This document shows, one piece after another, positions 1 through 44,738 of a DNA stretch of 44,738 nucleotides (positions are counted from its first letter, which is position 1; each line of letters begins with the position of its first letter). A model generated the notes under the pieces. It saw only the letters and a program-made list of their open reading frames with translations, ran no database searches and was not told the DNA's origin. A program made the translations under genes and the position numbers. The DNA comes from Ruminococcus sp. (GTDB lineage Bacteria; Bacillota; Clostridia; Oscillospirales; Ruminococcaceae), in contig JAFYFU010000019.1 of the NCBI GenBank assembly GCA_017543595.1, positions 99,622 to 144,359 on the forward strand. Reading direction: 5' to 3'.

Positions 1-505
1 AGTCATAAGTGCCTGTAACCGTTCCCGCTGTCGTGTTGTGTACGGGTAACACGCCGTATTCTGCTTCCCCTGACTGCACAGCCTTGAAAACGTCCTCAAA
101 GGTTTTATAGAATATCGGTTTCTTATCCCCGAAAATAAGCTTTGCGGCGGTTTCGGAATTTGCTCCCGAAGTACCCTGACAGCCTATTCTTTCGGCATTT
201 TCAAAATCGGGGACTTTATATTCAATTTCCCTGTTGTCGGAAAGAATCTGCCTGTTCTGCAAAATCTTGCTTATATCCATAATTGTCGTAAACAGCGCAG
301 CCGTGCCGTTTTCGAGTTCGGGATTCTGAGTAAGTTTTTTTATTCTGTCAATGACTTCCTGTTCCCTGCCCCCCTGAAAGACAGGCATATTGTTAATTTT
401 TTTATAATCCGCCACTTCTTTGCAAAATTCCATTCTTTCAAGGAAGAGCGACAATATTTCACTGTCTGTAATATCTATTTTGTCACGAAGTTCCTTTAAA
501 CCCAT
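1..505 (-). CDS. pheA: Chorismate mutase / prephenate dehydratase (P-protein), 5' part
   Basis: This minus-strand gene starts with ATG at 503-505, behind a clear GGAGG, and runs off the left edge, so only about 168 N-terminal residues are visible. Residues 1 to about 85 read as an AroQ-type chorismate mutase: it opens MGLKELRDKID and later has GGREQEVIDRI. From about residue 107 a prephenate dehydratase domain begins, with the substrate-site stretch EYGVLPVHNTTAGTV where most homologues have PVENS. The enzyme should convert chorismate to prephenate and then phenylpyruvate for phenylalanine synthesis in the cytoplasm. The C-terminal ACT regulatory domain would lie outside the window. It has its own promoter, divergent from ruvC. 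Family assignment is firm; the Glu to His change in the dehydratase motif is notable, but its effect is unknown. Confidence 0.88.
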   Translation of the reverse strand, partial: MGLKELRDKIDITDSEILSLFLERMEFCKEVADYKKINNMPVFQGGREQEVIDRIKKLTQNPELENGTAALFTTIMDISKILQNRQILSDNREIEYKVPDFENAERIGCQGTSGANSETAAKLIFGDKKPIFYKTFEDVFKAVQSGEAEYGVLPVHNTTAGTVTGTYD

Positions 506-539
506 TTTTAACCTCCGTATGCGTAAATATGCTGTAAAC

Positions 540-585
540 AGGCAAAAACTGCCTCTCAGCGGATAAATTCGGCAAGCCTGCCGAA
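540..585 (-). promoter_or_regulatory. pheA 5' leader hairpins
   Basis: Between the pheA promoter and its start codon two hairpins can be drawn: TTCGGCA paired with TGCCGAA (568-574 with 579-585), and AGGCA with TGCCT (540-544 with 550-554). Neither is followed by a T-tract, so they are not simple terminators. They may affect mRNA stability or translation of pheA. Function is inference only. Confidence 0.3.
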
Positions 586-598
586 TAACCCATAATTA

Positions 599-627
599 AT
601 TATAACAGATTTTTTTGTAAAAATCAA
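599..627 (-). promoter_or_regulatory. Promoter of pheA (minus strand)
   Basis: Read on the minus strand, TTGATT lies at 622-627 and a perfect TATAAT at 599-604, with a 17-nt spacer and an extended -10 (TGT-TATAAT). The site is about 94 bp upstream of the pheA start and back to back with the ruvC promoter. Confidence 0.65.
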
Positions 628-646
628 TAAAAAAACTTCAAATATA

Positions 647-676
647 TTGCAAAAGGGGAATTAGTTGTGGTATAAT
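647..676 (+). promoter_or_regulatory. Promoter of the ruvC operon
   Basis: TTGCAA at 647-652 and TATAAT at 671-676 are separated by 18 nt, with an extended -10 (TGG-TATAAT). The site lies about 85 bp before ruvC. The leader contains GAATAAC and GTTATTC, which could pair across the region before the start codon. Confidence 0.65.
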
Positions 677-759
677 ATGAAAGTGTATGATGAATAACTG
701 TGACCCGATAAAAAATTTCTTGTTATTCGTTAAATATAATCAGGAATACGGTAAAAACA

Positions 760-1248
760 TTGAATAAATTAAGAATTTTAGGCATAGACCCAGGATATGC
801 AATTGTCGGATTCGGCATACTTGACTATGACGGCTCGGATTTTAAAACCGTTGAATACGGCGCAATACTCACAGAGGCAAATACCCCCTTCCCCGAAAGA
901 ATCAAAGCCATACATACCGATATGGAATATATCTTTCAGAAATATAAGCCCGACTGCATGGCTATGGAAAAACTCTATTTCAATTCAAACCAGAAAACAG
1001 CCATAAATGTAGCGCAGGCAAGGGGTGTCACACTTCTCTCCGCCGCAAAAAGAGATATCCCCATTACGGAATATACGCCTTTACAGGTCAAAATTTCAAT
1101 TACGGGCTACGGACGGGCTACGAAAAATCAGATGATGGAAATGACCCGTCAGCTTCTCAATCTCGCACATATCCCGAAGCCCGATGATGCCGCAGACGCT
1201 CTCGCTGTCGCAATATGCCACGGTCACTCAGCACGTTTCGTCAAATAA
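760..1248 (+). CDS. ruvC: Holliday junction resolvase RuvC
   Basis: RuvC cuts Holliday junctions after branch migration by RuvAB during recombinational repair. The 162-residue protein has the family's normal length. The four catalytic acidic residues are in place: Asp10 in GIDPGY, Glu70 in AMEKLYF, and Asp143 and Asp146 in DDAADALAVA. The start is TTG at 760; an AGGA lies about 14 nt upstream, so initiation may be inefficient. It heads a cluster with ruvA 24 bp downstream and ruvB further on, the usual partners. Nothing about the protein looks abnormal. Confidence 0.96.
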   Translation: MNKLRILGIDPGYAIVGFGILDYDGSDFKTVEYGAILTEANTPFPERIKAIHTDMEYIFQKYKPDCMAMEKLYFNSNQKTAINVAQARGVTLLSAAKRDIPITEYTPLQVKISITGYGRATKNQMMEMTRQLLNLAHIPKPDDAADALAVAICHGHSARFVK

Positions 1249-1271
1249 TTTAAATAAGGTTCGGTGTTCTG

Positions 1272-1886
1272 ATGATATACAGTTTAAAAGGAAAACTTGC
1301 CCTTAAAGAAACAAATTTAGCCGTTGTAGACTGCGGAGGCGTTGGATACGGCTGCAAAACTTCCTATAATACCGTGTCAAGACTCGGAAGTATCGGCAGT
1401 GAAGTCATGCTTTACACCTCTTTGCAGGTCAGGGAGGATTCCGTTGAACTTTTCGGATTTCTCACACAGCAGGAACTGAACTGCTTTAAAATGCTTATAA
1501 GCGTTTCTGGAGTAGGTCCGAAAGCGGCAGTTTCGATTCTGTCCGATATGGACGTACAGAGTTTTGCCTTTGCGGTTGCATCGGGCGACAGCAAGGCTTT
1601 TACACGCACAAAGGGCGTGGGTGCAAAGACCGCACAGAGAATCGTTCTCGAATTAAAGGACAAAATCTCATCGGAAAGCCTTACGGGTTCGGTTTCTTCG
1701 GATATGCAGGCTTATAATATGCCGTCTGCATCGGTTTCGGCATCATCGGTATCGGAAGCCCTTGAAGCCCTCATGGTACTTGGATATTCACAAAGCGAAG
1801 TTGTCCCCGTACTGCGGAAACTTGACCCGTCCCTGAATACTCAGGATTTAATTAAGGAAGCATTGAAGGCTGTGTCTTCAAGATAA
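1272..1886 (+). CDS. ruvA: Holliday junction DNA helicase subunit RuvA
   Basis: RuvA binds four-way junctions as a tetramer and loads the RuvB motor. The 204-residue protein begins MIYSLKGKLA, as RuvA proteins do, with the OB-fold domain over about residues 1-62. Two helix-hairpin-helix motifs follow, readable as GVGPKAAVSILSDM and GVGAKTAQRIVLELKDK. A serine-rich linker then leads to the C-terminal domain III that contacts RuvB (about residues 155-204). The gene lies 24 bp after ruvC and is almost certainly cotranscribed with it. Length and motifs are normal. Confidence 0.96.
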   Translation: MIYSLKGKLALKETNLAVVDCGGVGYGCKTSYNTVSRLGSIGSEVMLYTSLQVREDSVELFGFLTQQELNCFKMLISVSGVGPKAAVSILSDMDVQSFAFAVASGDSKAFTRTKGVGAKTAQRIVLELKDKISSESLTGSVSSDMQAYNMPSASVSASSVSEALEALMVLGYSQSEVVPVLRKLDPSLNTQDLIKEALKAVSSR

Positions 1887-1912
1887 TGCTTTTCAGAAAG
1901 GAATTGTAATAT

Positions 1913-2644
1913 ATGAATCTGGACGAATTACTAAAAGCGGCTATAAAAGACCCTTCAAAGCGTTCCGTTTTTCTTCAAACACTTATAAGAAGCGATGTTT
2001 ATGTCATCTGCAAAAATCCCGTAAAACAGGAACGTGGCAGAGAAGAAGGCGGTATTCAGCTTGAACTTATCACAACGCAGAATCCCCACGGCGAAATCTT
2101 TATCCCGTTTTTCACAAGTTACAGGTCGCTCCAACAGTTCGCAAAAAGATATGTTGACTGCTATAAAATCAACTGTCTGAGACTTTTTGACCTTATACAG
2201 ACAGCCTCCGCCGTACTTAATCCAAATTCCTACGGAAAAGAATTTTCATCTCAGGAAATAAAAAGCATACTCATGATTGCAAGAAATCTCAAAATTAAGG
2301 CTATTTCCTACAATGAGGCGGATATAATAAGTTACAGACCGTGTGAAAGTTCCGTGTCGCATATCACAAAAGCCGCTACAAAATTCCTGTCCAAACAGCC
2401 AAACGTTGACAGGGCTTATATAATGGAAATGATTAAGGGCTGCGAAAAGGCACAGCTTCTTCTCGTCCTCGATATGATGGGCAGTACAAGAAAATTATTC
2501 GTGCCGCTTTCAAAATATCTCTCGAAAATCACAAAGTCAAACGAACATCTGTGCTTTATCAGCATGGAACAGGATATGGGCAAAAAAGCCGCAAGAACCG
2601 TTGACCCGTTCTATGTACGCAAAAAGAGATACTTTGAAAGATAA
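1913..2644 (+). CDS. SseB-family protein
   Basis: This 243-residue cytoplasmic protein has no signal peptide or membrane segment. Residues about 1-110 match the SseB N-terminal domain pattern, most clearly the stretch GEIFIPFFTSYRSLQQF (about 60-76). The second half resembles the SseB C-terminal domain, with a block of hydrophobic strands around QLLLVLDMMGS. SseB was named for enhanced serine sensitivity in E. coli; its molecular role is unclear. The gene sits between ruvA and ruvB and may be cotranscribed with both, but a structured repeat element separates it from ruvB. I see no evidence for a direct role in recombination. Confidence 0.72.
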   Translation: MNLDELLKAAIKDPSKRSVFLQTLIRSDVYVICKNPVKQERGREEGGIQLELITTQNPHGEIFIPFFTSYRSLQQFAKRYVDCYKINCLRLFDLIQTASAVLNPNSYGKEFSSQEIKSILMIARNLKIKAISYNEADIISYRPCESSVSHITKAATKFLSKQPNVDRAYIMEMIKGCEKAQLLLVLDMMGSTRKLFVPLSKYLSKITKSNEHLCFISMEQDMGKKAARTVDPFYVRKKRYFER

Positions 2645-2687
2645 TGATTAAATTAATTCGGAATGCGAAATTATATTATCAGGAGGA

Positions 2688-2784
2688 AGTTTTCGCCCTT
2701 GCCGTATGAACGAACGAAACGCAGTGCAGTGAGTGAATAGGCAAGCCCCAAAAGGCGAAAACTGACGACTTTAAAAAGGGGTGA
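2688..2784 (+). repeat. Structured intergenic element, copy 1, before ruvB
   Basis: A 10-bp basal stem pairs 2688-2697 (AGTTTTCGCC) with 2754-2763 (GGCGAAAACT). A 6-bp upper stem pairs 2698-2703 (CTTGCC) with 2740-2745 (GGCAAG). An 8-nt one-sided bulge, CCCCAAAA, lies at 2746-2753. A tail, TGACGACTTTAAA, follows at once and ends in the Shine-Dalgarno GGGGTGA used by ruvB. A second copy with the same architecture but different, compensated stem sequences lies before ecfA2. An unused AGGAGG at 2681-2686, just left of the stem, may be the older ruvB ribosome-binding site. Confidence 0.75.
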
Positions 2785-2788
2785 AATT

Positions 2789-3838
2789 ATGATACAGACG
2801 GAAGATATGGAATTTGCTCCGAGAGTAATCTCTCCCGAACTCAATCAGGAGGACGGGGACAGCGAAATAACCCTCCGTCCGCAGACCTTGAATGAATATA
2901 TCGGTCAGGACAAAGTTAAGGAAAACCTTGCAATATATATAGAGGCTGCAAAACGCAGGGGCGAACCCCTTGACCATGTGCTTCTGTACGGTCCTCCCGG
3001 ACTCGGAAAAACTACTCTTTCTTCAATAATAGCCCACGAACTCGGCGTAAACCTGAGAATAACAACAGGTCCTGCCATTGAAAGACCCGGGGATTTGGTT
3101 TCGCTCCTTACAAGCCTTTCCGACAATGATGTGCTTTTTATAGACGAAATCCACCGTCTTTCAAGAGCCGTTGAGGAAATTTTATATCCCGCACTTGAAG
3201 ACAGAGTTATTGATATAATAATAGGAAAAGGTCCTTCCGCACGTTCAATAAGAATGGATTTGAAGCCTTTTACGCTCATAGGTGCAACCACAAGGGCGGG
3301 ACAGCTTTCAGCACCTTTGCGTGACCGTTTCGGAGTTATCCAGAGACTTGAATTATATTCAAAGGAACAGCTTACGGATATAATCCGCAGAAGTGCAATA
3401 ATTCTCGGTATACCGTGTACAACGGACGGTGCTGCCGAAATCGCAGGCAGGGCAAGAGGTACGCCCCGTATCGCAAACAGACTGTTAAAAAGAGTCCGTG
3501 ACTTTGCAGATGTTATGGGCAACGGTCAGATTACTCAGCAGATAGCCTCAATCGCACTCAGCCGTCTTGAAATAGACAAACTCGGTCTTGACAGTCTTGA
3601 CAGGCGTATGCTTGAAATGATTATAAAAGGCTACGGCGGAGGTCCTGTCGGACTTGAAACTCTCGCCTCGGCTATCGGTGAGGAAGCCGTCACCATTGAG
3701 GACGTATGCGAACCGTTTTTAATGCAGTTGGGATTCCTCGGACGCACACCAAGAGGACGCTGTGCCACAAAGCTTGCATATGAACATCTCGGATTCAGAC
3801 TGCCCGACAGCGATGATTCGGGGCAGATGTCTTTCTGA
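2789..3838 (+). CDS. ruvB: Holliday junction DNA helicase subunit RuvB
   Basis: RuvB is the hexameric AAA+ motor that drives branch migration with RuvA. The 349-residue protein shows Walker [11 protein letters not shown], Walker B FIDEIHR, the sensor region [19 protein letters not shown] and the C-terminal winged-helix domain with [10 protein letters not shown]. The ATG at 2789 follows GGGGTGA, which is the tail of the structured repeat, so translation should depend on that element's 3' end. The last base of the stop codon is the first base of the next gene's ATG (TGATG), suggesting coupled translation. Confidence 0.97.
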
Positions 3839-4362
3839 TGAAATTTTCAAGAAAATATAATTACAAAAATAATTTGAACTTATGGGAAAATTATAAGGAT
3901 TTCCCCATGATAAACGGTCAGGATTTCGGATATGTTTCAAAAATGAGATACGGGCTTTGTCCCATGAGTTTCAACGGCTGTGAAATCATATCCGTTTACA
4001 ATACCCTTGTATACCTCGGAAAACCCGTTCCGATACAGGATATATCGCTTTATATGGAGCGTTACAGGTCACTTTTCGGAATATTCGGCTGTTTTCCGTT
4101 CGGAGTCGGAAAAGCCCTCGATTATTTCGGCATTGAAAACAGAAAATACAGAAAATCGGAAGATGCGGATATATTTATACTCTGTTTCTGGACGGGCAGA
4201 AAATTCATGTCCTCGATTCATACTGTTTTCTGCGTGAAGTCTGCGGACGGCATAAAGGTTTACAACAGGTATAACAACTGTGCGACCGTTAAAACATATA
4301 AAAGCCAAAAAGATATAATCGGTAAAGGGAAAATTATAGTCTTATATAAAATTAATAATTAA
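3838..4362 (+). CDS. C39-like cysteine peptidase-fold protein
   Basis: This 174-residue protein has no signal peptide or membrane segment. The pattern resembles the peptidase C39-like fold: a candidate nucleophile Cys48 in NGCEIISVYNTLVYLG, a glycine-rich GCFPFGVGKALDYFGIE, a candidate His128 in SIHTVFCV, and Asn143 or Asn146 in VYNRYNN as the third residue. Such folds process leader peptides or amide bonds, but in many stand-alone members no substrate is known. The start overlaps the ruvB stop as TGATG, so it is translationally coupled to a DNA-repair gene. No precursor peptide or ABC exporter is adjacent. Fold assignment is moderate; activity is unproven. Confidence 0.55.
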   Translation: MKFSRKYNYKNNLNLWENYKDFPMINGQDFGYVSKMRYGLCPMSFNGCEIISVYNTLVYLGKPVPIQDISLYMERYRSLFGIFGCFPFGVGKALDYFGIENRKYRKSEDADIFILCFWTGRKFMSSIHTVFCVKSADGIKVYNRYNNCATVKTYKSQKDIIGKGKIIVLYKINN

Positions 4363-4389
4363 ATAAATTTATAAAAGGAGAATAAATCA

Positions 4390-5754
4390 ATGGGCAGACT
4401 GTTCGGTAAGGACGGTTTAAAAGGAATAGCCGTAACGGAACTTACCTGCGAACTCGCAATGCAGATAGGACGTGCCGTTGCTTCGGTAATGTCAAACAGT
4501 TCCGAAAATATTTCAATAGTTGTCGGAAAAGATACAAGAGGTTCGGCGGATACGCTCGAAGCCGCTCTCTGTGCAGGTATATGCTCGGCAGGCGCAGACG
4601 CTCTGACTATCGGGAAAATGCCTTCACCCGCCGTTTCGTGCATAGTAAGAAAAAAACGTGCCTGTGCGGGAATCATGATTTCCTATTCGCAGAGAAAAGC
4701 GGAATTTAACGGTATTAAAGTCTTTTCCCCCGAAGGTTTCAGGATAAGTGCGGAAACGGAAGAAGAAATAGAACGCCTTGTACTTGATACCCCGTGGAAA
4801 CTTAATCCCGAACAAAAAATATAATACGGCAGTATTATCCGCTGTGAAAGTGCGGAGGACGACTACATAGAATATGTAACTTCCAAAATCAAAACCGACC
4901 TCACGGGAATGAGAGTTGCCCTTGACTGCGGAAACGGTTCTGCATCTTTCACCGCTCCGAGACTTTTCAAGGAACTCGGTGCGGAAGTAGTCATTATGGG
5001 AAATAATCCTGACAGCACAAATATAAACAAGGACTGCGGTTCTACCGCAATTGAGGGGCTTATGTCATTCACAAAGGAAAACAGTTGTGACTGCGGTCTT
5101 GCCTTTGACGGAGGCGGTGAAAGATGTATTGCCGTTGATGAGGAAGGACAGATAGTTGACGGTGACTGCATAACCGCTCTCTGTGCAAAATATCTCAAAG
5201 AAATAGGCAAGCTGAAAAAAAATACCCTTGTGATAAATCCTGCAAACAATCTGGGGCTTACGCATTTCGGATATGATTTTTATATGGATATTGCCGTTTC
5301 GGGTGCAGATGAGAGAAGTCTGATTAAAAAGCTTGTTTCCGAAGAATTAAGCATAGGCGGTTCGCCTGCGGGATATGTTCTCATGCCCGATGAATCCCCC
5401 GTAAGTGACGGACAGTTCACAGGAGCAAGACTTCTCGAAATTCTCAGAAATTCCGAAAGAAAAATGAGTGAGCTTGCGGCTCTCCTCAAAAAAATGCCGC
5501 AGGTCATGATAAATGTCGCAATAAGCAGATTCGACAGCGAAATCTGGAAAAACGATTCCGAAATAACTTCACTTATCGAACAGTGTGAAAATACTCTCGG
5601 CGAAAACGGCAGAATGTTGGTTCGTGAAGTCGGAAAAGAACCCGTTATAAAAGTCCTCGTCGAAGGAAAGGATTTCGCACAGATAAATTCCATTGCCATT
5701 GAAGTCGCCGAAAAAATCAAAGAACGCTGTACGCATGATGTTAATAAGGAGTAA
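4390..5754 (+). pseudogene. Degenerate GlmM-like phosphohexomutase with in-frame TAA
   Basis: The frame is open from ATG 4390 to 5754 except for one TAA at 4822-4824 (codon 145). Counted through it, the product would be about 454 residues, GlmM's normal length, and it aligns with GlmM from end to end. It opens MGRLFGKDGLKG where GlmM has FGTDGVRG. The phosphoserine loop reads ISYSQRK instead of ISASHNP, keeping the serine at position 100. The metal loop is DGGGER instead of DGDADR. The sugar loop is GGSPAGY instead of GGEQSGH. The phosphate loop is REVGKEP instead of RPSGTEP. Chemistry by the usual mechanism is therefore unlikely even without the stop. The downstream piece could start at ATG 4909 (281 residues) but lacks a good ribosome-binding site there. 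It is either a pseudogene or a non-catalytic paralogue with one nonsense change; a true glmM must exist elsewhere. Confidence 0.8.
4822..4824 (+). other. In-frame TAA interrupting the glmM-like gene
   Basis: Codons run CAA AAA ATA TAA TAC GGC AGT ATT ATC. The frame before and after is the same, and the residues after the stop (YGSIIRCESAEDDYIEYV) fit the GlmM segment expected there. One base change would restore a full-length frame. A GGAGG at 4854-4858 has no ATG, GTG or TTG at usable spacing. Confidence 0.9.
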
Positions 5755-5759
5755 AAATT

Positions 5760-6623
5760 TTGAGAACCGCAGAAAACTGGAAAGACTATAAAATAATTGA
5801 TGCCTCGGACGGAGAAAAGCTCGAAATCTGGGGAGATATAAGCCTTATAAGACCCGACCCGCAGATTATCTGGAAAACCAATAAAAATTCCCCTCTCTGG
5901 ACTAAGGCTGACGGTCACTATCACCGTTCAAATCAGGGGGGCGGTCAGTGGGAGTTCCCGAAAAAACTCCCCGATTCATGGAATATAAATTACGGACAGC
6001 TTAAATTCAATATCCGTCCGACAGGTTTCAAGCATACGGGACTTTTCCCCGAACAGGCTGTAAACTGGGATTTCATGTCCGAAAAAATTAAAAATGCAGG
6101 CAGGGAAATAAACGTTATAAATCTGTTCGCCTATACGGGCGGTGCAACGCTTGCCTGCGCTGCGGCAGGCGCAACAGTCTGCCACGTTGACGCATCTAAG
6201 GGAATGGTTCAGTGGGCAAGGGAAAATGCCTCTGTTTCGGGGCTTTCCGACAAGCCTATAAGATGGATTGTTGACGACTGCGAAAAATTCATAGCCCGTG
6301 AAATACGCAGGGGAAGAAAATATGATGCAGTTATCATGGACCCCCCAAGCTACGGCAGAGGTCCGGGCGGTGAGGTCTGGAAACTCGAAAACTGTGTCTA
6401 TGACCTCGTTAAACTCTGTTCGGGAGTGCTTTCGGACAATCCGCTTTTCTTCCTGATAAACAGCTATACAACAGGGCTTTCCCCGTCCGTAATGGGCTAT
6501 ATTCTCGGAAGTGTCCTGAAAGACAAGGGCGGAAAGGTAAGCTTTGACGAAATCGGTCTGCCCGTGAAATCATCGGGAATGACACTCCCCTGCGGTTCAA
6601 CCGCCATATGGGAAACAAAATAA
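5760..6623 (+). CDS. Class I SAM-dependent methyltransferase, RlmI/RlmK-like core
   Basis: The 287-residue protein belongs to the SAM methyltransferase group that includes RlmI (23S rRNA m5C methylation). The SAM-binding motif is NLFAYTGGATLACAAAGA (about residues 121-138), followed by the acidic HVDASKGMVQWARENA. The catalytic-type loop DPPSYGRGPGGEVW is at about 194-207. No N-terminal PUA domain precedes the core, so it is shorter than RlmI. Start TTG at 5760 follows AAGGAG with good spacing, six bases after the glmM-like frame ends. The likely target is rRNA, but the specific base cannot be told from sequence. Confidence 0.78.
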   Translation: MRTAENWKDYKIIDASDGEKLEIWGDISLIRPDPQIIWKTNKNSPLWTKADGHYHRSNQGGGQWEFPKKLPDSWNINYGQLKFNIRPTGFKHTGLFPEQAVNWDFMSEKIKNAGREINVINLFAYTGGATLACAAAGATVCHVDASKGMVQWARENASVSGLSDKPIRWIVDDCEKFIAREIRRGRKYDAVIMDPPSYGRGPGGEVWKLENCVYDLVKLCSGVLSDNPLFFLINSYTTGLSPSVMGYILGSVLKDKGGKVSFDEIGLPVKSSGMTLPCGSTAIWETK

Positions 6624-6652
6624 TTTAATTAAATTAATAAAAGGTGAAAATT

Positions 6653-6841
6653 ATGGCTGAAAAGAAAAACAAAAGATTTGTCGTTACCTATTCTCAGGAT
6701 TTGGGTACTGTCCAGATTATTCAGGACATTTTGACGGGTGTGAACTATCTCCGCACCAGTGACAGCGGTCTGACTGTTCTTGTTGACGAAAACGGCAAGC
6801 CTATCATAACTGTCCCAGAATCAAAAGAAAAAGAATCTTAA
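6653..6841 (+). CDS. DUF6440 family small protein
   Basis: This 62-residue protein starts at ATG 6653 behind AAGGTG; an upstream in-frame GTG at 6644 lies inside the ribosome-binding site and is unlikely to be used. The sequence shows the small DUF6440 pattern: strands RFVVTYSQ and GTVQIIQDILTGVNYL, then SGLTVLVDENGKPIITV. There is no membrane segment. Its function is unknown. Its stop codon is followed at once by the ecfA1 ATG, so it may help couple translation into the transporter genes. Confidence 0.6.
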   Translation: MAEKKNKRFVVTYSQDLGTVQIIQDILTGVNYLRTSDSGLTVLVDENGKPIITVPESKEKES

Positions 6842-7693
6842 ATGAATAATATAATAGAAATAAAAAACCTGCACTTCTCCTATAAGGACGAATCAGGCAA
6901 TTCTTCCGCAGAAGTCCTGAAAGGTATAGATTTAAACATAAAAGAAGGCGAATTTGTCGCTGTACTCGGTCATAACGGTTCGGGAAAATCCACGCTTGCA
7001 AAGCATATCAACGCAATTTTAATCCCCACTGAGGGAAAAATTACCGTAAACGGAATTGATACCGCTGACGAAAGTAAAATTTTTGAATTAAGACAATGTG
7101 CGGGAATGGTCTTTCAGAATCCCGACAATCAGATAGTATCTTCCGTTGTTGAGGAAGATGTCGCCTTTGCCCTTGAAAATCTCGGTGTACCCTATAAGGA
7201 AATGCGGAAACGTGTTGACAATGCCCTAAAAGCCGTCAATATGTACGAATACCGTTTACATTCCCCGTCACAGCTTTCGGGCGGTCAGAAACAAAGAATA
7301 GCTATCGCAGGAATTATCGCCATGCAGCCGAAATGCATAATTCTTGACGAACCGACTGCCATGCTTGACCCGCAGGGACGAAAAGAAGTAATGTCAACCA
7401 TAAAACGCATGAACCGTGAACAGGGTATAACAATAGTGCTTATAACGCATTACATGAACGAGGCTGCACAGTGTGACCGTGTTGTTGTAATGGACAAGGG
7501 AAATATTGTTCTTGACAATACTCCGAAGGGAGTATTTTCCCATGTACAGGAACTGAAAGACATAGGGCTTGATGTTCCGCAGGTCACGGAACTTGCATGG
7601 GAATTAAAAAAGGCAGGCTATGATATTCCTGACGATATAATAACGGAAGAAGAATGTGTTATGGCAATTCAGAAACTTTTCAAACAAAAATAA
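6842..7693 (+). CDS. ecfA1: ECF transporter ATPase A1
   Basis: EcfA1 is one of two ATPases of the energy-coupling factor module that powers vitamin and metal uptake through exchangeable S components. The 283-residue protein has Walker A GHNGSGKST, the Q-loop region MVFQNPDNQIVSS, signature LSGGQKQR, and Walker B ILDEPTAMLDP followed by the H-loop region ITHYMNEA. The C-terminal extension after about residue 215 is typical of EcfA proteins. It begins right after the DUF6440 stop. No S-component gene is in the window, so this is probably the shared group II module. Confidence 0.95.
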   Translation: MNNIIEIKNLHFSYKDESGNSSAEVLKGIDLNIKEGEFVAVLGHNGSGKSTLAKHINAILIPTEGKITVNGIDTADESKIFELRQCAGMVFQNPDNQIVSSVVEEDVAFALENLGVPYKEMRKRVDNALKAVNMYEYRLHSPSQLSGGQKQRIAIAGIIAMQPKCIILDEPTAMLDPQGRKEVMSTIKRMNREQGITIVLITHYMNEAAQCDRVVVMDKGNIVLDNTPKGVFSHVQELKDIGLDVPQVTELAWELKKAGYDIPDDIITEEECVMAIQKLFKQK

Positions 7694-7730
7694 TAAGGCT
7701 TAAAACAGAATTAAACAGGGGGTTTGGGGG

Positions 7731-7870
7731 AATAAGCCGCCCCTTGACACAATCTGACGATTTTAAATAAGAGGAAAATTGTGCCCTTGTGCTGAGAATG
7801 AGCGTAGCTTGCGGAGCGAATGAAAGCACAAGCCTCAAAAGGCACAATTTGACGATTTTAAATAGAGGTG
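7731..7870 (+). repeat. Structured intergenic element, copy 2 plus a truncated tandem copy, before ecfA2
   Basis: The full copy pairs 7776-7785 (AAATTGTGCC) with 7841-7850 (GGCACAATTT) and 7786-7793 (CTTGTGCT) with 7825-7832 (AGCACAAG). An 8-nt bulge, CCTCAAAA, lies at 7833-7840. The tail TGACGATTTTAAATAGAGGTG provides the ecfA2 Shine-Dalgarno. To its left, 7731-7774 repeats only the 3' part of the element (AATAAGCCGCCCC, then CACAATCTGACGATTTTAAAT and AGAGG), so a truncated copy stands in tandem. The CACAAT of the truncated copy could compete for the same ATTGTG arm. Confidence 0.75.
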
Positions 7871-7876
7871 AAACTG

Positions 7877-8737
7877 TTGGCAGTCCTTGAAACTCAGGAG
7901 CTTACTTATACTTACAGCGAAGGTTCTCCCTTTGAAAAAACCGCTGTTGACCATGTGAATTTGAGAATAGAAGAAGGCGAAATTGTCGGTGTTATGGGGC
8001 ATACGGGTTCTGGAAAATCTACCCTCATACAGCATTTCAACGGTCTTTTGAAACCCACATCGGGAAAAGTCCTGCTTGACGGAAAAGATATATGGGAAAA
8101 CAAGGAAAAAATAAGAGATGTCCGCTTTAAAGTCGGGCTTGTGTTTCAGTACCCAGAATACCAGATATTTGAGGAAACTGTCTATAAGGATATCGCTTTC
8201 GGCTGTAAGAATATGGGGCTTGATGATGCCGAAATAAAACGCCGTGTTTTTGAAACCGCCCACGATATAGGCATAAGGGAGGAACTCCTCCAACGCTCCC
8301 CTTTTGAACTTTCGGGCGGTCAGAAAAGACGTGTCGCCATCGCAGGCGTTATGGCTATGAATCCCGAAATTTTAATCCTTGATGAACCGACCGCAGGTCT
8401 TGACCCCGCAGGCAGGGACAAAATTATAAACCATATAAAAAATTATCATAACAAGACTAAAAATACAGTCCTGATAGTTTCGCACAGTATGGAAGATGTG
8501 GCAGGCTTTGCGGACAAGATTCTTGTTATGAATAAGTCAAAGCTTTTCTGCTATGACGATACAAAAAAAGTTTTCGGCAGGTCTGAGGAAATTTCGGAAA
8601 TAGGTCTTGATGTTCCGCAGATAACAAAAGTTTTCACACAGCTTAAAAAACAGGGACTTGATTTCGGAAAAGAAGTCTATACCGTTGGCTATGCAAAAGA
8701 TTTGCTGATTAAAAATCTCAGGGAAAGGAGTATATAA
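7877..8737 (+). CDS. ecfA2: ECF transporter ATPase A2
   Basis: This is the second ATPase of the ECF module; it pairs with EcfA1 and couples to EcfT. Motifs are Walker A GHTGSGKST, Q-loop VFQYPEYQIFEE, signature LSGGQKRR, Walker B ILDEPTAGLDP and the H-loop VSHSMEDVA. I prefer the TTG at 7877 (286 residues) because AGAGGTG ends 6 nt before it; the in-frame GTG at 7868 is part of that ribosome-binding site. The site is the end of the structured repeat, so expression relative to ecfA1 may be set by that element. The next gene, ecfT, begins 1 bp after the stop. Confidence 0.95.
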   Translation: MAVLETQELTYTYSEGSPFEKTAVDHVNLRIEEGEIVGVMGHTGSGKSTLIQHFNGLLKPTSGKVLLDGKDIWENKEKIRDVRFKVGLVFQYPEYQIFEETVYKDIAFGCKNMGLDDAEIKRRVFETAHDIGIREELLQRSPFELSGGQKRRVAIAGVMAMNPEILILDEPTAGLDPAGRDKIINHIKNYHNKTKNTVLIVSHSMEDVAGFADKILVMNKSKLFCYDDTKKVFGRSEEISEIGLDVPQITKVFTQLKKQGLDFGKEVYTVGYAKDLLIKNLRERSI

Positions 8738-8738
8738 A

Positions 8739-9548
8739 TTGCTTAAAGATATAACAATAGGACAGTTTTTCCCCGGAAACAGCATAATTCACCGCCTTGA
8801 CCCAAGATTCAAGATAGTTATAACGCTTATATATATAATGATGCTTTTCACGGGGAGCGGAGTTTCAAGTCTTGCTGTGGGGGCGGCATTTACTGTTATA
8901 TCTGTATTTCTTTCAAAAATTCCCTTTAAGATGTTCGCAAAAAGCATAAAGCCCCTGCTCCCCTTTCTGCTTGTGACCGCTGTTATAAATCTTTTTCTTG
9001 TTGACAGCGGAGAACTTTATTTCAAGTGGAAATTCATAAAGATAACGGAGGGCGGTGTAAATATAAGCGTTTTCATGGTGATAAGAATAATTCTCCTGAT
9101 AACGGGAAGCTCACTCCTGACATATACCACTTCCCCGATAACTCTGACAGACGCAACGGAAAGACTTCTCTCTCCGCTTAAAAAGCTTAAATTCCCTGTC
9201 CATGAACTCGCAATGATGATGTCAATAGCACTGAGATTCATTCCAACGCTTATAGAAGAAACAGACAAGATTATATCCGCACAGAAAGCCCGTGGCGCAG
9301 AAATAGATACAGGCAGTTTCACAACAAGGGCAAAAAATATGGTTGCTGTTCTTGTTCCCCTGTTTATATCGTCTTTCAGGAGGGCGGACGAACTCGCAAC
9401 GGCTATGGAATGTCGCTGTTACAACGGCGGTGAGGGCAGAACAAGGCTCAGACAGCTTAAATCCTCCCCGAAAGACTATACAGCCCTTGCAATTACAATT
9501 ATATTTTATATTACTGCACTGATAACGGCTCATCTGTTAAAAAGTTAA
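8739..9548 (+). CDS. ecfT: ECF transporter transmembrane subunit T
   Basis: EcfT is the membrane scaffold that links the two ATPases to the substrate-binding S component. The 269-residue protein has hydrophobic stretches at about 24-60, 70-90, 106-130 and 245-266. It carries the two coupling-helix motifs: QKARGAE (about 184-190) and AMECRCYNGGEGRT, where most homologues read AMEARGY or AMEARCY. The arginine is kept in both. Start TTG at 8739 follows AAGGAG. It is tightly packed behind ecfA2. Confidence 0.93.
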   Translation: MLKDITIGQFFPGNSIIHRLDPRFKIVITLIYIMMLFTGSGVSSLAVGAAFTVISVFLSKIPFKMFAKSIKPLLPFLLVTAVINLFLVDSGELYFKWKFIKITEGGVNISVFMVIRIILLITGSSLLTYTTSPITLTDATERLLSPLKKLKFPVHELAMMMSIALRFIPTLIEETDKIISAQKARGAEIDTGSFTTRAKNMVAVLVPLFISSFRRADELATAMECRCYNGGEGRTRLRQLKSSPKDYTALAITIIFYITALITAHLLKS

Positions 9549-9568
9549 TATAATTTGTGGAGATAAAA

Positions 9569-12370
9569 ATGGACAACAAAACAAATAAATTAAAATCTTT
9601 ATCCAATAACAAGACCCTTAAATTCCTTTATGAAAAAGGCATAATCTATGGTGTTCTTTCGTTTCTCATACCTGTATGCATAATGCTTTATGCGTTTTAC
9701 AGGCAGAAAATTCACCCTTTCGGAGATGAACAAATGCTTGTTGTTGACCTGTGGCATCAGTATTTTCCGTTTTTCAAGGTAGAGCGTGAAAAATTACTGA
9801 CGGGCGGCTCGTTTCTGTATTCGTGGCAGAACGGCATGGGTACGAATTTCCTTGCACTGATAGCCTACTATGCCGCAAGCCCTTTAAACTGGATATCAAT
9901 ATTTTTCAATGAGGATTCCGTCCGTGACGCACTCACATATATCTTAATCGCAAAAGTCGGATTCAGCGGACTTTTCTGCAATATATTCCTGAGATACACA
10001 TACAGGCACAAGGATATCTCAACAGTATTTTTCGGCTGTATGTTTGCGCTTTGCAGTTATACTCTCGGCTATTACTGGAATGTAATGTGGTTTGACACGG
10101 TTGCGCTTTTTCCGCTTGTAATGACAGGCATAACGGCAATTTGCAGGGAAAGAAAATGGAAATTATATACAATCGCCCTTGCACTTTCCCTTATATCAAA
10201 TTACTATGTGGGATATTTTACCTGTCTTTTCACGGTATTCATGTTCTTATGCACGGTCATAAACGAAGCAAAGGGCATAAAGGACGGATTTTACAAATTA
10301 TGGCTTATATTCCGTTCTTCTCTTATGGGAGCAGGTCTGGGGGCATTTATATTACTGCCTGCGTATTACGGCTTGCAGCTCACATACAGCGTAAACAATA
10401 CTTTCCCGAAAACGGTTTCATGGGCTGAAAAATGGCAGGATATATTCGCAAATCTCATATCATACAACGAACCCACTCATCTTGAAGGACTGCCAAATTT
10501 CGCCTGCGGTATGCTTGCGGTAATGCTTTTCGGAGTATTTCTCTTTTCGGGCGGAATAAAAATCAGGGAAAAAATATCGGGAATATTTCTGCTTGCACTT
10601 ATAGCCGTAAGCTGTAACATGAATATGCTGAATTTTATATGGCACGGATTCCACACAACAAATCAGTTGCCTTACAGATATTCGTTTATATTCAGTTTTG
10701 TGCTTGTATCGCTTGCATACAGGGCATTTGACGCAATGACCGAAAAGGGCATAAAAATATATCAGATATTTTTGCTTCTGCCTGCGCCGTGTGCAGTTGT
10801 ATTCATGAATTATTTAAGCAACGGAAAAGAGTTTAAATTTGAGGGCGCACTCAAAAGCACATTGATAATGTCCGCTGCATATCTGCTTATTTTTGTAGCC
10901 GTGAAAATTTTCCCATTTAAGGATTACAAAATACGCAGGGCTTGCATAAATTTCATACTTATATTTGCTGTTGTCGGGGAATTGGGCAGTAATGCCGTTA
11001 CGGGAGTAAAAGCTGTCGGAAGTTCAAGTTATTCCGCATATCCGACAAAAAATGAAGATGTTCAGAAAATTCTCAGCGAAATAAGAGAAACTGACAGTTC
11101 GCCTTTTTACAGAACGGAAATGACATACACATATACTCTCAATGACAGCGCATTGTACGGATATACAGGCGTTTCGCAGTTTTCCTCATCGGCAAACGTT
11201 TCTGTTTCAAGGCTTTTCAGAAGGCTCGGACTTTTCGCATCGGAGGCGGGAAACAGATATTATTACAGAATAAGCACTCCTTTTGTAAATTCTCTTTTGG
11301 GAATAAAATATCTGATTTCAAAAAACGGACAGCTTAACACCGAAAATGCTTTCCTTGAATATCAGGACACTTTCGGAAGTACAAGCTGTTATGAGAATAA
11401 ATATGCCCTGCCGTTTGGATTTATGATGAATGAAAAAATTCTTGAACTCCAAGACAGCGATGCTGACAATCCCTTTGAATATCAGAACAAAATATACAGG
11501 CTTGCGCTTGATACCGATGAAAAACTCTACACTCCACAGCCCGTTGCACTTGTAAAATATGACGGAATGAACGTCACAAAAAATAATTTCGGAAATTACA
11601 GCTTCACAAGAGAAGATTCCGATTCAACCGCAAAAAGCACCTATTCATTTGACTGCATGGATAATTATTATCTATACGGCTATGCGACAAGTTCATCATG
11701 CGAAACCGTTGAGGTCAGATGTGATGACGTTTCCGCAGACAATTCCGTAACAATCAACAAATATCCCATAGTTTTCCCTATGGGTGACGGTCAGTCGGGA
11801 GTTACCTCGGAAATTACCATAACAGCCGACAAAGAACATGATTCGGGTTCTTACAAGCTTATGGTATATGCCCTTGACAAGAATCTTTTTGATTCGGCAT
11901 ATGAATCTTTTGCGGACGAACAGCTTGATATAAGCAGTTTTGAAGATACAAAAATAACAGGCAGCATAGAAGTCAAAAATGACGGGGTTTTATATATGCC
12001 CGTCCCGTATGAAAAGGGCTGGAATGTTTACGTTGACGGCGAAAAGACAGAAACTGTCCCTGTTTTAAGCTCAATGCTCGGAGTAAAGCTCTCCGCAGGA
12101 CATCACGATATAAAATTGTCCTATACCCCCGAAGGATTCAATATCGGTCTTGCAGTAAGCTTTGCGTGCCTTGCCTTGTTTTTAATATTCATGTTCGCAG
12201 AAACAAAAAAGAAAAAATCTTTACCTGATATGGGAGATGTGGAAAACAATGAGAAATCTGAAAGTAATGACGGCTTACAGGGGGACGAAATATCACGGAT
12301 TCCAGAGACAAGCCAATGCAGTGACGGTTCAGGAGATTCTGGAGAAACACATATCGAAAGTGCTGAATGA
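9569..12370 (+). CDS. YfhO family membrane protein (putative glycosyltransferase)
   Basis: This 933-residue polytopic protein is typical of the YfhO family, GT-C-like membrane proteins implicated in glycosylation of cell-surface polymers such as lipoteichoic acid. There are about twelve hydrophobic segments in the first ~480 residues, an extracellular domain (about 480-850) and a last transmembrane helix near the C-terminus. An early acidic motif, FGDEQMLVVDLWHQYFPFF, matches the family's conserved first loop. I chose ATG 9569 because GTGGAG at 9557-9562 is its ribosome-binding site. It separates ecfT from truA, which are neighbours in many Firmicutes. The last ~41 residues, rich in Ser, Glu and Gly, are read over the start of truA in another frame and look acquired. 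Confidence 0.82.
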   Translation: MDNKTNKLKSLSNNKTLKFLYEKGIIYGVLSFLIPVCIMLYAFYRQKIHPFGDEQMLVVDLWHQYFPFFKVEREKLLTGGSFLYSWQNGMGTNFLALIAYYAASPLNWISIFFNEDSVRDALTYILIAKVGFSGLFCNIFLRYTYRHKDISTVFFGCMFALCSYTLGYYWNVMWFDTVALFPLVMTGITAICRERKWKLYTIALALSLISNYYVGYFTCLFTVFMFLCTVINEAKGIKDGFYKLWLIFRSSLMGAGLGAFILLPAYYGLQLTYSVNNTFPKTVSWAEKWQDIFANLISYNEPTHLEGLPNFACGMLAVMLFGVFLFSGGIKIREKISGIFLLALIAVSCNMNMLNFIWHGFHTTNQLPYRYSFIFSFVLVSLAYRAFDAMTEKGIKIYQIFLLLPAPCAVVFMNYLSNGKEFKFEGALKSTLIMSAAYLLIFVAVKIFPFKDYKIRRACINFILIFAVVGELGSNAVTGVKAVGSSSYSAYPTKNEDVQKILSEIRETDSSPFYRTEMTYTYTLNDSALYGYTGVSQFSSSANVSVSRLFRRLGLFASEAGNRYYYRISTPFVNSLLGIKYLISKNGQLNTENAFLEYQDTFGSTSCYENKYALPFGFMMNEKILELQDSDADNPFEYQNKIYRLALDTDEKLYTPQPVALVKYDGMNVTKNNFGNYSFTREDSDSTAKSTYSFDCMDNYYLYGYATSSSCETVEVRCDDVSADNSVTINKYPIVFPMGDGQSGVTSEITITADKEHDSGSYKLMVYALDKNLFDSAYESFADEQLDISSFEDTKITGSIEVKNDGVLYMPVPYEKGWNVYVDGEKTETVPVLSSMLGVKLSAGHHDIKLSYTPEGFNIGLAVSFACLALFLIFMFAETKKKKSLPDMGDVENNEKSESNDGLQGDEISRIPETSQCSDGSGDSGETHIESAE

Positions 12371-13007
12371 ACCTGTTACAATAACAGGCTGTTCAAGGAC
12401 AGATACGGGTGTCCATGCAAATCAGTTCTGTTTTAATGTCAAAACAAACAGCAATATAAGATGTTTAGGCTTTACAAGGGGCGTAAACGGCGAACTCCCG
12501 AACGATATTTCAATATTAAGCTGTGAGGACGTTCCCCTTGACTTTCATGCAAGGTTTGACTGCAAAGGGAAAGAGTACATCTACAAAATGCATTGCAGCG
12601 AGTCAAAAAACCCTTTTGCCCCCGACCTTGAATTTCATTACCGCAGAAAATTCAATATTGAAAAGGCAAAAAAAGCCGCTTCTTATCTTGTGGGTACTCA
12701 TGACTTTGCATCTTTTTGTGCTGACTGCACAAATGTTTCAACCACAATACGCACTATTTATGAACTCAAAATAGAAAATTATGGTGAATCAGTGATAATA
12801 CTTGTAAAAGGCAACGGTTTTCTGTATAATATGATTAGGATAATTGCAGGCACTCTTATTGATGTCAGCGAAGGAAGAATCGACCCCGATTCCATTCCCG
12901 ATATACTCAGTGCAAAAGACCGCCTTAAAGCAGGAAGAACCGCTGTGGCACACGGTCTTTACCTCAACAGGGTGTTCTATGACAGTAATGATATGCTTTC
13001 GGAATAA
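12249..13007 (+). CDS. truA: tRNA pseudouridine synthase A (positions 38-40)
   Basis: TruA makes pseudouridine at tRNA positions 38 to 40 in the anticodon arm. From ATG 12249 the protein has 252 residues, beginning MRNLKVMTAYRGTKYHGFQ. The catalytic Asp52 lies in GCSRTDTGVHA. Further family motifs are ARFDCKGKEYIY, the GTHDFASF segment and the C-terminal NGFLYNMIRIIAGTL. An alternative ATG at 12237 is in frame but adds four atypical residues. The gene starts about 120 bp inside yfhO in a +1 frame, so it is probably translated with help from ribosomes finishing yfhO. Confidence 0.94.
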   Translation: MRNLKVMTAYRGTKYHGFQRQANAVTVQEILEKHISKVLNEPVTITGCSRTDTGVHANQFCFNVKTNSNIRCLGFTRGVNGELPNDISILSCEDVPLDFHARFDCKGKEYIYKMHCSESKNPFAPDLEFHYRRKFNIEKAKKAASYLVGTHDFASFCADCTNVSTTIRTIYELKIENYGESVIILVKGNGFLYNMIRIIAGTLIDVSEGRIDPDSIPDILSAKDRLKAGRTAVAHGLYLNRVFYDSNDMLSE

Positions 13008-13021
13008 AGGAGGTCAGCCCG

Positions 13022-14176
13022 ATGGCGGAATACGACGGCTCTGCCGTTACAAACAAAAAAAAACGGAGCAGACGAATAAAAGCATTTATTTTTCTGCTTA
13101 TAGCCGTAATTGTTGCGGGGCTTTATTTTTCAAGAAATATATGGCTTCCGAAAATCAGGGGCGTAAACCATCAGCATGACGTAATAATAAATGACGGTGT
13201 ACTTGCCCGTGGAAATTATCCTATTGAAGTAAGCGGGGGAAATGACTTTCAGCTTGACTGCGTTGGGGAAAATTTCGCCGTACTTACAGATGCCTACCTG
13301 TTTTTCTATAACCAGAAAGGCGAAATAATAAGAAAAAAACAACACGGATATACCAATCCCGTAATGCGGTGTGCAGGCGGCAGCGTCCTTGTATACGAAA
13401 GCGGCGGCGATGATTTCTGCATAGAAAATGCCGAAGATACCGTATATACAAAAAATTTCGGAACAAACATAATGTTTGTCAGAATGAGTGAGGAAGGATA
13501 CATAGCCGCAGTCACAACTTCAAGGAATTATGACTGCGAAATATTCATATATGACACCAAAGGGAATATGATATATGAGAGAAAATGCTTTGAACACGTC
13601 AATGATTTGTGTTTCAATGAGGAAAGCGCAGGCTGTACAATAAGTTTCATAAACGCACAGGACGGTTCAATATCCACTTTTGCGGAGGAAATAAATTTCA
13701 GTCAGGGTGACGAAATATGGAAATCGGAAGGTCTTGACACCGTTGGTCTTGATATATACAGCCATAATTCGGGCGCATTCGTCCTCGGTCTTGATGCCTG
13801 CGGATATATCGAAAACAACGGCGAAATAGTTTCTTTCTACCGCTATGACGGAGAACTCGCAGGAGGAAGCAGTGACGGCATACAGTCCGCTGTCGCCGTG
13901 AACAACTACCCCAGAAGAAAATATATCCTTGCCGTCTTTCCGAACAGCACCAAAAAGCCTATGGAATTTGAATTTGACCAGCCCCTTATTGACGTAACCG
14001 TAAAAGATGATATAATATATGTTATGAGCAAAGAAATGATAATAGCCTACGATTTCACGGGGGCTGTGAGGGCTACCGCAGAAATTTCGGATTCTTACAG
14101 CGGATTTGTAAGAAGCAGTGAACACATATATCTCAAAGGATTCAACAAAATAGACAGAATAGATTATAAATGCTGA
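13022..14176 (+). CDS. DUF5711 family membrane-anchored protein
   Basis: This 384-residue protein has a basic N-terminus with KKKRSRR, then one transmembrane helix (about residues 23-40). The rest lies outside the membrane and consists of repeated beta strands, as expected for a propeller-like domain; blocks such as VLTDAYLFFYNQKGEII, VSFYRYDGEL and IIAYDFTGAV recur at intervals. It fits the DUF5711 family by architecture and by its position next to cvpA. Function is unknown. An AGGAGG stands just before its ATG, 14 bp after truA. Confidence 0.65.
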   Translation: MAEYDGSAVTNKKKRSRRIKAFIFLLIAVIVAGLYFSRNIWLPKIRGVNHQHDVIINDGVLARGNYPIEVSGGNDFQLDCVGENFAVLTDAYLFFYNQKGEIIRKKQHGYTNPVMRCAGGSVLVYESGGDDFCIENAEDTVYTKNFGTNIMFVRMSEEGYIAAVTTSRNYDCEIFIYDTKGNMIYERKCFEHVNDLCFNEESAGCTISFINAQDGSISTFAEEINFSQGDEIWKSEGLDTVGLDIYSHNSGAFVLGLDACGYIENNGEIVSFYRYDGELAGGSSDGIQSAVAVNNYPRRKYILAVFPNSTKKPMEFEFDQPLIDVTVKDDIIYVMSKEMIIAYDFTGAVRATAEISDSYSGFVRSSEHIYLKGFNKIDRIDYKC

Positions 14177-14197
14177 GTAAGTGAAAAGGAGGAAAAT

Positions 14198-14209
14198 ATG
14201 GGTAATTGA
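14198..14209 (+). other. Three-codon mini-ORF with strong ribosome-binding site
   Basis: AAGGAGG at 14186-14192 is followed 5 nt later by ATG GGT AAT TGA. The cvpA ATG lies 19 nt downstream in another frame and has no good ribosome-binding site of its own. Ribosomes may initiate here, stop after three codons and re-initiate at cvpA. Inference from spacing only. Confidence 0.35.
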
Positions 14210-14228
14210 TTCCCCGTATTGAAAATTT

Positions 14229-15125
14229 ATGGAAAATGAATTTTGGTGGCTTTATGATGTCATCGCCGCCGTTATAATAGTTATATGCACGGCAGCAGGC
14301 GCAAAACAGGGGCTTATAAAGTCAGCCTTTCATCTCATGGGATATATATTCGCAGTCGTGCTTGCTTTCTCGATAAGCGGAAATGTTGCAGGCTCAATTT
14401 ACAAAAATACCGTCAGAAGCAGTAATATTGACAAGATTTACAAGTCAATGGACTCGGACTATTTTATGACGCAGTTTCAGAATTACCTCGAAGGTCTTGA
14501 TTACAACATAGTTGTAAAGAAAGAAAAACTTGACAATATTTTTGCCTCGGGAACAGATGTTGACGGTCAGCTTGTCAAATATATAAATAATATCAACGGC
14601 AAAAAAGCCGACAGCGACAATATGCTTGTGAGAAAAATTCACGAAGGCTACGCCCTTGTCACGAGCAAAATCGTAAGCAAGGATTTGAGCAAATATGCCG
14701 CTGTTTCAGCCGCACAGATACTCTCAGACCCCAAAACAAACATAGATGACTTTGCACCGCTTGTCTGCGCCGCCGAAGGAAATTACAAGTCGGGAGCTGC
14801 CTACATAGCCGACAATTATATATCTCAGGCTTACCAGAATGTAATAAAACTTCTTGTATTCACAATAATTCTCATGATTATAGTGCTTCTGACAATTGCT
14901 TTTGTCAAGGCGTTCACAGACAACGAAGCCCACATAACCCCCGGTGCTCATATCATGGGCGGAATTATAGGAGTTGTACACGGGGGAATATTCACATTCG
15001 CCGCAGCCGCAGTTTTAAGGCTGTATGCGATAATGGGAACAAATGAAAATATTTTCTTTGAAAACAGCGCAATAGACCATACTTACATATTCAAGTATTT
15101 CTATAATTTCATAATGAAAATATAA
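14229..15125 (+). CDS. CvpA family membrane protein
   Basis: The 298-residue protein shows the CvpA pattern: a first helix near residues 8-25, then AGAKQGLIKSAFHLMGYIFAVV forming the second helix. A soluble loop region follows (about 50-200), with two more transmembrane helices at about 210-232 and 240-265. CvpA proteins are linked to colicin V production and envelope homeostasis, with no defined biochemistry. It follows the DUF5711 gene, a frequent neighbour. Its translation signal is odd: the strong AGGAGG upstream serves a three-codon ORF rather than this ATG. The family call is good; the start is less certain. Confidence 0.75.
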   Translation: MENEFWWLYDVIAAVIIVICTAAGAKQGLIKSAFHLMGYIFAVVLAFSISGNVAGSIYKNTVRSSNIDKIYKSMDSDYFMTQFQNYLEGLDYNIVVKKEKLDNIFASGTDVDGQLVKYINNINGKKADSDNMLVRKIHEGYALVTSKIVSKDLSKYAAVSAAQILSDPKTNIDDFAPLVCAAEGNYKSGAAYIADNYISQAYQNVIKLLVFTIILMIIVLLTIAFVKAFTDNEAHITPGAHIMGGIIGVVHGGIFTFAAAAVLRLYAIMGTNENIFFENSAIDHTYIFKYFYNFIMKI

Positions 15126-15138
15126 ACGCATACGGGAA

Positions 15139-15159
15139 AGGGCGGATATTATCCGCCCG
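15139..15159 (+). terminator. Hairpin between cvpA and the clpE-like gene
   Basis: GGGCGGAT (15140-15147) pairs with ATCCGCCC (15151-15158) across a 3-nt loop. No T-run follows, so it is a weak intrinsic terminator at best and may instead protect the upstream mRNA 3' end. Confidence 0.45.
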
Positions 15160-15196
15160 TTAAGATAAATTAATTTCTAACAGGAGGATTTGCCCG

Positions 15197-17512
15197 ATGA
15201 TAATGTGCAGCAAATGCAAAAAAAGACCCGCCGTGGTATTTATTACCTCGATGAAAGGAAATGAAAAGGAAAACAGAGGTTTGTGTCTGACCTGTGCAAG
15301 AGATGAACAGATACCGAATGTAAAGGACTACATGGAAAAGCTCGGCATAACTGACGAGGAAGTAGACCAGCTCACTGATACAATGATGGGTATGCTTGAC
15401 GGCGATTCCTTTGAAATGGGAGGTTCGGGACTTATGCCCGATTTTATCTCAAATATGTTCGGTAACAACAACGATTCGCACGAAGAAAATCTTTCTCAGG
15501 AAAAACCCGAAAAATCGGGCGACAAAAGGGAAAAGCCCGAAAAGAAAGGCATTTTCGGCAAAAAAGAAAAGAAACAGAAGGAACTTAAATTCTTAAACTC
15601 ATACTGCACAAACCTCTCCCAGAAAGCCGCTGACGGTCAGCTTGACAATATAATCGGCAGAGATAAGGAAATCGCAAGAGTTGTGCAGATACTTTCAAGA
15701 AGAACAAAAAACAACCCCTGCCTTATCGGTGAACCCGGTGTCGGAAAAACCGCTATTGCAGAAGGTATTGCCCAGAGAATAAACGCAGGGGATATCCCTT
15801 TCAACCTCGCAGACAAGAAAATATTCCTCCTCGACCTTACCGCACTTGTTGCAGGCACTCAGTTCAGAGGACAGTTTGAAAGCCGTGTAAAGGGTCTTGT
15901 TGAGGAAGTAAAGCGTGAGGGAAATATAATTCTCTTTATAGATGAAGTTCACAACCTTGTCGGCGCAGGAGATTCCGAAGGCTCAATGAATGCGGCAAAT
16001 ATACTTAAACCCGCTCTTTCAAGAGGAGAAATTCAGGTTATCGGCGCAACGACTTTCGGCGAATACAGAAAATATATAGAAAAAGATTCTGCCCTTGAAA
16101 GACGTTTCCAGCCCGTAACCGTCACAGAACCCACAATAGAAGATACCGTGAACGTTCTCCTCGGAATAAAGAAATATTATGAGGAATACCATAAGGTTCA
16201 TATTTCCGATTATTTAATCAGACTTTGTGCCGTTCTTTCGGAGAGATATATAACAGACAGATTCCTCCCCGACAAGGCAATTGACCTGCTTGACGAAGGC
16301 TGTGCAATCGCAAGCATACGCTCAACGGAAATCGCAGACTATACAAAAATCAAGAAAGAAACAGAAGTCCTCGAAGAAATGGAAAAGTCAATTTCCGAAT
16401 CAAGCGAACCCGACTATCAGGCTCTCGCAGAAGTAAAGGGAAAACTTATCCGCACAAGAGAGGAAGCTAAAAAGCTCAAAGAAAAAGCCGAAAATGTTCA
16501 GGTTACGGAAAATGACGTAACAAAAGTCGTTGAACTCTGGACGGGTATTCCCGCAAGCAAAATTGCCGAAACGGAATTTCTCAAACTCGCCCGCCTCGAA
16601 GATTCCCTCAAAAAGAGAGTTCTCGGACAGGACAAAGCCGTTTCAGAACTCACAAAGGCTATAAAACGAACAAGAGTTCACCTCAACAAACGCCGCCGCC
16701 CTGCATCATTTATTTTCGTAGGTCCTACGGGTGTCGGAAAAACAGAACTTGTAAAGGCTCTTGCCGAGGAAATGTTCGATTCGACAGAACCGCTTATCAG
16801 GCTTGATATGACCGAATACATGGAAAAACATTCCGTTGCAAGAATGATAGGTTCGCCTCCCGGATATGTGGGATATGACGAGGCAGGACAGCTCACGGAA
16901 AAAGTCCGCCGCCGTCCCTATTCCGTTATACTTTTTGACGAAATAGAAAAAGCTCACCCCGATGTAATGAATATCCTCATGCAGATACTCGATGAGGGAA
17001 AAGTTGATGACGCTCACGGCAGAACAATAAACTTTGAAAATACCATCATCTGCATGACCTCAAACGCAGGTTCAACGGATAAAACTCTCGGTGTGGGATT
17101 CAACCGCACAGAAAACGAAATAACCAAGGAAAAGGCTATGAAAGGTCTTAAAGATTTCCTGCGCCCCGAATTTATAAGCCGTATTGATGAAATAGTTGTT
17201 TTCAGACAGCTTAACAAAGACAATTTCGCAGATATCGCCGCCCTTATGATTGACGAAATGAAAGAACCTCTTTCAGAAAAAGATATAACAATAAGCTATG
17301 ACGATTCCGCACTTAAACTTATTGCCGAAAAATCCTACGGAAAACCCTACGGTGCAAGAGATATAAGACGTGTTATCCGTCAGGAAGTTGAGGACAAAAT
17401 AGCAGAAATAATAATTTCAAATGCCTCGGCAACAAAGGAAATTTTCATTTCCGCAGACGGTGAAAATATAACCGTTACTGCAAAAAAGGAGCAGTTAGCA
17501 GATGAAGCTTAA
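15197..17512 (+). CDS. clpE: ClpE-type Clp ATPase with N-terminal zinc finger
   Basis: This 771-residue HSP100 unfoldase has two AAA+ modules. A zinc finger at the N-terminus (Cys4, Cys7, Cys30, Cys33) replaces the Clp-N repeats, as in ClpE. A charged linker (about 95-130) precedes the first Walker A GEPGVGKT (178-185) and Walker B LFIDEVH. A coiled middle region with a UVR-like stretch follows, then the second Walker A GPTGVGKT, Walker B LFDEIEKAH and a C-terminal ClpB-small domain. It should unfold substrates for ClpP or act in stress regulation. AGGAGG lies 9 nt before ATG 15197; a second ATG two codons in is also possible. I saw no CtsR-type operator upstream. The gene symbol is a family-level assignment. 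Confidence 0.85.
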   Translation: MIMCSKCKKRPAVVFITSMKGNEKENRGLCLTCARDEQIPNVKDYMEKLGITDEEVDQLTDTMMGMLDGDSFEMGGSGLMPDFISNMFGNNNDSHEENLSQEKPEKSGDKREKPEKKGIFGKKEKKQKELKFLNSYCTNLSQKAADGQLDNIIGRDKEIARVVQILSRRTKNNPCLIGEPGVGKTAIAEGIAQRINAGDIPFNLADKKIFLLDLTALVAGTQFRGQFESRVKGLVEEVKREGNIILFIDEVHNLVGAGDSEGSMNAANILKPALSRGEIQVIGATTFGEYRKYIEKDSALERRFQPVTVTEPTIEDTVNVLLGIKKYYEEYHKVHISDYLIRLCAVLSERYITDRFLPDKAIDLLDEGCAIASIRSTEIADYTKIKKETEVLEEMEKSISESSEPDYQALAEVKGKLIRTREEAKKLKEKAENVQVTENDVTKVVELWTGIPASKIAETEFLKLARLEDSLKKRVLGQDKAVSELTKAIKRTRVHLNKRRRPASFIFVGPTGVGKTELVKALAEEMFDSTEPLIRLDMTEYMEKHSVARMIGSPPGYVGYDEAGQLTEKVRRRPYSVILFDEIEKAHPDVMNILMQILDEGKVDDAHGRTINFENTIICMTSNAGSTDKTLGVGFNRTENEITKEKAMKGLKDFLRPEFISRIDEIVVFRQLNKDNFADIAALMIDEMKEPLSEKDITISYDDSALKLIAEKSYGKPYGARDIRRVIRQEVEDKIAEIIISNASATKEIFISADGENITVTAKKEQLADEA

Positions 17513-18137
17513 AATAATATCAGCCGTTTTGTCACTTATGACCGTTGCAGCCCTGTTTTCGGGCTGCGGCAGTGAAAACAGCGAAATTTCCGAAAGCAGT
17601 AAGTCTGAAATTTCCGAAAGTTCAGCCGTTGAAGATATCACGGAAAATACCGCAAAGCCTGTGCTTTCACTAAGCAAGACGGAAGTAAGCGCAGGCGAAA
17701 CCGCCGAAATAACTTTATCCGTAAACGGTGCTGACGGATTGTGGAGTATGTGCGGACTGCATATAACCTATCCCAAAGAACTTGTATGCGAAATGGACAA
17801 CGAAGAAGAACGCACGATAAAATACAAACTCGGCGATGCATCGGAAAATTCAATGGGGGCTGTCGGAATGTTATGGGCTGACGGTCTGCCCGATGAACTT
17901 GAAAAAAATCACCTCGGCTGTTTCTTCTTTACGGAGATGTTCAGCGGAAATCAGGGATATGACGGCGAAATTGCAAAATTTTACCTTAAAGTCCCCGACA
18001 ATGCGGAAAGCGGAACTGTATATCCAATCAGCTATTATTTTCAGGAAACAGACCTTTTCACCGACAGTATGCAGAATGAAGAAATGCAGGAATACGCTTT
18101 TTCAAATGCCGTTGACGGCTGTATAACAGTAAAATAA
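17502..18137 (+). CDS. Lipoprotein with cohesin-like domain
   Basis: The 211-residue product has a lipoprotein signal peptide ending in the lipobox LFSGC, so Cys22 should be lipidated and the protein held on the outer face of the membrane. A low-complexity linker of Ser, Glu and Ile repeats (about 25-48) follows. The remaining ~160 residues resemble a cohesin or carbohydrate-module beta-sandwich: LSLSKTEVSAGETAEITLSV at its start, a middle FEM-type strand region, and KFYLKVPDNAESGTVYPI near the end, closing with AVDGCITVK. Cohesin modules bind dockerins in cellulosomes of ruminococci. The ATG overlaps the clpE end by 11 bp. Cohesin identity is an inference from pattern. Confidence 0.55.
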   Translation: MKLKIISAVLSLMTVAALFSGCGSENSEISESSKSEISESSAVEDITENTAKPVLSLSKTEVSAGETAEITLSVNGADGLWSMCGLHITYPKELVCEMDNEEERTIKYKLGDASENSMGAVGMLWADGLPDELEKNHLGCFFFTEMFSGNQGYDGEIAKFYLKVPDNAESGTVYPISYYFQETDLFTDSMQNEEMQEYAFSNAVDGCITVK

Positions 18138-18168
18138 AAAAATATCCGCTGACTCAGCGGATATTTTT
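18138..18168. terminator. Bidirectional terminator between convergent genes
   Basis: A 13-bp stem pairs AAAAATATCCGCT (18138-18150) with AGCGGATATTTTT (18156-18168) around GACTC. Because it has A-runs on the left and T-runs on the right, it can terminate both the lipoprotein transcript and the converging Nudix transcript. Confidence 0.85.
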
Positions 18169-18584
18169 CAACAGAAATATTTTATTGCCGATTTTGCCTT
18201 TGCAACTATCGTCTTGTCGTTTTCATAAGAAAGTATATTGACCGCATAGCATATGTCAACCCAGCGTATTTCGGCAATTTCGTCCTCCTGTCTGTGAAAG
18301 TTTACATTTTTGGCTTTTGCAAGAAAATACACAACAACCTTTACGGTGTCTTTTTTCGGGGAATAAGTTACGGTTTCCCTGAAAGTCGGGTCAATAATGA
18401 CATCAATTGCTGTTTCTTCCATGACTTCACGCTTTGCGGTTTCAATTTCGGTTTCTCCGGGTTCTACATGACCTTTCGGGAAAGACCAGTGACCGCTGTT
18501 AATGTGTTTTATCAGCAGTATCTCGGTATTTCCGTGAAACTTGCGGTAGACTATCGCACCGCATGATTTTTCATGAAACATCAT
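18168..18584 (-). CDS. Nudix hydrolase, Ap4A-hydrolase-like
   Basis: This 138-residue protein opens FHEKSCGAIVYRK, the typical N-terminus of bis(5'-nucleosyl)-tetraphosphatase-like Nudix enzymes. The Nudix box is GHVEPGETEIETAKREVMEE, followed by TAID where the consensus has a Gly two positions after EE; the metal-binding glutamates are all present. The conserved WSFPKGH precedes the box. The probable role is clearance of dinucleoside polyphosphates or another nucleoside diphosphate derivative in the cytosol. Two ATG codons (18582-18584 and 18579-18581) are adjacent, preceded by AAAGGA. Single gene, convergent to the lipoprotein. Confidence 0.85.
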   Translation of the reverse strand: MMFHEKSCGAIVYRKFHGNTEILLIKHINSGHWSFPKGHVEPGETEIETAKREVMEETAIDVIIDPTFRETVTYSPKKDTVKVVVYFLAKAKNVNFHRQEDEIAEIRWVDICYAVNILSYENDKTIVAKAKSAIKYFC

Positions 18585-18710
18585 ACCTAATCCTTTCCTG
18601 CCTATGGCATATTTAACATTATTCTCAATAATTATAACACAATTTTTCCTGTTTGTCCATAGTGAAGAACAAATTTTTCAGAAAAATAAAAGTTTATATA
18701 AAAATACTTC

Positions 18711-18739
18711 TTGACACTTGTTTATTATTGTGATAGAAT
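18711..18739 (+). promoter_or_regulatory. Promoter of the STAS gene
   Basis: TTGACA at 18711-18716 and TAGAAT at 18734-18739 with a 17-nt spacer form a near-consensus vegetative promoter about 100 bp before the STAS start codon. Confidence 0.75.
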
Positions 18740-18748
18740 ATTATTTAA

Positions 18749-18807
18749 GGGCAGGACAGCAGTCATTCCGATAAAACCCGTATCACGGGATTTGTTGCTT
18801 TTTGCCC
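18749..18807 (+). ncRNA. Structured leader of the STAS gene
   Basis: The leader folds into three nested helices: GGGCA with TGCCC (18749-18753 with 18803-18807), AGCA with TGCT (about 18758-18761 with 18796-18799), and a terminal hairpin CCCGT/ACGGG (18777-18781 with 18785-18789) extended by A-T pairs. The ribosome-binding site GGAGG lies downstream, outside the fold. I do not recognise a known riboswitch class. Confidence 0.4.
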
Positions 18808-18837
18808 GCATTAAAAAGTATATTATGGAGGTAAATT

Positions 18838-19167
18838 ATGGAACAGAAATTTAACTGCTCATCGGTTGACTTCAACGCAGACCTCATTCTCAATGACGGT
18901 AATCTCGATGTGAAACTTTCAGGCAGGCTCGATACCATCAACGCAACCACACTCCTCGCCCTTTACAGAGAAATCGCAGACAAGAACAGCCTCACGAAAA
19001 TCTCCGTTGACTGTGACGGTACGGAATATGTGGCTTCTGCGGGTCTCCGTGTAATGCTTATGATGTTCAAGGCTGTCGGAAAAGAAAATTTCAGCATAAA
19101 GAATATCAACGAAAACGTAAGAGAAATCATGGAAGTTACAGGTTTTGACAATATTTTTGACATATAA
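18838..19167 (+). CDS. STAS-domain protein (anti-sigma factor antagonist-like)
   Basis: The 109-residue protein is a single STAS domain like SpoIIAA or RsbV. The strand LDVKLSGRLDTINATTLLALY and the conserved helix start YVASAGLRVMLMMFKAVG are present; the serine in VASAGLR is the position phosphorylated by anti-sigma kinases in this family. It lacks a membrane segment. It is alone in its transcription unit, with its own strong promoter, structured leader and terminator; no anti-sigma kinase or sigma factor gene lies beside it, so its partner must be encoded elsewhere. Confidence 0.85.
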   Translation: MEQKFNCSSVDFNADLILNDGNLDVKLSGRLDTINATTLLALYREIADKNSLTKISVDCDGTEYVASAGLRVMLMMFKAVGKENFSIKNINENVREIMEVTGFDNIFDI

Positions 19168-19179
19168 TCTGAAAATTTT

Positions 19180-19204
19180 CTCCGCTTTTTGCGGAGATTT
19201 TTTT
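19180..19204 (+). terminator. Terminator of the STAS gene
   Basis: CTCCGC (19180-19185) pairs with GCGGAG (19191-19196) around TTTTT and is followed by ATTTTTTT: a standard intrinsic terminator just after the STAS stop codon. Confidence 0.9.
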
Positions 19205-19229
19205 AAAAATAAAAATTTTTGGAAAACAC

Positions 19230-19258
19230 TTGACAAATTCGTTTTTATGTGGTACAAT
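19230..19258 (+). promoter_or_regulatory. Promoter of rplJ-rplL
   Basis: TTGACA at 19230-19235 and TACAAT at 19253-19258 are 17 nt apart, with an extended -10 (TGG-TACAAT). It lies upstream of the L10 leader. Confidence 0.85.
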
Positions 19259-19282
19259 AATAAAGCTGTTTGATAACAGCGT

Positions 19283-19420
19283 ATGTTCTAAAGACAGCAG
19301 GCACAGCCGAAAAGCTCGTAAGTCCCGCCGAGGAATTGCAATTGGTAATATCGAATGTATCATTGTCCTTTCCCATGCTGTCGGTAAAGGATATTTTTAT
19401 TTGTAACGCATTTTGCGCTT
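19283..19420 (+). ncRNA. Ribosomal protein L10 leader
   Basis: The leader has the segment AAGACAGCAGGCACAGCCG followed by GTCCCGCCGAGG, which is the conserved kink-turn and pairing region of the L10 leader. It is where the L10(L12) complex binds its own mRNA to repress translation or cause attenuation in Firmicutes. The right boundary is approximate. Confidence 0.8.
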
Positions 19421-19442
19421 ATCAAAACGGAGGTGAATACAA

Positions 19443-19958
19443 ATGCCAAGTAATGCTGTACTCGAAGCTAAAAAGGCTAAGGTTGAACAACTCACAGAAC
19501 TTATCAAAAATTCTGTTTCAGGCGTTCTCGTTGACTATAAGGGTATCACCGTTGAGGAAGATACAAAGCTCAGAAAAGAACTCCGTGAGGCTAATGTCAA
19601 CTACTTCGTAGAGAAGAACACACTTCTTCTCCGTGCTTTCAAAAACTGCGGAATCGAAGGTTTTGAAGAAGCTCTCAACGGTACTACTGCTCTCGCTCTC
19701 TCAAATGACGACCAGACAGCTCCCGCAAGAGTTCTCGGTAAATTCGCAGAAAAAGCAGGAGATGAAAAATTCAATCTCAAAGCAGGCTACATTGAAGGCG
19801 AAATCTATGACCAGGCAGGTGTTACCGCTCTTTCAAAGATTCCTTCAAAAGATGTACTCCTCGCTCAGCTCGTTGGTTCTCTTCAGGGACCCATGCAGAA
19901 ACTCGCTGCAACCCTTCAGGCTCTTGCAGACAAAAATTCGGAGGAAGGCGCAGCTTGA
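19443..19958 (+). CDS. rplJ: Ribosomal protein L10
   Basis: L10 (uL10) anchors the L7/L12 stalk to the 50S subunit. The 171-residue protein begins MPSNAVLEAKKAKVEQL and contains SGVLVDYKGITVEEDTKLRK and the NTLLLRAF segment typical of the rRNA-binding domain. The long C-terminal helix that binds L12 dimers (about 140-171) is present. ATG 19443 follows CGGAGGTG. It is regulated by the L10 leader in front of it and cotranscribed with rplL. Confidence 0.97.
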   Translation: MPSNAVLEAKKAKVEQLTELIKNSVSGVLVDYKGITVEEDTKLRKELREANVNYFVEKNTLLLRAFKNCGIEGFEEALNGTTALALSNDDQTAPARVLGKFAEKAGDEKFNLKAGYIEGEIYDQAGVTALSKIPSKDVLLAQLVGSLQGPMQKLAATLQALADKNSEEGAA

Positions 19959-20027
19959 TTGCCGCCTGAAAAATCCCGTAAAAGCGGCTTGACCGCAGAA
20001 AAAATATTATAAAGGAGAAATATTATC

Positions 20028-20399
20028 ATGGCTTCAGAGAAAATCACAAAATTCGTTGAAGATATCAAGACACTTTCTGTTCTTGAACTTAAAGAACTCG
20101 TAGACGCTATTCAGGAGGAATTCGGCGTAACAGCAATGGTTGCAGCAGCTCCCGCAGCAGGCGGAGATGCAGGCGCAGCAGCAGCTAAGACAGAGTTCGA
20201 CGTTGTTCTTACATCATTCGGTGATGCTAAGATGGCTGTTATCAAGGTTGCTAAGGAAGTTCTCGGTCTCGGTCTTAAAGAGGCTAAGGCAGTTGTTGAA
20301 GCAGCTCCCAAGGCTATCAAGGAAGGCGTTTCAGAGGCAGAGGCTAACGAACTCAAAGCTAAGTTTGAAGAAGCTGGCGCAACTATCGAAATCAAGTAA
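20028..20399 (+). CDS. rplL: Ribosomal protein L7/L12
   Basis: L7/L12 forms the mobile stalk that recruits translation factors. The 123-residue protein has an N-terminal dimerisation helix region ([17 protein letters not shown]), an Ala-rich hinge (about 38-52) and the conserved C-terminal domain with [20 protein letters not shown] and [23 protein letters not shown] precedes ATG 20028. It ends in a strong terminator. Normal in every respect. Confidence 0.98.
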
Positions 20400-20420
20400 T
20401 TCATTGGTTATCACTTCACA

Positions 20421-20452
20421 AAAACAGCCGTACATATGTGCGGCTGTTTTTT
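20421..20452 (+). terminator. Terminator of rplJ-rplL
   Basis: AAAACAGCCG-TACA pairs with TGTG-CGGCTGTTTT around a short loop and runs into TTTTTT, an intrinsic terminator about 25 bp after rplL. Confidence 0.9.
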
Positions 20453-20502
20453 ATCTTTTCAGGCTATTAAAAAAAATATATATAAACTTGAAAAATAAAT
20501 AT

Positions 20503-20531
20503 TTGTAATATTGAAATTACTATGCTATAAT
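20503..20531 (+). promoter_or_regulatory. Orphan forward promoter
   Basis: TTGTAA at 20503-20508 and TATAAT at 20526-20531 are 17 nt apart, with an extended -10 (TGC-TATAAT). No forward coding gene follows before the terminator at 20604-20639. Confidence 0.5.
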
Positions 20532-20537
20532 ATTTTT

Positions 20538-20639
20538 GATGAGTTAAACAGAGTGTATATTTTCATAGTCTTTTTCTTTTTTTCACCCTTTATAAAATTC
20601 AAGCGGGAAACCTTTTTTCAAAGGTTTCCCGTTTGTTTT
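20538..20639 (+). ncRNA. Candidate ~100-nt small RNA
   Basis: A promoter-like site immediately upstream and a strong hairpin followed by TTTGTTTT at the end define a short potential transcript with no ORF and a pyrimidine-rich middle. It ends at the stop codon of the converging lysR gene. Existence is inferred from signals only. Confidence 0.3.
20604..20639. terminator. Terminator after lysR (works in both directions)
   Basis: CGGGAAACCTTT (20604-20615) pairs with AAAGGTTTCCCG (20620-20631) around TTTC, a perfect 12-bp stem. The T-tract is better on the + strand (TTTGTTTT) than on the minus strand, but it directly follows the lysR stop and can serve both. Confidence 0.8.
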
Positions 20640-21576
20640 ACTTATTGCTGTTTGTGAGCATTTTTTCCGAAAATTCGATAAGACTGTCCATGCAGTCCTT
20701 TACGAGAGCCTCGTTTTCGCTTCCCTTTTTGTAGATTACGATATCGCTTGTCGGGATACAGGCATATGAGCAGGTTTTTACAACCATGTCGCCCACAAAC
20801 TGGTCCTTCGGAACGGGAGATATCCACATATAGGCATTTTCAACGGTGTTGAGAAGTCCGAACTTACTGCCACGGTCATAGACGTAAATCATTTTTTCGT
20901 TCTTTGTGGAAACGAAATCGGGATTTATATAAGTCTTTCTGAAAATATTCAAATCTTCATCGCCGTGGATTATTTCGGGGTATTTTTTTAGTTCTTCAAA
21001 AGGAATATCCTCATACTGTGCGAGGGGGTGAGACTTTTTCATGAGGATTTTCATTTTAAATTCCGTGAGGGTTTTCTGTGAGAGGTTTTTCTGGGTGAGC
21101 TGTTTTGCATAGAGACCGCTCTGGCTTGCGGGTACACGGATTATACCGATATCGGCACGACCTATGCCCGTATCCTCGATAGCCTGATGTGTGTTTGTCT
21201 CCATAAAGCGAACGTTGAAATTATTTTTTGTCTCGTTGAGTTTGTTTATCCAGTAGCCTATTGCAGAGGTGATGTAGGTTGAACGTGTAGCAGCTACTTT
21301 AAAGCTTATGCTCTTTTCCGTCTTGCTGGAATAGTCAGCTTCAAGTCTGTGCATTTCGGTCACAATTTTCTTGGCTCTCTGGAAAAATTCTTCTCCTTCG
21401 GGGGTAAGAATCATACCGCTTGATGTTCTCCAGAAAATCTGTATGCCTATTTTGTTTTCAAGCTCTTTCAGTGCGATACTGATATTTGGCTGAGCCTGAT
21501 AGAGTTTTTTTGCTGCGCCCGTGATACTTCCTTCCTGAGCGATAGCAATAACGTATTCAAGTTGTTGCAGTTTCAT
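20638..21576 (-). CDS. LysR-family transcriptional regulator
   Basis: The 312-residue protein starts MKLQQLEYVIAIAQEGSITGAAKKLY, a classic LysR helix-turn-helix, continuing QPNISIALKELENKIGIQIFWR. The C-terminal two-lobed effector domain occupies about residues 90-300. I chose the ATG at 21574-21576 because GGAGAG lies just upstream; an earlier in-frame ATG at 21609 would add 11 unlikely residues. LysR proteins often regulate a divergent gene; here the divergent neighbour is the small orphan gene at 22075, almost 500 bp away. The effector is unknown. Confidence 0.88.
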   Translation of the reverse strand: MKLQQLEYVIAIAQEGSITGAAKKLYQAQPNISIALKELENKIGIQIFWRTSSGMILTPEGEEFFQRAKKIVTEMHRLEADYSSKTEKSISFKVAATRSTYITSAIGYWINKLNETKNNFNVRFMETNTHQAIEDTGIGRADIGIIRVPASQSGLYAKQLTQKNLSQKTLTEFKMKILMKKSHPLAQYEDIPFEELKKYPEIIHGDEDLNIFRKTYINPDFVSTKNEKMIYVYDRGSKFGLLNTVENAYMWISPVPKDQFVGDMVVKTCSYACIPTSDIVIYKKGSENEALVKDCMDSLIEFSEKMLTNSNK

Positions 21577-22074
21577 TTTTTCTCTCCATTCATATTTTTT
21601 AGGAAACAAGAATATATTTTCGGCAGGGACATATCAATAATGGTGCTGAAACAACTGCATAAAACTTATCAAATGTTTATCATTTATGTTTAAATTGACA
21701 TAAGTTACATGACACAATCCCTGCAAATATATTTCTCATTTATAACTTATATTATATATTGTATCATAAAAAAATAAAATATGCAAGCTTTTTTGAATAA
21801 ATATGCCTGTAAAACTGCATATTTTTATCATATAGACCATAGTATGACAATAAAATATTTTTCAAAAAATTGATTATATATATATTATTAATCCTTTGCG
21901 GAATGTTTGTTTTTTAAAAGTATTAATCATTTTAAATGCTGTATTATCCGCATTTTCCAAGCCAATCATATAAATTAAACTATCCGAAAATAAAAGTTTC
22001 TTATTGCACTTGATTTTAAAAAGAATATATGTTATAATAAATTTGCTATATATTTTATCGAAAGAAGGTTTTTT
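21577..22074. other. Long AT-rich intergenic region between lysR and the 79-residue gene
   Basis: No convincing gene is present in these ~500 bases. Near the lysR side, CAGGGA (about 21624) and TCCCTG (about 21718) could pair over a distance, and two imperfect direct repeats TTATCAAATG/TTTATCATTT lie near 21664-21685, candidates for LysR binding. The right half is simple AT-rich DNA up to the promoter at 22010-22038. Confidence 0.4.
22010..22038 (+). promoter_or_regulatory. Promoter of the 79-residue gene
   Basis: TTGATT at 22010-22015 and TATAAT at 22033-22038, 17-nt spacer, extended -10 (TGT-TATAAT), about 37 bp before the start codon. Confidence 0.7.
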
Positions 22075-22314
22075 ATGGACTTAAAAGCTAAGGTAAACGA
22101 AATTACCGACAAGGTAAAAAACGACAAAGACTTCGGAAAAAAATTTATTTCAGACCCGATAAAAGCTGTTGAAAGCGTTGTCGGAGTTGACCTCCCCGAT
22201 GAGAAAATAAAGGAAATTGCCGAAAATATCAAGGGGAAAGTCGATATCAAGGACATAGCAGGTCTGGCAGGAAAACTCGGCGGCATAAGCGGAATCATGG
22301 GAAAACTTAAATAA
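22075..22314 (+). CDS. Small helical protein, leader-peptide-like
   Basis: A 79-residue protein, highly charged and predicted helical in its first two-thirds, ending in a glycine-rich, hydrophobic tail. The middle, FISDPIKAVESVVGVDLPDE, resembles the N-terminal leader pattern of nitrile-hydratase-like (NHLP) or Nif11-type precursor peptides. The tail has LGG followed by ISGIMGKLK, which could be a double-glycine cleavage point. No modification or export genes adjoin it, so a stand-alone role is equally possible. It has its own promoter, AAGAAGG ribosome-binding site and terminator, so it is a real gene. Product unknown. Confidence 0.65.
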   Translation: MDLKAKVNEITDKVKNDKDFGKKFISDPIKAVESVVGVDLPDEKIKEIAENIKGKVDIKDIAGLAGKLGGISGIMGKLK

Positions 22315-22318
22315 TCCG

Positions 22319-22360
22319 AACAGGGGCGTTTCTTTTTTTTCGGGAAACGCCCTGTTTTTT
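22319..22360 (+). terminator. Terminator of the 79-residue gene
   Basis: CAGGGGCGTTTC pairs (one bulge) with GAAACGCCCTG, followed by TTTTTT. It directly follows the stop codon. Confidence 0.9.
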
Positions 22361-22424
22361 ATGTCAATCATTCATTAATAAATTTGGTTATATTTAACAA
22401 AATGCGAAAATACTTTTTATTCTA

Positions 22425-22453
22425 TTGACTTATTTTGCATGATTTGTTATAAT
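22425..22453 (+). promoter_or_regulatory. Promoter of the polysaccharide operon
   Basis: TTGACT at 22425-22430 and TATAAT at 22448-22453 with a 17-nt spacer and extended -10 (TGT-TATAAT). The first gene starts about 70 bp downstream. No other good promoter is seen before 29642. Confidence 0.75.
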
Positions 22454-22523
22454 TATACTATACAATTAAATTTTTGTATTGCCTGTTTATTCTCAGACAA
22501 AGATATTATAAGGAGTTACAGAT

Positions 22524-23912
22524 GTGCAGAATAAAAAAGACCTGTACAAAAGATTTATTTCTTTTTTCTCGGCAGTTTTTCTTCTTATACTGCTGACAGC
22601 GGCATTCGCTTTTGTCTGGTACAAATATTACTGTGACGAAATCGTTCTGCCGTACTACCGGCGTGGAAACTGGGTTCTTATCGGAATATACAGCCTCATG
22701 ACAACACTTTTTTTCAAGGTCTACGGCGGCTGGAAACTCGGATATTTAAAGAAAACGGATATGCTCTATTCACAGCTTATTGCAATGGTCTGTGTCGATT
22801 TTGTCGCCTATTTTCTGATAAGCCTTATCGGGCGTAACTTCATGAAAGGAACTCCGATAATTTTCCTTACACTTGCTGATTTCGGAATCATATCAATCTG
22901 GAATCTGATAACATCAAAAGTATATTTTATATTATACCCGCCGAGACGGCTGATAATACTCTACGGAAGCCGTCAGGCAGCCTCGCTTGTTCTGAAAATG
23001 AGCCAGCGTGTCGATAAATACATGATATGCGAATCGGTAAGCATAGCCGAACCGACTGAAAAAATCAGGGAGCTTATACTAAAATACGAGGGCGTTATAA
23101 TATGCGATATCCCCGCAAAATTAAGAAATGACTACGTTAAATTCTGCTTTGAACAGTCACGCAGGGCATATATCGCCCCGAAAATTTCGGATATTATAAT
23201 AAGAGGAGCGGACGATATAAGGCTTTTTGATACTCCCCTGCTCCTTTGCAGAAATTACGGTCTTGACTTTGAACAGCGAATGATAAAGAGAATTTTCGAT
23301 ATAGTATTCTCGCTTGTGTTTATAGTCATAACATTCCCCGTAATGCTTCCCGTTTCCATAGCAATAAAAAGCTATGACAAAGGTCCTATATTTTACAGGC
23401 AGAAACGCCTTACAACCAACGGAAAACAGTTCTATGTGTACAAATTCCGCAGTATGATAGTAAATGCCGAAAAATCAGGCGTTCCCGAACTTGCCTCGGA
23501 CGATGACCCGAGGATTACGCCTGTCGGAAAGTTTCTCAGAAAAACAAGACTTGACGAACTCCCACAGCTTTTCAATATTTTAAAGGGCGATATGTCCGTA
23601 GTCGGTCCGAGACCCGAAAGACCCGAACTCACGGCACTGTATCAGAAAGAAATGCCCGAATTTACCTACCGCCTTAAAGTCAAGGCAGGACTTACAGGCT
23701 ACGCTCAGGTTACGGGAGCTTATGACACCTCCCCGTATGATAAATTAAAAATGGATTTGATGTACATTGAAAATTATTCAATTTTAATGGATATACAGAT
23801 AATTCTTATGACGCTCAAAACAATGCTTTTTCCGCCGAAATCAAACGCTTCCGCAGAAAAAGGCGTTATAATAAGAGATAAAAGCGTCAGGAAAGAGGAC
23901 AAAAACAAATGA
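22524..23912 (+). CDS. Polyprenyl-phosphate sugar-1-phosphate transferase (priming transferase)
   Basis: The enzyme should start polysaccharide synthesis by transferring a sugar-1-phosphate to undecaprenyl phosphate on the inner membrane face. The 462-residue protein has about four N-terminal transmembrane helices, a central nucleotide-sugar-like fold, another helix at about 255-280, and the bacterial sugar transferase domain with FYRQKRLTTNGKQFYVYKFR and KTRLDELPQLFNILKGDMS, then VGPRPERPEL. This is the WcaJ/WbaP/CpsE architecture. Start GTG 22524 has AGGAG 8 nt upstream; an overlapping ATG at 22522 is out of frame. The last 4 bp overlap manC. Confidence 0.9.
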   Translation: MQNKKDLYKRFISFFSAVFLLILLTAAFAFVWYKYYCDEIVLPYYRRGNWVLIGIYSLMTTLFFKVYGGWKLGYLKKTDMLYSQLIAMVCVDFVAYFLISLIGRNFMKGTPIIFLTLADFGIISIWNLITSKVYFILYPPRRLIILYGSRQAASLVLKMSQRVDKYMICESVSIAEPTEKIRELILKYEGVIICDIPAKLRNDYVKFCFEQSRRAYIAPKISDIIIRGADDIRLFDTPLLLCRNYGLDFEQRMIKRIFDIVFSLVFIVITFPVMLPVSIAIKSYDKGPIFYRQKRLTTNGKQFYVYKFRSMIVNAEKSGVPELASDDDPRITPVGKFLRKTRLDELPQLFNILKGDMSVVGPRPERPELTALYQKEMPEFTYRLKVKAGLTGYAQVTGAYDTSPYDKLKMDLMYIENYSILMDIQIILMTLKTMLFPPKSNASAEKGVIIRDKSVRKEDKNK

Positions 23913-24973
23913 AAATAACAGCAGTTATAATGGCAGGAGGCAGGGGCGAACGCTTCTGGCCCAAAAGCAGAAACGACAAACCAAAACAGTTTCTTTCACT
24001 CACTCAGGACAAGGAAACCATGATTCAGAAAACCGTCAAGAGACTCCTGCCCGTAGTCGAAAAAGATGATATATATATCGTCACAAATGCATCATATACA
24101 AGCCTTGTCAGCGAACAGCTCCCTGATATTCCGAAAGAGAATATCCTCGCAGAACCCTGTGCAAGAAATACAGCCCCGTGCATAGCCTATGCAGCGGCGA
24201 TAATAAACAAAAAATATGATGATGCAATAATGCTTGTCCTCCCCTCAGACCACCTCATAAAATACGAGGATATATATATAAGTACCATCAAAAAAGCCAT
24301 AAAATCCGCAAAAGAGGGCAAAAACCTCATAACGATAGGCATAACGCCCACCTACCCCGAAACAGGCTACGGATATATAAATTTCGGAGAAGAAAAGGGA
24401 GATGTATTTGAAGTTAAAAAATTTGTCGAAAAACCCGACCTTAAAACCGCAAAATCCTATCTCTCATCAGGAAAATATCTCTGGAACAGCGGTATGTTCG
24501 TATGGAAAATTTCTTCAATAATGCAGAATTTCAGGGAGTTTATGCCCGATATACACAAAGGCGCACTCAGAATAGGCGAAAATTTCGGAACGGAAAATTT
24601 CGATTCCGTCCTTAAAGAAGAATTTGAAAATTTCAGGAGCGAATCAATAGATTTCGGCATAATGGAAAAAGCCGATGATATATACACTATCCCCGGAAGT
24701 TTCGGCTGGGACGATGTGGGAAGCTGGCTCGCCATGGAAAGAATCAACGAAACAGACGAATTTAAAAATTTCACCGAAGGCGATGTTTTGATGTATGATA
24801 CAAAAAGAACTACCGTCTGCGGAGGAAAACGCCTTATAGCCGCTGTCGGCGCAAGGGATATAATTATTGTTGATACAGATGATGTACTCCTTGTATGCTC
24901 TAAAAACAGCACTCAGGACGTTAAACAGATTATCGCACAGCTTAAAGAAAAAAACAGAAACAATCTTGTGTAA
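23909..24973 (+). CDS. manC: Mannose-1-phosphate guanylyltransferase
   Basis: This enzyme makes GDP-mannose from mannose-1-phosphate and GTP. The 354-residue protein begins with the nucleotidyltransferase signature MAGGRGERFWPKSRNDKPKQ and carries VLPSDH for metal binding and FVEKPD for sugar binding. It lacks the C-terminal phosphomannose isomerase domain of bifunctional ManC, so it is the short type. It overlaps the sugar transferase by 4 bp and is followed by gmd, which uses its product. Confidence 0.94.
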   Translation: MKITAVIMAGGRGERFWPKSRNDKPKQFLSLTQDKETMIQKTVKRLLPVVEKDDIYIVTNASYTSLVSEQLPDIPKENILAEPCARNTAPCIAYAAAIINKKYDDAIMLVLPSDHLIKYEDIYISTIKKAIKSAKEGKNLITIGITPTYPETGYGYINFGEEKGDVFEVKKFVEKPDLKTAKSYLSSGKYLWNSGMFVWKISSIMQNFREFMPDIHKGALRIGENFGTENFDSVLKEEFENFRSESIDFGIMEKADDIYTIPGSFGWDDVGSWLAMERINETDEFKNFTEGDVLMYDTKRTTVCGGKRLIAAVGARDIIIVDTDDVLLVCSKNSTQDVKQIIAQLKEKNRNNLV

Positions 24974-24992
24974 ATAAAGAAGGAGATTTATT

Positions 24993-26033
24993 ATGAAAAA
25001 CGCACTCAACACAGGCATTACAGGTCAGGACGGCTCATATCTTGCGGAACACCTGCTCGAAAAGTGCTACAATGTATACGGAATATGGAGAAGAAAAGCT
25101 ACCGTTGACTACGGAAATATAGCTCATCTCAAAGACAAAGTTAATCTTATCTATGCCGATATGACAGACCCGATTTCGCTTATATCCGCCATGAAAATAT
25201 CTCAGGCTGATGAAGTCTATAACCTCGCCGCACAGTCATTCGTTGCGACAAGCTGGGATACTCCCCTCGGTACTGCCGATATAGATGCTCTCGGCGTAAC
25301 GAATATGCTCGAAGCCATAAGAATCGTCAAGCCCGATGCAAGATTCTATCAGGCATCGACTTCTGAAATGTTCGGACTTGTTCAGGAAATCCCGCAGACC
25401 GAAAAAACTCCTTTCTATCCGAGAAGTCCCTACGGAGTTGCAAAATTGTACGGTCACTGGATAACCAAAAATTACAGGGAAAGCTATGATATGTTCGCCT
25501 GTTCGGGAATTTTGTTCAATCATGAATCCGAAAGGCGTGGAATTGAATTTGTAACAAGAAAAATAACTCAGTCCGCCGCAAGAATAAAACTCGGCTTGCA
25601 GGACTGCGTTGAACTCGGAAACATGGATTCAAAGCGTGACTGGGGTCACTCTCAGGACTATGTAAGGGCTATGTGGCTCATGTTACAGCAGGAAAAACCC
25701 GATGACTACGTTATCGCCACAAACGAAACAAGAACCGTCCGTGAATTTGTCGAAACCGCTTTCGGACACGTTGGAATCGAAATTGAATGGAACGGCAAAG
25801 GCATTGACGAAAAAGGCATTGACAAAGCCACGGGAAAAACTGTCGTAAAAGTAAACAGAAAATTCTTCCGCCCCGCAGAAGTTGATATTCTCCTCGGAAA
25901 CCCCGAAAAAGCCGAAAAAATCCTCGGCTGGAAAAGAGATATATCTTTCTCTCAGCTTGTCGAAAGAATGGTTAAAAATGACCTCGCAATCGCTGAAAAT
26001 GAAATAAAAATCAAAAACGCACTCGCTGAATAA
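24993..26033 (+). CDS. gmd: GDP-mannose 4,6-dehydratase
   Basis: Gmd converts GDP-mannose to GDP-4-keto-6-deoxymannose. The 346-residue protein has the NADP-binding TGITGQDGSYLAEHLL motif. The leading residues read ALNTGITG where ALITGITG is usual. The catalytic Thr/Ser region ASTSEMFG and the YGVAKLYGHW (YxxxK) motif follow, then NHESERRGIEFVTRKI, which is highly specific for Gmd. It sits 19 bp after manC and ahead of glycosyltransferases and the reductase rmd. Function is secure from these motifs. Confidence 0.95.
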   Translation: MKNALNTGITGQDGSYLAEHLLEKCYNVYGIWRRKATVDYGNIAHLKDKVNLIYADMTDPISLISAMKISQADEVYNLAAQSFVATSWDTPLGTADIDALGVTNMLEAIRIVKPDARFYQASTSEMFGLVQEIPQTEKTPFYPRSPYGVAKLYGHWITKNYRESYDMFACSGILFNHESERRGIEFVTRKITQSAARIKLGLQDCVELGNMDSKRDWGHSQDYVRAMWLMLQQEKPDDYVIATNETRTVREFVETAFGHVGIEIEWNGKGIDEKGIDKATGKTVVKVNRKFFRPAEVDILLGNPEKAEKILGWKRDISFSQLVERMVKNDLAIAENEIKIKNALAE

Positions 26034-26063
26034 AGCCAAATTAAAATCTGCTTATAAAAATCC

Positions 26064-26125
26064 GAGGTCTTTTGAAAACAACAATTACAGCAAGTTATAT
26101 ACGGATTTGTTTTTGACATGACCTC
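26064..26125 (+). promoter_or_regulatory. Possible stem structure before the 80-residue gene
   Basis: GAGGTC (26064-26069) can pair with GACCTC (26120-26125), and inside it AAAACAA (26075-26081) with TTGTTTT (26107-26113). The fold ends about 11 bp before the GGAGG of the next gene. It may limit or protect the operon mRNA here. Confidence 0.3.
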
Positions 26126-26143
26126 TGAAAAGGGAGGAACACT

Positions 26144-26386
26144 ATGGACCTTAAAACTTCATTCTTTGGATATGATATGGAAATCGTTCTCGGAAGATTT
26201 GAACGCCTCAGAAAAATTCTCGACCAGATAGATGAAAGAAAAATAAACAAGGATACTGCACTGAATCTCTTTGATGCCATAACAACTGAACCTATAAGAC
26301 GCAGGCTCACAGGGTTCAACCGCAAGGCTGTCGATGCTGCTTTTTCAAGCATAAGGGAACAGCTCGTAAATTATCAGCCCAGATGA
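26144..26386 (+). CDS. Small protein of unknown function in polysaccharide operon
   Basis: The 80-residue protein is soluble and mostly helical, with a strong GGGAGG ribosome-binding site before ATG 26144. Two halves carry similar patterns: FFGYDMEIVLGRFERLRKIL near the start and LTGFNRKAVDAAFSSIREQL at the end. These recall the F-x-GY-x-x-x-x-V motif of DivIVA-type membrane-binding N-termini, but without the long coiled coil. I do not recognise the family. The stop overlaps the start of the next glycosyltransferase, so the two are translationally coupled. Confidence 0.7.
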   Translation: MDLKTSFFGYDMEIVLGRFERLRKILDQIDERKINKDTALNLFDAITTEPIRRRLTGFNRKAVDAAFSSIREQLVNYQPR

Positions 26387-27543
26387 TGAAAAGATTTAAT
26401 ATTGCTTTTGATGCTGTCCCCCTCATAAGTGACAAAATGACGGGCATAGGCTGGTGTGAGGCAGGTCAGACCACGGCTCTCGCAAAACTCCACCCCGAAA
26501 ACAAATATACCTATAATTATTTTTCCCGCAAAGACCACCATATAAAGCGTGAAAGAATAAAACCCTTTGCAGGAAAGAATATATCCGTGAAATGTTCGCA
26601 TTTTTCGGGGTATGTTTACCGTGCCCTGTCTGCGTTTCTGCCCGTGCCTTACAGCGCATTTTTCGGCAGAAAATCCGATATAACGCATTTTTTCAATTAT
26701 ATCGCTCCACCGTGCGTCCACGGAAAAACAGTCATAACCGTACATGACATGGTATACAAGGCTTTTCCCGAAACCGTAAGAACAAGGACTAAGCTTATGC
26801 TTGACATGGGGCTTAAAAAATCCATGAAAAGGGCAGATATAATCGTCACAGATTCAGAATTTTCAAAAACGGAAATAATTAAATATTTTCCTCAGCATGA
26901 GAAAAAAATAAGAGTTGTCCCCTGCGGTGTGGATTTGGACAAATTCAAGCCCTGCAAGGATTCCGAGAAAATTTCAGCCGTGAAAAAATCTCTCGGCATA
27001 GACGGCGAATATTTTCTCTATCTCGGAACTATCGAACCCCGAAAAAATCTCGAAAGGCTCATAGAGGCTTATTATGCTTTTGTAAAAAAAGTAAATAAAA
27101 AGCCTCCGTTTCTTGTGCTTGCAGGTGCAAAAGGCTGGCTGTATGATGATATTTTCGGGAAAGTAAAAAAACTCGGTCTTGAAAAATATGTCATATTCAC
27201 AAAATATGTGCCTTCGGAAGATATAAATGCCCTTATGAGTGGTGCATTGTCTTTTGTTTTCCCGTCCGTATATGAGGGATTCGGTATGCCTCCGCTTGAA
27301 GCTATGGCTTGCGGAGTGCCTGTTCTGGTGTCGGATTCTGCATCTCTGCCCGAAGTCACGGGCGACTGTGCCGTAATATGCGATGCCTGTTCCGTAAAAA
27401 GTATTGCAAAAGGGCTTTACAGGCTGTATTCCGATGAAAATTTAAGAAAAGATTTAAGCAGGCGTGGAATTGAACGTGCAAAAAATTTCACATGGGAAAA
27501 ATCCGCTGAATGTCTCTACAATGTTTACAAGGAGCTGTTTTGA
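26383..27543 (+). CDS. GT4-family glycosyltransferase (mannosyltransferase-like)
   Basis: The 386-residue protein is a GT-B fold enzyme of family 4. The C-terminal half carries [20 protein letters not shown] and the E-x7-E motif in [20 protein letters not shown], which binds the nucleotide sugar. The N-terminal half contains [11 protein letters not shown], typical of WbaZ/MtfB-like mannosyltransferases. The donor is probably GDP-mannose or GDP-D-rhamnose made by the same operon. Two ATG codons (26383 and 26386) overlap the stop codon of the preceding small gene. Confidence 0.85.
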
Positions 27544-28676
27544 TGAAAAATAATAAAAAAATCAGAATACTCGAAGTCAATAAAGCCTATTATCCCCATG
27601 TCGGCGGAATTGAAAGCCTTGTAAGGCAGTATTCCGAAAAACTTTCCGAAATTGAAAACACTGAAACGGAAGTGCTTGTCTGCCGTGAAAATATAGGTAA
27701 AACTTTTTCCGAAAGAATAAACGGTATTCATGTTACAAGGGCGGGAAGTCTCGGAACATATTTTTCCTGTCCCGTGTCATTTTCATTTATAAAATTATTT
27801 AAGCAAATGTCAAGAAGTGCAGATGTCGTGCATATTCATATGCCTTTTCCGCTTGCGGATTTGGCTGTACTGCTCTCGGGATACAAGGGCAGAGTTGTCA
27901 TTTCATGGCACAGCGATATTGTAAGGCAGAAAAAACTTATGTTTTTCTATAAGCCGATAATGAAAAAACTTTTAGACCGTGCCGACTGCATAATAACGGC
28001 AACTCAGGGTCATATAAGCGGTTCGGACTATCTCCCCGAATACAGAAACAAATGCGTTGTTATCCCCTACGGAATCAACCCCGAAGAATATTTGTCTGTA
28101 AAGCGTGTGCCGATACTCACCGAAAAATGTACCTATAAAGGGAGCATAAAAGTATTTTTCACGGGCAGGCTTGTATATTACAAGGGCGTTGATGTGCTTA
28201 TAAGGGCATTTTCAAAAGTTAAAAACTGCGAATTATTCATAGCAGGAACGGGGGAACTCGAAGAAAAACTCAAAGAACTTGTCAAAAGAAAAAATATTGA
28301 CGATATTGTGCATTTTGTGGGATTTCTCCCTGATGAACAGTTAAGGCAGGCTTATGCGGACTGCGATATATTTGTACTGCCGTCCGTTGCAAAAAGTGAG
28401 GCTTTCGGAATCGTTCAGCTTGAAGCTATGGTATACGGAAAGCCCGTAATAAATACCCGTCTTGATTCGGGTGTGCCGTATGTGAGTATTCACGGGCGGA
28501 CAGGCTTTACCGTCAAGCCGTCAAGTCCTGCACAGCTTGCAAAGGCTTTGAACATACTCGCACAAAATAAAAAACTCCGTGAGAAATTCGGCAGAAATGC
28601 TTTTCTGCGTGTGGAGAAATATTTCAACGAGAAAAATATTATCGAAAAACTCCGTGATATTCTTGAAAAAGACTAA
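27543..28676 (+). CDS. GT4-family glycosyltransferase
   Basis: A second GT-B enzyme, 377 residues from ATG 27543, which shares its A with the previous stop codon (TGATG) and has AAGGAG 8 nt upstream. It opens RILEVNKAYYPHVGGIESLV, the classical N-terminal glycine motif, and contains FFTGRLVYYKGVDVLIRAF and the E-x7-E motif in KSEAFGIVQLEAMVYGKPV. This pattern is common in mannosyl- and D-rhamnosyltransferases. With GDP-D-rhamnose made next door, a D-rhamnosyltransferase role is plausible but not shown. Confidence 0.85.
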   Translation: MKNNKKIRILEVNKAYYPHVGGIESLVRQYSEKLSEIENTETEVLVCRENIGKTFSERINGIHVTRAGSLGTYFSCPVSFSFIKLFKQMSRSADVVHIHMPFPLADLAVLLSGYKGRVVISWHSDIVRQKKLMFFYKPIMKKLLDRADCIITATQGHISGSDYLPEYRNKCVVIPYGINPEEYLSVKRVPILTEKCTYKGSIKVFFTGRLVYYKGVDVLIRAFSKVKNCELFIAGTGELEEKLKELVKRKNIDDIVHFVGFLPDEQLRQAYADCDIFVLPSVAKSEAFGIVQLEAMVYGKPVINTRLDSGVPYVSIHGRTGFTVKPSSPAQLAKALNILAQNKKLREKFGRNAFLRVEKYFNEKNIIEKLRDILEKD

Positions 28677-28686
28677 GAGGTAAAGT

Positions 28687-29613
28687 ATGAAATCACTTGT
28701 AATAGGCGGTGCAGGTTTTGTCGGCGGATATTTAATAAAAGAATTAATTAATTTCGGTCACGAAGTTTATGCCACCTGCCTTGAAAATGAAAAAATAAAC
28801 GAAAACTGCATTGTAAAAACTCTCGATATAACCGATAAAAATGCTGTTTCCGCCCTTATAGGGGAAATCTCCCCCGACTGCATATATCATCTTGCGGCAC
28901 AGAGTTCCGTTTCGCTGTCGTGGAAAAATCCTCAGCTTACTGCGGAAATAAATGTAATCGGTGCGATAAATGTCCTCGAAGCCGTAAAAGATTTAAAAAA
29001 TACACGCCTGATAATGATTGGTTCGGGCGAAGAATACGGCTTTATCCGTGAAAATTCCTGTCCCCTGAAAGAATCCGAACCACTCAACCCCGGAAATATC
29101 TACGCCGCAACAAAAGCCTGTCAGGAAATGATAAGCAGAATCTACACAAGGGCTTACAAAGCGGATATAATAATGGTAAGGGCTTTCAATCATTCGGGTG
29201 CGGGTCAGTCCTCTATGTTTGTAATATCGGATTTCTGCCGACAGATAGCGGAAATTGAAAAAAATCAGCGTCCGCCTGAAATTTCTGTCGGGAATCTCTC
29301 CGCTATGCGTGACTTTACAGATGTCCGTGATGTAGTCCGTGCATACAGGCTTTTGTCCGAAAAGGGAATTTCGGGAAAAGTCTATAATATAGGGCGTGGA
29401 AAAGCCGTAAGCATACAGTATATACTTGATACCGCCCTGTCTTTCTCGGAGAAAAATATATCCGTAATTCAGGATACGAAAAAAATGAGAGCCTCGGATA
29501 TTCCGATAATTGAACCCGATGTTTCGGAAATATACGGCGATACGGGCTGGACTGCCGAAATATCAATGGAACAGACTATAAAAGATACTCTTGACTATTG
29601 GAGAAACCATTAA
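28687..29613 (+). CDS. rmd: GDP-6-deoxy-D-mannose reductase
   Basis: Rmd reduces GDP-4-keto-6-deoxymannose to GDP-D-rhamnose. The 308-residue short-chain dehydrogenase has GGAGFVGGYL at the N-terminus, the catalytic YAATK and the substrate region FNHSGAGQSSMFVISDFCRQ. The block VGNLSAMRDFTDVRDVVRAY is characteristic of Rmd and differs from GDP-fucose synthase. It closes the biosynthetic order manC, gmd, rmd in this operon. An AGAGGT precedes its ATG, 10 bp after the previous gene. Confidence 0.9.
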   Translation: MKSLVIGGAGFVGGYLIKELINFGHEVYATCLENEKINENCIVKTLDITDKNAVSALIGEISPDCIYHLAAQSSVSLSWKNPQLTAEINVIGAINVLEAVKDLKNTRLIMIGSGEEYGFIRENSCPLKESEPLNPGNIYAATKACQEMISRIYTRAYKADIIMVRAFNHSGAGQSSMFVISDFCRQIAEIEKNQRPPEISVGNLSAMRDFTDVRDVVRAYRLLSEKGISGKVYNIGRGKAVSIQYILDTALSFSEKNISVIQDTKKMRASDIPIIEPDVSEIYGDTGWTAEISMEQTIKDTLDYWRNH

Positions 29614-29641
29614 TTCCGACAAAGGAAGTGAACAGCTAAAA

Positions 29642-29983
29642 ATGTCAGATTACAGGCTTACAAACGAGAAAATGAAAACCTATGACGGTGAAACTCCATC
29701 GCTTTTCAAGACGGGCGCAAAGCTTGCGGAAATCGGCGAAAAACAAAATACTGCAAATGAGGCACTCGCCGCAAATGTAAATTCCCTGATAAAGCGTGTC
29801 TGCGCCCTCGAAGAAGAACACCTGAAAACTGTTGAAATCATGAAGAAAATCGCAACAGAATTAAATGCTTTCAAAAAGGAACTCGACCGCCTGCGTCTTT
29901 CGGACAAACTTAATTCAAACGCTGTCGCAAGACTTGACAAGGCTGTAAGACTGTTAAACGAAAACAACAGCGAAAACGAATAA
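29642..29983 (+). CDS. Small coiled-coil protein of unknown function
   Basis: From ATG 29642 the protein has 113 residues, without signal or membrane segment. Residues about 30-105 have strong heptad character (for example LIKRVCALEEEHLKTVEIMK), so it is probably a coiled coil. GGAAG lies 12 nt upstream. It is the last gene of the polysaccharide operon and could act as an assembly or length-control factor, but there is no direct evidence. Longer in-frame starts overlap rmd and are less likely. Confidence 0.6.
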   Translation: MSDYRLTNEKMKTYDGETPSLFKTGAKLAEIGEKQNTANEALAANVNSLIKRVCALEEEHLKTVEIMKKIATELNAFKKELDRLRLSDKLNSNAVARLDKAVRLLNENNSENE

Positions 29984-30009
29984 TTTTTGAACAAATTTTT
30001 CCAAAACCC

Positions 30010-30038
30010 TTGACTTTAAAGCCGTTTTGTTATATTAT
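30010..30038 (+). promoter_or_regulatory. Promoter of the atp operon
   Basis: TTGACT at 30010-30015 with TATTAT at 30033-30038 (17-nt spacer); an alternative TATAAT at 30036-30041 gives 20 nt. It is the only good promoter between the polysaccharide operon and atpB. Confidence 0.65.
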
Positions 30039-30044
30039 AATAAT

Positions 30045-30123
30045 GTCGGATAAGTATTTTTACACTTTTTTAATTCCGACCTGAATGAATCAACGGAGAT
30101 TTACTCTCCGTTTTTATATTTTT
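30045..30123 (+). terminator. Leader with terminator-like attenuator before atpB
   Basis: A first hairpin pairs GTCGGA (30045-30050) with TCCGAC (30075-30080). A second pairs ACGGAGA (30093-30099) with TCTCCGT (30105-30111) and is followed by TTTTATATTTTTA, an intrinsic-terminator layout. It lies inside the transcript, between promoter and atpB, so some read-through is required for ATP synthase expression. It could also be the terminator of the upstream operon. Confidence 0.6.
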
Positions 30124-30155
30124 ATCAGATATTTCCACAGAAAGAAGGTGTTTTT

Positions 30156-30845
30156 ATGGATATAGGCGAAAAGCTTATGGAAGAACTTGAATGTCGTGTG
30201 GCGTTCACAATTCCTGTGCTTGGAGGTATTCCCGTTCCCGAATCCTGCGTTATGACATGGGGAATAATGCTTGTCGTGGTAATCGCCTCAATACTTATGG
30301 TGAGAAAACTGAAAAAAGTCCCGACAGGTTCTCAGTGTCTGCTTGAAATAGGCATAAACTGGATGAATAATTTTTTCCTTGAAATACTCGGACCGAGAGG
30401 AAAAAAATATCTGCCGATACTTGAAACTTTTCTTATTTACATCGGTATTTCCAATATAGTCGGACTTTTCGGACTCAGACCGCCTACAAAAGATATGGGC
30501 GTAACGGCTACCCTTGCAATTTTCGCAATACTTCTCATACAGTACAGCGGAATCAGGGAAAAAGGCTTTAAAGGCTGGCTTAAAAGCTTCAAAGAACCCA
30601 TGGGACTGCTTTTACCCATGAATATTCTCGAACTTTTAATCAAACCGCTTTCGCTTTGTATGCGACTTTTCGGAAACGTTCTCGGTGCTTTCGTGGTAAT
30701 GGAACTTATAAAAATGCTCCTGCCCGTAGGACTTCCCCTTGTTTTCAGCTTTTACTTTGATATTTTTGACGGTTGTATTCAGGCATATGTCTTTGTATTC
30801 CTTACATCTCTGTTCATGTCGGAGGCTATGGAAGAAGCAGAATAA
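30156..30845 (+). CDS. atpB: F1Fo ATP synthase subunit a
   Basis: Subunit a forms the half-channels of the membrane Fo sector. The 229-residue protein has five to six transmembrane helices. The essential arginine is in LSLCMRLFGNVLGAFVV, in the helix facing the c-ring. A glycine- and proline-rich loop, FGLRPPTKDMGVT, precedes it. AAGAAGGTG lies before ATG 30156. It opens the operon atpB-E-F-HA-G-x-D-C. Confidence 0.95.
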   Translation: MDIGEKLMEELECRVAFTIPVLGGIPVPESCVMTWGIMLVVVIASILMVRKLKKVPTGSQCLLEIGINWMNNFFLEILGPRGKKYLPILETFLIYIGISNIVGLFGLRPPTKDMGVTATLAIFAILLIQYSGIREKGFKGWLKSFKEPMGLLLPMNILELLIKPLSLCMRLFGNVLGAFVVMELIKMLLPVGLPLVFSFYFDIFDGCIQAYVFVFLTSLFMSEAMEEAE

Positions 30846-30912
30846 ACACGCTTATAATTAAAAATTAAACTATGCCGTAAAATCACGGCAGTATATAACG
30901 GAGGTAATTATT

Positions 30913-31134
30913 ATGTCACTCACAGCATTAGGTGCAGGTATTGCAGTTCTCACAGGCGCAGGCGCAGGTATCGGTATAGGTATCGCAACTTCAAAGGCAG
31001 CAGATGCTATTGCACGTCAGCCCGAAGCAAAAGGCGATATCAACAAAGCCCTTCTTCTCGGCTGTGCGCTCGCAGAAGCTACGGCTATTTACGGTTTTGT
31101 TATCGCAATACTCATAATATTCCTTTTAAAATAA
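30913..31134 (+). CDS. atpE: F1Fo ATP synthase subunit c
   Basis: Subunit c is a two-helix hairpin that makes the rotor ring. The 73-residue protein has a glycine-rich first helix, GAGAGIGIGIATSKAADAI, the polar loop ARQPEAKGDI, and the ion-binding glutamate in CALAEATAIYGFVIAI. The Gln of helix 1 and the Ser after Glu that mark Na+-specific rings are replaced here (Ile and Ala), which favours protons as coupling ion; that is inference. GGAGG precedes ATG 30913. Confidence 0.96.
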   Translation: MSLTALGAGIAVLTGAGAGIGIGIATSKAADAIARQPEAKGDINKALLLGCALAEATAIYGFVIAILIIFLLK

Positions 31135-31172
31135 TTAAAACACAAAAAATTTAACCGAAAGGAAGGATAACA

Positions 31173-31727
31173 ATGCCCGTAAGTACACTCATCTGTATGC
31201 CTGTTGTTGCGGCTGAAAATCCCCTCAGCGGAACTATGCTTGACATAAATATCTGGAATTTTATCTGGTCAGCCGTCAATATAATCATACTGTTCGTACT
31301 TCTTAAAATATTCCTTTTCAAACCGATAAACAAACTCATGGACGACAGAACACAGTCAATCCGGAATGATATAGATTCCGCAGAAAAGGCTAAGAAAGAA
31401 GCGGAAGAATTAAGACAGCACTATGAAAACTCTCTCGGCGAAGCCAAGGAAGAAGCTAAAAAAATCATCATGAAAGCCCATGACGAAGCCGAAATCGAAA
31501 GAACAGCCATTATCAGGAAATCTCAGGAAGAAGCCGAGGAAATTGTAAATGCGGCTGGAAAAACTATCGAAAACGAGCGCAGAATAGTTATTCAGCAGGC
31601 ACAGGCTCAAATTGCAGACCTTGCCATTGAAGCCGCCTCAAAAATAGTCGGTGCAAACCTCGATGACGAAAAGAACCGCAAACTTGTTGATGAGTTCCTT
31701 TCAGCGGAGGAGGGTGACAGGAAATGA
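31173..31727 (+). CDS. atpF: F1Fo ATP synthase subunit b
   Basis: Subunit b is the peripheral stalk dimer. The 184-residue protein has one N-terminal transmembrane helix ([21 protein letters not shown]) and a long charged amphipathic helix (about 55-165). The C-terminal end, which contacts delta, is present. A ribosome-binding site GAAAGGAAGG precedes ATG 31173. Its last 4 bases (ATGA) overlap the start of the delta-alpha fusion. Confidence 0.94.
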
Positions 31728-33745
31728 AAGACACCGACAAGGATTTTTTAAAGGAGCTTATAAGGCTTGATATTCCGCAGGAAAATGTCGATTCCGCAAA
31801 AGATGTCATAACCGCCTGCCCCGATGTAATCGACACTCTTTCAAATCCGCTTGTCACCACTGACGAGAAAAAAGGCATAATCAAAAGACTTTTTCCGCAG
31901 AGCCTTGAAAAACTCCTCATAAGCTCGCTAAGAGGCGGAACAATTGAAAATCTCAGCATTATTCTTGACGAATATTCAGATATTCTCCTTGAAAAACAGG
32001 GCGTTATAAAAGCCGTTGTCCGCTATGTCACTCCCCTTACGGAATCACAGCAGGCTGAACTCAAAAAGTTCATCATGGAGAAATTCATCAAAGATGATGT
32101 TGACATAGAATATAAATACGACCCCGATATTCTGGGCGGTTTTATTCTCAATGCGGGCGATGTCGAATACGACAGAAGCTACCGCACAAGCCTCAGAATG
32201 ATGAAAGATACTTTGCAGTCAAAAGCTGCGGATATAGTTGATTCCGATGAGGAGGCAAGCGAAAGCGATATTATTTCCGTACTCAAAACGGAAGTAAGGG
32301 ATTTCAAAATAAAATCAGGCGAAACCGAAACAGGCTTTGTAACAAGACTCGGTGACGGTATCGCAAGAGTAAGAGGCATGAACAGCGTTATGTACGGCGA
32401 ACTCGTTGAATTTGAAACGGGTATAAGGGGTATCGTTCAGAATCTCGAAGAAAAAACCGTAGGCGTTGTACTTCTCGGTGACGACCACGGACTTACAGAG
32501 GGGTCGTCCGTAATAAGAACAGGTAAAAGAGCAGGTATCGGCGTAAGTGACGAACTACTCGGCAGAGTTGTGGACGCACTCGGTTCGCCCATTGACGGTC
32601 TCGGACCGATAAAGGCAGAGGACTACTTCCCTATTGAACGTGAAGCCCCCGGAGTTATTGAGAGAAAATCCGTAAATGTCCCGTTGCAGACGGGTATTCT
32701 TGCGATTGATTCAATGTTCCCGATAGGCAGAGGTCAGCGTGAACTTATCATAGGCGACAGACAGACAGGTAAAACTTCTATCGCACTTGATACTATCATA
32801 AACCAGAAAGACAAGGACGTAATCTGCATTTATGTCGCAATAGGTCAGAAATCCTCAACAGTTGCACAGGTAGTCAATACTTTGAAAAAATACAATGCTA
32901 TGAGTTATTCGGTTGTTGTGTGTGCATCTGCGAGCGACCCTGCGCCTTTCCAGTATATATCCCCATATTCAGGAACGGCTATTGCGGAATATTTCATGTC
33001 AAAGGGAAAAGATGTTCTCATAGTATATGATGACTTGTCAAAGCACGCTGTTGCATACCGTGCGATGTCATTGTTACTGCACCGTCCCCCAGGACGAGAG
33101 GCTTATCCCGGAGATGTATTCTATTTACATTCAAGGCTTTTGGAACGTTCAAGCCGTCTTGATGACGAACACGGCGGAGGCTCACTCACGGCACTCCCTG
33201 TAATAGAAACTCTTGCGGGCGATATTTCTGCATATATTCCGACAAATGTAATATCCATCACCGATGGACAGATATTCCTTGAAAGCGAACTTTTCAATTC
33301 GGGTCAGCGTCCTGCGGTAAACTACGGACTTTCGGTATCCCGTGTGGGCGGTGCTGCACAAACCAAGGCTATGAAAAAAGCTGCGGGAAATCTCCGTATA
33401 GACCTCGCACAATTCAAGGAAATGGAAATATTCACGCAGTTTTCCTCCGAACTTGACCAGTCAACAACGGATTTGCTGAATCACGGTCATATGCTCACGG
33501 AACTGCTCAAACAGCCCTTATACAACCCCAAGCCCCACTATGAACAGGTTATTCTCCTCTATGCGGCACAGCACGGGCTTTTTGACCTCATACCGCTTAA
33601 AGAACTGAAAGAATATATAAATGACCTCATGTCATATATCAGAAGCTACGGTCAGGATATTATCGAAGAAATCGAAGAAAAGAAAATCATGACCGAAGAA
33701 CTTGGCGAACGTATCGAAAGAATCGTTACGGCATTTGAGGAATAA
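31724..33745 (+). CDS. Fused F1 ATP synthase delta-alpha subunit (AtpH-AtpA)
   Basis: One 673-residue reading frame holds two subunits that are normally separate. Residues 1 to about 165 are a delta subunit (OSCP-like): an N-terminal helical bundle, then [18 protein letters not shown] and the C-terminal [21 protein letters not shown] linker, roughly 166-180 with [11 protein letters not shown], joins it to a complete alpha subunit (from about 181): [16 protein letters not shown], Walker A GDRQTGKT (344-351), the Arg-finger region [20 protein letters not shown] and the normal C-terminus. No separate atpH or atpA is present. The codons of linker residues 176-178 spell GAGGAGG (32249-32255), possibly the old atpA ribosome-binding site. 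Start ATG 31724 overlaps atpF as ATGA. Fusion is read directly; cleavage or internal initiation cannot be excluded, although no ATG, GTG or TTG follows at usable spacing. Confidence 0.92.
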
Positions 33746-33756
33746 GGGGTGACATT

Positions 33757-34665
33757 ATGCCCAATATGAGAGAAATCCGTGAGAGAATCGCAAGCATACA
33801 GCAGATACTCAAAATCACGAACGCTATGTATCTTATGTCCTCATCTAAGCTTAAAAAGGCAAGAAAGTCACTCGATGCAACCGAACCCTATTTCTATAAA
33901 TTGCAGGAGACAATAAATAATATACTTGAACATACTCCGCATACAAGACAGGCTTATTTCGACAGGAGAACCAATATCCCCGAAGATAAAAGAAAAAGGG
34001 GCTATATAGTAATCACGGGCGACAAGGGTCTTTGCGGAAGCTACAATCATAATATTTTGAAATATGCAGAGCAGAAACTCGATGAAACAAAAAATATCGA
34101 CAACTGCTATTTGTTTGTAATGGGTCAGGTAGGACGTATGCATTTTCATAGGCGAATGAGCGGCGGAGGAAAAGCCTCCGTTGACGGGGAATTTCTGTAC
34201 ACAACACAGAATCCCACGCTTTACAGGGCTATGGAGATAGCGAAAATAGTTCTTGACAAATTTGAAAACCATGAACTTGATGAAGTCTATGTTTTATACA
34301 CGGATATGATAAATTCAAATTTGCAGGAAACAAGAACCGTTCAGCTTCTGCCCTTTGAACGCAGACATTTCGGAAAAGCCCCTGACGGCACTATGAAAAA
34401 ACTCCCGAAAGCGTCTTTCGTACCCTCGCCCGAAAAAGTTATGGAATTTCTTATCCCGCAGTACGCAAAGGGCATAATCTACGGTGCTATGGTTGAGGCT
34501 TTCTGCTGTGAACAGCAGTCAAGAATGACGGCTATGGACGCAGCAACAACAAGTGCAAAGGATATGATAAAAGATTTGTCATTACTTTACAACCGTGCAA
34601 GACAGGCGGCTATAACTCAGGAAATTACCGAAGTTGTAAGCGGTGCAAACGGTCTTGACGAATAA
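33757..34665 (+). CDS. atpG: F1Fo ATP synthase subunit gamma
   Basis: Gamma is the central rotor shaft inside the alpha-beta hexamer. The 302-residue protein begins MPNMREIRERIASIQQILKI with the long N-terminal helix, contains ITGDKGLCGSYNHNI in the Rossmann-like domain, and ends in the long C-terminal helix with SRMTAMDAATTSAKDMIKDL and NRARQAAITQEITEVVSGA. All conserved features are present. AGGGGTGAC precedes ATG 33757, 11 bp after the fusion gene. Confidence 0.95.
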   Translation: MPNMREIRERIASIQQILKITNAMYLMSSSKLKKARKSLDATEPYFYKLQETINNILEHTPHTRQAYFDRRTNIPEDKRKRGYIVITGDKGLCGSYNHNILKYAEQKLDETKNIDNCYLFVMGQVGRMHFHRRMSGGGKASVDGEFLYTTQNPTLYRAMEIAKIVLDKFENHELDEVYVLYTDMINSNLQETRTVQLLPFERRHFGKAPDGTMKKLPKASFVPSPEKVMEFLIPQYAKGIIYGAMVEAFCCEQQSRMTAMDAATTSAKDMIKDLSLLYNRARQAAITQEITEVVSGANGLDE

Positions 34666-34683
34666 TTCAAAGGAGTGTATCTT

Positions 34684-35076
34684 ATGAGTAAAATAGCTGA
34701 ATTTTTAAAGGAAACAGGCGTTTTCTTCCTCGCAACAGCAGACGGAAACCAGCCTAAACTCCGCCCCCTCGGAGCTTTTCTCGATGAGGACGGAAAAATA
34801 ATTTTCGGCGTGGGCGATTTCAAGGCTGTATACAAACAGCTTAAAGCAAATCCCCTTGTTGAGATAGCAGCCTGCAAACCAAACGGTCACTGGCTCAGAT
34901 ATACGGGAAAAGCCGTATTTGAAACAGATACAAAATATGCCGAAAAAATGATTAAAAATTCGGGTCTTGAAAGCATATACAACGAAAATACAGGTCATAA
35001 GCTCATGGCTTTTCATATTGAGGACGCAAAAGCTGTCGATATAGCTGTTATGGGAGAAGGAGAAAACCTCTTGTAA
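34684..35076 (+). CDS. Pyridoxamine 5'-phosphate oxidase-family (FMN split barrel) protein
   Basis: The 130-residue protein is a short FMN-binding split barrel. It contains FFLATADGNQPKLRPLGAF near the N-terminus, GVGDFKAVYKQLKANP, and a C-terminal barrel ending in VDIAVMGEGENLL. Such proteins bind flavin or F420/haem and may reduce small molecules. It lies in the same direction between atpG and atpD, which are normally adjacent, 18 bp after atpG. Start ATG 34684 follows AAGGAG; the GTG at 34675 is part of that site. Role in the ATP synthase operon is unknown. Confidence 0.78.
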   Translation: MSKIAEFLKETGVFFLATADGNQPKLRPLGAFLDEDGKIIFGVGDFKAVYKQLKANPLVEIAACKPNGHWLRYTGKAVFETDTKYAEKMIKNSGLESIYNENTGHKLMAFHIEDAKAVDIAVMGEGENLL

Positions 35077-35140
35077 TAATGCGGATTTGTATAATGCAGG
35101 AAAAATTTCCGTGACTTATACAGAGATTCCGAAAATATGA

Positions 35141-36559
<1,419 letters not shown>

Positions 36560-36570
36560 GGGGGCGGATT

Positions 36571-36981
36571 ATGGCTAAAACCTTTCAGCTTGAAATAATC
36601 GCCACGGACAGAATATTTTTCAGGGGTGAGTGCGAACACCTTGTAATAACTGCCATTGACGGTCTCTTAGGCATAATGGCAGGGCATGAACCCCTTGTTA
36701 CCGTTCTCCCCACGGGCGAACTTAAATACATGGTTGACGGCGTTTGGAAATATGCCGCCATATCAGAGGGATTTATTCAGGTTATGCCCGACAAGGCTGT
36801 AATACTCGCGGATTCCTGCGAACTCCCCGAAGAAATAGATATAAAGCGTGCGGAGGAAGCCCGTCAGCGTGCGGAAGAACTCATGAAACAGAAACAAAGC
36901 ATAGTTGAATACTATCAGACACAGGCTGCACTTAACCGTGCCATGAACAGGCTTAAAGTTTCGCAGAAACACTTTAAATAA
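36571..36981 (+). CDS. atpC: F1Fo ATP synthase subunit epsilon
   Basis: Epsilon links gamma to the c-ring and can inhibit hydrolysis. The 136-residue protein has the N-terminal beta sandwich (FQLEIIATDRIFF, GLLGIMAGHEPLVTVL) and a C-terminal helical hairpin (about 88-136) rich in Arg and Glu. Length is normal. It is the last gene of the operon. Confidence 0.94.
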   Translation: MAKTFQLEIIATDRIFFRGECEHLVITAIDGLLGIMAGHEPLVTVLPTGELKYMVDGVWKYAAISEGFIQVMPDKAVILADSCELPEEIDIKRAEEARQRAEELMKQKQSIVEYYQTQAALNRAMNRLKVSQKHFK

Positions 36982-37027
36982 TATTATGGATTATTACAAT
37001 CCCGAATTAATTTTTTTTGCTTTATAC

Positions 37028-37056
37028 TTGACTTTTTTGTGAAAATATAGTACAAT
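37028..37056 (+). promoter_or_regulatory. Promoter of secDF
   Basis: TTGACT at 37028-37033 and TACAAT at 37051-37056 with a 17-nt spacer, about 48 bp before the secD start. A T-rich run (about 37011-37018) just upstream may be part of the atp operon's end. Confidence 0.75.
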
Positions 37057-37103
37057 AAATGTAATTGTCGTACAGACAGATAAATTTAATAGGAGGCATG
37101 ACT

Positions 37104-38513
37104 GTGAAAAAGACAAAAAAATCAACTTTCTTCATTGTCGTTGCTTTTATCGCACTGTTTACCGTTTCTGCAATTGTCGGACTTGATTATCTTTTCGGCG
37201 ACAGCAGAAAAACCATTATCAAAGGCGTTGATGATATTCGTCTGGGCATTGATATCAAGGGCGGCGTTGATGTTACATTCGCTCCCTCGGGTGACTATGA
37301 CGCAGATGATACTCAGCTTGATGCCGCAACAGAGATTATCAAGACAAGACTTACTTCTCTCGGTATCAATGATAATGAAGTTTACAGCGACAGTAAAAGC
37401 GACAGAATTATTGTTCGTTTCCCGTGGCAGGCGGGCGAAAGCGACTTTGACCCGGAAGCTGCCGTAAAGGAACTCGGCGAAATGGCTGAACTTACTTTCC
37501 GCAAAGGCACTGATGCAGATACCGATGAGGAGGGGAATCCGATTCCCACAGGAGAGATAGTCCTCAACGGTAACGATATAGACCAGGCAGGCTATACCGA
37601 ACAGCCGAACGATTACGGCGATTTGCAGTGGGTGGTTACACTTTCGCTTACAAGTGACGGCGCAAAGAAATTCGCTGAGGCTACCGCAGAACTCGCAGGT
37701 TCAAGCACACCGATTTCAATTTGGATGGACAACGAAATGATTTCCGCTCCGTCCGTAAATGCCGCAATAACTGACGGAAACGCAGTTATCACAGGCAATT
37801 TCACAAATGAAACTTCAAAGAAACTCGCTGACCAGATAAATTCGGGCGCACTCCCGTTCAAAATGGAAACATCAAGTTTCAAGACTATTTCCCCGACAAT
37901 GGGCGAAGGTTCACTTGATGCAATACTCCTTGCGGCAGCGATTGCATTCGGACTTATAGCCGTATACATGATGATACTCTACAAAGTTCCAGGATTTGTT
38001 GCCGTTATAGCACTCTGCGGACAGATTGCAGGTTCAATAGCCGCTGTAACAGGCTGGTTCGGATTCATGCCCGGTTCAACACTTACGATTCCAGGTATCG
38101 CAGGTATGATACTCTCCGTAGGTATGGGCGTTGACGCAAACATCATCACGGGCGAACGTATCAAGGAAGAACTCAAATCGGGAAAAACTCTCGATTCAGC
38201 CGTAAGAGTTGCTTACAAGAGAGCATTTTCCGCTATCCTTGACGGTAATATCACAAACGTACTTATCGCAGTAATACTTATGGGTGCATTCGGTGTACCG
38301 TCAAGTTTCTTCTCAAAGATACTCAACAAAACTATTTTCTTCATGTTCGGTGCAACGACTGAGGGTGTTGTATATTCATTCGGATTTACACTTCTCGCAG
38401 GTGTTGTATGCAACTTTATTTTCGGAGTATTCTTTGCAAGACTAATGGTAACTTCACTCTCCAAATTCAAGGCATTAAGCAACAGAAAACTTTACGGAGG
38501 TGATGCAAAGTGA
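37104..38513 (+). CDS. secD: Protein translocase subunit SecD
   Basis: SecD with SecF uses the proton gradient to aid late steps of Sec export. From GTG 37104 the protein has 469 residues, with AGGAGG 7 nt upstream; an ATG at 37098 is too close to that site. It has one N-terminal transmembrane helix, a large extracellular P1 region containing DIRLGIDIKGGVDVTF, and a C-terminal bundle of five helices with the IAGMILSVGMGVDANI motif that carries the conserved Asp. Ends GTGA-overlapping with secF. Confidence 0.94.
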   Translation: MKKTKKSTFFIVVAFIALFTVSAIVGLDYLFGDSRKTIIKGVDDIRLGIDIKGGVDVTFAPSGDYDADDTQLDAATEIIKTRLTSLGINDNEVYSDSKSDRIIVRFPWQAGESDFDPEAAVKELGEMAELTFRKGTDADTDEEGNPIPTGEIVLNGNDIDQAGYTEQPNDYGDLQWVVTLSLTSDGAKKFAEATAELAGSSTPISIWMDNEMISAPSVNAAITDGNAVITGNFTNETSKKLADQINSGALPFKMETSSFKTISPTMGEGSLDAILLAAAIAFGLIAVYMMILYKVPGFVAVIALCGQIAGSIAAVTGWFGFMPGSTLTIPGIAGMILSVGMGVDANIITGERIKEELKSGKTLDSAVRVAYKRAFSAILDGNITNVLIAVILMGAFGVPSSFFSKILNKTIFFMFGATTEGVVYSFGFTLLAGVVCNFIFGVFFARLMVTSLSKFKALSNRKLYGGDAK

Positions 38514-39475
38514 GCAATAAAAAAACTAAGACTGCTCCTGCTCCCGCTCCGACAGGAAAGATATATGATTTCTGTTCCAAAAAGAAAATGATTCTTGCAA
38601 TCGTTATCTGCGTGGCTGTTGCTCTCGTTGCGGGAATTGTCATAAGAGGCGTTAATTTTGCAATAGAATTTAAGGGCGGTACGGTTCTCACCTATGACTA
38701 TACGGGCGATTTGGACACAAATGCGGTACAGTCAAGCATAGGCGAAATTGTAAGCGTTCCCGTAAGCGTAAGGTCGGGCGAAAGCCTTGATTCAGGCGGA
38801 AAACAGATAACTGTTTCCTTTACCTCCGAAGAAGGTCTCAACGCTGACAGACAGCATGAACTTACAGAAAAACTTCAATCCTCATTCCCTGACAATGCAA
38901 TTTCGCTTTTTGATTCAAATGACGTAAGCCCTTCATCGGGTCGTGAATTTCTTTTGAAATGCCTTATTGCAATTATCTTTGCGGCAGTGGTTATAATAAT
39001 CTACATCGCAATAAGATTCAAGAAAATCGGCGGCTGGTCGGCAGGTGTATGCTCAGTATTAGCACTCTGTCACGACTTGCTTACAGCACTCGCTGCATCT
39101 GTACTTTTCGGCTTTGAGTTCAACTCAAACATAGTTGCGGTAATACTCACAATTCTGGGATATTCAATAAACAATACTATCGTTATCTACGACAGAATAA
39201 GAGAAAACCGTTCACTCTATCCGAAAGCAACTCTCAACGAACTTATCAATATGGGCTGTTCGCAGTCTCTCACACGTTCGATAAGAACATCTATAACCAC
39301 AATAGGAACAATGCTTGTTGTAACAGTAGTGGTATTCGTAAGCGGTTACACATCACTCCTCAGCTTCTCAGTACCGCTTGTATTCGGTCTTATATCGGGT
39401 ACTTACTCATCACTCTTTGTTGCACCTGTAACATGGTCTTGGCTTAAAGCAAAAGAAACTGCAAAAGCAGAATAA
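38510..39475 (+). CDS. secF: Protein translocase subunit SecF
   Basis: The 321-residue partner of SecD starts at GTG 38510 behind GGAGGTGAT and overlaps the secD stop by 4 bp. It has an N-terminal helix (about 25-48), a short periplasm-type loop beginning with FAIEFKGGTVLTYDYTG, and five further helices with the conserved VILTILGYSINNTIVIYDRI region. Terminates at a strong hairpin shared with dnaJ. Confidence 0.93.
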   Translation: MSNKKTKTAPAPAPTGKIYDFCSKKKMILAIVICVAVALVAGIVIRGVNFAIEFKGGTVLTYDYTGDLDTNAVQSSIGEIVSVPVSVRSGESLDSGGKQITVSFTSEEGLNADRQHELTEKLQSSFPDNAISLFDSNDVSPSSGREFLLKCLIAIIFAAVVIIIYIAIRFKKIGGWSAGVCSVLALCHDLLTALAASVLFGFEFNSNIVAVILTILGYSINNTIVIYDRIRENRSLYPKATLNELINMGCSQSLTRSIRTSITTIGTMLVVTVVVFVSGYTSLLSFSVPLVFGLISGTYSSLFVAPVTWSWLKAKETAKAE

Positions 39476-39480
39476 AAATT

Positions 39481-39512
39481 ATCCCTGCGGAATATTCCGC
39501 AGGGATTTTTTT
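39481..39512. terminator. Bidirectional terminator between secF and dnaJ
   Basis: ATCCCTGCGGAAT pairs with ATTCCGCAGGGAT as a perfect 13-bp stem (39481-39506), flanked by AAAAA on the left and TTTTTT on the right. It serves both converging operons. Confidence 0.93.
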
Positions 39513-39513
39513 G

Positions 39514-40674
39514 TCAGAAATCAAATTTTGATTTAAGTTTCTCAAAGAAACTCTGTCTCTTTGCATAATTCTTATCCGAGAGAGATGCTTCAAATTCTTT
39601 GAGGAGGTCTTTCTGTTTCTTTGAGAGATTCTTTGGAACTTCAACGTAAATCTTAACGTACTGGTTGCCTCTTTCAGCACGGTTGATTTTCTTGACACCC
39701 TTGCCTTTAAGGCGGAAAACAGTACCCGTCTGTGTACCCTCACTGATATTGTATTTAACATCTCCGTCAATGGTAGGTACGGTTATTTCGTCACCGAGAA
39801 CAGCCTGCGTGAAAGTAACAGGTATATCGCAGTGTATGTCATAGCCCTCTCTTGTGAATATGGGGTGAGCCTTTACGGACACATTGAGAAGGATATCACC
39901 GTTCTGACCGCCGTTCACACCGCAGTCGCCCTGACCGCTTAAACGGATTGTCTGTCCGTCATCTATACCTGCGGGAATATCAATCGAAACAGTTTTCTGA
40001 ACTCTTATTCTGCCCACGCCACGGCATTTTGAACAGGGATTTTTTATGATTTTTCCCTTGCCCGAACAGTGTGGGCAGGGCTTTGTTGAAGATATAGCAC
40101 CGAAAGGTGTGCGCTGAGTGGTCTTTACACTTCCTCGACCCTGACAGTCGGGGCATATATCGGCAGTTGTACCTGCGCCCGCACCGCTTCCGTTACAAGC
40201 ATCACAAACGGTCATGCGGTTTATTTTTATATCTTTTTTAATGCCGTTGCAAGCGTCCATGAAATTTATAACAATAGATTCCTGAAGGTCTGCGCCTCGT
40301 CTGGGGGCATTTACAGTTGAACGTGTTGCACCGCCGCCGAAACCGAATCCACCTCCGAAAAGATTTTCAAGGATATCATCAATTCCGCTTCCTGCGAATC
40401 CGCCCATACCGCCGAACGGGTCACCGCCGCCTGCACCGTAGCTGGGGTCAACGCCTGCGTGTCCGAACTGGTCATATCTTGCTCTTTTCTGGGGGTCTGA
40501 AAGGACTTCATGCGCCTCGTTTACTTCCTGAAACTTTTCAACGTATGAGGGGTCATCGGGGTGCAAATCGGGGTGATTTTCCCTTGCCTTTTTACGGTAA
40601 GCCTTTTTTATTTCTTCCTCGGTAGCACCTTTCTGCAAGCCGAGAATTTCATAGTAATCTCTCTTTTCTGCCAT
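39514..40674 (-). CDS. dnaJ: Chaperone DnaJ
   Basis: DnaJ delivers clients to DnaK and triggers its ATPase. The 386-residue protein has the J domain with the HPD motif in [12 protein letters not shown], a Gly/Phe-rich region (about 70-115), four CxxCxGxG zinc repeats ([32 protein letters not shown]) and the C-terminal substrate domains. The ATG at 40672-40674 follows AAGGAGAG. It is last in the heat-shock operon, about 180 bp after dnaK, behind an intergenic hairpin. Confidence 0.97.
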
Positions 40675-40680
40675 ACATAT

Positions 40681-40752
40681 CTCTCCTTAACGCATAATCC
40701 ATAATTTCCATACGCATAAAATATGAATCATGCATTATGAATTATGAATTGA
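40681..40752. repeat. AT-rich imperfect heptamer repeats between dnaK and dnaJ
   Basis: On the minus strand, AATTCAT AATTCAT AATGCAT is followed by ATTATGGATTATGCG, variants of ATTATGAATT units. Simple AT-rich repeats of this kind are common between clostridial genes; no function is apparent. Confidence 0.45.
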
Positions 40753-40764
40753 CTATACACTTTA

Positions 40765-40788
40765 AGGGCGAAAAGGAATTTTCGCCCT
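40765..40788 (-). terminator. Intergenic hairpin between dnaK and dnaJ
   Basis: A perfect 10-bp stem (AGGGCGAAAA with TTTTCGCCCT) closes a 4-nt loop. In the minus direction it is followed by TAAAGTG, not a T-run, so it is a weak terminator or an mRNA-stabilising hairpin that could lower dnaJ relative to dnaK. The arm sequence resembles the basal stem of repeat copy 1. Confidence 0.55.
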
Positions 40789-40856
40789 GTTGGTGTTATT
40801 TTATATTTTCAGAATATAAGCCTGTGTTTGATTTGTATAATCTGACAGAAGTCATA

Positions 40857-42719
40857 TTATACCTCTGTGAAGTCAGCATCAACTACACCGTCATCATTGC
40901 TGCTGCTGTTTTCTTCGGGAGCTGCGCCGCCCATATTAGCGAACTGTGAGGGGTCAATACCGCCTGCACCGCCATTGGGGTTAGCCTGCTGGTAAATCTT
41001 TGCGGAAAGGTCATAGAAAGCTTTCTGGAGGTCATCTTTGAGCTTCTTTATTTCATCGTGATTATCTGCGGCAACAGCGGATTTAAGAGCAGTACACTTT
41101 GCCTCGATATTTGCTTTTTCGTCAGCGGAAACCTTGTCACCGAAATCTCCGAGAGCCTTTTCGCACTGGAATACAAGATTTTCAGCCTCATTCTTTGTAT
41201 CAACCTGTTCACGGCGTTTCTTGTCCTCAGCGGCATACTGTTCAGCCTCTTTAACAGCCTTGTCAATATCGTCCTTGGACATATTTGTAGAAGAAGTGAT
41301 GGTGATATTCTGTTCCTTGCCTGTGCCGAGGTCTTTTGCAGAAACGTGAACAATACCGTTCTGGTCAATATCGAAAGTTACTTCAATCTGGGGGATTCCT
41401 CTGGGAGCGGGAGCAATACCGTCAAGACGGAAAGTACCGAGCTGTTTGTTGTCTCTTGCAAATTCACGCTCACCCTGAAGAACGTTGATATCAACTGCGG
41501 GCTGATTGTCTGCATAAGTTGAGAATACCTGAGATTTCTTTGTGGGGATAGTTGTGTTTCTCTCAATCATCTTTGTGCATACACCGCCTGCTGTCTCGAT
41601 ACCGAGTGAAAGAGGTGTAACGTCAAGGAGGAGAAGACCGTTTTTAACGTCACCGCCGAGGACACCGCCCTGATATGCTGCACCGAGTGCTACACATTCA
41701 TCGGGATTGATACCCTTGAAGGGGTCTTTGCCGATAAGTTTCTTTACAGCTTCCTGAACAGCGGGGATTCTTGAAGAACCGCCTACCATGAGGACTTTGT
41801 TTATTTCCGAAATGCTGAGACCGCTGTCATTGAGAGCCTGACGAACAGGACCCATTGTCTTTTCAACGAGGTCAGCAGTAAGTTCATTGAACTTAGCCTG
41901 TGTGAGAGTTAAATCAAGGTGCTTGGGAGTACCTGTTGCATCAACAGTGATAAAGGGGATATTTATATTTGAAGTTGTTGTTGAAGAAAGCTCGATTTTT
42001 GACTTTTCAGCGGCATCTTTAAGACGCTGTGCAGCCATTTTGTCTGTTGAGAGGTCAATGCCCTCTGTTTTTTTAAATTCTTCAATCATCCAGTCAATAA
42101 TTTTCTGGTCGAAATCGTCACCGCCGAGACGGTTGTTACCTGCTGTTGCAAGAACCTGCTGAACATCTTCGCCCATTTCAATGATAGATACATCGAAAGT
42201 ACCGCCGCCGAGGTCATAAACCATAACAGTCTGTTCTTCTTCCTTGTCGATACCGTAGGAAAGGGCTGCCGCTGTGGGTTCGTTTATAATTCTTTTAACT
42301 GTAAGACCTGCAATCTGACATGCGTCCTTGGTAGCCTGTCTCTGTGAGTCTGTGAAATATGCGGGAACTGTGATAACAGCCTCTGTTACGGGTTCGCCGA
42401 GATAAGATTCTGCATCTGCTTTAAGCTTTTGAAGTACCATAGCGGAAATTTCCTGAGGAGTATAATTTTTTCCGTCAATAGCTACTTTGTAATCGCTTCC
42501 CATATGTCTTTTGATTGAAGAAACTGTTCTGTCGTGATTTGTGATAGCCTGACGCTTTGCAACCTGACCTACAAGTCTTTCTCCGTTGTTTGTGAAAGCA
42601 ACAACAGAGGGAGTAGTTCTTGCGCCCTCGCTGTTGGGGATAACTACTGCGTTACCGCCTTCCATAACTGCTACACATGAATTTGTTGTACCTAAATCAA
42701 TACCTATAATTTTGCTCAT
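40857..42719 (-). CDS. dnaK: Chaperone DnaK (Hsp70)
   Basis: DnaK binds unfolded segments in an ATP cycle with DnaJ and GrpE. The 620-residue protein starts [20 protein letters not shown] at the ATG at 42717-42719, behind AGGAGG; a longer frame adds nine unlikely residues. Nucleotide-binding motifs include [12 protein letters not shown] and [11 protein letters not shown]; the linker region is followed by [14 protein letters not shown]. The end is Gly/Pro rich and closes in [12 protein letters not shown]. It sits between grpE and dnaJ. Confidence 0.98.
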
Positions 42720-42771
42720 AATTAATTCCTCCTGTATATTAAGCATTATATGCTTTTTTTAATTTAAAAAA

Positions 42772-43353
42772 TTACAGTGCAACCGCAACCATAGCGGGGC
42801 GGATAAGCTTATCGCCTATCATGTAGCCTTTCTGATAAACCTGACAAACGTAATTGCTTGCGTAGTCAGTGCCGTCAAGCTGCTGGATAGCATTGTGAAC
42901 ATTCGGGTCAAACTCTGCACCGAGGGATTCAACCTCTTTGACGTTCATCTTTGTGAGGAAGTCCTGCAACTGTTTGAATATCATATACATGCCCTTTTTG
43001 AAATTTTCGTCCGTACATTCAATTGTGAGTGAGCGTTCAAAGCTGTCGATGAACGGGAGAATTTCCTCAATGCATTTTGCTGTTGCGTTCTGATAGGTTT
43101 CTGTCTTTTCCCTTGCGGTTCTCTTGCGGTAGTTGTCATATTCCGCAAAGAGCCTTAAATACTTGTCATTTGCCTCATTGAGGGCATCTTCGAGAGCCGC
43201 ATATTCGGAAGCCGTGTCATTGTATTCGCTTACTGCGTCCTCCTCATCGCTGTCCTCCTCCGAAAGAGAATCAACATTTTCCTCGGTGAGTTCCTCGTTT
43301 ACAATTTCCTCATCGGGGGTGTTGTTTTCGGGGGCTGTTTTTTTATCTTCCAT
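42772..43353 (-). CDS. grpE: Nucleotide exchange factor GrpE
   Basis: GrpE releases ADP from DnaK. The 193-residue protein has a highly acidic N-terminal tail (about 1-50, with EEDSDEEDAV), the long dimerisation helix with YLRLFAEYDNYRKRTAREK, and the C-terminal beta domain with GYMIGDKLIRPAMVAVA. AAAGGAACAG precedes the ATG at 43351-43353, 14 bp after hrcA. Confidence 0.96.
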   Translation of the reverse strand: MEDKKTAPENNTPDEEIVNEELTEENVDSLSEEDSDEEDAVSEYNDTASEYAALEDALNEANDKYLRLFAEYDNYRKRTAREKTETYQNATAKCIEEILPFIDSFERSLTIECTDENFKKGMYMIFKQLQDFLTKMNVKEVESLGAEFDPNVHNAIQQLDGTDYASNYVCQVYQKGYMIGDKLIRPAMVAVAL

Positions 43354-43367
43354 ATGCTGTTCCTTTC

Positions 43368-44411
43368 CTACGGCTTGGATTCGGGATTTTCAGCCGTAAT
43401 AACATTTTCATCGTTTTCTGACATAAGATATGAAATTTTCTGTGTCAGATATTCTATATAGGGAATAATTTTCTTGTAATCAACTCTCATAGGACCTATA
43501 ATTCCGAGAGAACCTGCTTCTTTTCCGCCTTTTTTATATTTTGAGACAATCATGCTTGAATTGCCAATTGCGAAATTTCCTTCCGCACCGAATTTAACCT
43601 GAATACCGCTGAAAGTATCTTCGAGTATATCGGTTATTTCGTGTTTCTGACCGATAAACCTGACGACTTCCATTTTGTCGAGTTCATCGCAGGAAAGCAG
43701 TTTTTCACCGCCCTTGACGGTCAGTTCCTGATGCCTTAAATCTTCCGAAAGTTCATATATGCCCTTTACAAGCGGTGAAAGCGAAATCATATATGCACTT
43801 ACTGCGGCAACCATTTTATCGAACATTTCTTCCGATAAATCCTCAACGGAAACGCCGTGGAGATTTTCGTCAATGTAGTGTGTAAAGAAATCAAGCTGTT
43901 CGTGACTTAAATCAAATTCAAGACGGCAGGCTTTATTTTTGATACTGCCGTTTGAGGTAATCAGAAGTATGACATAAAGTCTTTTTCCTGTGGGGATTAC
44001 TTCGACTTTTGAGATAACCGAGAATTTCGGGACTGAATTTGTGACTACTGCGGCACACTGGGTTATTTCGGTAAGTGCTGCGGCTGCATTTTCAATCAGT
44101 AATTCTTCGGGGGTATCAGCACCGCCGAGCATTTCGTCAAGCTTGTTTTTCTCCTCGTCCGAGAGGGCGGGGGCAGTCATAAGTTCGTCAATATACAGTC
44201 TGTATCCTTTGAATGTCGGAACTCTGCCTGCCGATGTATGGGGCTGTTCGAGATAACCGAGCTGTTCAAGGACTGCCATGTCATTTCTTATAGTGGCAGA
44301 TGATACTTTTATGTGACCGAGTTTGGAGATAGCCTTTGAACCGACAGGTTCACCTGTTCTTACATACTCGTCAACAACGGCGGCAAGTATTCTGAGCTTT
44401 CTTTCGTCCAC
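43368..44411 (-). CDS. hrcA: Heat-inducible transcription repressor HrcA
   Basis: HrcA binds CIRCE and represses class I heat-shock genes; GroEL helps it fold. The protein has a winged-helix N-terminus with DEYVRTGEPVGSKAISK and VSSATIRNDMAVLEQLGYL, and the C-terminal HrcA domain ending with GIIGPMRVDYKKIIPYIEYL. I chose GTG 44409-44411 (347 residues, MDERKLRILAAV) because AAGGAAG is 8 nt away; the GTG at 44420 is too close to that site. It leads the operon and controls itself through the CIRCE element just upstream. Confidence 0.95.
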   Translation of the reverse strand: MDERKLRILAAVVDEYVRTGEPVGSKAISKLGHIKVSSATIRNDMAVLEQLGYLEQPHTSAGRVPTFKGYRLYIDELMTAPALSDEEKNKLDEMLGGADTPEELLIENAAAALTEITQCAAVVTNSVPKFSVISKVEVIPTGKRLYVILLITSNGSIKNKACRLEFDLSHEQLDFFTHYIDENLHGVSVEDLSEEMFDKMVAAVSAYMISLSPLVKGIYELSEDLRHQELTVKGGEKLLSCDELDKMEVVRFIGQKHEITDILEDTFSGIQVKFGAEGNFAIGNSSMIVSKYKKGGKEAGSLGIIGPMRVDYKKIIPYIEYLTQKISYLMSENDENVITAENPESKP

Positions 44412-44436
44412 GGTACACACTTCCTTTCCGAACCGT

Positions 44437-44463
44437 TTAGCACTCTCACTCTCTGAGTGCTAA
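44437..44463. promoter_or_regulatory. CIRCE operator (HrcA binding site)
   Basis: TTAGCACTC, 9 nt, GAGTGCTAA: a perfect match to the consensus inverted repeat. It lies just downstream of the -10 element on the minus strand, where HrcA binding would block hrcA-grpE-dnaK-dnaJ transcription. Confidence 0.98.
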
Positions 44464-44467
44464 TATT

Positions 44468-44496
44468 AATTTACCACTATTATTGCACTTTGTCAA
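44468..44496 (-). promoter_or_regulatory. Promoter of hrcA-grpE-dnaK-dnaJ
   Basis: On the minus strand TTGACA (44491-44496) and TAAATT (44468-44473) are 17 nt apart. The start of transcription should fall in or next to CIRCE. Confidence 0.85.
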
Positions 44497-44597
44497 GCAA
44501 TTTATTCATTTTCGGCTATTTAACCTAATTTTAACTGTAAAATCTGTAAATTTCTTACATTTCGGCGAAAAAATTACAATAAAAAAGAGCGTGAACC

Positions 44598-44738
44598 ATG
44601 ACCCGCCCCCTGTCAAGTAGACAGCGCAAAAAACAAAAATAATCTATGTAGTGATCAAAAGCAGTCTGTGCAATTTGTGCAGGCTGCTTTGTCGTTGGCA
44701 GCAATTGGCAAGCACCTTTTGGAGTGAGGAGCGGAGCG
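44598..44738. mobile_element. Probable end of an insertion sequence (cut by the window)
   Basis: From TGACCCGCCCCCTGTCAAG the sequence changes character: a terminal-inverted-repeat-like start, GTCAAGTAGAC, and a hairpin (AAAGCAG...CTGCTTT, about 44658-44691), with no gene before the window ends. This resembles IS3-type ends seen in clostridial genomes. No transposase ORF is visible, so the family is uncertain. The stretch from 44497 to 44597 is plain AT-rich spacer. Confidence 0.35.

Follow-up and report, generated by a model that had tools for sequence, protein, structure and literature searches.

The window (i.e., the whole stretch of 44,738 nucleotides of DNA from a gut Ruminococcus sp. 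that was analyzed) carries an F-type ATP synthase operon with the gene order a, c, b, delta-alpha, gamma, an inserted gene, beta, and epsilon. The genes of the operon and the parts of the fusion gene are as follows.

30156..30845, + strand: atpB, Fo subunit a, 229 aa (Pfam ATP-synt_A, 147.6 bits)
30913..31134, + strand: atpE, Fo subunit c, 73 aa (Pfam ATP-synt_C, 67.2 bits)
31173..31727, + strand: atpF, Fo subunit b, 184 aa (Pfam ATP-synt_B, 95.7 bits)
31724..33745, + strand: delta-alpha fusion gene, 673 aa (frame, Pfam, NCBIfam)
31724..31999, + strand: delta N-terminal (helical) domain, residues 1-92 (boundary set here; OSCP match, and columns conserved in alignments of 19 and of 23 sequences)
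32000..32209, + strand: delta C-terminal (b-binding) domain, residues 93-162 (boundary set here; OSCP match and alignment with the engineered chain 9jc1_I)
32210..32266, + strand: polar linker, residues about 163-181, in the genus rich in Ser, Glu, Gly, Lys, and Asp and variable in length and sequence
32267..33742, + strand: complete alpha subunit, opening with the conserved N-terminal helix, residues 182-191 (TIGR00962, residues 180-672)
33757..34665, + strand: atpG, gamma (TIGR01146, 273 bits)
34675..35076, + strand: inserted pyridoxamine 5'-phosphate oxidase-like gene, 133 aa (PNPOx_N, 48.1 bits)
35165..36559, + strand: atpD, beta
36571..36981, + strand: atpC, epsilon, both domains

A delta-alpha fusion in the F-type ATP synthase operon

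The delta-alpha fusion is real: a single ATG-started frame of 673 aa (ORF translation of the window), the start of which overlaps the stop codon of atpF (ATGA), encodes an F1 delta subunit (OSCP) that is almost full length, followed by a polar linker and the whole of alpha. The OSCP family (PF00213) matches fusion residues 19-164 over model positions 23-172 of 172 (85.5 bits; cut-off, 22.3); both the N- and the C-terminal domain of delta lie in this match, and only the first 22 model positions are unmatched. Pfam places the alpha beta-barrel at residues 203-267, the nucleotide-binding domain at 324-539, and the C-terminal domain at 546-671, and the NCBIfam atpA model TIGR00962 covers residues 180-672 (model positions 4-498 of 503; 759.5 bits; cut-off, 484.45). 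The alpha part stays below the cut-off of the N-ATPase model (TIGR03324, 611.9 bits versus a cut-off of 750.5). Within the alpha N-terminal helix, D182-S185 and L187-V191 are invariant in 23 aligned sequences, and the delta N-terminal domain is kept both in the window and in the relatives of the two alignments (19 and 23 sequences).

The usual composition of F1 is alpha3 beta3 gamma delta epsilon, which includes a single delta, and the enzyme has a single stalk. The first-pass annotation had described delta, linker, and alpha in one 673-codon frame, which the frame itself, the OSCP match, and TIGR00962 confirm, and had seen no separate atpH or atpA; a whole-genome profile search bears this out, with one OSCP, one atpA over the cut-off, one b, and one a in the genome of origin (93.47% complete, 127 contigs), all in this operon. 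The stoichiometry problem that it had raised (three alphas, one delta) is genuine.

The pyridoxamine oxidase-like gene splits gamma from beta, and a recognizable copy is located there in 7 of the 77 named loci (see below) showing both gamma and beta. A V/A-type ATPase coexists with the F-type enzyme in this genome (G000, contig C115, 21823-24839), with an A subunit scoring 919 bits against a cut-off of 470 and a second frame of 462 aa in the same stretch.

Spread of the fusion within Ruminococcus

An F-type alpha was found in 33 of the 35 same-genus genomes. OSCP and alpha matches share one frame in 32 of these 33 (one of the 32 being assembled in 3 contigs). The fused frames measure 671-699 aa in 30 genomes; the others are a frame of 577 aa, in which the alpha match ends early (G032), and one of 545 aa on a contig that begins inside delta (G035; L086). 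Using an alignment of 19 delta-linker-alpha starts as a query, we found 281 relatives in a scan of named records and kept the best 80, most of them titled Ruminococcus. Delta and alpha share one frame in all 80 of these best-scoring loci of 281, and a b match lies within each of the 80 as well. Thirteen of the kept loci come from 12 isolate strains (i.e., records not labeled MAG), including R. flavefaciens FD-1, 007c, ATCC 19208, and MC2020. Strain FD-1 was considered as a two-copy strain, but both contigs encode an identical protein and were taken as one gene assembled twice. Two records titled Alistipes (L105 and L157) bear the Ruminococcus-type fusion, and their titles are probably wrong.

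The fusion is thus near fixation in the genus, and the first-pass annotation, which had proposed looking for it in related genomes, is borne out by both the same-genus genomes and the named loci. Separate atpH and atpA genes in close relatives, which that annotation had taken to speak against a fusion, do occur, alone in one of the 33 alpha-bearing genomes (G016) and together with the fused kind in two more (G021 and G033), but they stand against 32 genomes with the fusion, the latter two among them. The ordinary separate delta and alpha genes in these three assemblies (loci L074, L075, and L076) are candidates for contamination, transfer, or an older operon.

Fusion layouts across the phylum

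In the order-wide sample, 90 of 197 genomes have an alpha, and 28 of these, including the window genome, were read as delta-alpha fused, with one fragment (G177) left out of the reading. The 10 alpha-bearing genomes from other genera of the same family have ordinary alpha frames with a separate delta upstream. Outside the order, where mainly long frames were fetched together with some ordinary ones for contrast, the class sample (245 genomes searched) gave at least 147 genomes with alpha and at least 25 read as fused, and the phylum sample (81 genomes searched) gave 67 and 5, respectively. Pfam detected OSCP at an E value of 0.01 or better in the N-terminal part in 55 of the 57 fused-read genomes outside the genus, and every family known from a single genome was checked separately for OSCP (L070 and L245 among them). 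The fused genomes represent at least 23 family codes, i.e., 10 in the order, at least 10 elsewhere in the class, and 3 elsewhere in the phylum. One of the two genomes without a match has a candidate mini-delta fusion in f125 (L280), which was not counted among the families, and two further long frames (L252 and L282) proved not to be fusions.

The following layouts were assigned by reading the sequences; ten of the proteins were also run against Pfam over their full length.

Full delta-alpha: genus g1 (Ruminococcus), f42, G180 of f24, and G365 of f52
Mini-delta, the commonest: alpha preceded by just the C-terminal domain of delta (about 90 residues)
Tandem mini-delta: G133, two OSCP stretches
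Tandem mini-delta locus: L200, 3544-5565, + strand; two tandem delta C-terminal domains before alpha (two OSCP stretches)
b'-delta-alpha, hydrophobic at the N-terminus: found in seven genomes; frame lengths 737-781 aa, or 736, 740, and 755 aa from chosen starts
b'-delta-alpha loci: L067, 3488-5707, + strand; L202, 4565-6829, - strand; L205, 4273-6480, - strand; also L068, L204, L206, and L209
Free-standing mini-delta loci: L073, L218, L219, L220, L223, L250, L254, and L258

The b' part exceeded the Pfam ATP-synt_B cut-off in two of the three proteins tested, L205 falling short. If left uncut, a b'-delta-alpha chain would provide three membrane anchors per F1. In the three b'-delta-alpha loci that we looked at (L067, L068, and L205), a separate b-like gene was read upstream. 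No clear change of the alpha N-terminal helix was seen in the mini fusions. The free-standing mini-delta genes, as read, lie between b and alpha in frames of about 74-113 aa and lack the N-terminal domain. In G078, one F-type operon (L222) has an N-terminally extended alpha and no recognizable delta, and a second operon (L224) has an ordinary delta and alpha.

Phylogeny of the fused alphas

In a tree of 98 alphas, built by a quick method and supported by SH-aLRT values only, the 17 Ruminococcus rows group together (SH-aLRT, 100) and away from those alphas of their own family that have a separate delta; their group nests in a larger one in which separate, full-fused, and mini-fused forms are mixed. 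A second group (SH-aLRT, 99) is made up of the seven b'-delta-alpha rows. Parsimony requires 11 changes between the fused and separate states. A single origin of all fusions was rejected by an AU test of one clade of 64 fused rows (P = 1.6e-5), and one clade of the 21 full-length rows was likewise rejected (P = 2.2e-5), both on quick trees. Mini fusions may descend from full ones, so the latter result fits many origins and paraphyly alike. A separate-delta sister (L236) lies beside the full fusions of f42, and the full fusion of f52 stands with mini fusions; these placements would fit an order in which fusion came first and the N-terminal domain was lost later.

Constraint on the delta domains

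We compared 76 Ruminococcus fusions (i.e., the window and 75 of the best 80 loci; L087, L094, L111, L139, and L154 were omitted as cut, short, or missed by the motif) using uncorrected pairwise differences from pairs that are not independent. Over 1,316 pairs with an alpha difference of 0.10-0.15 (mean, 0.115), the delta N-terminal domain differed by 0.444, the C-terminal domain by 0.165, and the linker by 0.659. The corresponding values for 51 separate deltas were 0.447 and 0.432 for the N- and C-terminal domains (69 pairs at an alpha difference of 0.03-0.15; mean, 0.111), with some pairs repeated because three loci were entered twice. The Ruminococcus N-terminal domain therefore evolves at the usual pace and is under ordinary constraint, with the C-terminal domain slower by a factor of about 2.6; what can safely be concluded is that the N-terminal domain is not decaying.

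We rejected C-terminal slowing as a general result of fusion. The independent full fusion of f42 (five sequences) shows no split between the domains (about 0.17 in both at an alpha difference of about 0.065), and a similar slowing is found in g13, a genus that has a separate delta; there, the N- and C-terminal differences among L033, L185, and L189 are 0.240/0.130, 0.333/0.159, and 0.260/0.188 (C-terminal domain up to twice as slow). The rate shift is thus neither general to fusion nor unique to it. The mini fusions gave a difference of 0.205 at an alpha difference of 0.089 (5 pairs).

Integrity of the fused chain

An internal start for a free alpha was sought in 79 genes (the window and 78 loci) over codons -22 to +28 around IISVL, accepting ATG, GTG, or TTG with a Shine-Dalgarno match of 4 or more nucleotides. 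Such a start occurs in 21 of the 79 genes, at scattered positions, and 30 of the 79 have none of the three codons in this stretch; the fused gene's own start has a match of this kind in 78 of 79. No conserved internal start was thus found in these genes, which disfavors the escape offered by the first-pass annotation, namely, that alpha is also made alone. The same annotation had taken GAGGAGG, at 32249-32255 within the linker codons, for a relic of the atpA ribosome-binding site. AGGAGG, GAGGAG, or GGAGG falls within the 60 nucleotides before the alpha start region in just 6 of the 79 genes, so the best reading of the string is a part of two Glu codons rather than a preserved relic. The linker itself has a mean pairwise difference of 0.625, the stretch between two fixed points around it measures 22-30 residues (77 of 79 measured), and no shared cutting site was seen in linkers compared across the Ruminococcus fusions.

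These data bear on three rival explanations. A sequencing or assembly artifact, or a dead gene, might be suspected in a 127-contig assembly with one same-genus genome (G016) that has separate genes only, but the conserved frame already refutes it; the fusion is present in 32 of 33 same-genus genomes and in all 80 of the best 80 loci of 281, isolate strains included, and is strongly conserved in sequence, so it is not an assembly error, and we give this explanation practically no weight. Internal initiation that also yields free alpha and dilutes delta could draw on a TTG at codon -19 of the window with a 4-nucleotide Shine-Dalgarno match, and on the GAGGAGG string; with 58 of the 79 genes lacking any start codon that bears a sufficient match over the codons searched, it is very improbable. 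Somewhat less so, but still improbable, is cleavage of the linker in all or two of the three copies, which would give back separate alpha and delta chains: proteases would be able to reach a polar, variable linker, yet no shared cleavage site was seen in it, its lengths and sequences vary freely, and relatives have fusions of several other layouts.

Discussion

Relation to known fusions

The first-pass annotation had known of no described delta-alpha fusion, which is outdated, since Ueno et al. 2025 (PMC12229609) engineered such a fusion and refer to a natural example. According to the main text of that paper, the authors removed the N-terminal domain from delta in the Bacillus PS3 enzyme and fused the remainder to alpha. 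Gels of the engineered enzyme showed about twice the usual a and b, its H+/ATP was 5.8 versus 3.0, and cryo-EM found 0, 1, 2, and 3 stalks in 15, 51, 26, and 8% of particles, respectively. The authors argue that it is the delta N-terminal domain, placed on the symmetry axis, that restricts the enzyme to a single stalk. As in the window, the delta C-terminal domain of this deltaDeltaN-alpha enzyme (PDB 9JC1) is joined to the alpha N-terminus by a linker, which is described as short, with all three alphas fused. Chain 9jc1_I can be aligned in a single stretch to residues 93-665 of the window's fusion protein, and the alignment has one gap, of six residues, at the linker, where the engineered chain is shorter; the engineered enzyme has no delta N-terminal domain, whereas the window keeps it. 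The same text describes a natural delta-alpha fusion in Acidaminococcus fermentans and points to two further UniProt entries; by the paper's description, the A. fermentans protein also lacks the N-terminal domain present in the window. The main text mentions neither a full-length version nor Ruminococcus, and our searches of the open PMC literature (which takes in few subscription papers and no preprints) showed no description of either a delta-alpha fusion of full length or a fusion of the b'-delta-alpha kind.

A peripheral-stalk subunit is also fused in Mycobacterium and Gordonia, as described in published passages (PMC5709465), and a b-delta chain is found among the structures (9vkp_d). There, b is fused to delta and alpha is separate, so that the delta count would stay at one; in the window, b has its own gene and alpha is fused. 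Published passages also describe Clostridia operons seemingly without atpH, a lack shared with the window operon, but for which those passages report no delta-alpha fusion; some of them may be unrecognized fusions.

Number of peripheral stalks

We propose as the likeliest explanation, tentatively and at a confidence just short of probable, that the fusion is made as a single chain that enters F1 without being cut, giving three tethered deltas and up to three stalk docking sites. The three alphas would each bring a delta; one delta N-terminal domain would take the usual seat on the threefold axis, and the other two would lie elsewhere, as a flexible connection would allow. Each delta C-terminal domain would be tethered beside its own alpha N-terminal helix, where a b2 stalk might dock, and the enzyme would then not be strictly bound to one peripheral stalk. 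The proposal is favored by the single delta, alpha, b, and a genes of the genome, by the near fixation of the fusion in the genus, by the lack of a conserved internal start in the 79 genes, and by a variable linker in which no shared site was seen. It is also favored by the C-terminal difference in Ruminococcus, which lies little above that of alpha and far from that of the N-terminal domain, by the collinearity of the window with the engineered fusion that bears up to three stalks (PMC12229609), and by the many relatives with the same fusion minus the N-terminal domain.

Other observations speak for an uncut fusion with one ordinary stalk, in which two deltas are idle and held off the top of F1 by a flexible linker; this is a doubtful but credible alternative. 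The domain that acts as the stalk limiter according to Ueno et al. (PMC12229609) is kept in the window under ordinary constraint, where it could enforce one stalk; the genome has one gene each for a and b, and the connection would be long enough to hold a delta aside. Against one stalk stand the unusually constrained C-terminal domain in Ruminococcus, a point that is itself limited by f42 (fused without slowing) and g13 (slow without fusion), and the loss of the N-terminal domain in many relatives, i.e., the removal there of the one-stalk device. Returning to the proposal of one to three stalks, the retained N-terminal domain argues for fewer stalks in Ruminococcus than in the mini fusions.

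Implications for the ATP synthase stator

The delta-alpha fusion breaks the usual parts count of F1 and may permit more than one anchoring stalk. Its presence in the culturable R. flavefaciens makes the F1 subunit count directly testable. Together, the mini-delta, tandem mini-delta, and b'-delta-alpha forms indicate that the stator was rebuilt more than once. A bolder reading, which we regard as possible though rather doubtful, is that alphas that each have their own stalk-binding delta domain (in one clade, also their own membrane-anchored b' arm) arose repeatedly in the phylum and across at least 23 families, that some natural enzymes bear two or three peripheral stalks together with several a subunits, and that the full Ruminococcus fusion is an intermediate showing how the one-stalk rule was first loosened. 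If several stalks and a subunits are present, H+/ATP would rise as reported in the main text for the engineered enzyme (5.8 versus 3.0; PMC12229609), and a raised H+/ATP would allow ATP synthesis at the low proton-motive force that fermenters are expected to have.
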